From Planctomycetia bacterium (GTDB lineage Bacteria > Planctomycetota > Planctomycetia > Pirellulales > S012-138), in the NCBI GenBank assembly GCA_016177915.1, contig JACOUI010000315.1:1-45690 (forward strand): a DNA stretch of 45,690 nt, written 5' to 3'. The number at the start of each line of letters is the position of its first letter. The first letter of the stretch is position 1. The notes under the pieces were generated by a model. It was not told the DNA's origin. It saw only the letters and a program-made list of their open reading frames with translations, and did not search any database. A program made the position numbers and the translations under genes. Below, piece after piece: positions 1 to 45,690 of this stretch.

Positions 1-763
1 ACTCGTAAATGTCCAGGTACAGCCAGAGGGGGTCCAGCTCGGCGATGCGGTAGAGCATGTCGCCTTCCGCGACGTACTGTTGCTCGCGGATGTTCTTCTC
101 GATGACCACGCCGCCGATCGGGGCGTAAACGGTCAGGTGCGTCTGCACCTTCCCCGTCTTTTCGATTTCCGCGATCTGCTCCGGGAGGATCCCCAGCAAC
201 CGCAGCTTGGTGCGCGAGGCTTCGATGGCCGCCGTGTAGAACCGGCGGTCGCCCGTGGCTTTTTCGGCCGCCTCCAGGGTGCGAATCAATTCGGCCTGCG
301 TCTGATACAAATCCGGGCTGTAGATGTCGACCAAATGGTTGTTCTTCTTCACCTTGACGCCGGTAAAGTCGGCATAGACGCGGTCAACCCGGCCGGCGAT
401 CCGCGCCGTGATGAACGCGACGCGGGCCTCGTTGTAGTCCAGCTTCCCGACCGTGCGGATTTCCTTGAACACCTCACGGTATGCGGCGGGTTCGGTCACG
501 AGGCCTGCCTGCTGCTCCATGCGCTTCTGCTCTGAAGCGAGCTGTGACACCCGGACCAGCGTCATCCCGCAAATCGGGCAGCGTCCCGGTTTGGGGAGCC
601 GCACCTGCGGATGCATCGAGCAGGTCCACACCTCTTCGCCGGCCAGCTCCTGCCCGGTTTGCGGCGACCAAATGCCCAGGACCAAAAGCAGTCCCCCGAT
701 GACCAAAAGAGGGACCGCAACGGCCGAGACGTGACCGCCGAACTTCGCGATGAACTGTTTCAT
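1..763 (-). CDS. Metal-efflux RND periplasmic adaptor (CusB/HlyD type), 3' end outside window
   Basis: The reading frame opens at an ATG at 763 behind a GAGGGG ribosome site and runs off the left edge, so about 254 residues are visible. An N-terminal membrane segment (residues about 12-32) is followed by a heavy-metal-binding motif of the type W-T-C-S-M-H-P...C-P-I-C-G-M at about residues 47-68, then the start of a barrel-sandwich/hairpin adaptor domain (around V-Y-A-D-F-T-G). This matches CusB-like membrane fusion proteins that link an RND pump to an outer membrane factor and pass metal ions to it. The pump gene would lie beyond the left edge. The TolC-type gene starting at 1382 on the other strand may be its partner. 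Family is clear; metal specificity (Cu/Ag versus others) is inferred. Confidence 0.9.
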   Translation of the reverse strand, partial: MKQFIAKFGGHVSAVAVPLLVIGGLLLVLGIWSPQTGQELAGEEVWTCSMHPQVRLPKPGRCPICGMTLVRVSQLASEQKRMEQQAGLVTEPAAYREVFKEIRTVGKLDYNEARVAFITARIAGRVDRVYADFTGVKVKKNNHLVDIYSPDLYQTQAELIRTLEAAEKATGDRRFYTAAIEASRTKLRLLGILPEQIAEIEKTGKVQTHLTVYAPIGGVVIEKNIREQQYVAEGDMLYRIAELDPLWLYLDIYE

Positions 764-780
764 GATTGACCCCTCGCTTG

Positions 781-1020
781 TCAGCTTCCGGTGTGAGGAG
801 GTTTCGGGTTCTCCGGGTCGCTATTGCCCATTCTCCCTGAAGAACCGCGCTTTGGCCAATTGAAGACTTCGATCACGGTGACGGGGGTCAGCGCCAGCGC
901 CACGATTGTGACCCATTCCAGGACACTGTGCGCCGGCACGTCAAAGACGCGCTGCGTGAAGGGGACCACGGCGATGCCCTCGCATGGGAGCGCGCAGAAT
1001 TGTGCGCCCCAAGGAGCCAA
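781..1020 (-). pseudogene. C-terminal remnant of a cation-transporting P-type ATPase
   Basis: The minus-strand frame has no good ATG or ribosome site at its 5' end and ends in TGA at 781-783, just upstream of the adaptor gene. Its last 60 residues read V-P-F-T-Q-R-V-F-D-V-P...L-E-W-V-T-I-V-A-L-A-L-T-P-V-T-V-I-E. This resembles the last two membrane helices of the P-type ATPase C-terminal domain, in which V-P-F-x-x-x-x-F is followed by a helix ending in a V-E motif. No ATP-binding, phosphorylation (DKTGT) or metal-site sequences are present upstream. I read it as the tail of a gene whose body was deleted. Recognition is by pattern only. Confidence 0.5.
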
Positions 1021-1381
1021 GTCGGTGTATAACCGTCACAAGGCCGCAATGGCTAACCACTTGTGCTATCGAGTTGCCAGTGAGCGGTCCGGCACGGTGA
1101 TTGCTCCGTTCGTCGCCGAGCACTTTCTCGAATCGCCCCCAACGGCACTGCCGGCGGATGCGGTGCGCTGTGCCGGGGTGGAACATTCGGCACGATCGGC
1201 GCGACCGGACCGGTGCCGTCGATCCAGCCGCATTCACCCGGCGTGCCGGCAAAAGTGGTTTTCGCCGAATTCCGATAAGAAGCAGCAGCACCGGTTTATT
1301 GGGCACACGTGGCATGCCTACACGCCGTCGGGCGATTCTCAAAGGGATCGCCCGCCGACCTGGTCTCACAGGAAATCTCTC
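1021..1381. other. Intergenic region between divergent efflux genes, nothing recognised
   Basis: This 360-bp stretch separates the ATPase remnant from the TolC-type gene. A plus-strand frame stays open across it, but its residue pattern before the lipoprotein signal at 1382 resembles no protein domain. It probably holds the promoter of the plus-strand gene; I could not identify a convincing -35/-10 pair. Confidence 0.4.
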
Positions 1382-2962
1382 ATGTCCGCCGGACCGGTTT
1401 TGGCGGTGCGGTGGCGAATCGCGCCGGGACTGGTTTGTCTCGCTGGTGCCGCGCTCACGGCGCTCAGTGGCTGCCAGGCCGCCCGCGCCATTCGCGACCC
1501 GGAATATGCACCGCTGGCGGCCCTGCCGTCGACGGCGATCATCTCCGAAGCCTCGGTAGTCTCGGCCACGATGCCGCAGGCCCCCAGCCTGGCCGGCCCG
1601 CATCCGGTCGACGAATACGTCGCCATCGCCCTCGCGCAGAACCCCCAGGTGCAGGCCAAGCGGAAGCGCGTGGAGGCAGCAGCCCTGCGCATTCCCCAGG
1701 CCGCCAGTTTGAAAGATCCGATGCTGGACGCCACGGGATACCCGTTCTTCCCCAACGTGCCGCAGACGGCGTCCGGGCGGAAAACGGTGGATTTGATGGT
1801 TTCGCAGGAGGTTCCCTGGCCGGGCAAGCTGGGCACGCAAGGGGACATGGCCGAGGCGGAAACAAACATGGCCAGGGCCGAGTTGGTTGCTGCCGAGCTG
1901 GAGGTCGTCGAACAGGTCAAGCGGGCCTATTACGAATTGTACTTCGTGCAGAAGTCGATCGAGATTACCGAGGAAAGCCGAAGGCTCGCGGTTCGTCTGA
2001 GGGAGCTGGTCGAGCCGAAGGTCAAAACCGGGGCGAGCCTGCAGGATCTGTACCGCGTGGAACTCCAGGTCTTGGACTTCGATAACGACCTGATTCGGTT
2101 GCGGCAAGAGCTTCAAAGCGGACAGGCCCGACTGGCGCGCTTGCTGCACGTTTCTCCCGACACGCCGCTGCGGGCGCTGCCGACGCTGTCGGAAGCGGCA
2201 TCGTCGGGGGAGTTGCAACAGCTTTACCAGCAGGCGATCCTGGCCCGCCCCGAATTGCACGCTCAGCTTGCCGCCGTGCAGCGCGACCGCTTTGCCACCG
2301 ACCTGTCGAGGCTGCAGTATTACCCCGACGTCAGGTTTGACTTCGGCTGGGGAGAGATGACAACGAGCAAAGCCCTGGCCCCCACGGCCGACGGCATCGA
2401 CGATTTGAGCATCGGCTTGGCGGCCAACATTCCAATCTATCGTCAGCGGCTGGACGCGGGCGTTCGGGAAGCCGAGGCCAAGGCCGTGGCCAGCGCACGC
2501 GAATACGACGATCTTCGCGACCGTACCCAGGAGGAAGTCAAAGACCTGTTCGCTCAAGCCACAAGCCAGCAGGCGATGCTGCAGTTGTTCCGCAGGGACA
2601 TCGTGCCCAAGGCCGAGCAGACGCTGGAACTGTCGATCGCCGCCTACACGGCGCAGAAAGTCGACATTCTCCAGGTGATCGACAACTGGCAGCAGCTTTT
2701 GCGCTACCAGATCGCGCAACAACGGTTGGAGGCACAACTTCGGCAAACGTTGGCGACACTGGAGCGAGTCGTGGGAGGCATCCTGCCGTCACCGCCTCCC
2801 CAGCCGCCGGACGAGGCCGTGCCGGCACCGCCGCCGGAGGGAGCCGCAAGAACCAGGAATCAGACCGACTCGCCAGCCTGGCCGCTGGTCTCGCCTTCGC
2901 CAAGCGGGCACGTCGGAGCCGCCGTTCACGGCAGACCGTCCGACGCCGGCACGCGCGGTTGA
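1382..2962 (+). CDS. TolC-family outer membrane efflux lipoprotein (CusC/CzcC-like)
   Basis: A 526-residue protein. The start at 1382 is chosen over upstream in-frame codons because it follows an AGGAAA ribosome site and begins a lipoprotein signal: hydrophobic segment, then L-S-G-C with the lipidated Cys near residue 31. The body has the two repeated outer-membrane-factor halves, with typical phrases such as A-L-A-Q-N-P-Q-V near residue 85 and the A-Q-K-V-D-I-L-Q-V-I-D-N-W stretch in the second half. The C-terminus is Pro-rich. It would form the outer membrane duct of a tripartite metal pump, probably with the adaptor encoded to its left. Length is a little over the usual 450-480 because of the N- and C-terminal extensions. 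Confidence 0.88.
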   Translation: MSAGPVLAVRWRIAPGLVCLAGAALTALSGCQAARAIRDPEYAPLAALPSTAIISEASVVSATMPQAPSLAGPHPVDEYVAIALAQNPQVQAKRKRVEAAALRIPQAASLKDPMLDATGYPFFPNVPQTASGRKTVDLMVSQEVPWPGKLGTQGDMAEAETNMARAELVAAELEVVEQVKRAYYELYFVQKSIEITEESRRLAVRLRELVEPKVKTGASLQDLYRVELQVLDFDNDLIRLRQELQSGQARLARLLHVSPDTPLRALPTLSEAASSGELQQLYQQAILARPELHAQLAAVQRDRFATDLSRLQYYPDVRFDFGWGEMTTSKALAPTADGIDDLSIGLAANIPIYRQRLDAGVREAEAKAVASAREYDDLRDRTQEEVKDLFAQATSQQAMLQLFRRDIVPKAEQTLELSIAAYTAQKVDILQVIDNWQQLLRYQIAQQRLEAQLRQTLATLERVVGGILPSPPPQPPDEAVPAPPPEGAARTRNQTDSPAWPLVSPSPSGHVGAAVHGRPSDAGTRG

Positions 2963-2993
2963 CAGTTGCGCGCGACTACAGGGAGGAACTTCG

Positions 2994-3266
2994 ATGTTCA
3001 CTAGACGATGGATCGGCCGCACGGTTGTGGTCATGTTGGCGGCGTTGTCCGCGGCGGGCTGCGCTCCGCAATACCACTGGTACTCCAATCCGTGCTGTTG
3101 CATTCCGTACGACTACCCTCCCGCCGCGCCGCTTCCGTACACGACCTATTGCGGCTGCCCGACGCCCGTCGCGTCGTGCTACGAAATGCGCAAGGAAGAA
3201 TCGATGCCCAGAGACGCCGCGGCGCCCCCGTCTTCAAGCTACGAACCGGGCCGCGCCAACCCGTAG
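2994..3266 (+). CDS. Small Cys/Tyr/Pro-rich lipoprotein, unknown function
   Basis: 90 residues, starting 31 bp after the TolC-type gene with a GGGAGGA ribosome site, so probably cotranscribed with it. Residues 1-22 form a lipoprotein signal ending A-A-G-C. The rest is rich in Cys (including a C-C-C run), Tyr and Pro, a composition suiting surface metal binding or disulfide cross-linking. I recognise no named family. Its position behind an efflux duct suggests an accessory role in metal tolerance; this is inference. Confidence 0.7.
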   Translation: MFTRRWIGRTVVVMLAALSAAGCAPQYHWYSNPCCCIPYDYPPAAPLPYTTYCGCPTPVASCYEMRKEESMPRDAAAPPSSSYEPGRANP

Positions 3267-3372
3267 GTGCCAACGTAGCACAGGTACGTGATTCATAGTC
3301 CGTCGGGTGTTCGGCCCGCCGTCTGTGCCGGAAAGGGCCGTCTCCAAAGCAGTCCGCATCGCTGGCTCGCTG

Positions 3373-3630
3373 CTAACGGCCGACTTCGCCCAGATACTTC
3401 TCCGGGTTCTGTTGCAACTCCTCGATGCATCCCTTGCAACAGACGAACACGTCTCGGTCTCGCACGCGAACTTTGATCGGCGTGCCGTGGTCGCCGAGCG
3501 ATTCGCCGGTGACGGGGCAGATACGCTGAGCTAGCGCCGCCGGGCGATCGGAGGGCGAGAGCTTCAAGAGTCCCTCCGGAAGCGCGCGATCGACTGCCTG
3601 CGAAGCCGCGGCCGGAGTGTTCGTTTGACA
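3373..3630 (-). pseudogene. Fragment with one CPVTG...VCCxxC metal-binding module (C-terminal piece)
   Basis: The minus frame is open from 3630 (just after a TGA at 3633-3631) to a stop at 3373. It encodes a linker rich in Ala/Ser/Gln, then the module L-S-P-S-D-R...C-P-V-T-G-E-S-L-G...V-F-V-C-C-K-G-C-I-E-E-L-Q-Q-N-P-E-K-Y-L. It is closely similar to the module ending the gene at 4025-5011 and to those on the opposite strand at 3651-4020. There is no credible start with a ribosome site, so I treat it as the detached 3' end of a multi-module gene. It could instead be expressed as a 64-residue protein from an ATG at 3567. Confidence 0.6.
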
Positions 3631-3650
3631 TCACCAGGTTCCGGCCGGAG

Positions 3651-4020
3651 GTCGTGGTCACCAGAATCACCGATCAGAACCTCGACGGGATTGGACGGCA
3701 GAAGACGTGTCCGGTGATGGGCGAGACGCTGGGACAGCACGGCGACGTCGTCAAGGTCCTCGTGGACGGGCTGCCCATCTACCTGTGCTGTGAAAGCTGC
3801 GTCGACAAGCTCAAGCAGGATCCGCTTACCGTCCTGGCAAGGCTCAGCGTCGGCACGGGAGAGCAGGAGAAGCCCGCAGCCGGCAAGATCACCGTAGCCC
3901 AGGCCGCGGCGGCCGACCGCGAGGCGATTGCTGCGCAGGGCAACTGCCCGGTCATGGGGAAGCCGCTCGGATCGCCCGCAATGGAGCGCAAGGTGACTTA
4001 CGCCGCCGCCGGCATCGCTC
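3651..4020 (+). pseudogene. Inverted internal fragment with two CPVMG metal-binding modules
   Basis: On the plus strand the frame encodes I-T-D-Q-N...C-P-V-M-G-E-T-L-G...Y-L-C-C-E-S-C-V-D-K-L, then a linker and A-A-D-R-E-A-I-A...C-P-V-M-G-K-P-L-G, where homology stops without the expected second CC motif. The same kind of module occurs on the minus strand on both sides (3373-3630 and 4025-5011). The piece has no start codon with a ribosome site and no natural end. The simplest reading is that it is an inverted internal part of one gene that originally ran leftward from 5011 to 3373. Confidence 0.55.
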
Positions 4021-4024
4021 AGCG

Positions 4025-5011
4025 TTACGGAGTAGCTTTCAGATCCTTGACGCAGTCGTCGCAACAGACGAACACTTCACGCCCTGCGAGCCGAACTTTG
4101 ACCGGCTTGCCGTTGGCGCCCAGCAAATCGCCGGTCACAGGGCACGTGCGCTGGGCCAGTGCTGCCCGTTGATCGGCGGGGCTGAGTTGGGCAATTCCGC
4201 GCATGGACGACGGAATCGCCAGGCCGAGCGCGCTCGCGGCCGTCCGCCGACCTTCCTCAGTTGAAACGGCCGGCGCGGAAGGGGCGACCGCCTCGCTTGT
4301 GACCGCCGTGTCGACGACCTCGCGCTGTGCAACCGGGGCATCCTCGATGGCCCAGGGCCGCTCCTCGTCGGACAGAACGTGTCGAACCGACGGGACTGCC
4401 AATTGCGGGCCAAGCTGGGTGAAGGGCGCGACGGTCTCGAAAGCCGCACCTCCCTGCACAGGCGTGGAACTGGGCTGACGCCCGTTCGGCTCACGGCGCA
4501 GGGTCGTGAATTGCGTGCCTGTGTCGGAGCTCCGCGGTGAACCACCATTCGGCAGTGCTTGCGACGGCTGTGGAACCGCTGGCGGGGTCGGCTCAACCCT
4601 TCGCTGCTGGTACGGTTGATCCAATCGCTGGGCGGGAGCGTACCCCGGTCCGCTGGGCGAGCTGTAAATCACCGACGGGCTGCAGTACGTGGGATACCCG
4701 TAGTACGAGTACGTCGAGTAGCTCGGGTAGCCATAGTAGCTGGGGTAGTAGCTATAGTAGCTCGGGTACGAGTAATGGTAATGCCCGTAGGACGGGTAAC
4801 CGTAGTGCGAGTACGAGTAGTGGTGATGGTGACCGTAATCGTGGAACCCGTGTCCCAATCCGAAGCCGGCGTGGAATCCCGAATGGCCGACGTGGAATCC
4901 GGAATGGTGGCCATGACCGTGATGATGGTGCCCACCACCGGCCAACGCGACACCGCCCACTGCGAATACGACCAGGGCCGTCGCGGCCAGCAGAGCAGTG
5001 AATCGGTTCAT
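4025..5011 (-). CDS. Exported His/Tyr/Gly-rich protein with a CPVTG...VCCDDC module, probably truncated
   Basis: 328 residues. The start at 5011 (M-N-R-F-T-A-L-L) is preferred over 5029 because it follows AAAGGAAAC and begins a clean signal peptide ending near A-L-A-G. After it come a His-rich stretch, a repeat region of Gly-Tyr-Pro-Ser-Tyr units (to about residue 125), a long low-complexity linker, and one module with C-P-V-T-G near residue 290 and V-F-V-C-C-D-D-C about 25 residues later. The protein stops at K-A-T-P, where the related module at 3373 continues E-K-Y-L. The paired Cys motifs and His tract suggest metal binding outside the cytoplasm. The 3' end is probably a rearrangement breakpoint. 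Confidence 0.75.
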   Translation of the reverse strand: MNRFTALLAATALVVFAVGGVALAGGGHHHHGHGHHSGFHVGHSGFHAGFGLGHGFHDYGHHHHYSYSHYGYPSYGHYHYSYPSYYSYYPSYYGYPSYSTYSYYGYPTYCSPSVIYSSPSGPGYAPAQRLDQPYQQRRVEPTPPAVPQPSQALPNGGSPRSSDTGTQFTTLRREPNGRQPSSTPVQGGAAFETVAPFTQLGPQLAVPSVRHVLSDEERPWAIEDAPVAQREVVDTAVTSEAVAPSAPAVSTEEGRRTAASALGLAIPSSMRGIAQLSPADQRAALAQRTCPVTGDLLGANGKPVKVRLAGREVFVCCDDCVKDLKATP

Positions 5012-5086
5012 GGCGATGTTTCCTTTCAAATTGACAGGCTGCGAGCCTGCTGCGGGGTCCCAAGCTGTCGACCTGCTTGGTTTCCG

Positions 5087-6463
5087 CTAGTGGCGGTGAT
5101 CGTCCCTGTGGTGTTCCATCAAGTATCGACGATAGTGAAGTTCTTTCTGCAAGGCGGCCCGCTGGCGGCTGTGCTCGTGCAGCGCCCCGCGTTCGATCAA
5201 ATCCTGCAGCTCGCGGGCGTAGTGCTCGAACATGAACGCCTTGTTGACGAAGTCCTGGTCGCGGCTGGACCAGGCGACCTGCTTGAGCTGCGGAAAATCG
5301 CGGCGCTGAATCTGCTGGACCTCGGCAGCCAGTCGGTAATCCATACCCTGCACGGCCAGGGCGATCTTGTCCACGGCTTCGACAAGCCGCGCGTACGCCA
5401 GCACCGGGCCGGGTTCGGCGGTCGCTGCCGCCGCGCGTTCGATGTTCACCGCCTGTTCCTCTTTGATTCGCTCCGCGCTGGAAATGTCGTCGTACGTCAG
5501 GGAGCCGGATAGTGCCAGCGTGCCGCTCCCGGCAGCGCCGGAACGGACGGCGAACTTGACAAGCAGCACGCGCTCTTCGCCGCTGGCCAAGTCGCCTAGC
5601 GTCAACTCCAGCTTGTCGGGCTTCAGCGGCTCGTCGCGACCGAACACCTGCATGGGCTCGACGCCTGCCGGCAGGCCGATGTTGAGCTTGGCGTTTTGGG
5701 CCACGACGGCCAACAAAGCACCCAGCTCTTTTTCAAATGCGGAGGGGATTTCGTCCGGCTTGGCGACGTGGACGTACCGGCCACCGCCCGCGTCGGCAAC
5801 CCGGCTCAGCAACGCTTCGTTGTACTCCGTGCCGACGCCGATCGTGGACACTGAAATGCCGCGCTGCGTGCAACGCTCCACCAGCCGCACGAGCGCGCCC
5901 GGGTCCGTGACTCCGCGGTTGGCCAGCCCATCGGTCAGGAGGATGACGTGGTGCAGGCCCTGCTGGTCGAGCCGTCCGTGAAGCTGCGCGCAGCCTTCCA
6001 TCAGCCCGCCGCTGAGATTGGTGTAACCGTCGGCGTACAACTCGTCGATGCGGTGGTGCAGATACTCCCGGTTCACGACGGAGTGCAAGGGTGCGAGCGT
6101 CTGGACCTCGTGGTTGTACGCCACGAGGGCCACGTGGTCTGGCTTCGTCAGGTTGTCGACGACGAGATGCCCCGCCTGACGCAGATACCCAATTTTGGCC
6201 TCTTCCTTCATCGACCCGGACCGGTCGAACACCAGGGCGAGGTTGAGGGGCTGCCGCTTCGTTTCGACAGCTGCCGCTTTGACGCGAATTCGCGCGTAGA
6301 ACGTGGAGTCGTTTGTCCCCAGCACGTTGTGGCTGGATTCGACCTGCCAGGTCACCGTTGGCTGCTCGCCGCGGGCCGGATCGTCGGCAGGCAGAGGGCC
6401 CGCCGTTAATGCAGCGCACAAAGCGGTCGCTGTGAGGACGAAGAGTCGGACTGCACGATCCAT
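5087..6463 (-). CDS. Secreted VWA-domain protein (YfbK-like)
   Basis: 458 residues. The start at 6463 follows AGGAG and opens a signal peptide (M-D-R-A-V-R-L-F-V-L...); a longer upstream frame is non-coding in pattern. The von Willebrand A domain covers about residues 75-260, with an intact metal-ion-dependent adhesion site: D-R-S-G-S, a Thr in the N-L-S-G-G-L region and an Asp in I-L-L-T-D-G-L-A-N. It is followed by a beta-rich domain and a helical tail rich in His, Arg and Gln that ends H-H-R-D-D-H-R-H. The family binds partner proteins at the cell surface. Substrate is unknown. It lies 75 bp upstream of the His/Tyr-rich gene and reads in the same direction. Confidence 0.85.
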   Translation of the reverse strand: MDRAVRLFVLTATALCAALTAGPLPADDPARGEQPTVTWQVESSHNVLGTNDSTFYARIRVKAAAVETKRQPLNLALVFDRSGSMKEEAKIGYLRQAGHLVVDNLTKPDHVALVAYNHEVQTLAPLHSVVNREYLHHRIDELYADGYTNLSGGLMEGCAQLHGRLDQQGLHHVILLTDGLANRGVTDPGALVRLVERCTQRGISVSTIGVGTEYNEALLSRVADAGGGRYVHVAKPDEIPSAFEKELGALLAVVAQNAKLNIGLPAGVEPMQVFGRDEPLKPDKLELTLGDLASGEERVLLVKFAVRSGAAGSGTLALSGSLTYDDISSAERIKEEQAVNIERAAAATAEPGPVLAYARLVEAVDKIALAVQGMDYRLAAEVQQIQRRDFPQLKQVAWSSRDQDFVNKAFMFEHYARELQDLIERGALHEHSRQRAALQKELHYRRYLMEHHRDDHRH

Positions 6464-7133
6464 GGGTTGGGCTCCTGTTCGATGAAAACCCCGACCCGTG
6501 TCGTTTATTCTACGCTCAGCTAAGGTCCCCAACAAGTTAGGCATTCGGAGGCTCGTTTGGACTCGCGACAGTTTGCGCCTCGGTTTTTTGGGAGGCAGCA
6601 TGCTGGTGCGGTATTCGTCGGCAAATCCGCAGGCGCGGGGGATTTCTTTGGGCCGTCTTGATCGGATTTCGGCCAGAGCGGGTGGATTCCTGCCAAACGC
6701 AGCGCATCCTTCGTGCCTCACCGACTGGCCGGGAGCGATTCCTTGAGGAGACGCGCGTGGCGCCGCCGCCATGGGAACGCAAGTTGCACCGCTTCGCCTG
6801 AGATCGTTGGCGGAAATCACCTGTGCCGGTTGGCGGCTGCGGCGATGCCGCGGAAGAGTGGCGCCTGCGGGTCGGCGCAATGCCAACGACGAGGTGGCCC
6901 ATGATCCTCCTGGGACATTCCGAGGCTGGGCATGGCTGGGGTGGCGTCATCGATTGGTGGGAGATCCATCCAGCCCTGAATCACTTCCCGTGTGGCGATG
7001 GAGAGTCGAGAAAAACCCCATCGTTTGCCTAGCGAACGACTCGCTATCGGCCTCGATCCGATGCCGGCATCAAAGTTGCACTGCTAGCGAACCATGTTGC
7101 GTGAGAAGATCACAAGCGAAGGAGGGTGGCAAA
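6464..7133. other. 670-bp gap without a recognisable gene
   Basis: Several short frames exist, the longest being 69 codons on the plus strand at 6823-7032, but none has both a ribosome site and a familiar pattern. A 6+6 inverted repeat, TAGCGA-ACGAC-TCGCTA, lies at 7030-7046, about 90 bp before the DUF326 start, and could be a regulator site. The run GGTTTTTTGGG near 6582 is not a hairpin terminator. Confidence 0.35.
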
Positions 7134-7487
7134 ATGACGCACGAGCAACACCAAACGTGCATCGAGGCTTGCGTTCGCTGTGCCCAGGAATGCGAGCACT
7201 GTAGCGAGGCCTGCCTGCACGAGGCCTGCCTGCACGAGGCTGACGTCCAGGCCCTGGCCGAGTGCATTCGCCTCGACCGGGACTGCGCCGCGATCTGCTG
7301 GCTGGCCGCGTCGTTGATGAGCCGTGGGTCGCAGTTCATGAGCGAGGTTTGCCGCGTGTGCGCTGAAGCGTGCGACGCCTGCGCAGCGGAATGTGGCAAG
7401 CACGACGACGACCATTGCCAGCGCTGCGCCGGCGAGTGCCGCCGCTGCGCGGACGACTGCCGCCGGATGGCCGGGCAGGCCGTGTGA
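7134..7487 (+). CDS. Four-helix-bundle copper-binding protein (DUF326, Csp-like)
   Basis: 117 residues, starting at 7134 behind GGAGGG. Cys residues recur every three or four positions along the helices (C-I-E-A-C-V-R-C-A-Q-E-C-E-H-C), and the family block C-I-R-L-D-R-D-C-A-A-I-C-W-L-A-A-S-L-M-S-R-G is intact. The end C-A-G-E-C-R-R-C-A-D-D-C-R-R-M-A is also typical. Family members store Cu(I) inside a Cys-lined bundle in the cytosol. There is no signal peptide, so this resembles the cytosolic Csp3 type. A five-residue tandem duplication (E-A-C-L-H at 25-29 and 30-34) adds an extra Cys and changes the spacing in the first hairpin. Confidence 0.9.
   Translation: MTHEQHQTCIEACVRCAQECEHCSEACLHEACLHEADVQALAECIRLDRDCAAICWLAASLMSRGSQFMSEVCRVCAEACDACAAECGKHDDDHCQRCAGECRRCADDCRRMAGQAV
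7206..7235 (+). repeat. Perfect 15-bp tandem duplication inside the DUF326 gene
   Basis: GAGGCCTGCCTGCAC occurs twice in a row, in frame, duplicating E-A-C-L-H. Being exact at the nucleotide level, it is probably recent. Confidence 0.9.
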
Positions 7488-7584
7488 GCTTCGCGCCTTC
7501 GGGAACGAAGGGGTCCATCGTGCGTCAATCAAGAAACGTGATCAGCAACGGGGACGGGCAGATCGGCCAGCTTCGCTCGTGGCG

Positions 7585-7743
7585 ATGGCTTTGAAACGCT
7601 GGTTGTATACCGACTGGATGCCGACCGTGCCGCTGCTGGGAACAGGGTTGTGGCCGCTGTTGCAACTTACGTTGCTTGTGCCCGCCGCCATGTGGATTGC
7701 AAAACGGTGGACGTGCCGCGCGTGCCTCGTGCCGCCAAAGTGA
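7585..7743 (+). CDS. Small membrane protein, unknown function
   Basis: 52 residues from an ATG at 7585 to a stop at 7743. One strongly hydrophobic segment (P-L-L-G-T-G-L-W-P-L-L-Q-L-T-L-L-V-P-A-A-M-W-I-A) is followed by a short tail with C-R-A-C. The ribosome site is weak. It lies between the DUF326 gene and merR in the same orientation, so it may belong to the metal-response cluster. I do not recognise the family; a start further upstream in the same frame is possible. Confidence 0.45.
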   Translation: MALKRWLYTDWMPTVPLLGTGLWPLLQLTLLVPAAMWIAKRWTCRACLVPPK

Positions 7744-7833
7744 ATTGACGGTTTTCTTTCCGCGAGCGGGCACGGCACGGCCTCGCCTCCTTGCCTGTCA
7801 GGACCGCGGCGCTTGCGATTTCCGCCCGTGGTC

Positions 7834-7865
7834 TTGACTCCGTACTATGGTACGGAGTGGATAAT
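7834..7865 (+). promoter_or_regulatory. MerR-type promoter and operator
   Basis: TTGACT at 7834-7839 and GATAAT at 7860-7865 are separated by 20 bp, the overlong spacer typical of MerR-activated promoters. Between them lies a perfect 9-4-9 palindrome, ACTCCGTAC-TATG-GTACGGAGT (7837-7858), very close to the classical mer operator. It sits 22 bp before merR and reads toward it, so merR and the genes after it are probably one autoregulated unit. Confidence 0.85.
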
Positions 7866-7886
7866 GGCATTCAGAAGGAGGCTCCG

Positions 7887-8336
7887 ATGACGGTGACCGC
7901 GGCCTTGCGAACGGGGGAGTTGGCGGAACGCGCCGGCGTGAACGTGGAAACGCTTCGTTTTTACGAACGCCAGGGGCTGCTGCCGGTCCCTCCCCGCCGG
8001 ACGTCGGGTTATCGAGAGTACCCTGCGGAGGCCGTCGACCTCGTGCGGTTCATCCGCCGCGCGCAGCATTTGGGGTTTTCGTTGCGTGAGATCAAGGAGC
8101 TTTTGAACCTGCGAGCCGTGCCCCGCGCCACTTGCGCGGATGTCGCTGGGCTGGCGCAGCGCAAGATCGAGGACGTCGACGCCAAAATCCGGGACCTGCG
8201 CGCCGTGCGTTCGGCCCTGGCCGAACTTGTTAACGAGTGCCCGCGCGCTGCGCCCCTGGCGCAATGCCCGATCATCGAATCGTTGTCACGAGAGCCGATT
8301 CCGAAGAGAGACCATCGTCCGAAACGAAAGAGTTAA
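7887..8336 (+). CDS. merR: MerR-family metal-responsive regulator, mercury/lead type
   Basis: 149 residues, start at 7887 after AAGGAGG. Residues 8-75 are the MerR winged helix (E-R-A-G-V-N-V-E-T-L-R-F-Y-E-R-Q-G-L-L). Cys83, Cys118 and Cys127, with eight residues between the last two, match the three Hg-ligating cysteines of Tn501 MerR (82, 117, 126), offset by one. PbrR-type lead regulators have a similar arrangement, so Pb(II) remains possible, but the upstream operator is almost the canonical mer site. Downstream are a Cys-rich micro-protein and a broken MerP-like gene. Regulator class is confident; the metal is inferred. Confidence 0.9.
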   Translation: MTVTAALRTGELAERAGVNVETLRFYERQGLLPVPPRRTSGYREYPAEAVDLVRFIRRAQHLGFSLREIKELLNLRAVPRATCADVAGLAQRKIEDVDAKIRDLRAVRSALAELVNECPRAAPLAQCPIIESLSREPIPKRDHRPKRKS

Positions 8337-8384
8337 AGCGGCATCGCTGCCGTGAATTGCAACCCCTTTTTCAAGAGGTGACCT

Positions 8385-8564
8385 ATGCGCAAGTGGATTT
8401 GGACGGCGCTCTTGGTTGTGCCGTTGGCCGGTCTGGGCAGCCTGATCTACGCGGCGGTGGCGGGGAAGGAACCGCCGAAGGCCGGTTCGGAGGGGTACAT
8501 CTGCCCGCTGACGGGCGAAGAGTTGCCCTGTCCCAAGTGCTGCCCGCTGAACAAGGGCAAATAG
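8385..8564 (+). CDS. Micro-protein with one TM helix and a CPLTGEELPCPKCC tail
   Basis: 59 residues, start at 8385 behind AAGAGGTGA. One N-terminal membrane helix (W-T-A-L-L-V-V-P-L-A-G-L-G-S-L-I-Y) is followed by a tail with five cysteines, C-P-L-T-G-E-E-L-P-C-P-K-C-C-P-L. A near-identical gene with the same leader lies at 45402-45590 on the other strand. The tail Cys motif recalls the CPVTG modules at 3.4-5 kb. Probably membrane-anchored with metal-binding cysteines; the merR context supports a role in metal handling. No function is known to me. Confidence 0.75.
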   Translation: MRKWIWTALLVVPLAGLGSLIYAAVAGKEPPKAGSEGYICPLTGEELPCPKCCPLNKGK

Positions 8565-8609
8565 GGGGCTGCGCGGGACGCAAACTCTGTGTCGGCCGGC
8601 ACTACTTCG

Positions 8610-8636
8610 GCTGGCGCTGGGCGCACCAGCGCCAGC
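8610..8636. terminator. Perfect 11-bp inverted repeat, possible terminator
   Basis: GCTGGCGCTGG and CCAGCGCCAGC flank a 5-nt loop, 46 bp after the micro-protein stop. There is no T-run, so Rho-independent termination is doubtful; an RNA-stabilising hairpin is equally possible. Confidence 0.45.
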
Positions 8637-8652
8637 CTAGCGTGTCAAGCCC

Positions 8653-8681
8653 AGGGCACGCCGCTTTTGGCGGCTTGCCCT
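8653..8681. repeat. Second hairpin in the same intergenic space
   Basis: AGGGCA-c-GCCGC pairs with GCGGC-t-TGCCCT around a short T-rich loop, with one internal mismatch. It follows the first hairpin by 16 bp. Function unknown; it may be part of an interspersed repeat. Confidence 0.4.
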
Positions 8682-8779
8682 GCGCGCGAGCACCGACTAA
8701 AGTTGCGTGCAACGCAGCCGCCAGGGACGTTGGCGGACGCCCGTGTGGCAGGAAGCAAAGTGCCCTATGGAGATCCGCC

Positions 8780-9117
8780 ATGAGACTCTCTTTGGTTGCG
8801 AGCACTTTGTTGGCAGGAATGATGGTCGCCGCATCGCTGCCGGTGCAGCGCGGCGGGATCGCGCAGGCCGACGAGACCCGGGTGAAAGAACCGGCCAAAA
8901 TGCACTTGGTCACGGTTGCCGTTTCGGGATGTCGTGACCGGTGGGCTGCCCACCGCGAGTGCGAAAATCGCTTGCGTCCTTACCGGGGGTAAGTCAGGTG
9001 CGCGTCGACTATCCGACGAAGCGGGCCTACGTCACGATCCAGGCCGACAAGTGGGACGAGAAAGCGCTGTTGAAGGCGCTGCAAGACGCAGGGTACGGCG
9101 GAAAGGTCGTGAGGTAG
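8780..9117 (+). pseudogene. MerP-like exported HMA-domain protein, frameshifted, with TGA at the first metal-site Cys
   Basis: From an ATG at 8780 the frame encodes a signal-like N-terminus and the first HMA strand (H-L-V-T-V-A-V-S-G), then goes out of frame at the G-run 8926-8928. In the next frame homology resumes: G-M-S-[TGA 8935-8937]-P-V-G-C-P-P-R-V...L-P-G-V, with the rest of an HMA fold to a stop at 9117. One missing base in the G-run restores the frame. The TGA falls exactly where the first Cys of the G-M-x-C motif is expected, so either it is a nonsense change or, if the frameshift is a sequencing error, a selenocysteine codon. Intact members bind Hg(II) or Cu(I) in the periplasm. 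It follows merR and the micro-protein in the same direction. Confidence 0.7.
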
Positions 9118-9288
9118 CAGGGGAAGCTGAATCCTAGCCCAGGCGTTGTCAGTCACTCCCCCCGTTCTCGATGTTGCCGCCGAAGGGACTGGGGCGGGCT
9201 GGGGGCCATGGTCGGCGTGGTCCCCCATGCGCTGCCGGCATCACGGGCATCGCAGTTGATCCTCCGGCGACCGAATTCGGGACGAACT

Positions 9289-10875
9289 TCACTCCTTGGG
9301 AGCGCTTTCGAGGCTGCCCGTCAGCAGCAGGCCCTCCAGCTCGCGGCTTGCCGACCAGGCTTCGGACAGCGCATCGAGGTACGCGAGCGACGTCTGGAAG
9401 TACGTGCGCTGTGCGGTCAAAAACTGGAGATAGCCAACCTGTTTTGGGTATGCCTCGGACACGAGATCGAACATTTGCTTCGCCTTGGGCAGGATTTCCT
9501 TCCGGTAGGTGTCGACCTGCGTGCGAGCGACTTCGTACCGCCGAAAGACGGTCGCCAGCCGACTCGTCAGCGCCAATTCGGTCCGCTCGATCGCGCGCTG
9601 GGCGGCAACGTAATCGGCTTCCGCTTGCTGTCGGCCGCCCTGGTTGCGATTGAAAATGGGGATCGGCAACCCCACTTCCACGTCGGTGAGGGTATCGCCC
9701 GTCGCATTGTCGTGCCGAACGCTGGCCCGCAAGTCGGCGTTGGGCACGACCTCGGCCCGCGCCCGGTCGATCGCCCAGCGGGCGCGTGCCAAATTGGCAT
9801 AGGCTTCGCCCAGAACGGGACTTTGCGTCAGCAGCCGCTCCAAGGTTGCCTCGTGGGTAATCGCGGGCAGAGGATCGTCGACTGCGGAGTCGAGGTCGGC
9901 CGGCTTCATGCCGGGCACACCCACGGCCGCCGCCAAACGTCTCCAGGCGGCATCATGAATGACGACCGCGTTCTCCGCCAGGATCCGGGCGCCTTCCGCT
10001 TCGATTCGAGCTTGCAGGACGTCGATGAAGGGCGATTGCTGGCTGCGGTATAAGAGGTCCGTCGCCTCAAAGGCTTCGTGGCTGCTTTTCGCCAATTCTC
10101 CTGTCAGCCCCTTGCGTCGCTGGGCAATGAGCACCTCGTAGAAGCCGATCCGCACGTCCGTAATCAGCCGCAGGCGTTGGGCGGCGAGTTGCTGCTCGGC
10201 GCGCTGGACCTCCTGGGCCGCGACCGCGCGGTTCAGTCGCAACTTGTCTCCCAGGATCACTTCCTGCGCGACAAACGCGCCCTGCTGCCCGGAGCTGCCT
10301 TCGTTGCCGATGTCTTCCGCGACGTAGCCGGCCCTGGGGTTGAAAGGCAGTCCGACCTGCCAATACTTGCCGCGAAGCGCTTCGACGCGGGCGGCCGCCT
10401 CGGCAAGAGAGGGACTATTCGCCAGCGCGATCCCCTCCAGGTCGGCAAGAGTCATCGCGGCGGAAGGGAGCTGATCGCCGGGGCGCGCCGGGACGGACTC
10501 GGGATCTTCGGCGGGTCGCTGGCTGGGGGTTGCACCTGACGGCTGCACGGATAGTCGGCCGCTCGTCGGTGCACTGTCGGTGGGCGTCCGGCGGAGGACA
10601 GGAGCGTGGGCGGTCCCGGCGGGGACGCGGGCAACGGCCTGTTGTGCGCCTTGGTCATCCGACAGGCTGGCGCCGGCGCAAAGGCTCGTAGCCGAAGGCA
10701 ATTGCACTGGCGGCATGAGCCGGACAACTTCCGCTCCAGCAGGCGCCTTTCCGATGCCGCCTGCAATGTGTGCGGGCGGCTCGATTGCGGACAACGGCTG
10801 TGGATTGATCGGGGCCGATCGGCACCCCGCCAGAAACGCCGAGGCTGCGAAGACCAGCGCCAGAATCCGTCTCAT
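9289..10875 (-). CDS. TolC-family outer membrane lipoprotein of the HME-RND operon (CzcC-like)
   Basis: 528 residues; the start at 10875 follows GGAGAGG and gives a lipoprotein signal (F-L-A-G-C, lipidated Cys near residue 18). A Pro/Ala-rich linker of roughly 110 residues precedes the outer-membrane-factor domain, which begins around L-E-G-I-A-L-A-N-S-P-S-L and ends E-G-L-L-L. The G-L-P-I-P-I-F-N-R-N-Q-G phrase is typical of the CzcC/CusC group. It lies downstream of the CusA-like pump and DUF3147 genes on the same strand, so it should supply the duct for that pump, although a 280-bp gap separates them and it may have its own promoter. Confidence 0.88.
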   Translation of the reverse strand: MRRILALVFAASAFLAGCRSAPINPQPLSAIEPPAHIAGGIGKAPAGAEVVRLMPPVQLPSATSLCAGASLSDDQGAQQAVARVPAGTAHAPVLRRTPTDSAPTSGRLSVQPSGATPSQRPAEDPESVPARPGDQLPSAAMTLADLEGIALANSPSLAEAAARVEALRGKYWQVGLPFNPRAGYVAEDIGNEGSSGQQGAFVAQEVILGDKLRLNRAVAAQEVQRAEQQLAAQRLRLITDVRIGFYEVLIAQRRKGLTGELAKSSHEAFEATDLLYRSQQSPFIDVLQARIEAEGARILAENAVVIHDAAWRRLAAAVGVPGMKPADLDSAVDDPLPAITHEATLERLLTQSPVLGEAYANLARARWAIDRARAEVVPNADLRASVRHDNATGDTLTDVEVGLPIPIFNRNQGGRQQAEADYVAAQRAIERTELALTSRLATVFRRYEVARTQVDTYRKEILPKAKQMFDLVSEAYPKQVGYLQFLTAQRTYFQTSLAYLDALSEAWSASRELEGLLLTGSLESAPKE

Positions 10876-11157
10876 GGCCTCTCCCCGGGCGCCGCAAGCC
10901 GTGACGTTCAGCTCGCCGCGGCACATTTCGTCGGCAAGTTGCAGTCAACGATGTCGCATATCGAGGTTCATCGTCAAATGAGCTAGGGGATCGGTCGCAT
11001 ACGTGGGCGCGCTGGTCGAGTTAACCCAATCGTCGTTTTCAGCTTGTGGATGAACTCCGTCGCGCGACGAGAGTGCTATCATCGCGCCCGACAGCTTACG
11101 CGTGCTAGCAGGCAGTTCGGCTGCGAAGGGCTCGATTGGGTCGCCCGATGGGCCGCG

Positions 11158-11499
11158 TCAATCCGCCTTGGGACCGAGCCAGAACCAGCAGCCGATGGCC
11201 GCCGCGGAGAGCGCGACGCCCAGCGCGAAGGCCGTCCAAAACCCAATCCCCCAACGAGGAGACAAGGCCAGCGGCACGAAGAACGGCAGGCCCAGGGGAA
11301 CGAGGATCAACGTTTCACGCGCCAGTCTGACGATCGCCGGAAGATCGCGGTCCTTCGTCCAGGCCGCCACAAAGGCCACGATGCTGATGAGCGGCAACGA
11401 CAGCAGCAACCCGCCGACGCGCGGATACCGGTTTGAGATTTCCGCCACGGCAGCGATGATGAGTCCGGCAATCACGCCACGGGCAATCGTCATCCACAT
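11158..11499 (-). CDS. DUF3147-family small membrane protein
   Basis: 113 residues with four hydrophobic segments, start at 11499 after GGAGGAACC. The order of helices and the R-Y-P-R-V-G-G-L-L-L-S-L-P-L-I-S stretch match DUF3147 inner-membrane proteins, whose role is unknown. It follows the RND pump by 27 bp and is presumably cotranscribed. Its place between pump and outer membrane factor suggests an accessory function in export, but that is inference. Confidence 0.75.
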   Translation of the reverse strand: MWMTIARGVIAGLIIAAVAEISNRYPRVGGLLLSLPLISIVAFVAAWTKDRDLPAIVRLARETLILVPLGLPFFVPLALSPRWGIGFWTAFALGVALSAAAIGCWFWLGPKAD

Positions 11500-11526
11500 C
11501 GATGGTTCCTCCCACGAGAGCGGCTG

Positions 11527-14500
11527 TTACGGCGTGGAGTCGGACTCGGGCTGAGGTTGAGGCTGTGGTTCAGGTTCAGCTTCAGGCCTTGACTCATGCT
11601 CGGTAGCCGCTTCGATCGTCTCCAGCCCGGCGAGCGCGTCTAACTCAACTTCGGGCGTCTCCAGCTCGGCGAGCGCGGGTAACTCAACTGCGGGCGCCTC
11701 CTTCGCAACCACCTTGCTCCCGAATTTCCAGAACAGGGCGGGCGTGACGATCTGGTCCAGCAGCGTCGAGCTGACGAGGCCGCCGATAACGACGATCGCC
11801 AGCGGATGGAGGATCTCTTTCCCCGTCTCCCCGGCGCCCAGGGCCAATGGCACCAGACCGATCATGGCGCACAGCGCGGTCATGAGCACCGGACCAAGGC
11901 GTTCCAGGCTGCCGCGGACGATCATCTTCTGCGTGAATTCCTCCCCCTCGTACTTCATCAAGTGGATGTAGTGCGAGATCATCATGATGCCGTTGCGCGA
12001 GACGATGCCCGTCAGCGTGATGAACCCGACCCAATGGGCCACCGAGAGACGCGTGCTCTCCAGCCACACGAGCGGCCAGCGATACCACGCCGCCGCCGCA
12101 AAGGCGTCCAGTCCCGGCCAGTTCGATATCAGCAAGGCGACGACCGCGCCGATGGCCGCCAGCGGGATGTTGACCAGCACCTGCACCGCGGCGCGCCAGG
12201 AATCGAAGCACTTGTAGAGGAGCAGGAAGATGCCGACGACGGCGAAGCAGCCCAGGATCAGCAGGCGAAAGTTGGCCTCGCGCTGGGCCTCGAACTGCCC
12301 GCCGTATTCGATGAAGTAACCCTCGGGCAACTTTCCGGCCTGGACGACGTTCTTGTTCACGGCGGCCTGCACGTCCTCCACCACGCTGACCAGGTCGCGA
12401 TCGGCGGTGTTGCACTGCACGACGATCCGCCGCATCACCTTCTCGCGATTGATCGTGTTGGGTCCCTTCTTCGGCTCGACCAGGGCGACGCTTCCCAGTT
12501 TCACGCGGGCCCCGCTGGGCGTGCTGAGCATCGTGTTGCGGATCATCTCGATATCGTCGCGCGACTCCACGTCGAACCACACGACCAGCTCGAATACCCG
12601 CTGGCCTTCCAGGACCTCGGAGACGGTCCGGCCCTGAAACGCCGTTTCCAGCGCCTCGGCGACGTCCTGCGGCGGCAGGCCGTGGCGCGTGGACTCGTGG
12701 CGGAGCACGGTCACCCGGATCTGTTCGATCTCGACTTGCTGCTCGACTTGCAGATCGACCACGCCGGGGACTCGCTGCATGAGCTGGCGGACGTCGTCGG
12801 CCCGCTCGCGCAGCACAACGAGGTCCTCGCCGTAGATCTTGACGGCGACCTGCGCGCGGATGCCGGACATGATGTGGTCGAGCCGGTGCGAGATGGGCTG
12901 GCCGATGTTGAAGACGACGGTCTTGGGAAAGGCCGCGAGCCGGTCGCGGATGTCGGCCAGGACGACTTCCCGCGGCCGGCCGACCTTCTCGACGCCGAAC
13001 CGGTGTAAGCCCGGTACGGCGCGCAGCACGGCGCGGTGCCATCCCGGCAGCGGGCGGTGCGGGGGCGTCAAACCCACGTCGATCTCGGAGAAATTGACGT
13101 TTTCGGCGTGCTCGTCCAGCTCGGCGCGCCCCGTGCGCCGGGAGACGTGCGTGACTTCCGGAACACCCAAAAGGACCCCCTCGGCGAGCGCCGCCAGGCG
13201 GTTTGATTCCGCGAGGCCGGTGCTGGCCGGCGTGGTCATGCCGATCGTCAGCGTCCCTTCGTTGAAGTCGGGCAGGAACTCGCCGCCCATCCACAGCACG
13301 CTGACCAGCGACAAAACGACGATCACGGCCACGCCGATGAGCACCGCCGTGTTGTGGCGGAGGACGAAGTGCAGCAACCGCGTGTCGACCCACTTGAGCC
13401 AGCGAAGGAGAAACGGGTCCTTTTCCCGTTCCAGGAACCGCGCCTTAGGGAGTAAGTAAGCGGAAAGTACGGGTGTCACCGTGAGCGAAACCAAAAGCGA
13501 GGCCAGCAGCGTCACGAGATAAGACAGCCCCAGCGGCGCAAACAGCCGCCCTTCCAGGCCGGGCAGCGCGAACAGCGGCAGCACGACAAGCACAACGATC
13601 ACCGTCGCGTAGACGATGCTGTTGCGGATTTCCGCCGACGCCAGATAAATCACTTTCAGCGGGTTTTCAGGCTTGGGCTTGTGGCGGTTCTCCCTGAGGC
13701 GACGGAAGATGTTCTCGATGTCCACGATCGAGTCGTCCACCAGCTCGCCGATCGCCACGGCCAGCCCGCCCAGCGTCATCGTGTTGATCGAGACGCCGAG
13801 GCCGCGGAAAACCAGCGCCGTGATGAGGATGGAGAGGGGGATGGCAGTCAGCGTGATGGCGCTGGTGCGGAAGTTCCACAGGAACAGGAACAGCACCACG
13901 ACGACCCACACGGCGCCGTCCCGGATCGCCTCCAGCACGTTGTCGATGGCGACCTCGATGAAGTCCGCCTGCTTGAAGATGTTCGTCTCGATCTTCACTC
14001 CCGGCTGCTGCTTTTGGATGTCCCCGAGCGTCTTGAGCATCTCTTCCGTAAGCTGGATCGTGTCGGCGCCGGGCTGTTTCTGAACGGACAGGATCACGGC
14101 GGGCTGACCGTTCACGCTGCCGTCGCCGCGCTTCACGGGTCCGGCGAATTCCACGTCGGCGACCTGCCCGATCGTGATCGGCACCGTCTCGCCCAGCCGG
14201 ATGACGGTGTCCTTGACGTCGTCGGGGCTGGTGACCCTGCCTACGATGCGGATGAGCTTTTCCTGGTCCTGGGTCAACAGAAACCCGCCGCCGGAGACGG
14301 CGTTGGACTTCTCCACCGCGGTCGAAAGCTCGTTGATCGTCACGTCGTAGCGGGCCAGGCGCTCCGGGGAGGTGAGCACCTGGTATTGCTTCAATTCGCC
14401 GCCCATGACGGTGACCTGGGCGACGCCGCTGACGCCCAGCAGGCGGCGGCGAACGTTCCATTCGGCCAGCGTGCGAACCTCCAGCGGCGTCGTTTTGCCC

Positions 14501-14940
14501 ACCGGCCGCAGCCCCACCAGCATGATTTCGCCCATAATGGAGGCGATGGGCGTCATCGCGGGATTGACGTCTTTGGGCAGCCGGTCGCGGACGAGCTGCA
14601 GTTTCTCGGCCACGATCTGGCGATCGACGTAGATGTCCGTCCCCCAGTCGAACTCGACGTAGACGATGGAGATCCCGATGCCGGAAGCCGAACGGACCCG
14701 CCGCACGCCCGTCGCGCCGTTCATCGCCGACTCGATTGGAAACGTCACGAGCGTTTCCACCTCTTCCGGCGCCAGGCCGTGCGACTCGGTCATGATCGTG
14801 ACCGTGGGGCGGTTGAGGTCGGGGAAGACGTCGATCGTGAGCTGCGAGGCCTGGTAACCCCCGAAGAGAACCAGCACGACCACGGCCGCCACAATCAGCA
14901 GCCGGTTCTTGAGCGAGAACGCGATAACGTGATTGAGCAT
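11527..14940 (-). CDS. Heavy-metal efflux RND pump (CusA/CzcA family)
   Basis: 1137 residues, a normal length plus a tail. The start at 14940 (M-L-N-H-V-I-A-F-S-L-K-N-R) is the canonical family beginning, 7 bp after the adaptor stop. Twelve membrane helices in two halves, with T-I-D-V-F-P-D-L-N-R-P near residue 35, the helix-4 block G-E-L-V-D-D-S-I-V-D-I-E-N carrying the acidic proton-relay residues, and G-Q-P-I-S-H-R-L-D-H-I-M-S-G-x-R-A-Q in the second porter domain. It exports metal ions from periplasm or cytoplasm using proton flow. The last 60 residues form an unusual Glu/Pro/Gln tail with repeated E-L-P-A-L-A-E-L-E-T units. Metal not assigned. Confidence 0.93.
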   Translation of the reverse strand: MLNHVIAFSLKNRLLIVAAVVVLVLFGGYQASQLTIDVFPDLNRPTVTIMTESHGLAPEEVETLVTFPIESAMNGATGVRRVRSASGIGISIVYVEFDWGTDIYVDRQIVAEKLQLVRDRLPKDVNPAMTPIASIMGEIMLVGLRPVGKTTPLEVRTLAEWNVRRRLLGVSGVAQVTVMGGELKQYQVLTSPERLARYDVTINELSTAVEKSNAVSGGGFLLTQDQEKLIRIVGRVTSPDDVKDTVIRLGETVPITIGQVADVEFAGPVKRGDGSVNGQPAVILSVQKQPGADTIQLTEEMLKTLGDIQKQQPGVKIETNIFKQADFIEVAIDNVLEAIRDGAVWVVVVLFLFLWNFRTSAITLTAIPLSILITALVFRGLGVSINTMTLGGLAVAIGELVDDSIVDIENIFRRLRENRHKPKPENPLKVIYLASAEIRNSIVYATVIVVLVVLPLFALPGLEGRLFAPLGLSYLVTLLASLLVSLTVTPVLSAYLLPKARFLEREKDPFLLRWLKWVDTRLLHFVLRHNTAVLIGVAVIVVLSLVSVLWMGGEFLPDFNEGTLTIGMTTPASTGLAESNRLAALAEGVLLGVPEVTHVSRRTGRAELDEHAENVNFSEIDVGLTPPHRPLPGWHRAVLRAVPGLHRFGVEKVGRPREVVLADIRDRLAAFPKTVVFNIGQPISHRLDHIMSGIRAQVAVKIYGEDLVVLRERADDVRQLMQRVPGVVDLQVEQQVEIEQIRVTVLRHESTRHGLPPQDVAEALETAFQGRTVSEVLEGQRVFELVVWFDVESRDDIEMIRNTMLSTPSGARVKLGSVALVEPKKGPNTINREKVMRRIVVQCNTADRDLVSVVEDVQAAVNKNVVQAGKLPEGYFIEYGGQFEAQREANFRLLILGCFAVVGIFLLLYKCFDSWRAAVQVLVNIPLAAIGAVVALLISNWPGLDAFAAAAWYRWPLVWLESTRLSVAHWVGFITLTGIVSRNGIMMISHYIHLMKYEGEEFTQKMIVRGSLERLGPVLMTALCAMIGLVPLALGAGETGKEILHPLAIVVIGGLVSSTLLDQIVTPALFWKFGSKVVAKEAPAVELPALAELETPEVELDALAGLETIEAATEHESRPEAEPEPQPQPQPESDSTP

Positions 14941-14947
14941 CGACTTC

Positions 14948-17080
14948 TCAGGGTTGTCCGCGGGGGGTTTGCCCGTTTTGGGGTGGGCCGCTGGCCGCCA
15001 GCCGCGCGGGGGTTTCCGGCGCGACGATCTCGACCTGGGCGAACATGCCGGCCTTGAGGAACTCGTCCGGATTGGGCGCCTCGATCCACACGGGCAGCAC
15101 GCGCTCCCGCGACACGAGCGACGGCGCAACGCGGACCACCGTGCCTTCGAGCCTCAGCCCCGGCTTGGCGGGGAACGTGACGGATGCCGGCTGGTCCTCT
15201 GCGATCCGCGGGGCGTCCTGCTCGGCCAGAAAGGCCTTGATCCAGACGCGCTTGGGGTCCTGGATTTCCATCACCGCGTCGTGCGAATGGACGAGCTCGC
15301 CGCGCACGACGTGCAAGGCAGACACGCGCCCGCTGATCGGCGCGCGAATCGTGATCGTGCCGACGATCCGTTCAACGGCAGCGGAGTCGTCTTCGCCTTC
15401 GCTTTGCTGACCAAGGGGCAACTCCTTCAAGTCGCGAATCCCCTCGTCCGACAGGCCGACCAGCTTGAGCTTCCGCATGAGGCCGGCCACGCGCTGCTCC
15501 AGCGTTTGCAGCTCCGTTTCCAGCTCCCAGAAGTCTTTCTGCGGCAGGATGCCGCTCGTGGCGGACGGCCGGAGCCGCTGGACTTCGCCGCTCGCCCACT
15601 TCCTCTTGGACTCCGCTTCCAGCAACTCCAGTTGCAGGTTTCGCAGCGTCGGGCACTCGCAGACGCAAACCGGTTGGCCAGCCCGAACCTCCTCGCCCGG
15701 CATCACCAACAACTCGGCGACGCGGCCCTCCATGAGCGAAGTCGCCAGCGTCCGCTGATTGGTCGGCAGCTCGACGACGGCCTTCCTGGCGGTCACGCGG
15801 CCGAGCGTCACGCGGCGCTCCGACGAGTTCCGCGACGACGGCGCCGCACCGGCGGTTGAGGCCGCCGATGGTGGCTGTTTTGCCGGCGCCGCCGCGCCGT
15901 CGTACATCGAGGCCAAAAGCAGCGTCCCCTTCGAGACGACCTGCTGGCCGGGAAACAGACCCGACTGCACGACCACACGGTCCGGCGACCGCATCCCGAC
16001 CTTGATCGCCCGGCGGCTGAACTTCCCCTCGCTCTCGCGCAGCAGCACAAAGACGCCGGTTTCGGTCTCGATCAGGGCGCCCGTCGGACAGAGGACCTCC
16101 TGTTTGGCCTTGGCGACCTCGATCGTCATCCGGCCCATCATGCCCGGCCGCAACAGCCCCTCCGCATTTTCGACGGCCACCTCCACGCGCAGCACGCGCT
16201 TGACTTCGTCCATTTCGGCGCGGATCCGGCGAATCTGGCCCTCGAAGGCGCGTCCGGCCAGGCCGGCAAACGTGGTTTCGACCGGCAGCCCGGCAGCGAC
16301 TTCGTGGGCGTCGGTCTCCACGACCTCGCCGACGATGTAGGCGCTGGAGGCGTCCACGACTTCAAACAGGTGATCGGTGGACTCGACAAGCTGGCCGGCG
16401 TAGACGTCGACGTGCTCCACCACGCCGTCGATCGGGGCAGTGACGGAGAGGCAGCGCACAGGTTCCTTTGTGCGCAGCACTTCGTCGATCTGCGCGGCCG
16501 TGAGGCCCAGGCCCTCCAGCTTTCGCCGCACCACCTCGTGCTGCGCGGCCTTGCGCTGCAACTGGGCGCGCATATCGAGCACGGCCTTGCCGGCCAGGAC
16601 GCCGCCTTTCACGGCCAATTCGCGCTGCGCGACCAGCCGCCGCAGCAAGTCAAGTTCCTCCGCGCTTTCCAGCAGCTCGGACTGTAGCGACTCCAGCTCC
16701 AGGCTGGAGACGCGGGCCAGCTCGTCGCCGGCGTGAACGAATTGGCCGGGTTTCACGAAAACCTCATCGATCTTGCCGGACATCAACGTGGCCACCTTGG
16801 CCTGGTTCTGAACCGGCAGCTCGACACGGGCATCGACGCGCAACACGTGACGCAGATCGCCAAGCACGATCTTGTGCGTCTCCAAGCCGATGGCCTTGAT
16901 CGCCGGCGGCGAGACGAGAAGCTGGTTGCCGTCGAGCTTTACGCCCGTCGAGGGCAGCGCGGCGTGCCCCTCATGGGCGAAAGCCGGACGGACAAGGGCT
17001 GCGGCGGTCAGCGCAGCCAGCAGGAAGGCGAGGGAAAGACCGCCCATGCGCCGCGCAAGGGAGGTTCGGGGCGACCTCAT
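14948..17080 (-). CDS. Double-length RND adaptor: two CusB/HlyD-type units in one chain
   Basis: 710 residues, almost twice the usual 350-450. Start at 17080 after AGGAG; signal peptide ends A-F-A-H-E-G-H. Unit 1 (about 45-385) has a barrel-sandwich strand, a coiled hairpin with S-L-E-L-E-S-L-Q-S-E-L, the C-L-S-V-T-A-P-I-D-G-V-V return strand, a beta-barrel and a membrane-proximal domain. A linker rich in Ala, Pro and Ser follows. Unit 2 (about 420-695) repeats the order: V-M-P-G-E-E-V-R-A-G-Q, a hairpin, T-I-R-A-P-I-S-G-R-V and a closing barrel. An adaptor fused in tandem would pair one chain with each RND protomer. It sits between the lipoprotein and the pump in the operon. Confidence 0.88.
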   Translation of the reverse strand: MRSPRTSLARRMGGLSLAFLLAALTAAALVRPAFAHEGHAALPSTGVKLDGNQLLVSPPAIKAIGLETHKIVLGDLRHVLRVDARVELPVQNQAKVATLMSGKIDEVFVKPGQFVHAGDELARVSSLELESLQSELLESAEELDLLRRLVAQRELAVKGGVLAGKAVLDMRAQLQRKAAQHEVVRRKLEGLGLTAAQIDEVLRTKEPVRCLSVTAPIDGVVEHVDVYAGQLVESTDHLFEVVDASSAYIVGEVVETDAHEVAAGLPVETTFAGLAGRAFEGQIRRIRAEMDEVKRVLRVEVAVENAEGLLRPGMMGRMTIEVAKAKQEVLCPTGALIETETGVFVLLRESEGKFSRRAIKVGMRSPDRVVVQSGLFPGQQVVSKGTLLLASMYDGAAAPAKQPPSAASTAGAAPSSRNSSERRVTLGRVTARKAVVELPTNQRTLATSLMEGRVAELLVMPGEEVRAGQPVCVCECPTLRNLQLELLEAESKRKWASGEVQRLRPSATSGILPQKDFWELETELQTLEQRVAGLMRKLKLVGLSDEGIRDLKELPLGQQSEGEDDSAAVERIVGTITIRAPISGRVSALHVVRGELVHSHDAVMEIQDPKRVWIKAFLAEQDAPRIAEDQPASVTFPAKPGLRLEGTVVRVAPSLVSRERVLPVWIEAPNPDEFLKAGMFAQVEIVAPETPARLAASGPPQNGQTPRGQP

Positions 17081-17135
17081 TTGAATTCTCCTGATGCGGA
17101 TGCCATTGCCGCCGCGGGGGGCGGGTCGGGTTTGA

Positions 17136-17663
17136 TCACTCGGTCTTCGACGTCGCGGAAACACCCTTGAGCGCGTCAACGGCCTTGTCCACGTCGCCGG
17201 ACACCGACGTGTAATCGGGCTCCTTGCCCGCGTCGATGTTGGCGTGGACTTGATTGAACAGGTCACGGAGCTTTTGGGCGTTCTCGCCGACCGTCTGCCA
17301 TTGCTCCTTGGGGATGTTGCTGCTCTGGGCGATGTCGGGCAGTGCCTGGAGCACGACGTCGAGCTTGTCCAGGGACCGATGCGCTTTTGCGGGCGTTCCG
17401 GCCGCGATCGCATCGCGGATCGTGTCCCGGAAAGACTGGATGTTCGTCACGGCGTCCGTGAACTTGGCGTTCTCCGCCTTGATCTGCTTGATTTCGTCTT
17501 TCGTGAGCGGGACGTCGTTCGGGTCGTGAGTCGTGCTTGGGGTGCCTGATGCCGCCTGATTGCCACCGGCAGGCTGAGCGGCGTCCTGACCACAACCGGC
17601 GATCGAGAAAACACACAATGAAGCCGCCAAGAGCCAGCCGAACGATTGAATCCGAACCAACAT
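17136..17663 (-). CDS. Operon-borne lipoprotein, unknown function
   Basis: 175 residues; the start at 17663 follows TGGAGGAC and opens a lipoprotein signal (S-I-A-G-C, Cys near residue 27). The mature part is helical and charged, with a Lys/Glu-rich coiled region around residues 55-75 (L-T-K-D-E-I-K-Q-I-K-A-E-N) and no cysteines. It precedes the double adaptor by 55 bp. It may be a periplasmic accessory protein of the pump; I recognise no family. Confidence 0.7.
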   Translation of the reverse strand: MLVRIQSFGWLLAASLCVFSIAGCGQDAAQPAGGNQAASGTPSTTHDPNDVPLTKDEIKQIKAENAKFTDAVTNIQSFRDTIRDAIAAGTPAKAHRSLDKLDVVLQALPDIAQSSNIPKEQWQTVGENAQKLRDLFNQVHANIDAGKEPDYTSVSGDVDKAVDALKGVSATSKTE

Positions 17664-17798
17664 GGGAGTCCTCCAAGGTGACGAGTGTCGTCGCACGCGT
17701 TCCAAACCGCATGCGCGTGGAACACACAAAGCGCTGAAAAGCCAACTGCGCGCAGAGGCGCGCTGGGCAACAAAAGCAGACGGCGTGCCGGCGATCGA

Positions 17799-18368
17799 TC
17801 AGATCAATTGCACGCCGGAGCGCTCGTGGCGCGCAGCATCACACAGTGGCAAAGACGCCAGCAGGCGGGGTCTGTGCGCCGAGCCCCGTAAGCCATTACA
17901 GGCATCGGCGTTAAGAAATTCGCCCGGCGCCATCGCGTCCAAATGAAGCATGGACGCGACCAGTGTCGGGCTCGCTAAGACGGCGTCGCCTTGAGGCAGC
18001 CGCACCAAGGCAGCCAAGCGGTTGCCGTCATCAAGCGGATGACGCTGCGAATTCTCGCGATCCTGGACCGGCAGCGTGAGATCCCAGCCAAAAAGGCGCA
18101 GGTGCCAATGCTCCGTCACGCCGCGCACGGACACGGTGGTTGCGGTCATTGCATCATCATGGTAACGATGGTGGTGACGTGCGCTGTGATCGTGGTGATG
18201 GTGGACGTGACGATGATGCCCATGACTGTGGACCACCGGGGACGTGGAGTGGTCGTGCGGTTTCTCGCCGTCGGCGTGAGCATGTCGCACCGCCGGCGGA
18301 ATCACGCCTGTCACGAGCATCGCTGCCGTGATCGGCAAACCCAGCGCTAATCGCAAATGCCGACGCAT
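17799..18368 (-). CDS. Exported His-rich protein at the head of the efflux operon
   Basis: 189 residues, start at 18368 after GGAAGG. A signal-like segment (A-L-G-L-P-I-T-A-A-M-L-V-T-G-V-I-P-P) is followed by a tract of about 45 residues with more than 15 His (H-S-H-G-H-H-R-H-V-H-H-H-H-D-H). The remainder has W-H-L-R-L-F-G-W-D-L-T-L-P, two Cys and Asp/Leu-rich stretches. Such His tracts bind Zn, Ni, Co or Cu and could buffer metal in the periplasm. First gene of the leftward operon, behind the promoter at 18393-18421. Confidence 0.7.
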   Translation of the reverse strand: MRRHLRLALGLPITAAMLVTGVIPPAVRHAHADGEKPHDHSTSPVVHSHGHHRHVHHHHDHSARHHHRYHDDAMTATTVSVRGVTEHWHLRLFGWDLTLPVQDRENSQRHPLDDGNRLAALVRLPQGDAVLASPTLVASMLHLDAMAPGEFLNADACNGLRGSAHRPRLLASLPLCDAARHERSGVQLI

Positions 18369-18392
18369 GGGACCTTCCGCTTAAGCTTTTTC

Positions 18393-18421
18393 ATCCTACA
18401 ATGTAGCTCACGAATCTGCAA
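18393..18421 (-). promoter_or_regulatory. Candidate promoter and palindromic operator of the efflux operon
   Basis: On the minus strand TTGCAG (18421-18416) and TAGGAT (18398-18393) are 17 bp apart, a reasonable housekeeping promoter. CTACA-T-TGTAG (18406-18396) overlaps the -10 and resembles the TACA...TGTA half-sites used by BlaI/CopY-type repressors, although with a one-base rather than two-base centre. Confidence 0.4.
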
Positions 18422-18589
18422 TGCGAGGCCATGGACGATGATGTGGGGAAACCCCGCGATCCAGTAGAGGCACCTGGGCAGAGATCGTGTTCATTCTCCC
18501 GGCTCCGGCGCAAGGTGCACGGCCATGCCGATGAATCCTCCCAAGGGCAGCGGCAGGTCCTTCAGAAATGGCAGCGGCCACAACGTTGT

Positions 18590-19120
18590 GCGGCAGCGTA
18601 CTTGCTTTACTCGTTTGCCGCCGACTTTTCGAACGAGCCGCTTGCCCGCGCCGCGCCCAAGCCGGAGCGGTTCACGGCCGGCCAGCGCGAAGCGCTTGTG
18701 GACCTGGCCATCGGGCTTGTGGAAGGCCCGGATGATCGAACCGCCATCCGCGCGGCCGCGGCGCTCGTGGCGATGGAAGGCGCAAACTTGCGGGCCGACG
18801 GGCTTGTTTGCCCGCGCCCTCTATCCCGCCGGCCGCCTCGGCGCGCGTCCGCGCCGCCGCGAAGCATTTCCCTGGCCGGCACGGTTGCATTCGTTAAGCG
18901 GCAGCCGTTTCAAACTGCCCTGCGCTTGCTCCACAAGGCGGCCCCGCGGCCGGAGCGATTCACGCCGCGGCAGCGGGAGTTACTTGTCGAACTAGCGGCC
19001 GAGTTGCTAAACAACCCCGACGCCCTCACGCAGTCTTGTGCCGTCGGCGCGATTGTGTCGATGGTCGGAGCGAATCAGCAAGCCGAGTTGGTCAGGCTGG
19101 AAACAAACGCATCGCCGCGT
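18590..19120 (+). pseudogene. Two degenerate copies of a small helical protein of unknown function
   Basis: On the plus strand two related stretches are visible: P-K-P-E-R-F-T-A-G-Q-R-E-A-L-V-D-L-A...A-A-A-L-V-A-M-E-G-A-N at about 18655-18800 and P-R-P-E-R-F-T-P-R-Q-R-E-L-L-V-E-L-A...G-A-I-V-S-M-V-G-A-N-Q-Q-A at about 18950-19085. They align along their length, so they are probably decayed paralogs. Neither has a clear start and stop; between and after them the frame is low-quality. The A-M-E-G-A-N ending recalls small proteins common in planctomycete genomes. The whole 18.4-19.2 kb space otherwise holds nothing I recognise. Confidence 0.35.
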
Positions 19121-19213
19121 GCTTTACCCGAGCAACCGTTGACGATGATTGGCGCGAGGGGCCGATTCGCAAAGGCCGGCTGCCGGGACGACGCCGGTCG
19201 ATCGGGCCGACAT

Positions 19214-19444
19214 TTACGTTGTATCGCCATTGCGGCCGGACACTGCCGGGCGCGTCCGCGACCCGGAGCGCGGGCGGGCTTCCACGGCCGTGCGGTGGGC
19301 GATCTCGCCGCGGAGAATCTTGACGTGCATCGGCGCCGAGACGCCGATGCGAACGCGCCCCGGTCCGCAGTGAAGCACCGTCACCTCGATGCCGCATGTC
19401 GGCAGCAGAATTCGTTCCCCCTTTTTCCGGCTCAGTACAAGCAT
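19214..19444 (-). CDS. csrA: Carbon storage regulator CsrA/RsmA
   Basis: 76 residues. The start at 19444 after GGAAGGAC gives M-L-V-L-S-R-K-K-G-E-R-I, the invariant CsrA opening, followed by V-R-I-G-V-S-A-P and the closing V-K-I-L-R-G-E-I. CsrA dimers bind GGA motifs in mRNA leaders and alter translation. The tail after residue 50 is longer than in Escherichia coli and basic. It lies 98 bp downstream of the arsS remnant on the same strand. Additional CsrA copies are usual in planctomycetes, so this may be an accessory one. Confidence 0.92.
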   Translation of the reverse strand: MLVLSRKKGERILLPTCGIEVTVLHCGPGRVRIGVSAPMHVKILRGEIAHRTAVEARPRSGSRTRPAVSGRNGDTT

Positions 19445-19542
19445 GTCCTTCCCTCGCACAGTCGCCGTGCGCCAGCGGCGCACGGAATGTTCAGAGCGTC
19501 AACGTCGCCACGATCCGTGGAGCCACACACATCAGCCGAGGT

Positions 19543-19892
19543 TCATCCAACCAGCCTCCCTTGGCAACTGGAACCGGCACCGGCCGTGCAGCCGTAGCAA
19601 TGCTGGCCCGTGACGATCGGCCGTCCCCTACGGCTTCAGCAACCGGCCGGGACATGATCTCCCGGCGTTCTGGGCCCGCGTCGACGTGACAATGCCGACA
19701 GGTCTGATTGCAGAGCTTGCCAAGGTTGACCTGCAGAACCTCGACTCCCGTCGCGTGCAACGGGCCGAGGCCGTGGGCGTGGAGCGTCTTGGCGAACGAC
19801 GGGGGTGCGGGATTCTGTGGGTTCAGAAGTTGAAGTTGGTAGAGCGGCTCAGCCAGAGGACTTCCCTGTCGAAGCAATGTGGTTTGCGTCAT
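19543..19892 (-). pseudogene. arsS: arsS (arsenosugar radical SAM protein) with its middle deleted
   Basis: From the ATG at 19892 the frame encodes the ArsS N-terminus: L-Q-V-N-L-G-K-L-C-N-Q-T-C-R-H-C-H-V-D-A-G-P, with the radical-SAM C-x3-C-x2-C cluster. After M-S-R-P-V-A-E-A-V the homology jumps, in a different frame, to the extreme C-terminus P-I-V-T-G-Q-H-C-Y-G-C-T-A-G-A-G-S-S-C-Q-G and a TGA at 19545-19543. About 200 codons are missing. ArsS converts methylated arsenic toward dimethylarsinoyl sugars and is usually paired with ArsM, which is the next gene upstream here. The product cannot be functional. Confidence 0.8.
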
Positions 19893-19931
19893 CCGTGTCC
19901 CTCTCTGGGTGTTGGGCATGAAGGCAAGTGT

Positions 19932-21095
19932 TCAGCAGCAGGGACCATCTTCGCCGCAACAAGAGCCGTTCGCGTCGCTGGTCACACGATAATCGAGTCC
20001 CTTGGTCTCGCGGGGATGTCGCCGAGCCGAACGTCGGCAGTCGAACGGCTTGGCAGCCTCCGGCGGAATCGGCTCAAGCGGCTCAACCGGTTCAAAGGCG
20101 CCGGCGTAGGGATCCTGCTGCAGGAGCCGAAAGGTCTTGTCGCAAACGGCAATCCTCTCGCCACGAAAGAAAACGTGGCCGTCGTCGTCTTCGACCTTCT
20201 TGAACGGTCCGCGGTAAATGACCGCCTGGTTCCGTTCAAGGCACGGGCCCTGCTTGCCCTTGTACGCCACAACCGTCATCGACCGGAACTCGATCCCGTC
20301 CACGGTCCGCCATGGGTCGCGCTGACGTTTGACGATTTCGATCCCGTGGAAGCCGGCCTCCTTGAACGCTTGCAGGAATTTGTCCTCGCGAAACGCCCCG
20401 GAGATGCATCCCGACCACAACTTGGGATCGCGCTGCAACTCCTCGGGGACGTCTTCGTCCGAAACGATGTCGCAGATGGCCGCCCGACCTCCCCGTCGCA
20501 GCACGCGGAGCAACTCGGCGAATAGGCGCCGGCGGTCCTGAGGCCGGACCAGGTTGAGGACGCAGTTCGACACGACGCAGTCGACGCTGTCGTCGGCAAT
20601 CAGCGGCTGCTGGCCGCGAAGACGCTCTTCGATCGTCCTCATCTCCAGCCAGTCCGCGGCATCGGCGACGGGGCGGCGCCGCAATTCCGCTGCAAGGAGG
20701 TCCAAATCGAGGCGGAGGTCTTGGATCAGGCCGTGGCGGAACTCGACGTTGGCGTATCCCAACCGCTCCGCCACCGCCGGTGCGTGTTCCCGCGAGAGGG
20801 CGAGCATCTCGCGGTTGCAGTCGACGCCGACCACCCGTCCGCGCGGACCGACCACCTGGGCAAGAATGAAGCACAGTTTTCCCGCTCCCGAACCGAGGTC
20901 GAGAATGACGTCCCCCTCCGCGACGAAGGGCGTCGGATCGCCGCAGCCGTAATCCCGCTCGATGATCTCGCGCGGGATTACATCGAGGTATTTCCTGTCG
21001 TAGCTCACCGGGCAGCACAGTTCCGCCTCGACCTTGCGAGCGGCAGCTTCGTACCGGCGATGGACCGCGGACTCGGCCAAGCTCGACTCAATCAC
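19932..21095 (-). CDS. arsM: Arsenite S-adenosylmethionine methyltransferase
   Basis: 387 residues from a GTG at 21095 after AGGAGGAG. The SAM-binding motif is D-L-G-S-G-A-G-K near residue 68. Arsenic-binding cysteines of ArsM are recognisable in L-C-C-P-V-S-Y-D, in V-S-N-C-V-L-N-L and in S-G-C-I-S-G-A-F. The C-terminus ends G-S-C-C-G-E-D-G-P-C-C, a Cys-pair tail often seen in the group found with ArsS. The enzyme methylates As(III), giving volatile or sugar-linked products. It stands 39 bp upstream of broken arsS. An ECF-type promoter motif lies about 280 bp upstream (21376-21400). Confidence 0.9.
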   Translation of the reverse strand: MIESSLAESAVHRRYEAAARKVEAELCCPVSYDRKYLDVIPREIIERDYGCGDPTPFVAEGDVILDLGSGAGKLCFILAQVVGPRGRVVGVDCNREMLALSREHAPAVAERLGYANVEFRHGLIQDLRLDLDLLAAELRRRPVADAADWLEMRTIEERLRGQQPLIADDSVDCVVSNCVLNLVRPQDRRRLFAELLRVLRRGGRAAICDIVSDEDVPEELQRDPKLWSGCISGAFREDKFLQAFKEAGFHGIEIVKRQRDPWRTVDGIEFRSMTVVAYKGKQGPCLERNQAVIYRGPFKKVEDDDGHVFFRGERIAVCDKTFRLLQQDPYAGAFEPVEPLEPIPPEAAKPFDCRRSARRHPRETKGLDYRVTSDANGSCCGEDGPCC

Positions 21096-21495
21096 TTCGG
21101 CACTCCTCCTGAGTTCGCCCCGTCAGTTGATCCAACGCACGCGCCTATGTTAGCGGATCTCTCCACAACTCTCTGTGAACCGCCCAACACGGCCGTTGTG
21201 CATGACGTCCTGCGCGTGGTTGCCGACCGCCGCGCGGCTCACGGGGCCAAACCGCTCTCAGAAACCCCCCTCATGCCAGTCTGGCTGGCTTCATGCTGGC
21301 AGCCAACGAAAATGACTTTTTCAGGGGGCTGCGAGGCACGTCAGCGTGCGGCCGGTTGTGCGCTCTAGCAACAACGACGGCTGGCAGTCGAATTCCTTAC
21401 GTCGCAATTCGCCTTTGACCCTGAGAATTAGCTGGCGACCCCTTGCGGATCACCGCCGAAAGCCCCAGGGCTACTAGCCCTGCGACTCAGACAGG
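21096..21495. other. Intergenic region upstream of arsM
   Basis: 400 bp without a gene. The only clear element is the ECF-type promoter motif at 21376-21400 reading left. If it drives arsM, the leader is about 270 nt long. No small frame with a ribosome site was seen inside it. Confidence 0.5.
21376..21400 (-). promoter_or_regulatory. ECF-type promoter motif GTAAGGA-N14-CGTC (site 1)
   Basis: On the minus strand GTAAGGA (21400-21394), 14 bp, then CGTC (21379-21376). The spacer is almost identical to that of the site at 39793-39817, and the 25-bp element differs by one base. It reads toward arsM. Confidence 0.65.
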
Positions 21496-23892
21496 CTACG
21501 TTGGGTCGGCTCGCTCTAATTCGATTTTGTAGTCCCGCCCTTCCCAGCGCTGCGGATCGTTCCAAAAGAACGTGAATTGGATCGGGGCCCGCTGGTCCCG
21601 TGGAACCGAGAGGTCCACGAATTCGATCCCCAACGCCGTAGGCGTTGAAGCTGAGTCGTGCGCGGCGGCCCATTCGTTTTGCGTCCAACGCAGCCGGAAC
21701 GACGAGGGAGCCTGAATGCGCAGCGTCATTCCCGGCCTGATCGAGCGCACGCGGCGATTGGGCTTCCAAACCTCCAGCGGCAGGCAATCGCGCCGGTCCT
21801 GATAGCGTTCGGCCACGGCGGGAATTCGATCGAACACCTGCCCGTCCGCCACCGAGCGCAGCAGTTTGATGTACTCAGCGTGCGCCCACATCAAGGGCAT
21901 CGCCGAACCGGTTGGCCGGCCGAAGAAAATCCGTACGTCCGGGCGGTCCGCCTCGTCCCAGATTTGCTCGGGGAGCAGCCCAGCTCCCTTGGCAAATCCT
22001 TCCAAGGCGCGGAGATAGCGCCGCGCGTCGCGCCCCGCGGCCAGGTCGTAATGACCGCGCTCTCCCGTCAGAAGGGGCCAGGCACGTCCCCTGCCCCAGC
22101 CCTTATAAGGACCGCCATCGTCGCGCTGACCGAACCCGTCGTTGTTGTAGCGCCGCCAACAGGGGCCGAACGGTGTTTCGACTTTCAACACGGCGTCCAC
22201 CACGCGCAACGAGTCTTCAATCAGAGGGTCGCTGGCTTGGCGGATGCCGTATCGCACCAACTCCAAAAACCCCGCATCGACGATTTCTTTGGCAGGAAAC
22301 TCGACCTGGGATCCTGGCGGACGGTTGTGAATCAAGAGCATGCCTCGGTTCGGGTTTTCGTCCGGCTGAGGATCATTCACGTCCACCGGATGAATGCGGA
22401 TGAAGTGTCGCCTGATTTCCGGGACGAGCGCGCCGTCCGTGGTGACGGTCCACGATTCGATGTGGCATTCCAGGAAATCGGCATATTCCTGGAGGAATCG
22501 CGCCGTCGTCTCGTCACCGCGGTCGCGGGCGAAACACGCCGCGCAGGTCAGGGCCGCGATGTTGGACGCCAGCGTCGAAGGGGAGTAGCCGCTATTCTCT
22601 TCCCAGCGTTCCTGCGGTGTCGCCGGTCCTTTCCGGACAAGGTAGCTGGCGGCCTTGAGCACCATGGGATACGGGTCGAAGTCCCTTAGCGCGTCGGACT
22701 CGTGCAGGCGCCAGGCCAGCAGAATCGGAAAGGCAACTTCATCGAGCTGGACGCCCTGCCAGAACGGTTCGCCGTTGATCCAGAAGTTCTGATAAAAGCC
22801 GCCATCGGGTCGTTGCGAGCAGGCGAGATAGATCAGCGCGCGGAAGGGCGTGTCGGTGTTGCCCGAGGCCAGCAACCCGGTGGCGCTCTGCACTAGATCG
22901 CGGGTCCAGACCAGGTGATAGCCGCCCAGATCTTCGTCGCCTTTGAACTCGCCCCAGGGGATGCTCAGCGAGGCGATCATGGCGCCGGGATAGATCTTAT
23001 CCTCGTGCGCCAGGAGCAAGCTGTGGCTGCGGTGGTAGAGGTCGCCACCGTCGCTGCTGACCTTCTCCAGCGGGCGAATCTTCCTGCAGACGCGCTCCCA
23101 CTGTTCGATGAACCGCTTACGCTGCTCGGCAAAGGGCATCCCGAGGGATTGGAAGAGGGTCGTGACCGCGTCGTGGAGACCATGGCCGAAGCCGAGCGCC
23201 AGCGTGAACTCGTGACCCTGGCTCAGATCCAGCTCCCCGGTCAAGGCGATGTTGCCATCTTCCGCCACATCGAACTCCCAGTCCATCTGGAAGTTATCGG
23301 CAAGATCGGTCGTGCCGACGTAACCGCAGGAGCGCTGGAGGAAGGGGATAGAGGTGCCGAGCGCCAGCCAGGTTCCGTCCTTGTGAGCCGTCAAGATCTC
23401 ACGCCCAGCCACCTCGACGGCATTTCCGTTGTTTCCCCAGCCTCTACCGTTGAGGTGGGGCGCCAAGAGGACGAAGAGACGCAACTTGTCCAAGACGCTG
23501 CGGTCCCCATCCAGGCGCGTGTGGATCAGGACGCAGGCTTCGTGCGGATCGGCAATCACTTCCTTGATGATCCGGTAGCGCCCCTCGCGCTCGACGTTGG
23601 TGATCCGGAAGCCGAGAGCGTGGTGCGACAATTCGGCCACCGTACTGTCGAGATGGCGGCGCTCGTCGTGGAACAACGACTCGCCGTCCGTGATCAGGTA
23701 CTGAAGGTCGCGGATTTGTGGCCGGTCGATGGTCGGGTAGTAAACCTCGTTCAGGATGCCGGCGGAGACGGTAAACCAGACCCGGCTGGAGGCCGAGTAC
23801 GCGGTCCCCACCCCGTCTTTGTCGCTACGGGTCCAGCGCGGCGGGATGCCGGGTGGTCCAAAGGCGTGATGCTCGTTGCGAAGTATCGCCAT
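21496..23892 (-). CDS. Glucoamylase-like glycoside hydrolase (GH15)
   Basis: 798 residues, start at 23892 after GAGGAGAAGC. The N-terminal beta-sandwich of bacterial GH15 proteins (S-S-R-V-W-F-T-V-S-A-G-I-L-N-E-V-Y-Y-P) is followed by the alpha/alpha barrel with G-G-Y-H-L-V-W-T-R-D-L-V-Q, Q-R-P-D-G-G-F-Y-Q-N-F-W and W-E-E-N-S-G-Y-S-P-S-T, which carry substrate-binding and catalytic acids, and the late W-P-L-L-T-G-E-R-G-H-Y. It releases glucose from alpha-1,4-glucans. No signal peptide is evident, so it is probably cytoplasmic. It follows the mercuric-reductase stub by 8 bp and has no obvious link to metals. Confidence 0.9.
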   Translation of the reverse strand: MAILRNEHHAFGPPGIPPRWTRSDKDGVGTAYSASSRVWFTVSAGILNEVYYPTIDRPQIRDLQYLITDGESLFHDERRHLDSTVAELSHHALGFRITNVEREGRYRIIKEVIADPHEACVLIHTRLDGDRSVLDKLRLFVLLAPHLNGRGWGNNGNAVEVAGREILTAHKDGTWLALGTSIPFLQRSCGYVGTTDLADNFQMDWEFDVAEDGNIALTGELDLSQGHEFTLALGFGHGLHDAVTTLFQSLGMPFAEQRKRFIEQWERVCRKIRPLEKVSSDGGDLYHRSHSLLLAHEDKIYPGAMIASLSIPWGEFKGDEDLGGYHLVWTRDLVQSATGLLASGNTDTPFRALIYLACSQRPDGGFYQNFWINGEPFWQGVQLDEVAFPILLAWRLHESDALRDFDPYPMVLKAASYLVRKGPATPQERWEENSGYSPSTLASNIAALTCAACFARDRGDETTARFLQEYADFLECHIESWTVTTDGALVPEIRRHFIRIHPVDVNDPQPDENPNRGMLLIHNRPPGSQVEFPAKEIVDAGFLELVRYGIRQASDPLIEDSLRVVDAVLKVETPFGPCWRRYNNDGFGQRDDGGPYKGWGRGRAWPLLTGERGHYDLAAGRDARRYLRALEGFAKGAGLLPEQIWDEADRPDVRIFFGRPTGSAMPLMWAHAEYIKLLRSVADGQVFDRIPAVAERYQDRRDCLPLEVWKPNRRVRSIRPGMTLRIQAPSSFRLRWTQNEWAAAHDSASTPTALGIEFVDLSVPRDQRAPIQFTFFWNDPQRWEGRDYKIELERADPT

Positions 23893-23900
23893 GCTTCTCC

Positions 23901-24050
23901 TCAAAGAGTCTGCGGCAAAAGGGCCGGAAGCCGTCCAGGGGCCCTGTCCGTGGGGTGTACATGCGACACGAGGGCGCGGTTGTGTTCATCGAGAGGAGCA
24001 ATCTCGGGGATCTCGTCGATCAGAGACTCTGGCAACGTTAACTTGCTCAC
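23901..24050 (-). pseudogene. N-terminal stub of a mercuric-reductase-like flavoprotein
   Basis: A GTG at 24050 overlaps the TGA of the preceding TVP38-DUF547 gene (GTGA), so it was translationally coupled to it. The 49 codons read S-K-L-T-L-P...D-E-H-N-R-A-L-V-S-H-V-H-P-T-D, which matches the short lead found before the FAD-binding domain in MerA-like pyridine-nucleotide disulfide oxidoreductases (N-x-x-L-V-x-x-V-H-P). The flavin motif V-V-I-G-A-G should follow, but the frame ends after 12 unrelated residues and the glucoamylase starts. TVP38, DUF547 and MerA-like genes often occur together, which supports the call. Confidence 0.6.
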
Positions 24051-25708
24051 CGTGCGTTCTCCTTGCTGTTCAGGGCCCAGCCATAGGGCAGCCATTCGAT
24101 CCTGGGGTTGCTGCCGGTGTCCAAAGCCCTTTTCAGCTCGGGCGAATAGCGGGCCGCATAGCTCAGGACCGATCCAGCGACTTGCTTGAAGTCGCCGCCG
24201 TACCAGAGATACAGCCTGGTCAAACGCACGACGTCCTGGTCGGGATCGAACTGAAACCAGCGGCCGTGGCCGTGCACGTAGAGCGACTGGTCTTCAAGTT
24301 GCTGGTCCATCCGATCGGCCCGGTACGCCTCGTCGCGCAGCCTCGGGCAGCCGACGGCCGCGCACACCAGCGCGAAGTGGATGCGGGGCTCCTTGAACTT
24401 CGGTCGAATCTGCTCATTCTCAATCTGATACAGGCTCCACGTATGCGAGCCGACCTGCCAGCGCACGTCGTCCCACCGCTGGTCGGCCGGAATAGCTTGG
24501 ATGGAAGGGACCGCGTAGTAATCCAGGATCAACCGGAGGGTAAACGCGTTGTAGGCGTTGAGTAACAGCGCGAGCTTTTGGTTTCGACCCATCTCGTCGA
24601 ATGGGGCATTGGCCACCCTCTGGATGTACGCGTCCAGCTTCACGGCGTCCTGTTTCAGCCCTTGGTAATCGACCCAACCGTCCTCATCGACGTGGGACTT
24701 CAGCAGATCGTCCAACGTCGCGTGGTCGAAGGTCGGGCCGTCGGGTTTCTCCTCGTACGCTTCCCGGAGGATGACGCTGGGCGGACCGAGCGAGCTTGTC
24801 AACCACTGTCTCAAAAGATCCGGGTTGAACTTGACGAAGGCGGCGGCGCTGAGCGCCGCGAGCGCGATCAGCGCGGTGATCGTCGTGCCCCAGGGCCAGC
24901 CCTTCCGCTCGACGTGGTGGTTCGACTTCGCTTCGCTCATTGAGGCGATGTCACTGTGCTGCTTGAGCGCCTTGCGAGCCAGGCGGGTTATGTACACGGT
25001 CACCGCGATGGTCGCGGCCAGGCCGACGATCATCATGGCCCACTCAGCGGGACTCCGGGATTGATCGCCGCCGGCCGTGGCCTCCAGGCCCGCCCGGCCG
25101 ACGTGTCCCAGGTACACGTACATGAAGGTGCCCGGCAGCATCGCCAGCCAGCTCGTGAGCACACACGTCCAGAAGCGGATTCCGGTCAGCCCATACAGAT
25201 AGTTCTGAAGGTTGAACGGAATGGCCGGCGACAGGCGCAACAGGGCGACGATTTTCCAGCCACCTTCGCTGATGGCCTTGTCGATCGCGTCGAATTTGGG
25301 GTACTGCTCGACCTTCTTCGCGATCCGGTTGCGAGCCAGGCGGCGGCTGATCAGGAAGGCCAGGGCCGCCCCCGTCGTCGATGCCAGGGAGACGATGCTG
25401 GTGCCGCCGACCAACCCGAAGAGCGCACCAGCCGCCAGCGTCAATGCCGAGGCCGGGACCAGCAGAACCACGGCCACCACGTAGAGGAGCCCGAAGACCA
25501 CCGGCCCCCAGATGCCGAGGTCGCGGATCCAGTCCTCCATCGCCTGGACGGCCGGCCCGATAGGCAACTGCCGGACGATCAGCAGCACGCTCACCGCAAT
25601 CAGCGCGATGGAGACCCACTTGATGATAACCGCGTACCTATTCACGGTCACATTGAACCCTAGGGGCGTGGATCCCTTGTAGACATCCTTTTCCTTGGTA
25701 GCGCTCAT
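24047..25708 (-). CDS. TVP38/TMEM64 membrane protein fused to a DUF547 domain
   Basis: 553 residues; the start at 25708 (M-S-A-T-K-E-K-D) has GAGGAG 13 bp upstream. Residues about 25-235 form a TVP38/DedA-like domain with G-A-L-F-G-L-V-G-G and the family core F-N-L-Q-N-Y-L-Y-G-L-T. Another helix near 275 is followed by a periplasmic DUF547 domain with H-F-A-L-V-C-A-A-V-G-C-P-R-L-R-D-E-A-Y. DedA-related proteins move lipids or are linked to metal and selenite tolerance; DUF547 has no settled role. A second, separate DUF547 protein is encoded at 30521-31384. Fusion of the two is the notable feature; MerA-like partner is truncated. Confidence 0.88.
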   Translation of the reverse strand: MSATKEKDVYKGSTPLGFNVTVNRYAVIIKWVSIALIAVSVLLIVRQLPIGPAVQAMEDWIRDLGIWGPVVFGLLYVVAVVLLVPASALTLAAGALFGLVGGTSIVSLASTTGAALAFLISRRLARNRIAKKVEQYPKFDAIDKAISEGGWKIVALLRLSPAIPFNLQNYLYGLTGIRFWTCVLTSWLAMLPGTFMYVYLGHVGRAGLEATAGGDQSRSPAEWAMMIVGLAATIAVTVYITRLARKALKQHSDIASMSEAKSNHHVERKGWPWGTTITALIALAALSAAAFVKFNPDLLRQWLTSSLGPPSVILREAYEEKPDGPTFDHATLDDLLKSHVDEDGWVDYQGLKQDAVKLDAYIQRVANAPFDEMGRNQKLALLLNAYNAFTLRLILDYYAVPSIQAIPADQRWDDVRWQVGSHTWSLYQIENEQIRPKFKEPRIHFALVCAAVGCPRLRDEAYRADRMDQQLEDQSLYVHGHGRWFQFDPDQDVVRLTRLYLWYGGDFKQVAGSVLSYAARYSPELKRALDTGSNPRIEWLPYGWALNSKENAR

Positions 25709-25873
25709 GACGACCCTACGCTCCTCACCCTTGTACCGCACAACGTCCGTCGCTCTACCGATGACCAAATAAAGGCGATGCTGAACATGCTGAACCGATG
25801 CCGCTGCGGGGCGCCGACTGCACGCTGAAGTCAGCCGACCTTCGATTTGTCAGAGCGCCCGTCACGCCCTTCC

Positions 25874-26134
25874 TCAGCGCACCTTGATTCCGTTGTGTAC
25901 CTCGAGTCGCGCGCGGCCATCGAGTTCCGCACAAGCCTCCGAGGCGGCCTGTGTTGCGAGTTGCTTCATATAATACCTCCGGCATTCCCCTTCGAGGTAA
26001 ACGGCTCCGGATCGCACCTTCACGGTCAGATTCCGCACCTGCCCGTGGGTCTTCAGCCGCACGTGGCGCTCGATGCGGTCTACCGCGACTTCCGCGGACC
26101 TTGGCTCCGGGGCTCCCTGCGGCATGCTGCTCAT
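25874..26134 (-). CDS. Small BON-domain protein
   Basis: 86 residues, start at 26134 after AGGAGC. The middle reads G-Q-V-R-N-L-T-V-K-V-R-S-G-A-V-Y-L-E-G-E-C, a BON strand-turn-strand, followed by a helix and L-E-V-H-N-G-I-K-V. There is no signal peptide, unlike exported BON proteins. BON domains bind phospholipid or polymers. It precedes the TVP38-DUF547 gene by 165 bp. Confidence 0.7.
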   Translation of the reverse strand: MSSMPQGAPEPRSAEVAVDRIERHVRLKTHGQVRNLTVKVRSGAVYLEGECRRYYMKQLATQAASEACAELDGRARLEVHNGIKVR

Positions 26135-26316
26135 CGGAAGCTCCTGTGCTCAGAACTCTCAAGCCTGCGATGGTCCCCTCTGCCTGTCGACGGCGCATCT
26201 TTCCGCGACGGATTTTCGGCGGCGCGCCAAGGTCGCGGGCCCCTCGTCGCCGCTCCGCAGGAAGGCGGTTCGCCGGTGATTCGCGACGGCGCGCGATCGG
26301 CTCGTGTCCCAGCGAT

Positions 26317-26844
26317 TCAGTCATTGAAGAACAAGAAGTCGCCGCCGGCGGCGCCGCTATGGCACTCGATGCACATCTTGAACTTTCCGGCCACGGGCAT
26401 GCTCTTCATTTCAGGCGGCGTCACGTCGATTTTGCCGTCCGGCATGTACTTCGCGTAGTACCAGTCGCCGTTCTTGGCATCGTAGCCCTTGGACCGGTGC
26501 ATGACGGTGATGGCCATCAGCTTCTTGTCCGGGCCGTAGTTTTCCTTGACGATGACCGATCCGTCGGCCAGGTCTTTCCGGTCCTTGGCGGCCCTCTCGC
26601 TCAGGTAGGTTTTGATCAACGCCCCGTGCGGGCTGTGACCTTCCTGGAAGTCCGGGGCCTTGCCATTCGGCGCATTCCACTTCGTGTAGTCGCTCTGCTT
26701 CAACCAGGCCCAGAGGCGCTCGTAGTGAGCTTGCGTTGCCTTGGGACGGCCGGACTGCGCGTCGCCTTTGGGGGCCGGGTAACACAACCCCAGCGTGAAC
26801 AGCGCGACGACCGCGAATGCCGCGACCAACATTGCCTTCTTCAT
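26317..26844 (-). CDS. Cytochrome P460-family c-type haem protein
   Basis: 175 residues, start at 26844 behind GGGAGAC. A signal peptide (A-A-F-A-V-V-A-L-F-T-L-G-L) leads to a P460 domain that ends with the haem-attachment motif C-I-E-C-H-S-G-A-A-G-G-D near residue 158, plus the late F-F-N-D. P460 proteins oxidise hydroxylamine or handle NO. The Lys that cross-links haem in the enzymatic P460 group cannot be assigned from this reading. A promoter of the ECF type lies about 100 bp upstream. A remnant of a second copy with a damaged haem motif is at 37731-37827. Confidence 0.85.
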   Translation of the reverse strand: MKKAMLVAAFAVVALFTLGLCYPAPKGDAQSGRPKATQAHYERLWAWLKQSDYTKWNAPNGKAPDFQEGHSPHGALIKTYLSERAAKDRKDLADGSVIVKENYGPDKKLMAITVMHRSKGYDAKNGDWYYAKYMPDGKIDVTPPEMKSMPVAGKFKMCIECHSGAAGGDFLFFND

Positions 26845-26949
26845 TGTCGTCTCCCTTGTACGAACGTGCCTGAAAAACTATTAACGGACCGAGCACGCCA
26901 CGGGCGCGCTGTGGCCTCGCCTCGCGTTACCAGTCGGCCTGATCCACTA

Positions 26950-26974
26950 GACGGTGTTCGGGGCGAATCCTTAC
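26950..26974 (-). promoter_or_regulatory. ECF-type promoter motif (site 2), upstream of cytochrome P460
   Basis: GTAAGGA (26974-26968), N14, CGTC (26953-26950) followed by TA. The sequence around it, on both sides, is similar to the site at 37831-37855. Confidence 0.7.
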
Positions 26975-27090
26975 AGCAAAAAGTACGCCCAGGGCCGGCG
27001 GGACGAGAGCATCCGGTGCAAAGTGTGAAATGCCTCACACCAAAGAAGTCCAAGGTACGGGCGCGACTGCAAACGCGCCATGACTCGCGA

Positions 27091-28908
27091 TTACGTCCGG
27101 GGATCTAGCTTCGTGGTCGCCAAAAGCGCGCGGTGCGCGCCAAAAGCGCGCGGTGCGCGACAACCGAATTCTGCAGCCAGCCATAAGAACCAGGGGGCGA
27201 ACTCCAGCCAGGTGACCACGAAATCAAAGAACAACGTCCCCTGGTAGCCGCTCCCCAGGATGGAGACGTCTTGCCAGTGGTATTGAAACCAGAAGCGGAG
27301 GTAGTACAGCATCGTCAGGCCGGACAATGCCAGCCAGGCCCGACTTCTGGAGAATGCCAAAAGCGGCAGCGCCCAGGTCCAATACCAGGGATTCTGCGTG
27401 GGCGAGAGGAGCCAGAGCCACGCCAGCGTGAGGAAGGCTGCTTCGAGAAGGACGGGCACGTCGGGCCGCCTCCAAGACCGCCACGCCAGCGCCCCAGCAA
27501 CCATCAGGAAGACGGTTGCAGTTATCAATCGCGCAATGAGGAATGCCGCCTGCGCGCCGTCGACCTTCAAGAATTGCGCAAGGTTGTCGACGACGGCGTG
27601 TCGCCAGGCATTGGGCACCACGAGAAACCAGGCGGCCGGCTGATCGGGCCGGGCCTCGCGCGGTCGAAGGTTTTCAACAACCACGAGAAACAAAAAGTCG
27701 TTCATTTCCCAGTGGCCAAAGAACGCTTGCAGCCCGCTCCGGGACGCGGGCGGCTCGGAATCAGCAGCCGGGAAAGCAGGCGGCGCCCCCGCCCGCGGCA
27801 CTGCGCCCCCCTGATTTGACGTCTGCGGTAAAGCGGCCGGTTGGGTGAAGGCCAGCGGAACAATTACCGCCGCAGAGACCAACAAGAAGGTGACGCAGAA
27901 CAGCGCCGCCGCTGCAGGCCCGCGGCGCGCCAGGAGAAAGACCACGAGGAGCGGCGCAAGCACGACGGCGAAGAGTTTTGCGCCGACGGCAAGCGCCAGC
28001 AGCGCGCCGGCCGCTGCGGGAATGGCGGATTTCAGTGTCCGTCCTGTCGTGCGCTTCTCAAAGCCCGCGCCTGCCGCCAGGCCCACAGCCGCCGTCGTGA
28101 AACAAACGGCGATTGAGTCCAAGTGCCCGCTGTTCGCAAATTCCTTCAACACGAGCGGGCACCACGCATAAACAATGAGCCACCCGGGGTGCTTGCCGGC
28201 CAGCTTCAAGAGCCGGGCGAGAATCAGCATCGTTAGGACGTCGAACACAAGCAGGACGGCCTTGAGCACGACGATACGTGCGGACACGCTGGCCGCCCTG
28301 GGCGTGAACCAGTGCGCAACCGCGAAGACGGTCTGACTCACGGGGGGATAGATTGTCGTCAGCTCGCCAAAGTTGATCCGCCGCAGGATCTCGGCGAGCG
28401 ACGGCGATGAATCGCGCACTTCCACAAGCCGCGCCAGGTCCGCCGGATGCTGCGCGGCGCTCTCCGCGGCAAGCACCTGACGCGGGGCGTAGCGGTAGGG
28501 GTTGACGCGGTTGGCCGTTGCCGCACCGTCCCAGACGTAGCGGTAGAAGTCGCCCTCCTGAATCGGCTCGGAGAACAACATCGTCGCGCGAAAGACCACC
28601 GCGGCCACGACGATCCAGGCGACAAGCGATCGGTCGGCCGGACTTCGTAGCGCGACGACCAGGGACACCAGATACAGGCCAAAACACGCAGCAAAAAGGG
28701 CCAGCACGGTGAGGATCGGGCGCTCCTGAAAACTTCTCCCGAAGGCGAAAGAACGGCTGAGGATGGCGATCGCGATCAAGAGGAGCCACTGAACGACCGC
28801 CAATCCGGCGAGGCGGATCGCTGAAGGCCGGGCGCGGTGTGGCACCCTCGCGTCCTTGCGAGGATCCGTCGCCACCAGAGCATCGTTGCCGTGCGGATCG
28901 TCGGTCAT
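27091..28908 (-). CDS. Polytopic membrane glycosyltransferase (mannosyltransferase-like, GT-C/GT87 type)
   Basis: 605 residues with about 12 membrane helices. The start at 28908 overlaps the stop of the GT2 gene (ATGA), so the two are translationally coupled. An early loop carries P-I-Q-E-G-D-F-Y-R-Y-V-W-D-G, the acidic motif expected of a polyprenyl-phosphate-sugar-dependent GT-C enzyme, and later W-C-P-L-V-L-K-E-F-A-N-S-G-H-L-D. It would use a lipid-linked sugar made by the GT2. The C-terminal 25 residues are affected by a 20-bp tandem duplication. Exact acceptor unknown. Confidence 0.8.
   Translation of the reverse strand: MTDDPHGNDALVATDPRKDARVPHRARPSAIRLAGLAVVQWLLLIAIAILSRSFAFGRSFQERPILTVLALFAACFGLYLVSLVVALRSPADRSLVAWIVVAAVVFRATMLFSEPIQEGDFYRYVWDGAATANRVNPYRYAPRQVLAAESAAQHPADLARLVEVRDSSPSLAEILRRINFGELTTIYPPVSQTVFAVAHWFTPRAASVSARIVVLKAVLLVFDVLTMLILARLLKLAGKHPGWLIVYAWCPLVLKEFANSGHLDSIAVCFTTAAVGLAAGAGFEKRTTGRTLKSAIPAAAGALLALAVGAKLFAVVLAPLLVVFLLARRGPAAAALFCVTFLLVSAAVIVPLAFTQPAALPQTSNQGGAVPRAGAPPAFPAADSEPPASRSGLQAFFGHWEMNDFLFLVVVENLRPREARPDQPAAWFLVVPNAWRHAVVDNLAQFLKVDGAQAAFLIARLITATVFLMVAGALAWRSWRRPDVPVLLEAAFLTLAWLWLLSPTQNPWYWTWALPLLAFSRSRAWLALSGLTMLYYLRFWFQYHWQDVSILGSGYQGTLFFDFVVTWLEFAPWFLWLAAEFGCRAPRAFGAHRALLATTKLDPRT
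27121..27160. repeat. 20-bp tandem duplication at the end of the GT-C gene
   Basis: CAAAAGCGCGCGGTGCGCGC is repeated with one final mismatch (27121-27140, 27141-27160). As 20 is not a multiple of 3, the insertion changed the reading frame of the last codons and so the C-terminus. Confidence 0.85.
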
Positions 28909-29723
28909 TTCGTGGGGGTCATTTCCATGCGAACGAAATCGTCCCACCAGCTCTTGGCGCCGTACTTGGCGATCGTGTAGAGGATTTTGGCGCCCGCCTT
29001 GATCGTGCCCATGACGGTGCCGCTGATCTTGCTTTTCCCAATCCGGCGGCGGTAGGGGACCGGAACCTCCCGAATCCGCAAACCGGCGGCTGCCGCCTTG
29101 ATCTGCATCTCGACGGTCCAGCCGAAGTTGCGGTCCTCCATTCCAAGGCGGCAAAGGGCCCCGTAGTCGATCGCCCGAAACGGTCCGAGGTCCGTGTATC
29201 GGACTCGCCAAATGAGCCGCATCAGAAAGCAGGCCAGCTTGTTGCCGTAGACGCTCTGCGGCGGCATGGCGCCAGGCTCGCGCTTTCCCAGGAGGCGAGA
29301 GCCCAGCACGAAGTCCGCGTCTCCGTTCATGATCGGCGCCGCGAGCTGCGGGAGCAGCTCCGGATGATCGCTGAAATCGCCGTCCAGGAAGACAACGACC
29401 CGCGGCACTGGGTTGCCCAGCCGCAGTTGATCGTGAATTTCCTGCAGCCCCCGCAAGCAAGCGGAACCGTAGCCTCGCCGTTCTTCCCTGACGACCTTCG
29501 CACCGCGGCGACGAGCGACCTCGCCTGTCCGATCCGACGAACCGTTGTCGACCACGATGACCCTCGCCGCGGCCGGCAGGTCGCGCAGGACCAGAGGCAG
29601 GGAACTCTCTTCGTTGTAGGCGGGAATGACGACAACCACCGACCGCTGCAAGTCGGCGAGTGAAGGATCCCCGCCTCCGACGCGCGCGGGGGCGATTCGA
29701 TGCGACGTAGCGGTCGTTTGCAT
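28905..29723 (-). CDS. Family 2 glycosyltransferase (dolichyl/polyprenyl-phosphate sugar synthase-like)
   Basis: 272 residues from the ATG at 29723 after AGGAG; a GTG two codons earlier is less well placed. The GT-A fold shows V-V-V-I-P-A-Y-N-E-E near residue 31, V-V-D-N-G-S-S-D-R-T and the D-G-D-F-S-D-H nucleotide-sugar/metal motif near 118, and the late Y-R-R-R-I-G-K-S-K-I-S-G-T typical of DPM1-like enzymes. It presumably transfers a sugar from a nucleotide to polyprenyl phosphate, feeding the next gene. The start follows the preceding stop by 2 bp. Confidence 0.88.
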   Translation of the reverse strand: MQTTATSHRIAPARVGGGDPSLADLQRSVVVVIPAYNEESSLPLVLRDLPAAARVIVVDNGSSDRTGEVARRRGAKVVREERRGYGSACLRGLQEIHDQLRLGNPVPRVVVFLDGDFSDHPELLPQLAAPIMNGDADFVLGSRLLGKREPGAMPPQSVYGNKLACFLMRLIWRVRYTDLGPFRAIDYGALCRLGMEDRNFGWTVEMQIKAAAAGLRIREVPVPYRRRIGKSKISGTVMGTIKAGAKILYTIAKYGAKSWWDDFVRMEMTPTK

Positions 29724-29725
29724 GG

Positions 29726-29974
29726 TCACTCCTGTCGCCGGAGACGGTCGGCGTAGTCCGGCGGTGGCATCGGAACCGAGATCGGCTCGGACGATGGCTG
29801 CACGCCGATGAGCCGTCCAAACACCCAGCCCACGGGCTTCTCCGGCTCCGGCGGTGGCAAGCTGCTGGAATGCTTGGGCGAAGGGATCTGCGCGCGGTCA
29901 GAGAGCCTGAGCCACAAAGCCAGACCCAGTCCAACGGCCGCGACCAAAACGGTCAGAATCGCAAGTCGCTTCAT
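29726..29974 (-). CDS. Small single-pass membrane protein
   Basis: 82 residues, with one N-terminal helix (L-A-I-L-T-V-L-V-A-A-V-G-L-G-L-A-L-W) and a Pro/Ser-rich exported tail. It ends 2 bp before the GT2 start, so it belongs to the same operon. No recognised family. Confidence 0.6.
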   Translation of the reverse strand: MKRLAILTVLVAAVGLGLALWLRLSDRAQIPSPKHSSSLPPPEPEKPVGWVFGRLIGVQPSSEPISVPMPPPDYADRLRRQE

Positions 29975-29986
29975 CAGGCATGCCCC

Positions 29987-30178
29987 CTATCGCGTTCCGG
30001 ATCCCTCGAAGACGGGCGATCCACGTGTGCCCGAACCGCTCGGCGCCGAGTAGGGCTGCTGGGCGTGGGCGCCCCCTGTGATCGGCCCGGAGCTTCGACC
30101 GTGCTGGCATCCCACGAGGAGCGACATGCCGATTGCCAACCAGATGCCGAAGGTGAAGCTCAAACGGGCAGTGCGCAT
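29987..30178 (-). CDS. Small lipoprotein
   Basis: 63 residues from the ATG at 30178, preferred over 30193 because AAAGGAG precedes it. The signal ends S-L-L-V-G-C with the Cys near residue 24; the mature part is Gly/Ser-rich. It lies 12 bp upstream of the small membrane protein gene and is probably in the same operon. Function unknown. Confidence 0.6.
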   Translation of the reverse strand: MRTARLSFTFGIWLAIGMSLLVGCQHGRSSGPITGGAHAQQPYSAPSGSGTRGSPVFEGSGTR

Positions 30179-30267
30179 GACGACTCCTTTCATGACGTGA
30201 CTCCAGTCGAGCCGGAGAATACATCCGTATTATCGACACCGTTCACTCGTCGACTGTGTTACTTGTG

Positions 30268-30405
30268 TCACACTGATCGTTTGAGGCGTCTCCGTACCCA
30301 CTGGGGGTACTTGTAGATCACGTAGAAACCGACCGGGTAGAAGAGGCCCAAGAAGAACCACTCGGCGGCGGAGCGGCGATCCGATGGCTTGACGGTCAAC
30401 GGCAC
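30268..30405 (-). CDS. 45-residue membrane micro-protein
   Basis: Starts at a GTG at 30405 (or a TTG six bases later, better spaced from AAGGA) and ends at TGA 30270-30268. One hydrophobic aromatic stretch, E-W-F-F-L-G-L-F-Y-P-V-G-F-Y-V-I-Y-K-Y-P, is followed by a basic tail W-V-R-R-R-L-K-R. The composition is that of a genuine small membrane protein. It precedes the lipoprotein and GT operon on the same strand. Confidence 0.5.
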   Translation of the reverse strand: MPLTVKPSDRRSAAEWFFLGLFYPVGFYVIYKYPQWVRRRLKRSV

Positions 30406-30520
30406 ATCCTTCTAGCGAGTTGCGGGCCCGGAGGTCAAAGAGCCAGGGAGTGCACGATGCACTCCCTGGCTGGCCCGCCGGAACACGCATGGCAACGCAG
30501 GCCTTCGCTTGAAGGGGACC

Positions 30521-31384
30521 TTACCGCCGCGGGCTGGAGCGCCCCTTGGAGCGGTCGTTCAGTCCCCAGTTGTAGTCGAGGTACGACACGCGGACTCCCG
30601 GACTTGTCGCAATCCGCTGCGCGTCGCGCGGCAAATACGGAGCGATCATGCGCAACTGCGCCTGCAAGTCGGCCCCGAAGTCTTCCGCGAACCACTTGAG
30701 GATCGGCGAAACCTGGATGGTCCCGCGCTGCGCGTCGAAGGTGAATTTGCCGCGGTCCGCAAAGAACGCCTTGGCGTTCACCGTGAGCTGATCGTCAAGC
30801 TTGTCGGGCATGTACGCCTCGTTGAGCAGCCGCGGGCACCCGATGGACGCACACACAATGGCGAAGTGGATTCGCGGCTCGCCCATCTTCCGCAGCACGT
30901 CGTGCTCGATCTGTTCGAGGGAGTAGTTGTTTCCCTCGACGACGAGCAGCAGGTCTTGCCAGATGTTGTAGCCAAAGACCTTGGCGGTGTGGTTCCGAAT
31001 GCTGTCCGTCGGGTACTCGCGCAGGATGCCCTTGATCGTCACGGCATTGTAGGCGTTGATCCAGAACGCAAGCTGCACCTCGCGAGGCGTGGAGCGGTCG
31101 AACTTCGCCGCGGAGAGCACGGCGAGGTATGCGTCCAGCGCCCTCTGGTCCTCGACGGAATCTTTCCACGAGGCGTAGTCGACCAGCCCGGCCGAGTCGG
31201 CGTACTTCTTCAACAGATCCGTCCAGGCCCGGTGGTCGATCCGCTCGACCGGAATGCGGCTGGAGGGAGGCACATTCGCCCCGACGACGACGGTCGGGCC
31301 TGCCAAACAGGGTGCGATTCCGACGCAAACGATTCCGGCGAGCAGGGCCACCCCCATCACCGCGCGGAGGCCGGTAAGACGCAT
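30521..31384 (-). CDS. Exported DUF547-domain protein
   Basis: 287 residues, start at 31384 after AAAGGAG, with a signal peptide (A-V-M-G-V-A-L-L-A-G-I-V). The DUF547 hallmarks are present: A-F-W-I-N-A-Y-N-A-V-T-I, H-F-A-I-V-C-A-S-I-G-C-P-R-L-L-N-E-A-Y and the final Y-L-D-Y-N-W-G-L-N. Homologous to the C-terminal half of the TVP38 fusion at 24047. Function of the family is unsettled. It appears to be its own unit. Confidence 0.85.
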   Translation of the reverse strand: MRLTGLRAVMGVALLAGIVCVGIAPCLAGPTVVVGANVPPSSRIPVERIDHRAWTDLLKKYADSAGLVDYASWKDSVEDQRALDAYLAVLSAAKFDRSTPREVQLAFWINAYNAVTIKGILREYPTDSIRNHTAKVFGYNIWQDLLLVVEGNNYSLEQIEHDVLRKMGEPRIHFAIVCASIGCPRLLNEAYMPDKLDDQLTVNAKAFFADRGKFTFDAQRGTIQVSPILKWFAEDFGADLQAQLRMIAPYLPRDAQRIATSPGVRVSYLDYNWGLNDRSKGRSSPRR

Positions 31385-31641
31385 GATTCGACTCCTTTCC
31401 GTCGAGAAGATCCGTCCTGCAACAAGCCTCAGGCTCATAGCCTGACGAAACACATTATTGAGAGAATCCGCGGCGACGTCTGTGAACTCCGGCACACTCG
31501 CTCGTTTTGTGCGTCGCGGGCTGTCTCATTGACTCCACTTCCGCTAGCAACCACCTGAATACGCTTGTCCGCCGAAGCGGTGCGTGCTGTCACACTCGCG
31601 GTTCCTGATCGGTTGCAGATTCACGTTCCAGAGCGGCTTGT

Positions 31642-33591
31642 TCAACGTCTGGTGCGTACGCCCGTGGTGTCGGCCCGTTGTGCGTCGTTACGCGACGGGC
31701 CCGCCTTTTGCAAAGCGTCGATGATCGGTTGCGGCGAAGCGAACAGGCCGTCGAGCAGGATCGGCTGGTTTGGGTTTCCTGCCGGAAAGACCGCGTAGAA
31801 CGGGATCGAGCCAGCTTTGTTGCCCAACCGCTGAAGCAGATCGTCCACCTCGGGGGCCGGATGCGTCTTATCAGCTTTGAGCGTGACGATGCCGTTGGCT
31901 TCGACGAACCGGCGTGTTGCGGTGTGGTTCAAGGCCGCCGCTTCGTTCGCTTTGCACGTCAAGCACCAATCAGCCGTGAAGTCAACCAAAACCGTCTTGC
32001 CTGCGGACGTGTACCTGGCCAACAACTCGTGAGAATACGGCTGCCACGGCAACTCGTTATTGTCGCGTTGGCTGGAAGTCGCGTCCTGAGCGGAAGCCAC
32101 GTGGCGCGCTGCAAGCGACCGATCGACCTCGCGATCAAAGCGGCTCTTCATCACGCCGTGCAGCCAACCGAATGAAACGAAACCTGCGGCGGCCGCGATG
32201 GCGGCAGCCTGGATCCACACGCGCGCCTTGGCATTCAGGCTTGCGGTCGACAAGGTGCGGCCGATCCACCAGCAGGCGGCCCCTAGGCCGATCATGAAAG
32301 CGACAGCGGGAACAACATACGGGATGAGCATGAAACTCAGCAGGTAAGCCACCGTGGCCAGCATCACGAACCCGAGGATGTGTTTGAACGTGTTCATCCA
32401 CTCGCCGGGCTTCGGCAGGAAAGCGATCAGCTTCGGAAACGCGCCGACGAGCAGGTAGGGACTGGCCATGCCAATTCCGACGAAGGCAAAGACCAGGTAG
32501 GTGAGCAGCGGCGGCTGAGTGACCGCCCACGTGAGCGCCGAACCCAGCAGCGGGCCGCTGCAGGGAGTGGCCAGCACGGTCGTGAGCACGCCCTTGCTGA
32601 AGGCGCCGACCGCCCCTTCCCGGTGTGCCAAGTCGCCAGCCGCGCCTGATCCCACAAAGCCTGGAATCGGGATTTCCCAGATCCCCAGGAAACTCAGCCC
32701 GAAAACAAACACGATGGCGGCGAGGACGATGTTGAACGTGACGCTGCTGAACTGTTGGCCCCAGCCCAGTCCCAAGAACGCCGCTAGAGTCGCCAATACG
32801 AGAAACACCGACATCATTCCCAGGGAATACCAGAGGTTCAGCACGAACACTCGGCCGCGGCTGTCACCCGCCTGCTGAGCGAAGGCCATGATCTTCAAGC
32901 CAATCACCGGCAGCACGCACGGCATGAGGTTGAGAATGAACCCCGCGGCAAACGCCATTGGCAACACGATGAACAACGGCAGCGTGCTGGCCGAAGGGTT
33001 TGCTGCTTCCAGCTTGTTGAAGTCCAGCGGCGCCTGCGTGGGATTTTCGCTGGGGGCGCCGGCGGCCTCGGTGCGCGCGGTAAGATCACGGTTGTCGACG
33101 TTCAACTTGGCGGTAAACGGATGCTTTTTCGGCGGCAGGCATCCCTGGTCGTGACACGCCTGGACCAACAGGTGTCCGGAAATCGTCAAGTCACGGGGAT
33201 CGACGGCGTCCGCAATCCTTAATGGAGTGGTCCAAGTGACGGCGCCTTCGTACTCGTGCAGCTCAACGTCGATCGACTTGTGTCGCAGCGCGATCGCAGG
33301 ACGGGATGGCCTGAACGCCTCAGACACTTCAACCTGGTCGGACGGTTCGATGTGAATCTGGGTCGCCAAGAACGGCTTGGGCTGCGTCATCGCATAAATG
33401 TGGTACCCATCGCGGATGGTTGCCGTGACCGACAGCTCGCCGGTCCGGGCGCCTTCGTTCACGGAGAACTCTGCGCGGACAGTGACCACCGCCTCGGCGT
33501 CGGCCGGACCTTTCGCCGGCAATTGAGCGTGAGAGGTCCCCGCACAAAGCGTTGCGACAAGCACGTACAACGCGAACCACGTGAAGCGCAT
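31642..33591 (-). CDS. dsbD: Thiol:disulfide interchange protein DsbD
   Basis: 649 residues. A signal peptide (to about residue 22) leads to the periplasmic N-terminal domain with A-C-H-D-Q-G-C-L-P-P, whose cysteines relay electrons. About eight membrane helices follow, with the paired-Cys helices N-L-M-P-C-V-L-P-V-I-G and T-P-C-S-G-P-L-L-G. A C-terminal thioredoxin domain has D-W-C-L-T-C-K near residue 540. The full relay is intact. It transfers electrons from cytosolic thioredoxin to the periplasm, where the many Cys-rich exported proteins of this window would need it. The ribosome site at 33591 is weak. The last 20 residues are variable in character. Confidence 0.92.
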   Translation of the reverse strand: MRFTWFALYVLVATLCAGTSHAQLPAKGPADAEAVVTVRAEFSVNEGARTGELSVTATIRDGYHIYAMTQPKPFLATQIHIEPSDQVEVSEAFRPSRPAIALRHKSIDVELHEYEGAVTWTTPLRIADAVDPRDLTISGHLLVQACHDQGCLPPKKHPFTAKLNVDNRDLTARTEAAGAPSENPTQAPLDFNKLEAANPSASTLPLFIVLPMAFAAGFILNLMPCVLPVIGLKIMAFAQQAGDSRGRVFVLNLWYSLGMMSVFLVLATLAAFLGLGWGQQFSSVTFNIVLAAIVFVFGLSFLGIWEIPIPGFVGSGAAGDLAHREGAVGAFSKGVLTTVLATPCSGPLLGSALTWAVTQPPLLTYLVFAFVGIGMASPYLLVGAFPKLIAFLPKPGEWMNTFKHILGFVMLATVAYLLSFMLIPYVVPAVAFMIGLGAACWWIGRTLSTASLNAKARVWIQAAAIAAAAGFVSFGWLHGVMKSRFDREVDRSLAARHVASAQDATSSQRDNNELPWQPYSHELLARYTSAGKTVLVDFTADWCLTCKANEAAALNHTATRRFVEANGIVTLKADKTHPAPEVDDLLQRLGNKAGSIPFYAVFPAGNPNQPILLDGLFASPQPIIDALQKAGPSRNDAQRADTTGVRTRR

Positions 33592-33884
33592 GTTGACCCG
33601 TGGAAAAGAGTGTTCGTTGCGTGCCGTCCTGGCTTCCGTGTACCCAAAGCCGGTTGTCTGGCCGCAGCAGCAGCGGCGCGATCGGCTGTCCCGGTTGGCA
33701 GTCGCGCTGTGCGATTGCCTGAGCGACCACGAGAAGAGGCGTTTGGGATCGAGTCATCGAGCTCCCAGAACTGGTTGGCGAATGTGGGCCGGTTGAGAGC
33801 TCTGTGACTCGACCCCAGCAACCCAACTCGTACCCGCAACCTTGCAGCCTCTGGGGCGGCAAGCATGGGCGCTTGTCGCCGCGT

Positions 33885-34808
33885 CTATTCGACCACCTTC
33901 AACTGCGACGGCTGAATCCAGACGATCTTCCCGCTCCGTTTCAACACCTTGCCGGTGACTTCGAGCGCCAACCCCTCGAACCTCTGTTCGTACACCTTGG
34001 GATACAGCTTGTGGGCGTCTTCGACGACGTAGACCTGGCCGTCGGCCGCATTGACGGCCAAGCCCAGCTCGTTCGGTGAACCGATCGGCACCACGCCGTG
34101 ATCGCAACCCGCACAGCCACTCTTGCCTTGGACCGTCACGAACGGCTCGGCGGCGGCCCGCGTCGACGCCTGTTTGTTCGCGGCCGGCTGTGCGGCGTAC
34201 TTGGCTGGATTGGCCAGGAACATTTCACGCTGCTTTTCCGAGGGGAACAGGTACCGCAGTCCCTGATGCACGACGGCGATCTCCGGCTTGCCCGGCACAT
34301 CCTTCTTCATCTCGACTCGACAGACGGCACAATTGCCGTCCAGCGCCAGGTCGACGTTGGCGTACTGGTCGGGATGGGCCTGAAATTCTTTCTCCTGCTC
34401 GTCGCTGGGAAACAAGAACAGCCGGTGTTCGTGCAGGAGCGCGTTGCCGATCTTGCCCGGCACTCGCTTGCCCATCTTGGCGTAACACACGGTGCAGTCG
34501 CCACCGAGGGCCGGCACGTACTTGGCCGGATTGGCGAGGAACATGTCCTTCTGCTGCTTGCCGGGGAAATAGTACGTCTTGCCGTCGTAGGTCGCCTGGT
34601 GCCGCGGATCGCCCTGGACCCACTTCTGCATCTCCACAACGCAGACCGCGCAGTGCCCATCCAGGGCAACGTCGCTCTTGGTGCCTTGGGTCTTCGAGCC
34701 CGCTTGCGCCCGAACCACAGCAGCGCTGCTCAGCGCGATCGACAGCGCAGCGAGGGCCAAAAAAGTTGCGGCGAACGCAGGATGATTGCGGCGAAGAGTC
34801 TTCAACAT
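33885..34808 (-). CDS. Exported protein with three YHS-like Cys repeats and a C-terminal CxxC domain
   Basis: 307 residues, start at 34808 behind GAGGAG; signal peptide ends near A-Q-A. Three repeats follow, each of the form G-x-C-x-V-C-x-x-x-M, a short loop, a Y/L-F-P strand, then F-x-A-N/H-P-x-x-Y: about residues 50-96, 102-150 and 155-205. They resemble YHS/TRASH metal-binding modules. A last domain has S-G-C-A-G-C-D-H-G-V and a beta-rich end. The Cys pairs suggest binding of Cu or another soft metal in the periplasm. It sits between dsbD and the peroxiredoxin gene on the same strand. Confidence 0.8.
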   Translation of the reverse strand: MLKTLRRNHPAFAATFLALAALSIALSSAAVVRAQAGSKTQGTKSDVALDGHCAVCVVEMQKWVQGDPRHQATYDGKTYYFPGKQQKDMFLANPAKYVPALGGDCTVCYAKMGKRVPGKIGNALLHEHRLFLFPSDEQEKEFQAHPDQYANVDLALDGNCAVCRVEMKKDVPGKPEIAVVHQGLRYLFPSEKQREMFLANPAKYAAQPAANKQASTRAAAEPFVTVQGKSGCAGCDHGVVPIGSPNELGLAVNAADGQVYVVEDAHKLYPKVYEQRFEGLALEVTGKVLKRSGKIVWIQPSQLKVVE

Positions 34809-34894
34809 CTCGATCTCCTCATTGGGTTAAATTTGGAACAGGAACGACGTTTGAAAGTCTGACGCGGGCAGTCGCGGACAAAACCGGACGACGA

Positions 34895-35570
34895 TCAGCC
34901 GCTAAGCCGCTGGAGCGCCGCAGTCACGTCAGCCGGTTCGGCACGCTTCGTGTAGTCGGTGTTCACGAACGCAAAGCGGATGGTTCGATTGCGGTCGATG
35001 ACATACGTAGCCGGGACAGGCAACTCGTAGGTCTCGTCCCCGTTCTGCTTCGGAAGGTCGATTCCGAACTGCCCGTAGAGATGGCGCAGCTCCGGGGGCA
35101 GCGAGAAAACGAGTCCGAACTGCCGGGCCACCCTGTTCCCGCGGTCGCTCAACACCGGGAACTGGAGAGCGTGTTTTTCTGCCGTGGCGAGCGAGTTGTC
35201 GGGCGTCTCCGGCGATACGGCAACCAGCGTCGCACCGAACCGCTTGAACTCCGGCAGCGCCTGTTGCAGGGCCCGCAAGTTCGAGGTTGCAGTACGGGCA
35301 CCAGCCGCCTCGGTAGAAACTCAGGACGACCGGCCCCCGCCTGAGCAGTTCATCCAGCCGCACTGTGTCGCCGTCCGCGCCGGGCAACTCGAAGGCGGGG
35401 GCCTTTTCGCCGACGCCCAGGCTTCGCTCAGCGACGCCGGAACGGGCCAGTTCCTCGGCCTGATCCACCATGACCTGGCGCACCTCCACCGGAGCCTGTT
35501 TTGCGAAGGCTTCTTGAAGTTCACGCAGTTGATCGTTGAGGGGGGCGTCCGTGCATCGTGTCTCAGGCAT
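34895..35570 (-). pseudogene. Peroxiredoxin-like (AhpC/TSA) gene with a single-base frameshift
   Basis: The start at 35570 follows GAGGAG. The first frame encodes the N-terminal helix and the redoxin core to F-Y-R-G-G-W-C-P-Y-C-N-L-E-L, then runs out of phase at 35279-35282, where GAACTTGCGG should read GAACTGCGG. The second frame continues without a break: R-A-L-Q-Q-A-L-P-E-F-K...V-S-P-E-T-P-D-N-S, ending at 34895. Removing one T restores a normal protein of about 224 residues. Either a sequencing error or a fresh mutation. Intact members reduce peroxides with thioredoxin, encoded next door. Confidence 0.85.
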
Positions 35571-35712
35571 TTGAGGTACTCCTCAATGGTGAAGCGTCCA
35601 GGTACCGGTTCGTTCCCGTGGGGAGAGAAGCCAGGCTCCTCGGTTCGAGCATCACGCTGACGCATGCCTTCTGCTGTCAACCATCAGCCGACCGGGAACC
35701 GCAGCCGCGGGA

Positions 35713-36081
35713 TCAGCTCATCCGATTCACGACAACCGTCTTGCCCTCCGCCGTAAGCGATTTCAGGTAGGGTTTCACGGCCTCCACGAGCACCTGCTTG
35801 GGACGGAAGCCGATCAAGCGGGCTTTCACCTGGCCGCCGTTGACGATCACGACATGGGGAATCGACGAGATTCCGTATCTCGCAGCAGCATGAGGCGCTC
35901 GGCCCACATCCACCTTGACGACCTTGAGCTGCCCGTCGTACTCGCTGGCGATTTCGTCCACGATCGGGCTTTGCGCCCTGCAAGGGCCGCACCACGGCGC
36001 CCAGAAGTCGACCAACACCGGCACCTCCGACTGCAGGACTTCGGCGTCAAAGTTGGCGTCGTTGCAGGCAATGGGATTCAT
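35713..36081 (-). CDS. Thioredoxin
   Basis: 122 residues, start at 36081 after AGGAAG. The core reads V-L-V-D-F-W-A-P-W-C-G-P-C-R with the active-site cysteines at 31 and 34, and the cis-Pro loop is S-S-I-P-H-V-V. The C-terminus is longer than usual by about 12 residues. No signal peptide, so cytosolic. The FTR-like gene 75 bp upstream probably supplies its electrons, and the peroxiredoxin and DsbD genes downstream are likely clients. Confidence 0.93.
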   Translation of the reverse strand: MNPIACNDANFDAEVLQSEVPVLVDFWAPWCGPCRAQSPIVDEIASEYDGQLKVVKVDVGRAPHAAARYGISSIPHVVIVNGGQVKARLIGFRPKQVLVEAVKPYLKSLTAEGKTVVVNRMS

Positions 36082-36156
36082 GTTCCGTCTTCCTGTGGGT
36101 TGTGATTTTCGTCGCGACATGCTGCCGGCGGGCCGTCCAGATGCAGGCACTCGTTG

Positions 36157-36564
36157 CTACGCGGCCTCGACGTGGCGCCGCGCTTCGCGACCTTTGTCCG
36201 GAGCCGGGTCATTAACGACCCCGTAGATTTCGCGTCCTTCATGGCCGTCTGGCAGGTGTTCCGTGATGGGCAGGCCCTCCGGCGTGACGAACAGCAAGCA
36301 ATGGCAATACTTGTACTGCTTCATCTCGTCGCACGCGCAAACCCACCGGCGGCTCTGCTCGACGTCGGTCTGCTTGTCGAGATAGAAATTGCACGGACAC
36401 AGCGGCCGTCCCACCTCGTCCACGTTTTGTGCAAGTCCCAGCACGACCGACTCCGTCACGGCCGCATTCGGATGCGCCGACGTGCCCGTCTTCCGTCGGT
36501 ACTTCGCGACGTAGCTTCTGATCCGCGCAATCGCTGCATCGGATGGCGGCGGTGCTGTCGTCAT
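36157..36564 (-). CDS. Ferredoxin-thioredoxin reductase catalytic-chain-like protein
   Basis: 135 residues, start at 36564 after GAAGGGACC. The three FTR Cys motifs are in order: C-P-C at 56-58, C-A-C at 76-78 and C-H-C at 87-89, with the redox-active and 4Fe-4S ligands conserved; the middle motif is usually C-P-C. The end K-Y-C-H-C-L-L-F-V-T-P-E-G-L-P-I-T-E is typical. In plants the enzyme reduces thioredoxin with ferredoxin. Here it adjoins a thioredoxin gene in a presumably non-photosynthetic host. An ECF-type promoter lies 40 bp upstream. Confidence 0.88.
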   Translation of the reverse strand: MTTAPPPSDAAIARIRSYVAKYRRKTGTSAHPNAAVTESVVLGLAQNVDEVGRPLCPCNFYLDKQTDVEQSRRWVCACDEMKQYKYCHCLLFVTPEGLPITEHLPDGHEGREIYGVVNDPAPDKGREARRHVEAA

Positions 36565-36603
36565 GGTCCCTTCGTCCCTTCCAACGAGCTCGATGGAGGG
36601 GAT

Positions 36604-36628
36604 GACGAGCGGAGGGCCGGATCCTTAC
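36604..36628 (-). promoter_or_regulatory. ECF-type promoter motif (site 3), upstream of the FTR-like gene
   Basis: GTAAGGA (36628-36622), N14, CGTC (36607-36604). The predicted start of transcription is about 30-35 bp before the FTR-like ATG. Confidence 0.7.
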
Positions 36629-36725
36629 ACCACCCGTCCAGAAACCCCTCTGCGGGTTGGCGGCGCCGGTGCGCAAGGCGAACCGCCGGTTCAACATGTG
36701 GAGGCCAGCATTTGCGGGAAGAGAT

Positions 36726-37634
36726 TCATGCGACCCTGATGGAAGAGGGGGCACAGCAGCGTTCTCGAATTCTCGGCAAGGCGCGAAGCACCGCTTCGCG
36801 CCCCCGTTCGATAAGCCGCGACGGAGCTGAGAAATCGAACCAGGGAATGTCGCCCACGTCGGGGCGGATGATAAGGTCGGCGACGTTGGAGACGTGGCGG
36901 CGGAACATGTTCTCGCCGATGTCGTTTATGCGCATGAGGACGTCGACAGCGGTCGGGCAGGTGGCGATTGGCTGAAGCGCCGAACTGACGTCAACGGCTA
37001 CCCAACATCCGGTCTGGTACGTCCGTGAGACGAGCGTCGGCAACGAGTTGAGGACGCCGATGTCGCAGAGCAGTCTTCCGTCGAATTCCACTGGCGGAAA
37101 GACGCCCGGTATCGACGCGGAGGCGCGCACTGCGCCGCGAACGGGGCCGTTCTCCAAGATGACCGGCACCCCTTCGAGCAGGTCGACAGCGACAATGCTC
37201 AGCGGGATCCGAGCACTGGCGATATCTGCGTCCGGCAGGAGGCTGTCACACGCATGGCGGAGGACGTCTCCCGCCAGGAGCGAGGAGTTCCGCAGCATCT
37301 GTCGGCAAAAAGAGTTCGCGCGCAGAAAACTCGTTAACCGGAGCCACCACGATTCCCTCTCCAGGGCATGTTTCTTGCCAGGACCATGCGACCCAAGAAG
37401 CCGCCGCTGATGTTGCTGGAACGCGGAAGAAGCCAGGTATTCGAGGATTTGCCGTTGGACGCGTCGGATGTCCGGGTCAAACGCATAAAGCGCCCCGGCA
37501 AGGCTGCCGATACTGATGCCCGCAAGCCGTTCGATTTCCAGACCGGATCGCAGGAGTCCTTCCATCACGCCCAGATGCGCGACCCCGCGGGCCCCGCCGC
37601 CGCCTAGCGCCAGGGATATTCGCTGACAAATCAT
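36726..37634 (-). CDS. Patatin-like phospholipase
   Basis: 302 residues from an ATG at 37634 after AGGAGGA. The oxyanion-hole motif G-G-G-G-A-R-G is at residues 11-17, the nucleophile elbow G-I-S-I-G near 41-45, and the catalytic Asp in L-L-C-D-I-G. A soluble serine lipid hydrolase of the patatin/RssA family, with no signal peptide. It lies downstream of the P460 remnant and the ECF-type promoter at 37831-37855, which may now drive it. Confidence 0.88.
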   Translation of the reverse strand: MICQRISLALGGGGARGVAHLGVMEGLLRSGLEIERLAGISIGSLAGALYAFDPDIRRVQRQILEYLASSAFQQHQRRLLGSHGPGKKHALERESWWLRLTSFLRANSFCRQMLRNSSLLAGDVLRHACDSLLPDADIASARIPLSIVAVDLLEGVPVILENGPVRGAVRASASIPGVFPPVEFDGRLLCDIGVLNSLPTLVSRTYQTGCWVAVDVSSALQPIATCPTAVDVLMRINDIGENMFRRHVSNVADLIIRPDVGDIPWFDFSAPSRLIERGREAVLRALPRIRERCCAPSSIRVA

Positions 37635-37730
37635 GGTCGCGTCCTCCTGGGCGCCGGCCCGATCTCTTTGCAACCGGGCGCGGCGCCGCGTCACATGACG
37701 GCCGACGACCGCCTGGCGTCACAGCGACTT

Positions 37731-37827
37731 CATCGAGGAGGGCAAAGTCGCCGCCGCCGGCGCCGCTGTGGCCCTCGATGCACATTGCGAACTTGGCGCC
37801 CTCGATCCCCAATTCCGCCCCAAACAA
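37731..37827 (-). pseudogene. C-terminal remnant of a second cytochrome P460, haem motif damaged
   Basis: The minus strand encodes A-K-F-A-M-C-I-E-G-H-S-G-A-G-G-G-D-F-A-L-L-D-E, aligning with G-K-F-K-M-C-I-E-C-H-S-G-A-A-G-G-D-F-L-F-F-N-D at the end of the intact gene at 26317. The second haem-binding Cys has become Gly and the stop is lost. The rest of the gene is missing; the promoter region of the copy follows directly upstream, indicating an internal deletion. Confidence 0.75.
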
Positions 37828-37830
37828 GTA

Positions 37831-37855
37831 GACGGTGTTTTGAGCGAGTCCTTAC
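37831..37855 (-). promoter_or_regulatory. ECF-type promoter motif (site 4), orphaned upstream of the P460 remnant
   Basis: GTAAGGA (37855-37849), N14, CGTC (37834-37831) followed by TA. Similarity to site 2 extends through the spacer and further upstream, so it was duplicated with the cytochrome gene. It now faces patatin. Confidence 0.7.
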
Positions 37856-37937
37856 GGCAAAAGAGGCGCCGGCAGACGCGGCGAGGGGACCGTCTGAAAA
37901 GAGGTGTGAAGTGCCCCGCCCAACAGCGATCGGCGCC

Positions 37938-38201
37938 CTAGGACGGCTTGTGCGACTCCAACACGCGCTTCAAGCGCTGCCGGGATTCGTCGGGCAGCGT
38001 GACTTGGGGCGCAGAGGTATCGGCTTCGATCTCCTCGGCCTGCTGCCGAGTTCGCTTGTGCAGATGCTGGAGGTCCTTGCGAAAGGCGCGACACAAGCGG
38101 CACATGCCCAGGTGCGTCCAGAGTGAGAGACGCTTCCAAAACGGCAGATTCCGATCGAGCGATTCGGAGAGAAGCTGCGAGACGTCTTTGCAACTGAGCA
38201 T
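37938..38201 (-). CDS. Small anti-sigma factor-like protein (zf-HC2 type)
   Basis: 87 residues, start at 38201, 16 bp after the sigma gene's stop. The N-terminus has the zinc-anti-sigma pattern: C at residue 4, then H-L-G-M-C-R-L-C (H-x3-C-x2-C) near 30-37. A basic, Gln/Lys-rich helical tail follows and there is no membrane helix, so it is cytoplasmic. It probably restrains the sigma factor encoded just upstream in the same operon. Confidence 0.75.
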   Translation of the reverse strand: MLSCKDVSQLLSESLDRNLPFWKRLSLWTHLGMCRLCRAFRKDLQHLHKRTRQQAEEIEADTSAPQVTLPDESRQRLKRVLESHKPS

Positions 38202-38217
38202 GGACCCGGCATCCCAG

Positions 38218-38796
38218 TTAGCTGCTTTCCTGTTGCCAGCGGCTTCTCATGCAATTAGACAATTGCAGACGAGCGCGGTAAAGCAGGACCCACAAGTTTG
38301 ACGCGCTAATCTCTAAATCCTTACAGATTTCGTCCGTGCTGCGGTCGTCCATTTCGCGAAGCACGAAGACGTCCGCCTGCCGCGGCGGTAACGTGTCGAG
38401 ACACCCGCGCAGAATTCGCCAGAATTCCTCGCGTTCCAGGGAATCGAGCGGCTCCCGGAGGTCCGATCTCCGTTTTGGCTTCCACCTTCCGTTGCGATCG
38501 AACAGCGCTTCGGACAAGTCGCTGTCCGCGTCATCGTTCAACGTGCTGGTGCGATTTCGCTGGCGAATGAGGTCGACGATCTTGCGTTTCAGAATCCCCA
38601 GCAGCCAGGCGCGCTCCGTTCCCTTTCCGGCGAATTGGTCGGTGTGCTGCAAAGCAACCAGGAATGTCTGTTGGACGACTTCTTCAGCCGCCTCCCCATT
38701 CCGCAACCGCGAGAGTGCGTACCGGTAGAGGTAGTCGCCATGCAGGTCGACCCACGCCGCGGGATTCAGCGCTTCCTTTTCGTCCGCTTCGGTCAA
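38218..38796 (-). CDS. ECF-type RNA polymerase sigma factor
   Basis: About 192 residues if started at the TTG at 38796, which has GAGGGAC upstream; starts further out (ATG at 39003) give residues without family character. Region 2 has D-Y-L-Y-R-Y-A-L-S-R-L...A-E-E-V-V-Q-Q-T-F-L-V-A and W-L-L-G-I-L-K-R-K-I-V-D. Region 4 has L-P-P-R-Q-A-D-V-F-V-L-R-E-M-D and the helix-turn-helix S-T-D-E-I-C-K-D-L-E-I-S-A-S-N-L. Same operon as the anti-sigma gene after it and the two small genes before it. As an ECF motif heads this operon (39793-39817), it may recognise that motif itself. Confidence 0.88.
   Translation of the reverse strand: MTEADEKEALNPAAWVDLHGDYLYRYALSRLRNGEAAEEVVQQTFLVALQHTDQFAGKGTERAWLLGILKRKIVDLIRQRNRTSTLNDDADSDLSEALFDRNGRWKPKRRSDLREPLDSLEREEFWRILRGCLDTLPPRQADVFVLREMDDRSTDEICKDLEISASNLWVLLYRARLQLSNCMRSRWQQESS
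38300..38324 (-). promoter_or_regulatory. ECF-type promoter motif inside the sigma gene (site 6)
   Basis: GTAAGGA (38324-38318), N14, CGTC (38303-38300) occurs in the codons for I-C-K-D-L-E-I-S-A-S-N. It reads toward the anti-sigma gene about 100 bp away. The protein sequence here is conserved in the family, so this may be chance. Confidence 0.3.
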
Positions 38797-39105
38797 CTCG
38801 TCCCTCTTTCCCTTCGGAGGCGACCCGGGGTCCGTCGCCGACAGGGACGGACTCGCCAAGTCCTCCAGGCGGCGCCGAGATTGTCGCCATCCCCGGGAGA
38901 GCCTGTCGATCGTGCGGATTCTACGGATGACAGGGCCGGCATTCGGTGTGCGGCCGCACAGTTTCGCCAGCCACGGGCCGACGGTAACGAGACATCTCCG
39001 CATGCTTCGAGCTTCCAAGCCGGGCTTCCGAAAGGATGGAGGCACCGTAGGAGGCGCCGCACCTCGGGCCGTGCTGTTGTCGGCCGGTGCCTCTATCCTG
39101 GACCT
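38797..39105. other. Space upstream of the sigma gene, no gene recognised
   Basis: 309 bp. The sigma frame stays open upstream but codes for Arg/Pro-rich sequence without family character, so a longer sigma N-terminus cannot be excluded. No separate promoter or hairpin stood out. Confidence 0.4.
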
Positions 39106-39441
39106 TCAACCAGGTCGAGCCTTCGCGGCTCGGTCGGCGTTTGACCAATGGCGGAGACTTTGTTTGATCTTCTCCCAGGACCAGGCTTCCACCAGCGCCC
39201 GCAGGACGAGAGACGGCGAGCTTTCCGCGTAGCGCAACGCGTAGAATGCTTCGACAACCGACATGTCCAGCGCGCGGGCAATGGCCGGCGGGCGATGGCC
39301 GCGGCGGATTCGCCGCCGCACCGTTCTCCCTGCATTCAAGTAGAACTCGGCCTCGGTAACAATGCCGCGCACTTCATCTCGCCGGCCAGTCCGTTCGGCA
39401 ATCGCCCTTCTGTTCCAACCCCGCTCGTTTACTTCGGACAT
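39106..39441 (-). CDS. Small basic helical protein, unknown function
   Basis: 111 residues from an ATG at 39441 after AGAGGGGGG. The protein is Arg/Ala-rich and helical, with R-R-G-H-R-P-P-A-I-A-R-A-L-D-M-S-V-V-E-A resembling a helix-turn-helix, and a C-terminal W-S-W-E-K-I-K-Q-S-L-R. It could bind DNA; no family recognised. In the sigma operon. Confidence 0.55.
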   Translation of the reverse strand: MSEVNERGWNRRAIAERTGRRDEVRGIVTEAEFYLNAGRTVRRRIRRGHRPPAIARALDMSVVEAFYALRYAESSPSLVLRALVEAWSWEKIKQSLRHWSNADRAAKARPG

Positions 39442-39469
39442 GACGTCCCCCCTCTCTGACGTTTGGCTG

Positions 39470-39745
39470 TTAGGCTGCGGCGCGATGCGTCGATTCCCGT
39501 CCCTTGGACGGCATCGCTCTCGTGTCTTCGGTGTCGGGCATGCCATGCGCCGCTGTAAGCGACGATCGGCGGCCCGATACGAGTACCGCCACGCCCAGCA
39601 ACGCCAGCGGCACGCCGAGCGGCAAGAGCCAGAACGTGATCGTCATCAGACCCCCCGCAAGCACAAACGACACTCCAGCGATCAGTCGCGGCAGCTCGCC
39701 GAAGAGACATTCGACCGAATCGCAGGATGATTGCTTGCCCGTCAC
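39470..39745 (-). CDS. Small two-helix membrane protein heading the sigma operon
   Basis: 91 residues from a GTG at 39745 after GGGAG. Two hydrophobic helices (L-I-A-G-V-S-F-V-L-A-G-G-L and L-P-L-G-V-P-L-A-L-L-G-V-A-V-L) are separated by a short turn; two Cys lie at the N-terminus. The first gene behind the ECF-type promoter, about 45 bp downstream of its -10. Function unknown. Confidence 0.6.
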   Translation of the reverse strand: MTGKQSSCDSVECLFGELPRLIAGVSFVLAGGLMTITFWLLPLGVPLALLGVAVLVSGRRSSLTAAHGMPDTEDTRAMPSKGRESTHRAAA

Positions 39746-40081
39746 GGAAGGCTCCCTTTACTGGCTCGGGCGACTTGCCCTCTCACCAGGTTGACGGCTG
39801 GCAGCCGAATTCCTTACGAACCGCGTCCTGCTCGCAACCAGCCTCGTTGGCTGCACGTGCTGCTGGTGAGCGGAATTTCGAGTCGTCTGGGTGGCTCGGG
39901 CGGCCAGTCGTCCAGCGTGCGCCCTGGTGATGCCCGACACGGCGATCCCGATTTCCAGTCTTCGACGTGTGACCTTGTTCACAGACATGCCGAGGCGCTT
40001 CCCTCAGAATGCCAGAATCATCGCACTGCGGCAGTTCGTGCGAGGCGGGTTTCCAAGCCAACAAGATCAAAGGAGCACGCG
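39746..40081. other. Divergent intergenic region
   Basis: 336 bp between the leftward sigma operon and the rightward DUF3179 gene. It holds the ECF-type motif at 39793-39817 near its left end. On the right, AAAGGAGCACGCG directly precedes the DUF3179 ATG. No plus-strand promoter was identified with confidence. Confidence 0.5.
39793..39817 (-). promoter_or_regulatory. ECF-type promoter motif (site 5), upstream of the sigma operon
   Basis: GTAAGGA (39817-39811), N14, CGTC (39796-39793). Nearly identical to site 1. It would drive the membrane protein, the basic protein, the ECF sigma and its anti-sigma. Confidence 0.7.
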
Positions 40082-41128
40082 ATGTCAGGAGATCAAGCGC
40101 GCCGCTGGCTGGTCGTCGCCGTGGCCATCGGCGCCTGCGCCGCCATTTGGGGGATTCGCGCCGTCGGAAACCCCCAGTCGAAGGATCGCCAAACGCGCGA
40201 CGCCACAGACCCGCAGCCCAGGTTCGCGCCGCAAGTCGTCGTGCAACCCTTTCCGCCGATCGTCGACGCGCCCGTGATTGCGGCAAGGAAAGTGAGTTCG
40301 CAGGTCCACGACAACGAACTGGTGCTGGGTGTGGTTGTCAACGGGGAAGCGCGAGCGTACCCCATCAACATGCTCACCGGGCCCATGCGGGAGATCATCA
40401 ACGACAAGCTCGGCGGCCGCGCGATCGCCGCCACGTGGTGACATCTCTGCCACAACGGCGTGGTCTACGCCCGATCGGTCAAGGATCAAACCCTCACGTT
40501 CTACGTCTCCGGCCAGCTTTGGAGGAGCAGCCTGGTCATGGCCGACGCCGAGACGAAGTCGCTCTGGAGCCACATCCTGGGCGAGGCGATGGACGGGAAG
40601 CTCAAGGGGACGGTGCTGGAGAGCATCGCGTCGGAAATGGTCACGTGGAAAGCGTGGCGAGAGCAGCACCCGGATTCGACGGTGCTAAACCTCGACCGGA
40701 CGAGTCGGGAATACTCCAAGGAATTCTACCGCCAGCCCAAGCAGTTCGTGTTTGCGTTCATGGTAAACGGCAAGCCGCACCACTGCACTTTTGCGACCAT
40801 GCGTTCGCGGCCGATGCTTAGTTTGAAGATTGGCGACGAGCCGCTCCTGTTGACCTTTGATTCGCAAAGTACATCGGCAAGGCTCTACTCTCGACGTTTG
40901 GACGGCCGCGAACTGACTTTCGCGGAGGTCAATGAAGGCCGTTTGAAGGACGACGAGACCGGCTCGATCTGGAACCGCGGGACCGGGCTGGCGTTGGAAG
41001 GCCCGCTCAAGGGCAAGTATCTGGACGCCAAGGTTGGCGTCGTCAGCTACACGCAGGTGTGGCGGGAATTTCACCCCAAGAGCCAGGCCATCGAAGCAGG
41101 CGGCGCCCAAAGGGGGGCCGAGAAATAG
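40082..41128 (+). CDS. DUF3179-domain protein with an in-frame TGA, probable selenoprotein
   Basis: Start at 40082 after AAAGGAG. The frame runs 348 codons to 41128 with one internal TGA at codon 120 (40439-40441). Residues 8-27 form a membrane anchor or signal. The DUF3179 domain runs through both sides of the TGA: G-E-A-R-A-Y-P-I-N-M-L-T-G and N-D-K-L-G-G before it; H-N-G-V-V-Y-A, S-L-V-M-A-D-A-E-T-K-S-L-W-S and L-G-E-A-M-D after it. The TGA follows T-W and precedes H-L-C, so it takes the place of the first Cys in the family motif W-C-x-L-C. A hairpin of bacterial SECIS type follows (40457-40471). If TGA is read as selenocysteine this is a full-length U-x-x-C redox or metal-site protein; otherwise a nonsense pseudogene. 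Family function is unknown. Confidence 0.8.
40457..40471 (+). promoter_or_regulatory. Candidate bacterial SECIS hairpin of the DUF3179 gene
   Basis: GGCGT pairs perfectly with ACGCC around the loop GGTCT. The loop begins 20 nt after the TGA and opens with GG. Bacterial SECIS elements typically have an apical loop some 16-37 nt after TGA with G in the first two positions; the Escherichia coli fdhF loop is AGGUCU. Confidence 0.6.
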
Positions 41129-41231
41129 CCGCCCGTGGTCGTCGTTAACCGTCGCGCCACTCTCGGCGGCCGTTCCTCCAACCCGCGCGTATCTGAGCAA
41201 GCCACGGCTGCCCCCAACGTGCGCGATTTCA

Positions 41232-41792
41232 TCAGTCCCCTTTACATCGAAAGTGTTCGTCGGCCTTCTTTTCGAACAGCGTCAGGTCGGCCTTCTCCAA
41301 GTCGATGAGCGTGGCGAGCGGCCTCGTGCGATCCAGCAAGACCGTTGTGCTGCCCACGCGCTTGTTGATCCGCCACGGGTTCAAGGTCTCGTCGTCGGCG
41401 GCGATCACCGCCAATCGGAGGTCTTTGATATTGTGCTCGGCCGCCCATTTTGCAAAAGTCTCCTTGTCGCCTCCCACCCAAATCACCCACACGCGCACAT
41501 ACCGCTGCTTCATCAGCCCTGCTTCCTTTTCGGCCAAGTGGCGCGCCAGCCGCAACGTCGAGTCGTCCAGCTCCTTCACGAAGGAGCAGACCGTGCGGTT
41601 TCACTCGAGGTTGGAGGAAAGAGAACCCATCTCCCTCTTGCCGCTCGCCTGCACCGCCCCGAGGTCATACGGCAAGCTCTTGCCAATGATCGGCCCGGAA
41701 ACGGGCAACGTCTCGCGCTTCCCGAAGAACTCGTCGGGCGGCTGTGCGACGAGGACGGTGCTAGCGAGGAACAGACTCATCGCAGCATTCAT
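41232..41792 (-). CDS. Exported thioredoxin-like protein with an in-frame TGA, probable selenoprotein
   Basis: The ATG at 41792 follows AGAGGAG. One frame of 187 codons continues to 41232 with a single internal TGA at codon 64 (41603-41601). Before it: a signal peptide (A-M-S-L-F-L-A-S-T-V-L-V-A) and L-P-V-S-G-P-I-I-G-K-S-L-P. After it: N-R-T-V-C-S-F-V-K-E-L-D-D-S-T-L-R-L, R-V-W-V-I-W-V-G-G-D-K-E-T-F-A-K-W-A and V-G-S-T-T-V-L-L-D-R-T, which fits a thioredoxin-like fold. The coding character is equally good on both sides. Selenocysteine would give U64-x4-C69. A perfect 7-bp hairpin follows the TGA. Without recoding the gene is a nonsense pseudogene. It converges on the DUF3179 gene, 103 bp away. 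Confidence 0.75.
41570..41587 (-). promoter_or_regulatory. Candidate bacterial SECIS hairpin of the thioredoxin-like gene
   Basis: On the minus strand GCTCCTT pairs with AAGGAGC (7 bp, no mismatch) around the loop CGTG. The loop starts 20 nt after the TGA, the same distance as in the DUF3179 gene, and has G at its second position. Confidence 0.6.
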
Positions 41793-41971
41793 GGAAGAAA
41801 CTCCTCTGTGCGAGCCGTGCGCAGTAAGGGCCTGGCGATCACGAACAGGTGGGCGGTGGCGACCTTGTGGGCGCGCGCGGATTCTGGATTTTCGGTTTGG
41901 GATTTTGGATTGGGGGGCGTTTCTAGCCGACAATCATCCCGCGACCGGCGCGAGGCCGGTGGTGGGCGATC

Positions 41972-42988
41972 TTACGGGCGGGCGGCAACCTGGTCCTGAG
42001 TGCTAATGTCCCAATAGGTGATGCCGCGCCCCGTGCCCGAAAGGATGCGCCGGCCGTCGGCGGAAAAGCTCACGGCCAGGACATGGTGCTCATCGCCTTT
42101 CAGGAACTGGTGCTCGCCCGTCTTGACATTCCACACCCTGACCGTTGTGTCTCGACTCCCGGAAACGAGCCGTGTGCCGTCGGGCGAGAAAGCTACGCTC
42201 TCAACCCAACTGGTGTGGGCAGTGAGGGTGCGCACGTTCCGCCCGGTTTGCAGGTCCCACAGGAACACTGCTTTGTCCCTGGCCCCTGAAGCGGCGAATT
42301 TCGCGTCGGGCGAAAGGGCCACACAGCGAACATAGTCGCCATGCCAGCCCAGACGGCGGAGACTGCCAGTCTCCAGGTCGACGTCGACGACCGACTCGTT
42401 GCTGCCGCCGGCCAGTGCGCGCCGGCCGTCGGGCGAGATGGCGGCCCCTTCGATCAGGCCGACTTTCGGCTCGATGCTGCGAATCTGCGTCCCGCTGCGC
42501 AGGTCAAATAGGCCCAGCGTCCTGGGATCGCCGCACAAGGCGCGGAGTCCGTCGCCGCTGACGGCCACGGTAACGAGGCGCCGATCCAGTGAAGTGCTCG
42601 ACGAATTGACCTCCAGCGCGAACTGGCGGACTTCCTTGCCGCTTTCGACGTCCCATTGGCGGAGCGTGTTGTCCAGGCTGCCGGAAACCGCCCCTTGGCC
42701 GTCGGGCAAAAACCCGATGGACCGCACGTAACCGCTGTGGCCGACCATCGTGCGCAAAAGCCGCCCGCTCTCGACGTCCCACAGGCGGAGCTTGCCATCC
42801 CTGCTTCCGGTCAGCGCTTGCCGGCCGTCGGGCGAGAACGCCACAGAGCCAATGCCATCGCCGGTTTCGCTGAAGGCGTGAAAGACTCGGCTCTTGGGTT
42901 CCTCGCCGAGGGCCGTCGCGCCCTCGGAGAGCGCTGCCGCCATGACGAGAGCAATGATCGTGCAACAGGCAGGCTTGATCGACTGCAT
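41972..42988 (-). CDS. Exported WD40-repeat protein
   Basis: 338 residues, start at 42988 after AAGAAAGGGACGG; signal peptide about residues 1-24. About seven WD40 blades are visible, with recurring S-V-A-F-S-P-D-G-R...S-G-S-x-D...V/L-W-D/N motifs, enough to close one propeller. It likely serves as a protein-binding scaffold outside the cytoplasm. It lies 30 bp after the anti-sigma gene in a sigma/anti-sigma/WD40 operon. Confidence 0.88.
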   Translation of the reverse strand: MQSIKPACCTIIALVMAAALSEGATALGEEPKSRVFHAFSETGDGIGSVAFSPDGRQALTGSRDGKLRLWDVESGRLLRTMVGHSGYVRSIGFLPDGQGAVSGSLDNTLRQWDVESGKEVRQFALEVNSSSTSLDRRLVTVAVSGDGLRALCGDPRTLGLFDLRSGTQIRSIEPKVGLIEGAAISPDGRRALAGGSNESVVDVDLETGSLRRLGWHGDYVRCVALSPDAKFAASGARDKAVFLWDLQTGRNVRTLTAHTSWVESVAFSPDGTRLVSGSRDTTVRVWNVKTGEHQFLKGDEHHVLAVSFSADGRRILSGTGRGITYWDISTQDQVAARP

Positions 42989-43018
42989 TGTCCGTCCCTT
43001 TCTTGCTGGAGGCTTGAA

Positions 43019-43801
43019 TTACGGCAGAACGCTGTTCAATCGCTCGTCAAACTGGCCCACGAGGACGTAGCCGAAATCCCCGTCGGCCCAGATCACGGCG
43101 GGGCAGGGATGCTCTGTGCCGGCCGGCTCCGTGGCATGCACAAGGCGGCGGGACATCTCGGATGCGACGTCGAAGTCGCCGGGGAGAAACTGAAAGAGTG
43201 AGTACTTCTTTCCACCCGGGCCCAGCCAGAGCGAATAGGCCACAGCGTGGCTCCCCAAAGCGCACTTCCTGCCGCCGCAAAGGCGGAACGCGTCGCCCAG
43301 CTCCGGCACGCGCACCGGAAAGGACACTTGTTCGCTCAGTCCCGCCTCCAGCCTGGCGCGGTCCGACGTCTCAACGCTCAGATAGTCGTCGTCCAGGTGG
43401 TTGAGGTGATTGTTAATGGCCAGCAGGGCGATGGTCTGCAGCCGGGAGCGATGCTGCAAGTATTGGTAGAGATTGACGCCTCCCGCCAGGACCAGCACGG
43501 CAGCGGCGGCTGCCATCAGCGCCGAGCGGCGTTGCCACCAGCGCCGGCGCGGCGCGAGGCTGGCCACCTGAAGCAGTCGATGCTCCAGATCCGCCGGCAC
43601 GTTCAATCGACGCAGCTCGGCCCGCAGACATTCGTTCTCCTCTAGCAGTCGCTCCCACTCTTGCCGTGCCCATGCTCCCTGAGCGCTGACGCGCGCTTCC
43701 ACGTCCCTTCGCTGGGGATCGTCCGGCGGCAAGGCCGCCGCTTCGCCCATCGCGCGGCGCAACTCCGGAAGATCGGCGTTGTTCGACTCAATTAAACTCA
43801 T
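43019..43801 (-). CDS. Membrane-anchored anti-sigma factor-like protein
   Basis: 260 residues from the ATG at 43801, 17 bp after the sigma gene. A cytoplasmic N-terminal part (about 1-92) with acidic/Arg-rich helices is followed by one membrane helix (A-L-M-A-A-A-A-A-V-L-V-L-A-G-G-V) and a periplasmic C-terminal domain of about 145 residues with four Cys (L-C-G-G-R-K-C, H-P-C-P). The topology and position match anti-sigma factors of ECF systems. The Cys-bearing sensor part may respond to metal or redox state; this is inference. Confidence 0.75.
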   Translation of the reverse strand: MSLIESNNADLPELRRAMGEAAALPPDDPQRRDVEARVSAQGAWARQEWERLLEENECLRAELRRLNVPADLEHRLLQVASLAPRRRWWQRRSALMAAAAAVLVLAGGVNLYQYLQHRSRLQTIALLAINNHLNHLDDDYLSVETSDRARLEAGLSEQVSFPVRVPELGDAFRLCGGRKCALGSHAVAYSLWLGPGGKKYSLFQFLPGDFDVASEMSRRLVHATEPAGTEHPCPAVIWADGDFGYVLVGQFDERLNSVLP

Positions 43802-43818
43802 CGGTACTCCCGACCGTC

Positions 43819-44409
43819 TCACAAGGGGCGCTTTTGCTGGCGAGGCGTTGGTGAGAGCCGCCCGGCGACGACCTTGCCGCAAACGCCGTCAGACTCGGCC
43901 AGGCGACGCAGGGATTGCCGCAGCAACTGCCGAGCGCGGTGGATGCGCGACAGCACCGTACCCAGAGGCAGGTCCAGCGCTTCGGCCACTTCCCGGCAGC
44001 GGAGTCCGTCCAGGAACACCATCAAGAACGGCTCCTTGTAGTGGCCCTCCAACGCATCCAGCGCCTGTTGGAGCAACTCTCGGTTCGACAACGCGTCCAA
44101 AACGTCCTGGCCCGGTTCCTCGGCGATTTGGTCCAGTAGCTCGGCTCCCCCCGTCGGCTGCACGCGCCGCGAGCGATCGCGGACCGCGTGGGCATAACGG
44201 TAGCGCAGGATTTGAAATAGCCACGCCCTGGCTTGCAGCGGGTCCCGAAGCGACTGAATCAACCGCCACGCCTCGCAGAATGAATCCTGGACCAGGTCTT
44301 CCGCGATCTGGGCGTTGCCGCACAGCCGATGCGCAAACCGGTACAAGTCCGCTGCGTGGCGACGTACCAAGTCCTCGTAAAGCTTGCGATCGCTCTCGAC
44401 CCGACTCAT
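43819..44409 (-). CDS. ECF RNA polymerase sigma factor (second)
   Basis: 196 residues from an ATG at 44409; the ribosome site is weak (GAGATGACG). Region 2: D-L-Y-R-F-A-H-R-L-C-G-N-A-Q-I-A-E-D-L-V-Q-D-S-F and A-R-A-W-L-F-Q-I-L-R-Y. Region 4: Y-K-E-P-F-L-M-V-F-L-D-G-L-R-C-R-E-V-A-E-A-L-D-L-P-L-G-T-V-L-S-R-I-H-R-A. This is a standard two-domain ECF sigma, of a different subgroup from the one at 38218. Coupled to the membrane anti-sigma that follows. Confidence 0.92.
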   Translation of the reverse strand: MSRVESDRKLYEDLVRRHAADLYRFAHRLCGNAQIAEDLVQDSFCEAWRLIQSLRDPLQARAWLFQILRYRYAHAVRDRSRRVQPTGGAELLDQIAEEPGQDVLDALSNRELLQQALDALEGHYKEPFLMVFLDGLRCREVAEALDLPLGTVLSRIHRARQLLRQSLRRLAESDGVCGKVVAGRLSPTPRQQKRPL

Positions 44410-44811
44410 TCGTCATCTCAGCGAGGGGCGGAAGATAAGTGCCCAGATGGCTGCGAATTATTTCAACAAAAGCTCCTCGTGCACTCTGGGATGAGAAGGC
44501 TGCCGCGAAGGGGCGCCCGAGCTGGAGGACGCGCCGGGATCGTCGGCCCAGGCGCAGGAGGTGTGTCCAAGGGCGCTGCCTGGGGAACAGCATTGGGAGA
44601 TTGCAAATTCCCACTTCCAGGATGGAGCTCTGGGCGCGAGGGTTCCGTGAGGCAGCCCACAAAGGAGCTTGCTTCCCGCACGAGGCAACCTCCTGGACCC
44701 TCGGCGCAGCGGCGCGTCCGCCCACACCCAGAAAGTGCGCGCCAGGCGGCCCGATGCGCTCGCCAAGCTCACGTTCACTTGAGGCGCAGACTGCGCCCGA
44801 GTCTAGCGTGC
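44410..44811. other. 400-bp gap, no gene recognised
   Basis: Several frames of 60-105 codons are open on both strands, but they are Ala/Pro/Arg/Ser-rich with no ribosome site or known pattern. It presumably contains the promoter of the sigma/anti-sigma/WD40 operon. Confidence 0.4.
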
Positions 44812-45234
44812 TCAGGCCGAGCAGGCGGAAAACCATCGATCGCGCCGGCGTTCGGGCGTGGGGCGCCCAACGTACGGCATGTCGCCGATTGAAGTGCCGG
44901 GCAGGCTGTCCGAGGAATGCGTGGCCAAACGAGATGCTTGATCGGTCCCCGCAGAAGTTAGGGCCGGCAGCCGAACAACCTTCGGCAAAGGCACTTGCGA
45001 TAGGTGGGCATTTCGAATGGCGGGGTCCGAAAACTCAGAGGGCCCAGGGCTTGCGATGGTCGGCGATGGCTGCTGTGCCGCAAGTACGCCCCCGGCGAAA
45101 CTCCGTCCGCCAGCGCAACCCGGCGCCGCAAGCAGCAGGGCTCCGCAGGCGACGAGGCAAAATCGCCCTTGCCGCGTTCCCAACTGCCGGTGCTGTTGAA
45201 ATTCTTGGCGCTCGCACTTCCAAATTTTCCGCAT
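44812..45234 (-). CDS. Putative lipoprotein, unknown function
   Basis: About 140 residues from an ATG at 45234. A basic N-terminus is followed by F-C-L-V-A-C-G-A-L-L-L-A-A-P-G-C, a plausible lipoprotein signal, then a Ser/Pro-rich region. The upstream ribosome site is poor and the N-terminal stretch before the hydrophobic segment is long, so the start and even the coding status are uncertain. Confidence 0.4.
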   Translation of the reverse strand: MRKIWKCERQEFQQHRQLGTRQGRFCLVACGALLLAAPGCAGGRSFAGGVLAAQQPSPTIASPGPSEFSDPAIRNAHLSQVPLPKVVRLPALTSAGTDQASRLATHSSDSLPGTSIGDMPYVGRPTPERRRDRWFSACSA

Positions 45235-45401
45235 TTGCGCAACCCTGACGCCCTCGATCCGGGGAACGGTCTCTTTGCCACAATGAAGAAATCGGAACCC
45301 GAGGGGCCGCAGAGTGTGACGCGGCATACATTCCCTGTAAACGAACGTTCAACGGAGGCGGGCGCGTCTGGGAAAGTCGGACCGCTGCGCCCTGCGCTCG
45401 C

Positions 45402-45590
45402 TCATTGGCAGCACTTGTCACGGTTCAGTGGGCAGCATCGCGGGCAGGGAAGCTCTTCGCCCGTGAGCGGGCAAATGTACCCTTCCGGACGGGCCTTGGT
45501 CGGTTCCGTTCCCGCCACGGCCGCGACGATCAGGCTGCCGAGACCAGCAAACGGCACAACCAAGAGCGCCGTCCAAATCCACTTGCGCAT
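45402..45590 (-). CDS. Second copy of the CPLTGEELPCP micro-protein
   Basis: 62 residues, start at 45590 behind AAGAGGTGA. It matches the protein at 8385-8564 over nearly its whole length (same TM helix, same C-P-L-T-G-E-E-L-P-C-P core) and ends with three extra residues adding two more Cys (K-C-C-Q). The leader is nearly identical too: GCAACCCC, a T-run (five versus six T), then CAAGAGGTGACCT. This is a duplicated cassette in opposite orientation 37 kb away. Its own upstream gene lies outside the window. Confidence 0.75.
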   Translation of the reverse strand: MRKWIWTALLVVPFAGLGSLIVAAVAGTEPTKARPEGYICPLTGEELPCPRCCPLNRDKCCQ

Positions 45591-45690
45591 AGGTCACCTC
45601 TTGAAAAAAGGGGTTGCGATCTGGGCCGGCGCCGAGCCGGCCAGGGTCAATTTTTCCTCGAATTTCGTTACTGCGTCAGTCCGTTCATCT

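Follow-up and report, generated by a model that had tools for sequence, protein, structure and literature searches.

The reading frame of a DUF3179-family gene in a planctomycete genome is broken once, by a TGA at codon 120, and the question raised by this locus is whether that codon terminates the protein or is read as selenocysteine (Sec). The window analysed here is the whole 45,690-nucleotide stretch of DNA that carries the gene; within it, the frame opens with ATG at 40082 and closes with TAG at 41126-41128, and the TGA is its sole internal stop (Table 1). An earlier note on this DNA had proposed that a single DUF3179 frame runs across the TGA, and this is borne out by both the profile match and the codon composition. 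The read-through product matches PF11376 (DUF3179) over residues 57-333 with an E-value of 1e-58 and a score of 199.5 bits, against a Pfam gathering cut-off of 27, which makes it a member of the family; NCBIfam models gave no match to the protein. Third-position GC content is 0.815 upstream of the TGA and 0.807 downstream, and substitutions relative to three relatives cluster at third positions on both sides. On the sequence evidence assembled here, we put the probability that 40082-41128 encodes a DUF3179-family selenoprotein, with the in-frame UGA decoded as Sec, at roughly 0.95.

Table 1. Features of the predicted DUF3179 selenoprotein gene and of the thiol-redox gene row in the window.
Feature	Position	Strand	Details
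Ribosome-binding site AAGGAG	40070..40075	+	6 nt before ATG; sequence
DUF3179 selenoprotein gene (predicted)	40082..41128	+	348 aa, UGA read as Sec; translation, Pfam, AlphaFold2
N-terminal hydrophobic helix, probable signal or membrane anchor	40091..40162	+	residues 4-27; model; sequence RRWLVVAVAIGACAAIWGI
First DUF3179 repeat	40244..40717	+	residues 55-212, bears Sec120-x-x-Cys123; profile match to second repeat
UGA codon 120, read as Sec (predicted)	40439..40441	+	48 loci TGA, 26 loci TGC/TGT
Bacterial SECIS-type hairpin	40457..40471	+	5-bp stem GGCGU/ACGCC, loop GGUCU, 20 nt after UGA
Second DUF3179 repeat	40718..41095	+	residues 213-338, without Sec/Cys; equivalent stretch is LLTFDSQSTS
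Ferredoxin-thioredoxin reductase beta chain	36157-36564	-	
Thioredoxin	35713-36081	-	
Peroxiredoxin	about 34895-35570	-	
YHS (seleno)protein-family member	33885-34808	-	without in-frame stop
DsbD-like protein with thioredoxin domain	31642-33591	-	

Alignment of related genes places the TGA at the conserved first Cys of the motif TW-C-x-L-C, here TW-U-HLC, as had been proposed. Close relatives carry either Cys or TGA at this codon, which is the result that the earlier note had anticipated for homologues: among the aligned loci, 48 have TGA, 19 TGC and 7 TGT (26 Cys in all), counts that leave out a fragment (L044) and the distant paralogues L043, L045, L046 and L047, in which codon 120 is Phe or Tyr. 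One of these paralogues, L047 (G000:C104:23614-24036), is a second, diverged DUF3179-like protein of the same genome, with neither Cys nor Sec at the site. In related planctomycetes, genome searches turned up numerous DUF3179 genes interrupted by one internal TGA; loci with TGA at codon 120 are spread over many families across the phylum, with the frame open on both sides, and TGA is present in the majority of the sampled phylum-wide matches above E 1e-30. In the closest relative (L050, G324:C193:55216-56106), the match is listed with two TGAs, one of them at codon 120.

All 57 aligned proteins have Cys or Sec at residue 120, the criterion on which the set was picked, and the invariance of this residue is a property of the aligned set only. 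The second Cys of the motif, Cys123, is substituted in 6 of the 57; 4 of the 48 Sec forms have Ala or Thr in its place. Since position 120 is kept throughout while Cys123 can be replaced, it is apparently residue 120 that is essential, and not the Sec/Cys120-Cys123 pair. The description of the locus as a Sec-for-Cys exchange in a CxxC-like site thus stands for the first position, where Sec120 occupies a conserved Cys, and falls short for the second in those Sec forms that have Ala or Thr there.

The hairpin noted downstream of the TGA is present in the sequence as a perfect 5-bp stem. In the bacterial SECIS consensus, as set out in PMC13188914, the UGA is followed after 16-37 nt by a small apical loop that has G as its first or second base. 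The hairpin described here resembles this consensus in that its loop opens with GG, at a distance of 20 nt and within the coding sequence; nothing in it falls outside the model, while the 5-bp stem is short. Taken alone, the hairpin is weak evidence, because 56% of the TGA triplets in the whole window satisfy a loose bSECIS pattern. Its exact geometry is found at 2 of 1104 window TGAs, this one among them; other window TGAs with a SECIS-like hairpin fall in chance frames and were rejected as Sec sites. Single-sequence folding is unremarkable, with a local stability against shuffles of z -0.26; the minimum-energy fold takes other pairs, and the centroid includes the hairpin.

Comparison across the family is far more informative. 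All five pairs form at the same position in 45 of 48 TGA genes and in none of 24 distinct Cys genes, and the observed pairing was reached in 0 of 10000 permutations. The Cys proteins (for example L003-L006, L032 and L052) share the fold and the site and use TGC or TGT; their genes differ in being without the perfect hairpin. In 35 TGA sequences the hairpin covariation score was 0.605, compared with 0.232 for shuffled sequences and no more than 0.155 with slid partners; 98.9% of cells pair, with changes on both sides in 4 of the 5 pairs. The loop is nearly fixed in the family, being CGUGU or GGUCU in 45 of 48. The structure fits the bSECIS model and is conserved among the Sec forms. We regard conservation, that is the TGA at the same codon in 48 loci together with the covariation of the hairpin, as the decisive evidence for predicted Sec decoding.

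A maximum-likelihood tree of the 57 proteins implies at least 7 switches between Sec and Cys when only well-supported branches are counted; the best tree has 10. The hairpin changes in the same direction as the TGA in 7 of 7 independent pairs (sign test, p 0.016), and this tracking across seven independent pairs was recovered in nearly all pairings tried. Such a pattern is predicted by Sec insertion and not by a stop codon, a sequencing error or a pseudogene. The repeated switching, with gain and loss of the hairpin, also supplies natural pairs in which to test what selenium adds.

The source genome, a draft assembly whose 387 contigs total 6.03 Mb, is 93% complete. It encodes SelA (557.7 bits), SelB (358 bits) with the C-terminal SECIS-binding winged helix SelB-wing_3, and a tRNA-Sec (selC; 70.5 bits) with anticodon tca. 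SelB and this tRNA-Sec would decode UGA codon 120 as Sec, directed by the hairpin inside the coding sequence 20 nt downstream, such that Sec is predicted to be inserted at residue 120. Of the sel genes named in the earlier note, selA, selB and selC are present; SelD was not found in the 93%-complete assembly, and two weak SelD matches were rejected as ThiL-like and PurM-like. Among genomes with the TGA form, selD is present in 18 of 19 and selA in 18 of 19, and the only three genomes without both selA and selD carry Cys-form DUF3179. Because 18 of the 19 Sec-form genomes have selD, the best explanation for its absence here would be that the gene lies in sequence missing from the assembly. The SelD genes of several Sec-form relatives (L104-L108, in G029, G003, G004, G287 and G002) each contain one in-frame TGA, and SelD is probably itself a selenoprotein in these organisms. 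A second selenoprotein was sought among the formate dehydrogenase alpha homologues of the source genome, which are without an in-frame stop.

An AlphaFold2 model of the read-through protein is all-beta and confident (mean pLDDT 92.6), apart from a helix at residues 4-27, which suggests that the protein may be exported or membrane-anchored. Profile comparison reveals that the two halves of the domain are homologous (residues ~75-202 against ~217-337, probability 99.9, E 7.7e-34); DUF3179 is internally duplicated, and of the two repeats only the first carries the Sec/Cys site. Modelled alone, the first repeat reaches a pLDDT of 97. No relatives were found in the PDB by sequence, and no solved structure matched the DUF3179 model significantly by fold. 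Rieske-type domains (PDB 5bok, 5cxm and 3gce) bear a weak resemblance in beta-fold, with Foldseek probabilities up to 1.0 and TM scores up to 0.62 by target; the Foldseek E-values are not significant and are weaker still for the single repeat. Homology to these domains was rejected on profile comparison (E 0.1-0.6), and the C-x-H ... C-x-x-H ligand set of Rieske proteins is absent. The sole significant viral match by fold was an uncharacterised giant-virus protein from Indivirus ILV1 (BFVD A0A1V0SD44, E 1.2e-7).

With these data in hand, other readings of the TGA can be weighed. Were it a real stop, the locus would be a pseudogene or encode a short protein, and translation of the downstream part would start anew at GTG 40460, where the ORF list does place a separate 222-aa frame. 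The recurrence of TGA at codon 120 in many families, with frames open on either side, the equal codon-position constraint before and after it and the tracking of TGA by the hairpin make this very improbable; moreover, since the first repeat folds alone in the model, termination at codon 120 would truncate a domain. An error in sequencing or assembly, with TGC or TGT as the true codon, was among the refutations that the earlier note had named, to be seen in the reads. The draft state of the 387-contig assembly leaves room for it, and the nearby peroxiredoxin gene, whose frame is broken by one base, shows that errors or lesions do arise. The same TGA in 48 loci, with the hairpin beside TGA only and never beside TGC or TGT, is not credibly explained by misreading, and we consider the chance of an error here to be minimal.

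If UGA were decoded as a residue other than Sec, such as Cys or the Trp of code 4, or if read-through were general and needed no selenium, the failure to find SelD in the source assembly would be in keeping with it. Either is nonetheless highly unlikely, as UGA exchanges with Cys codons and not with Trp, SelA, SelB and tRNA-Sec are present, and the hairpin, which covaries and keeps a fixed spacing, conforms to the bSECIS model (PMC13188914). Sec insertion at codon 120 is by comparison very likely, given the exchange of TGA with Cys codons, the covarying hairpin and the presence of selA, selB and selC.

The suspicion that Sec members of the family had already been annotated proved correct. DUF3179 is listed as a UxxC/T selenoprotein family in PMC9312934, whose relevant passage cites Zhang and Gladyshev 2007 (its reference 63, the 2007 Olavius symbiont study), and again in a passage of PMC13188914; a product name in use at NCBI is 'DUF3179 domain-containing (seleno)protein'. 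The planctomycete protein shares with this family the Pfam domain, the in-frame UGA and the UxxC/T motif, here U-H-L-C; the reference DUF3179 selenoproteins in those passages come from other bacteria. The passages naming the family assign it no function. The gene is not new in kind: with an in-frame TGA aligned to Cys in homologues and selA, selB and selC in the genome, it is a well-supported further member of a catalogued selenium family. What the present analysis adds is the internal duplication, the stricter keeping of Sec/Cys120 relative to Cys123, and the N-terminal helix; the model and repeat analysis single out residue 120, in the first repeat, as a target for mutation. Because standard gene callers split 40082-41128 at the TGA, many DUF3179 selenoproteins of planctomycetes probably stand in annotations as fragments.

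Sec at a Cys site normally indicates redox catalysis. By analogy, Sec120 may act as a redox-active nucleophile, often partnered by Cys123, and the N-terminal helix of the model suggests a role at the cell envelope. The class we favour, at about even odds, is an envelope oxidoreductase of the thiol-disulfide or peroxide type. On the minus strand of the window, a row of thiol-redox genes occupies 31642-36564; in its peroxiredoxin gene the frame slips by one base right after GWCPYCNLEL, near 35280, and the gene is either broken or mis-sequenced. This row backs a redox reading of DUF3179 only slightly, because the arrangement is not kept among 18 relatives: no neighbour is common to more than a few of them, and no conserved operon was found, apart from partial synteny in one (L121, G216:C3:3802000-3817000).

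In that relative, genes for ArsS, ArsM, a TGA-bearing DUF3179 protein, DUF547 and a membrane protein resembling window 27169-28827 lie on one strand; its DUF3179 gene adjoins the DUF547 gene, near homologues of arsM and arsS that are also present in the window. As a lead, the synteny suggests that DUF3179 may be connected with arsenosugar-type genes. A more elaborate proposal, in which DUF3179 would be a duplicated beta-fold redox domain of distantly Rieske-like shape, with the first-repeat Sec/Cys as nucleophile and Cys123 optional, serving an envelope arsenic/thiol pathway, is hinted at by the nearby ArsM/ArsS, DUF547, DsbD, thioredoxin and ferredoxin-thioredoxin reductase genes; we consider it speculative and improbable. 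Within the window, the arsenic genes lie at 19491-21095 on the minus strand, where an ArsM-like arsenite methyltransferase (19932-21095) adjoins a partial ArsS gene (TIGR04167), of which the N-terminal part only is present, at about 19593-19892, before it breaks off and a CsrA-like frame comes next.
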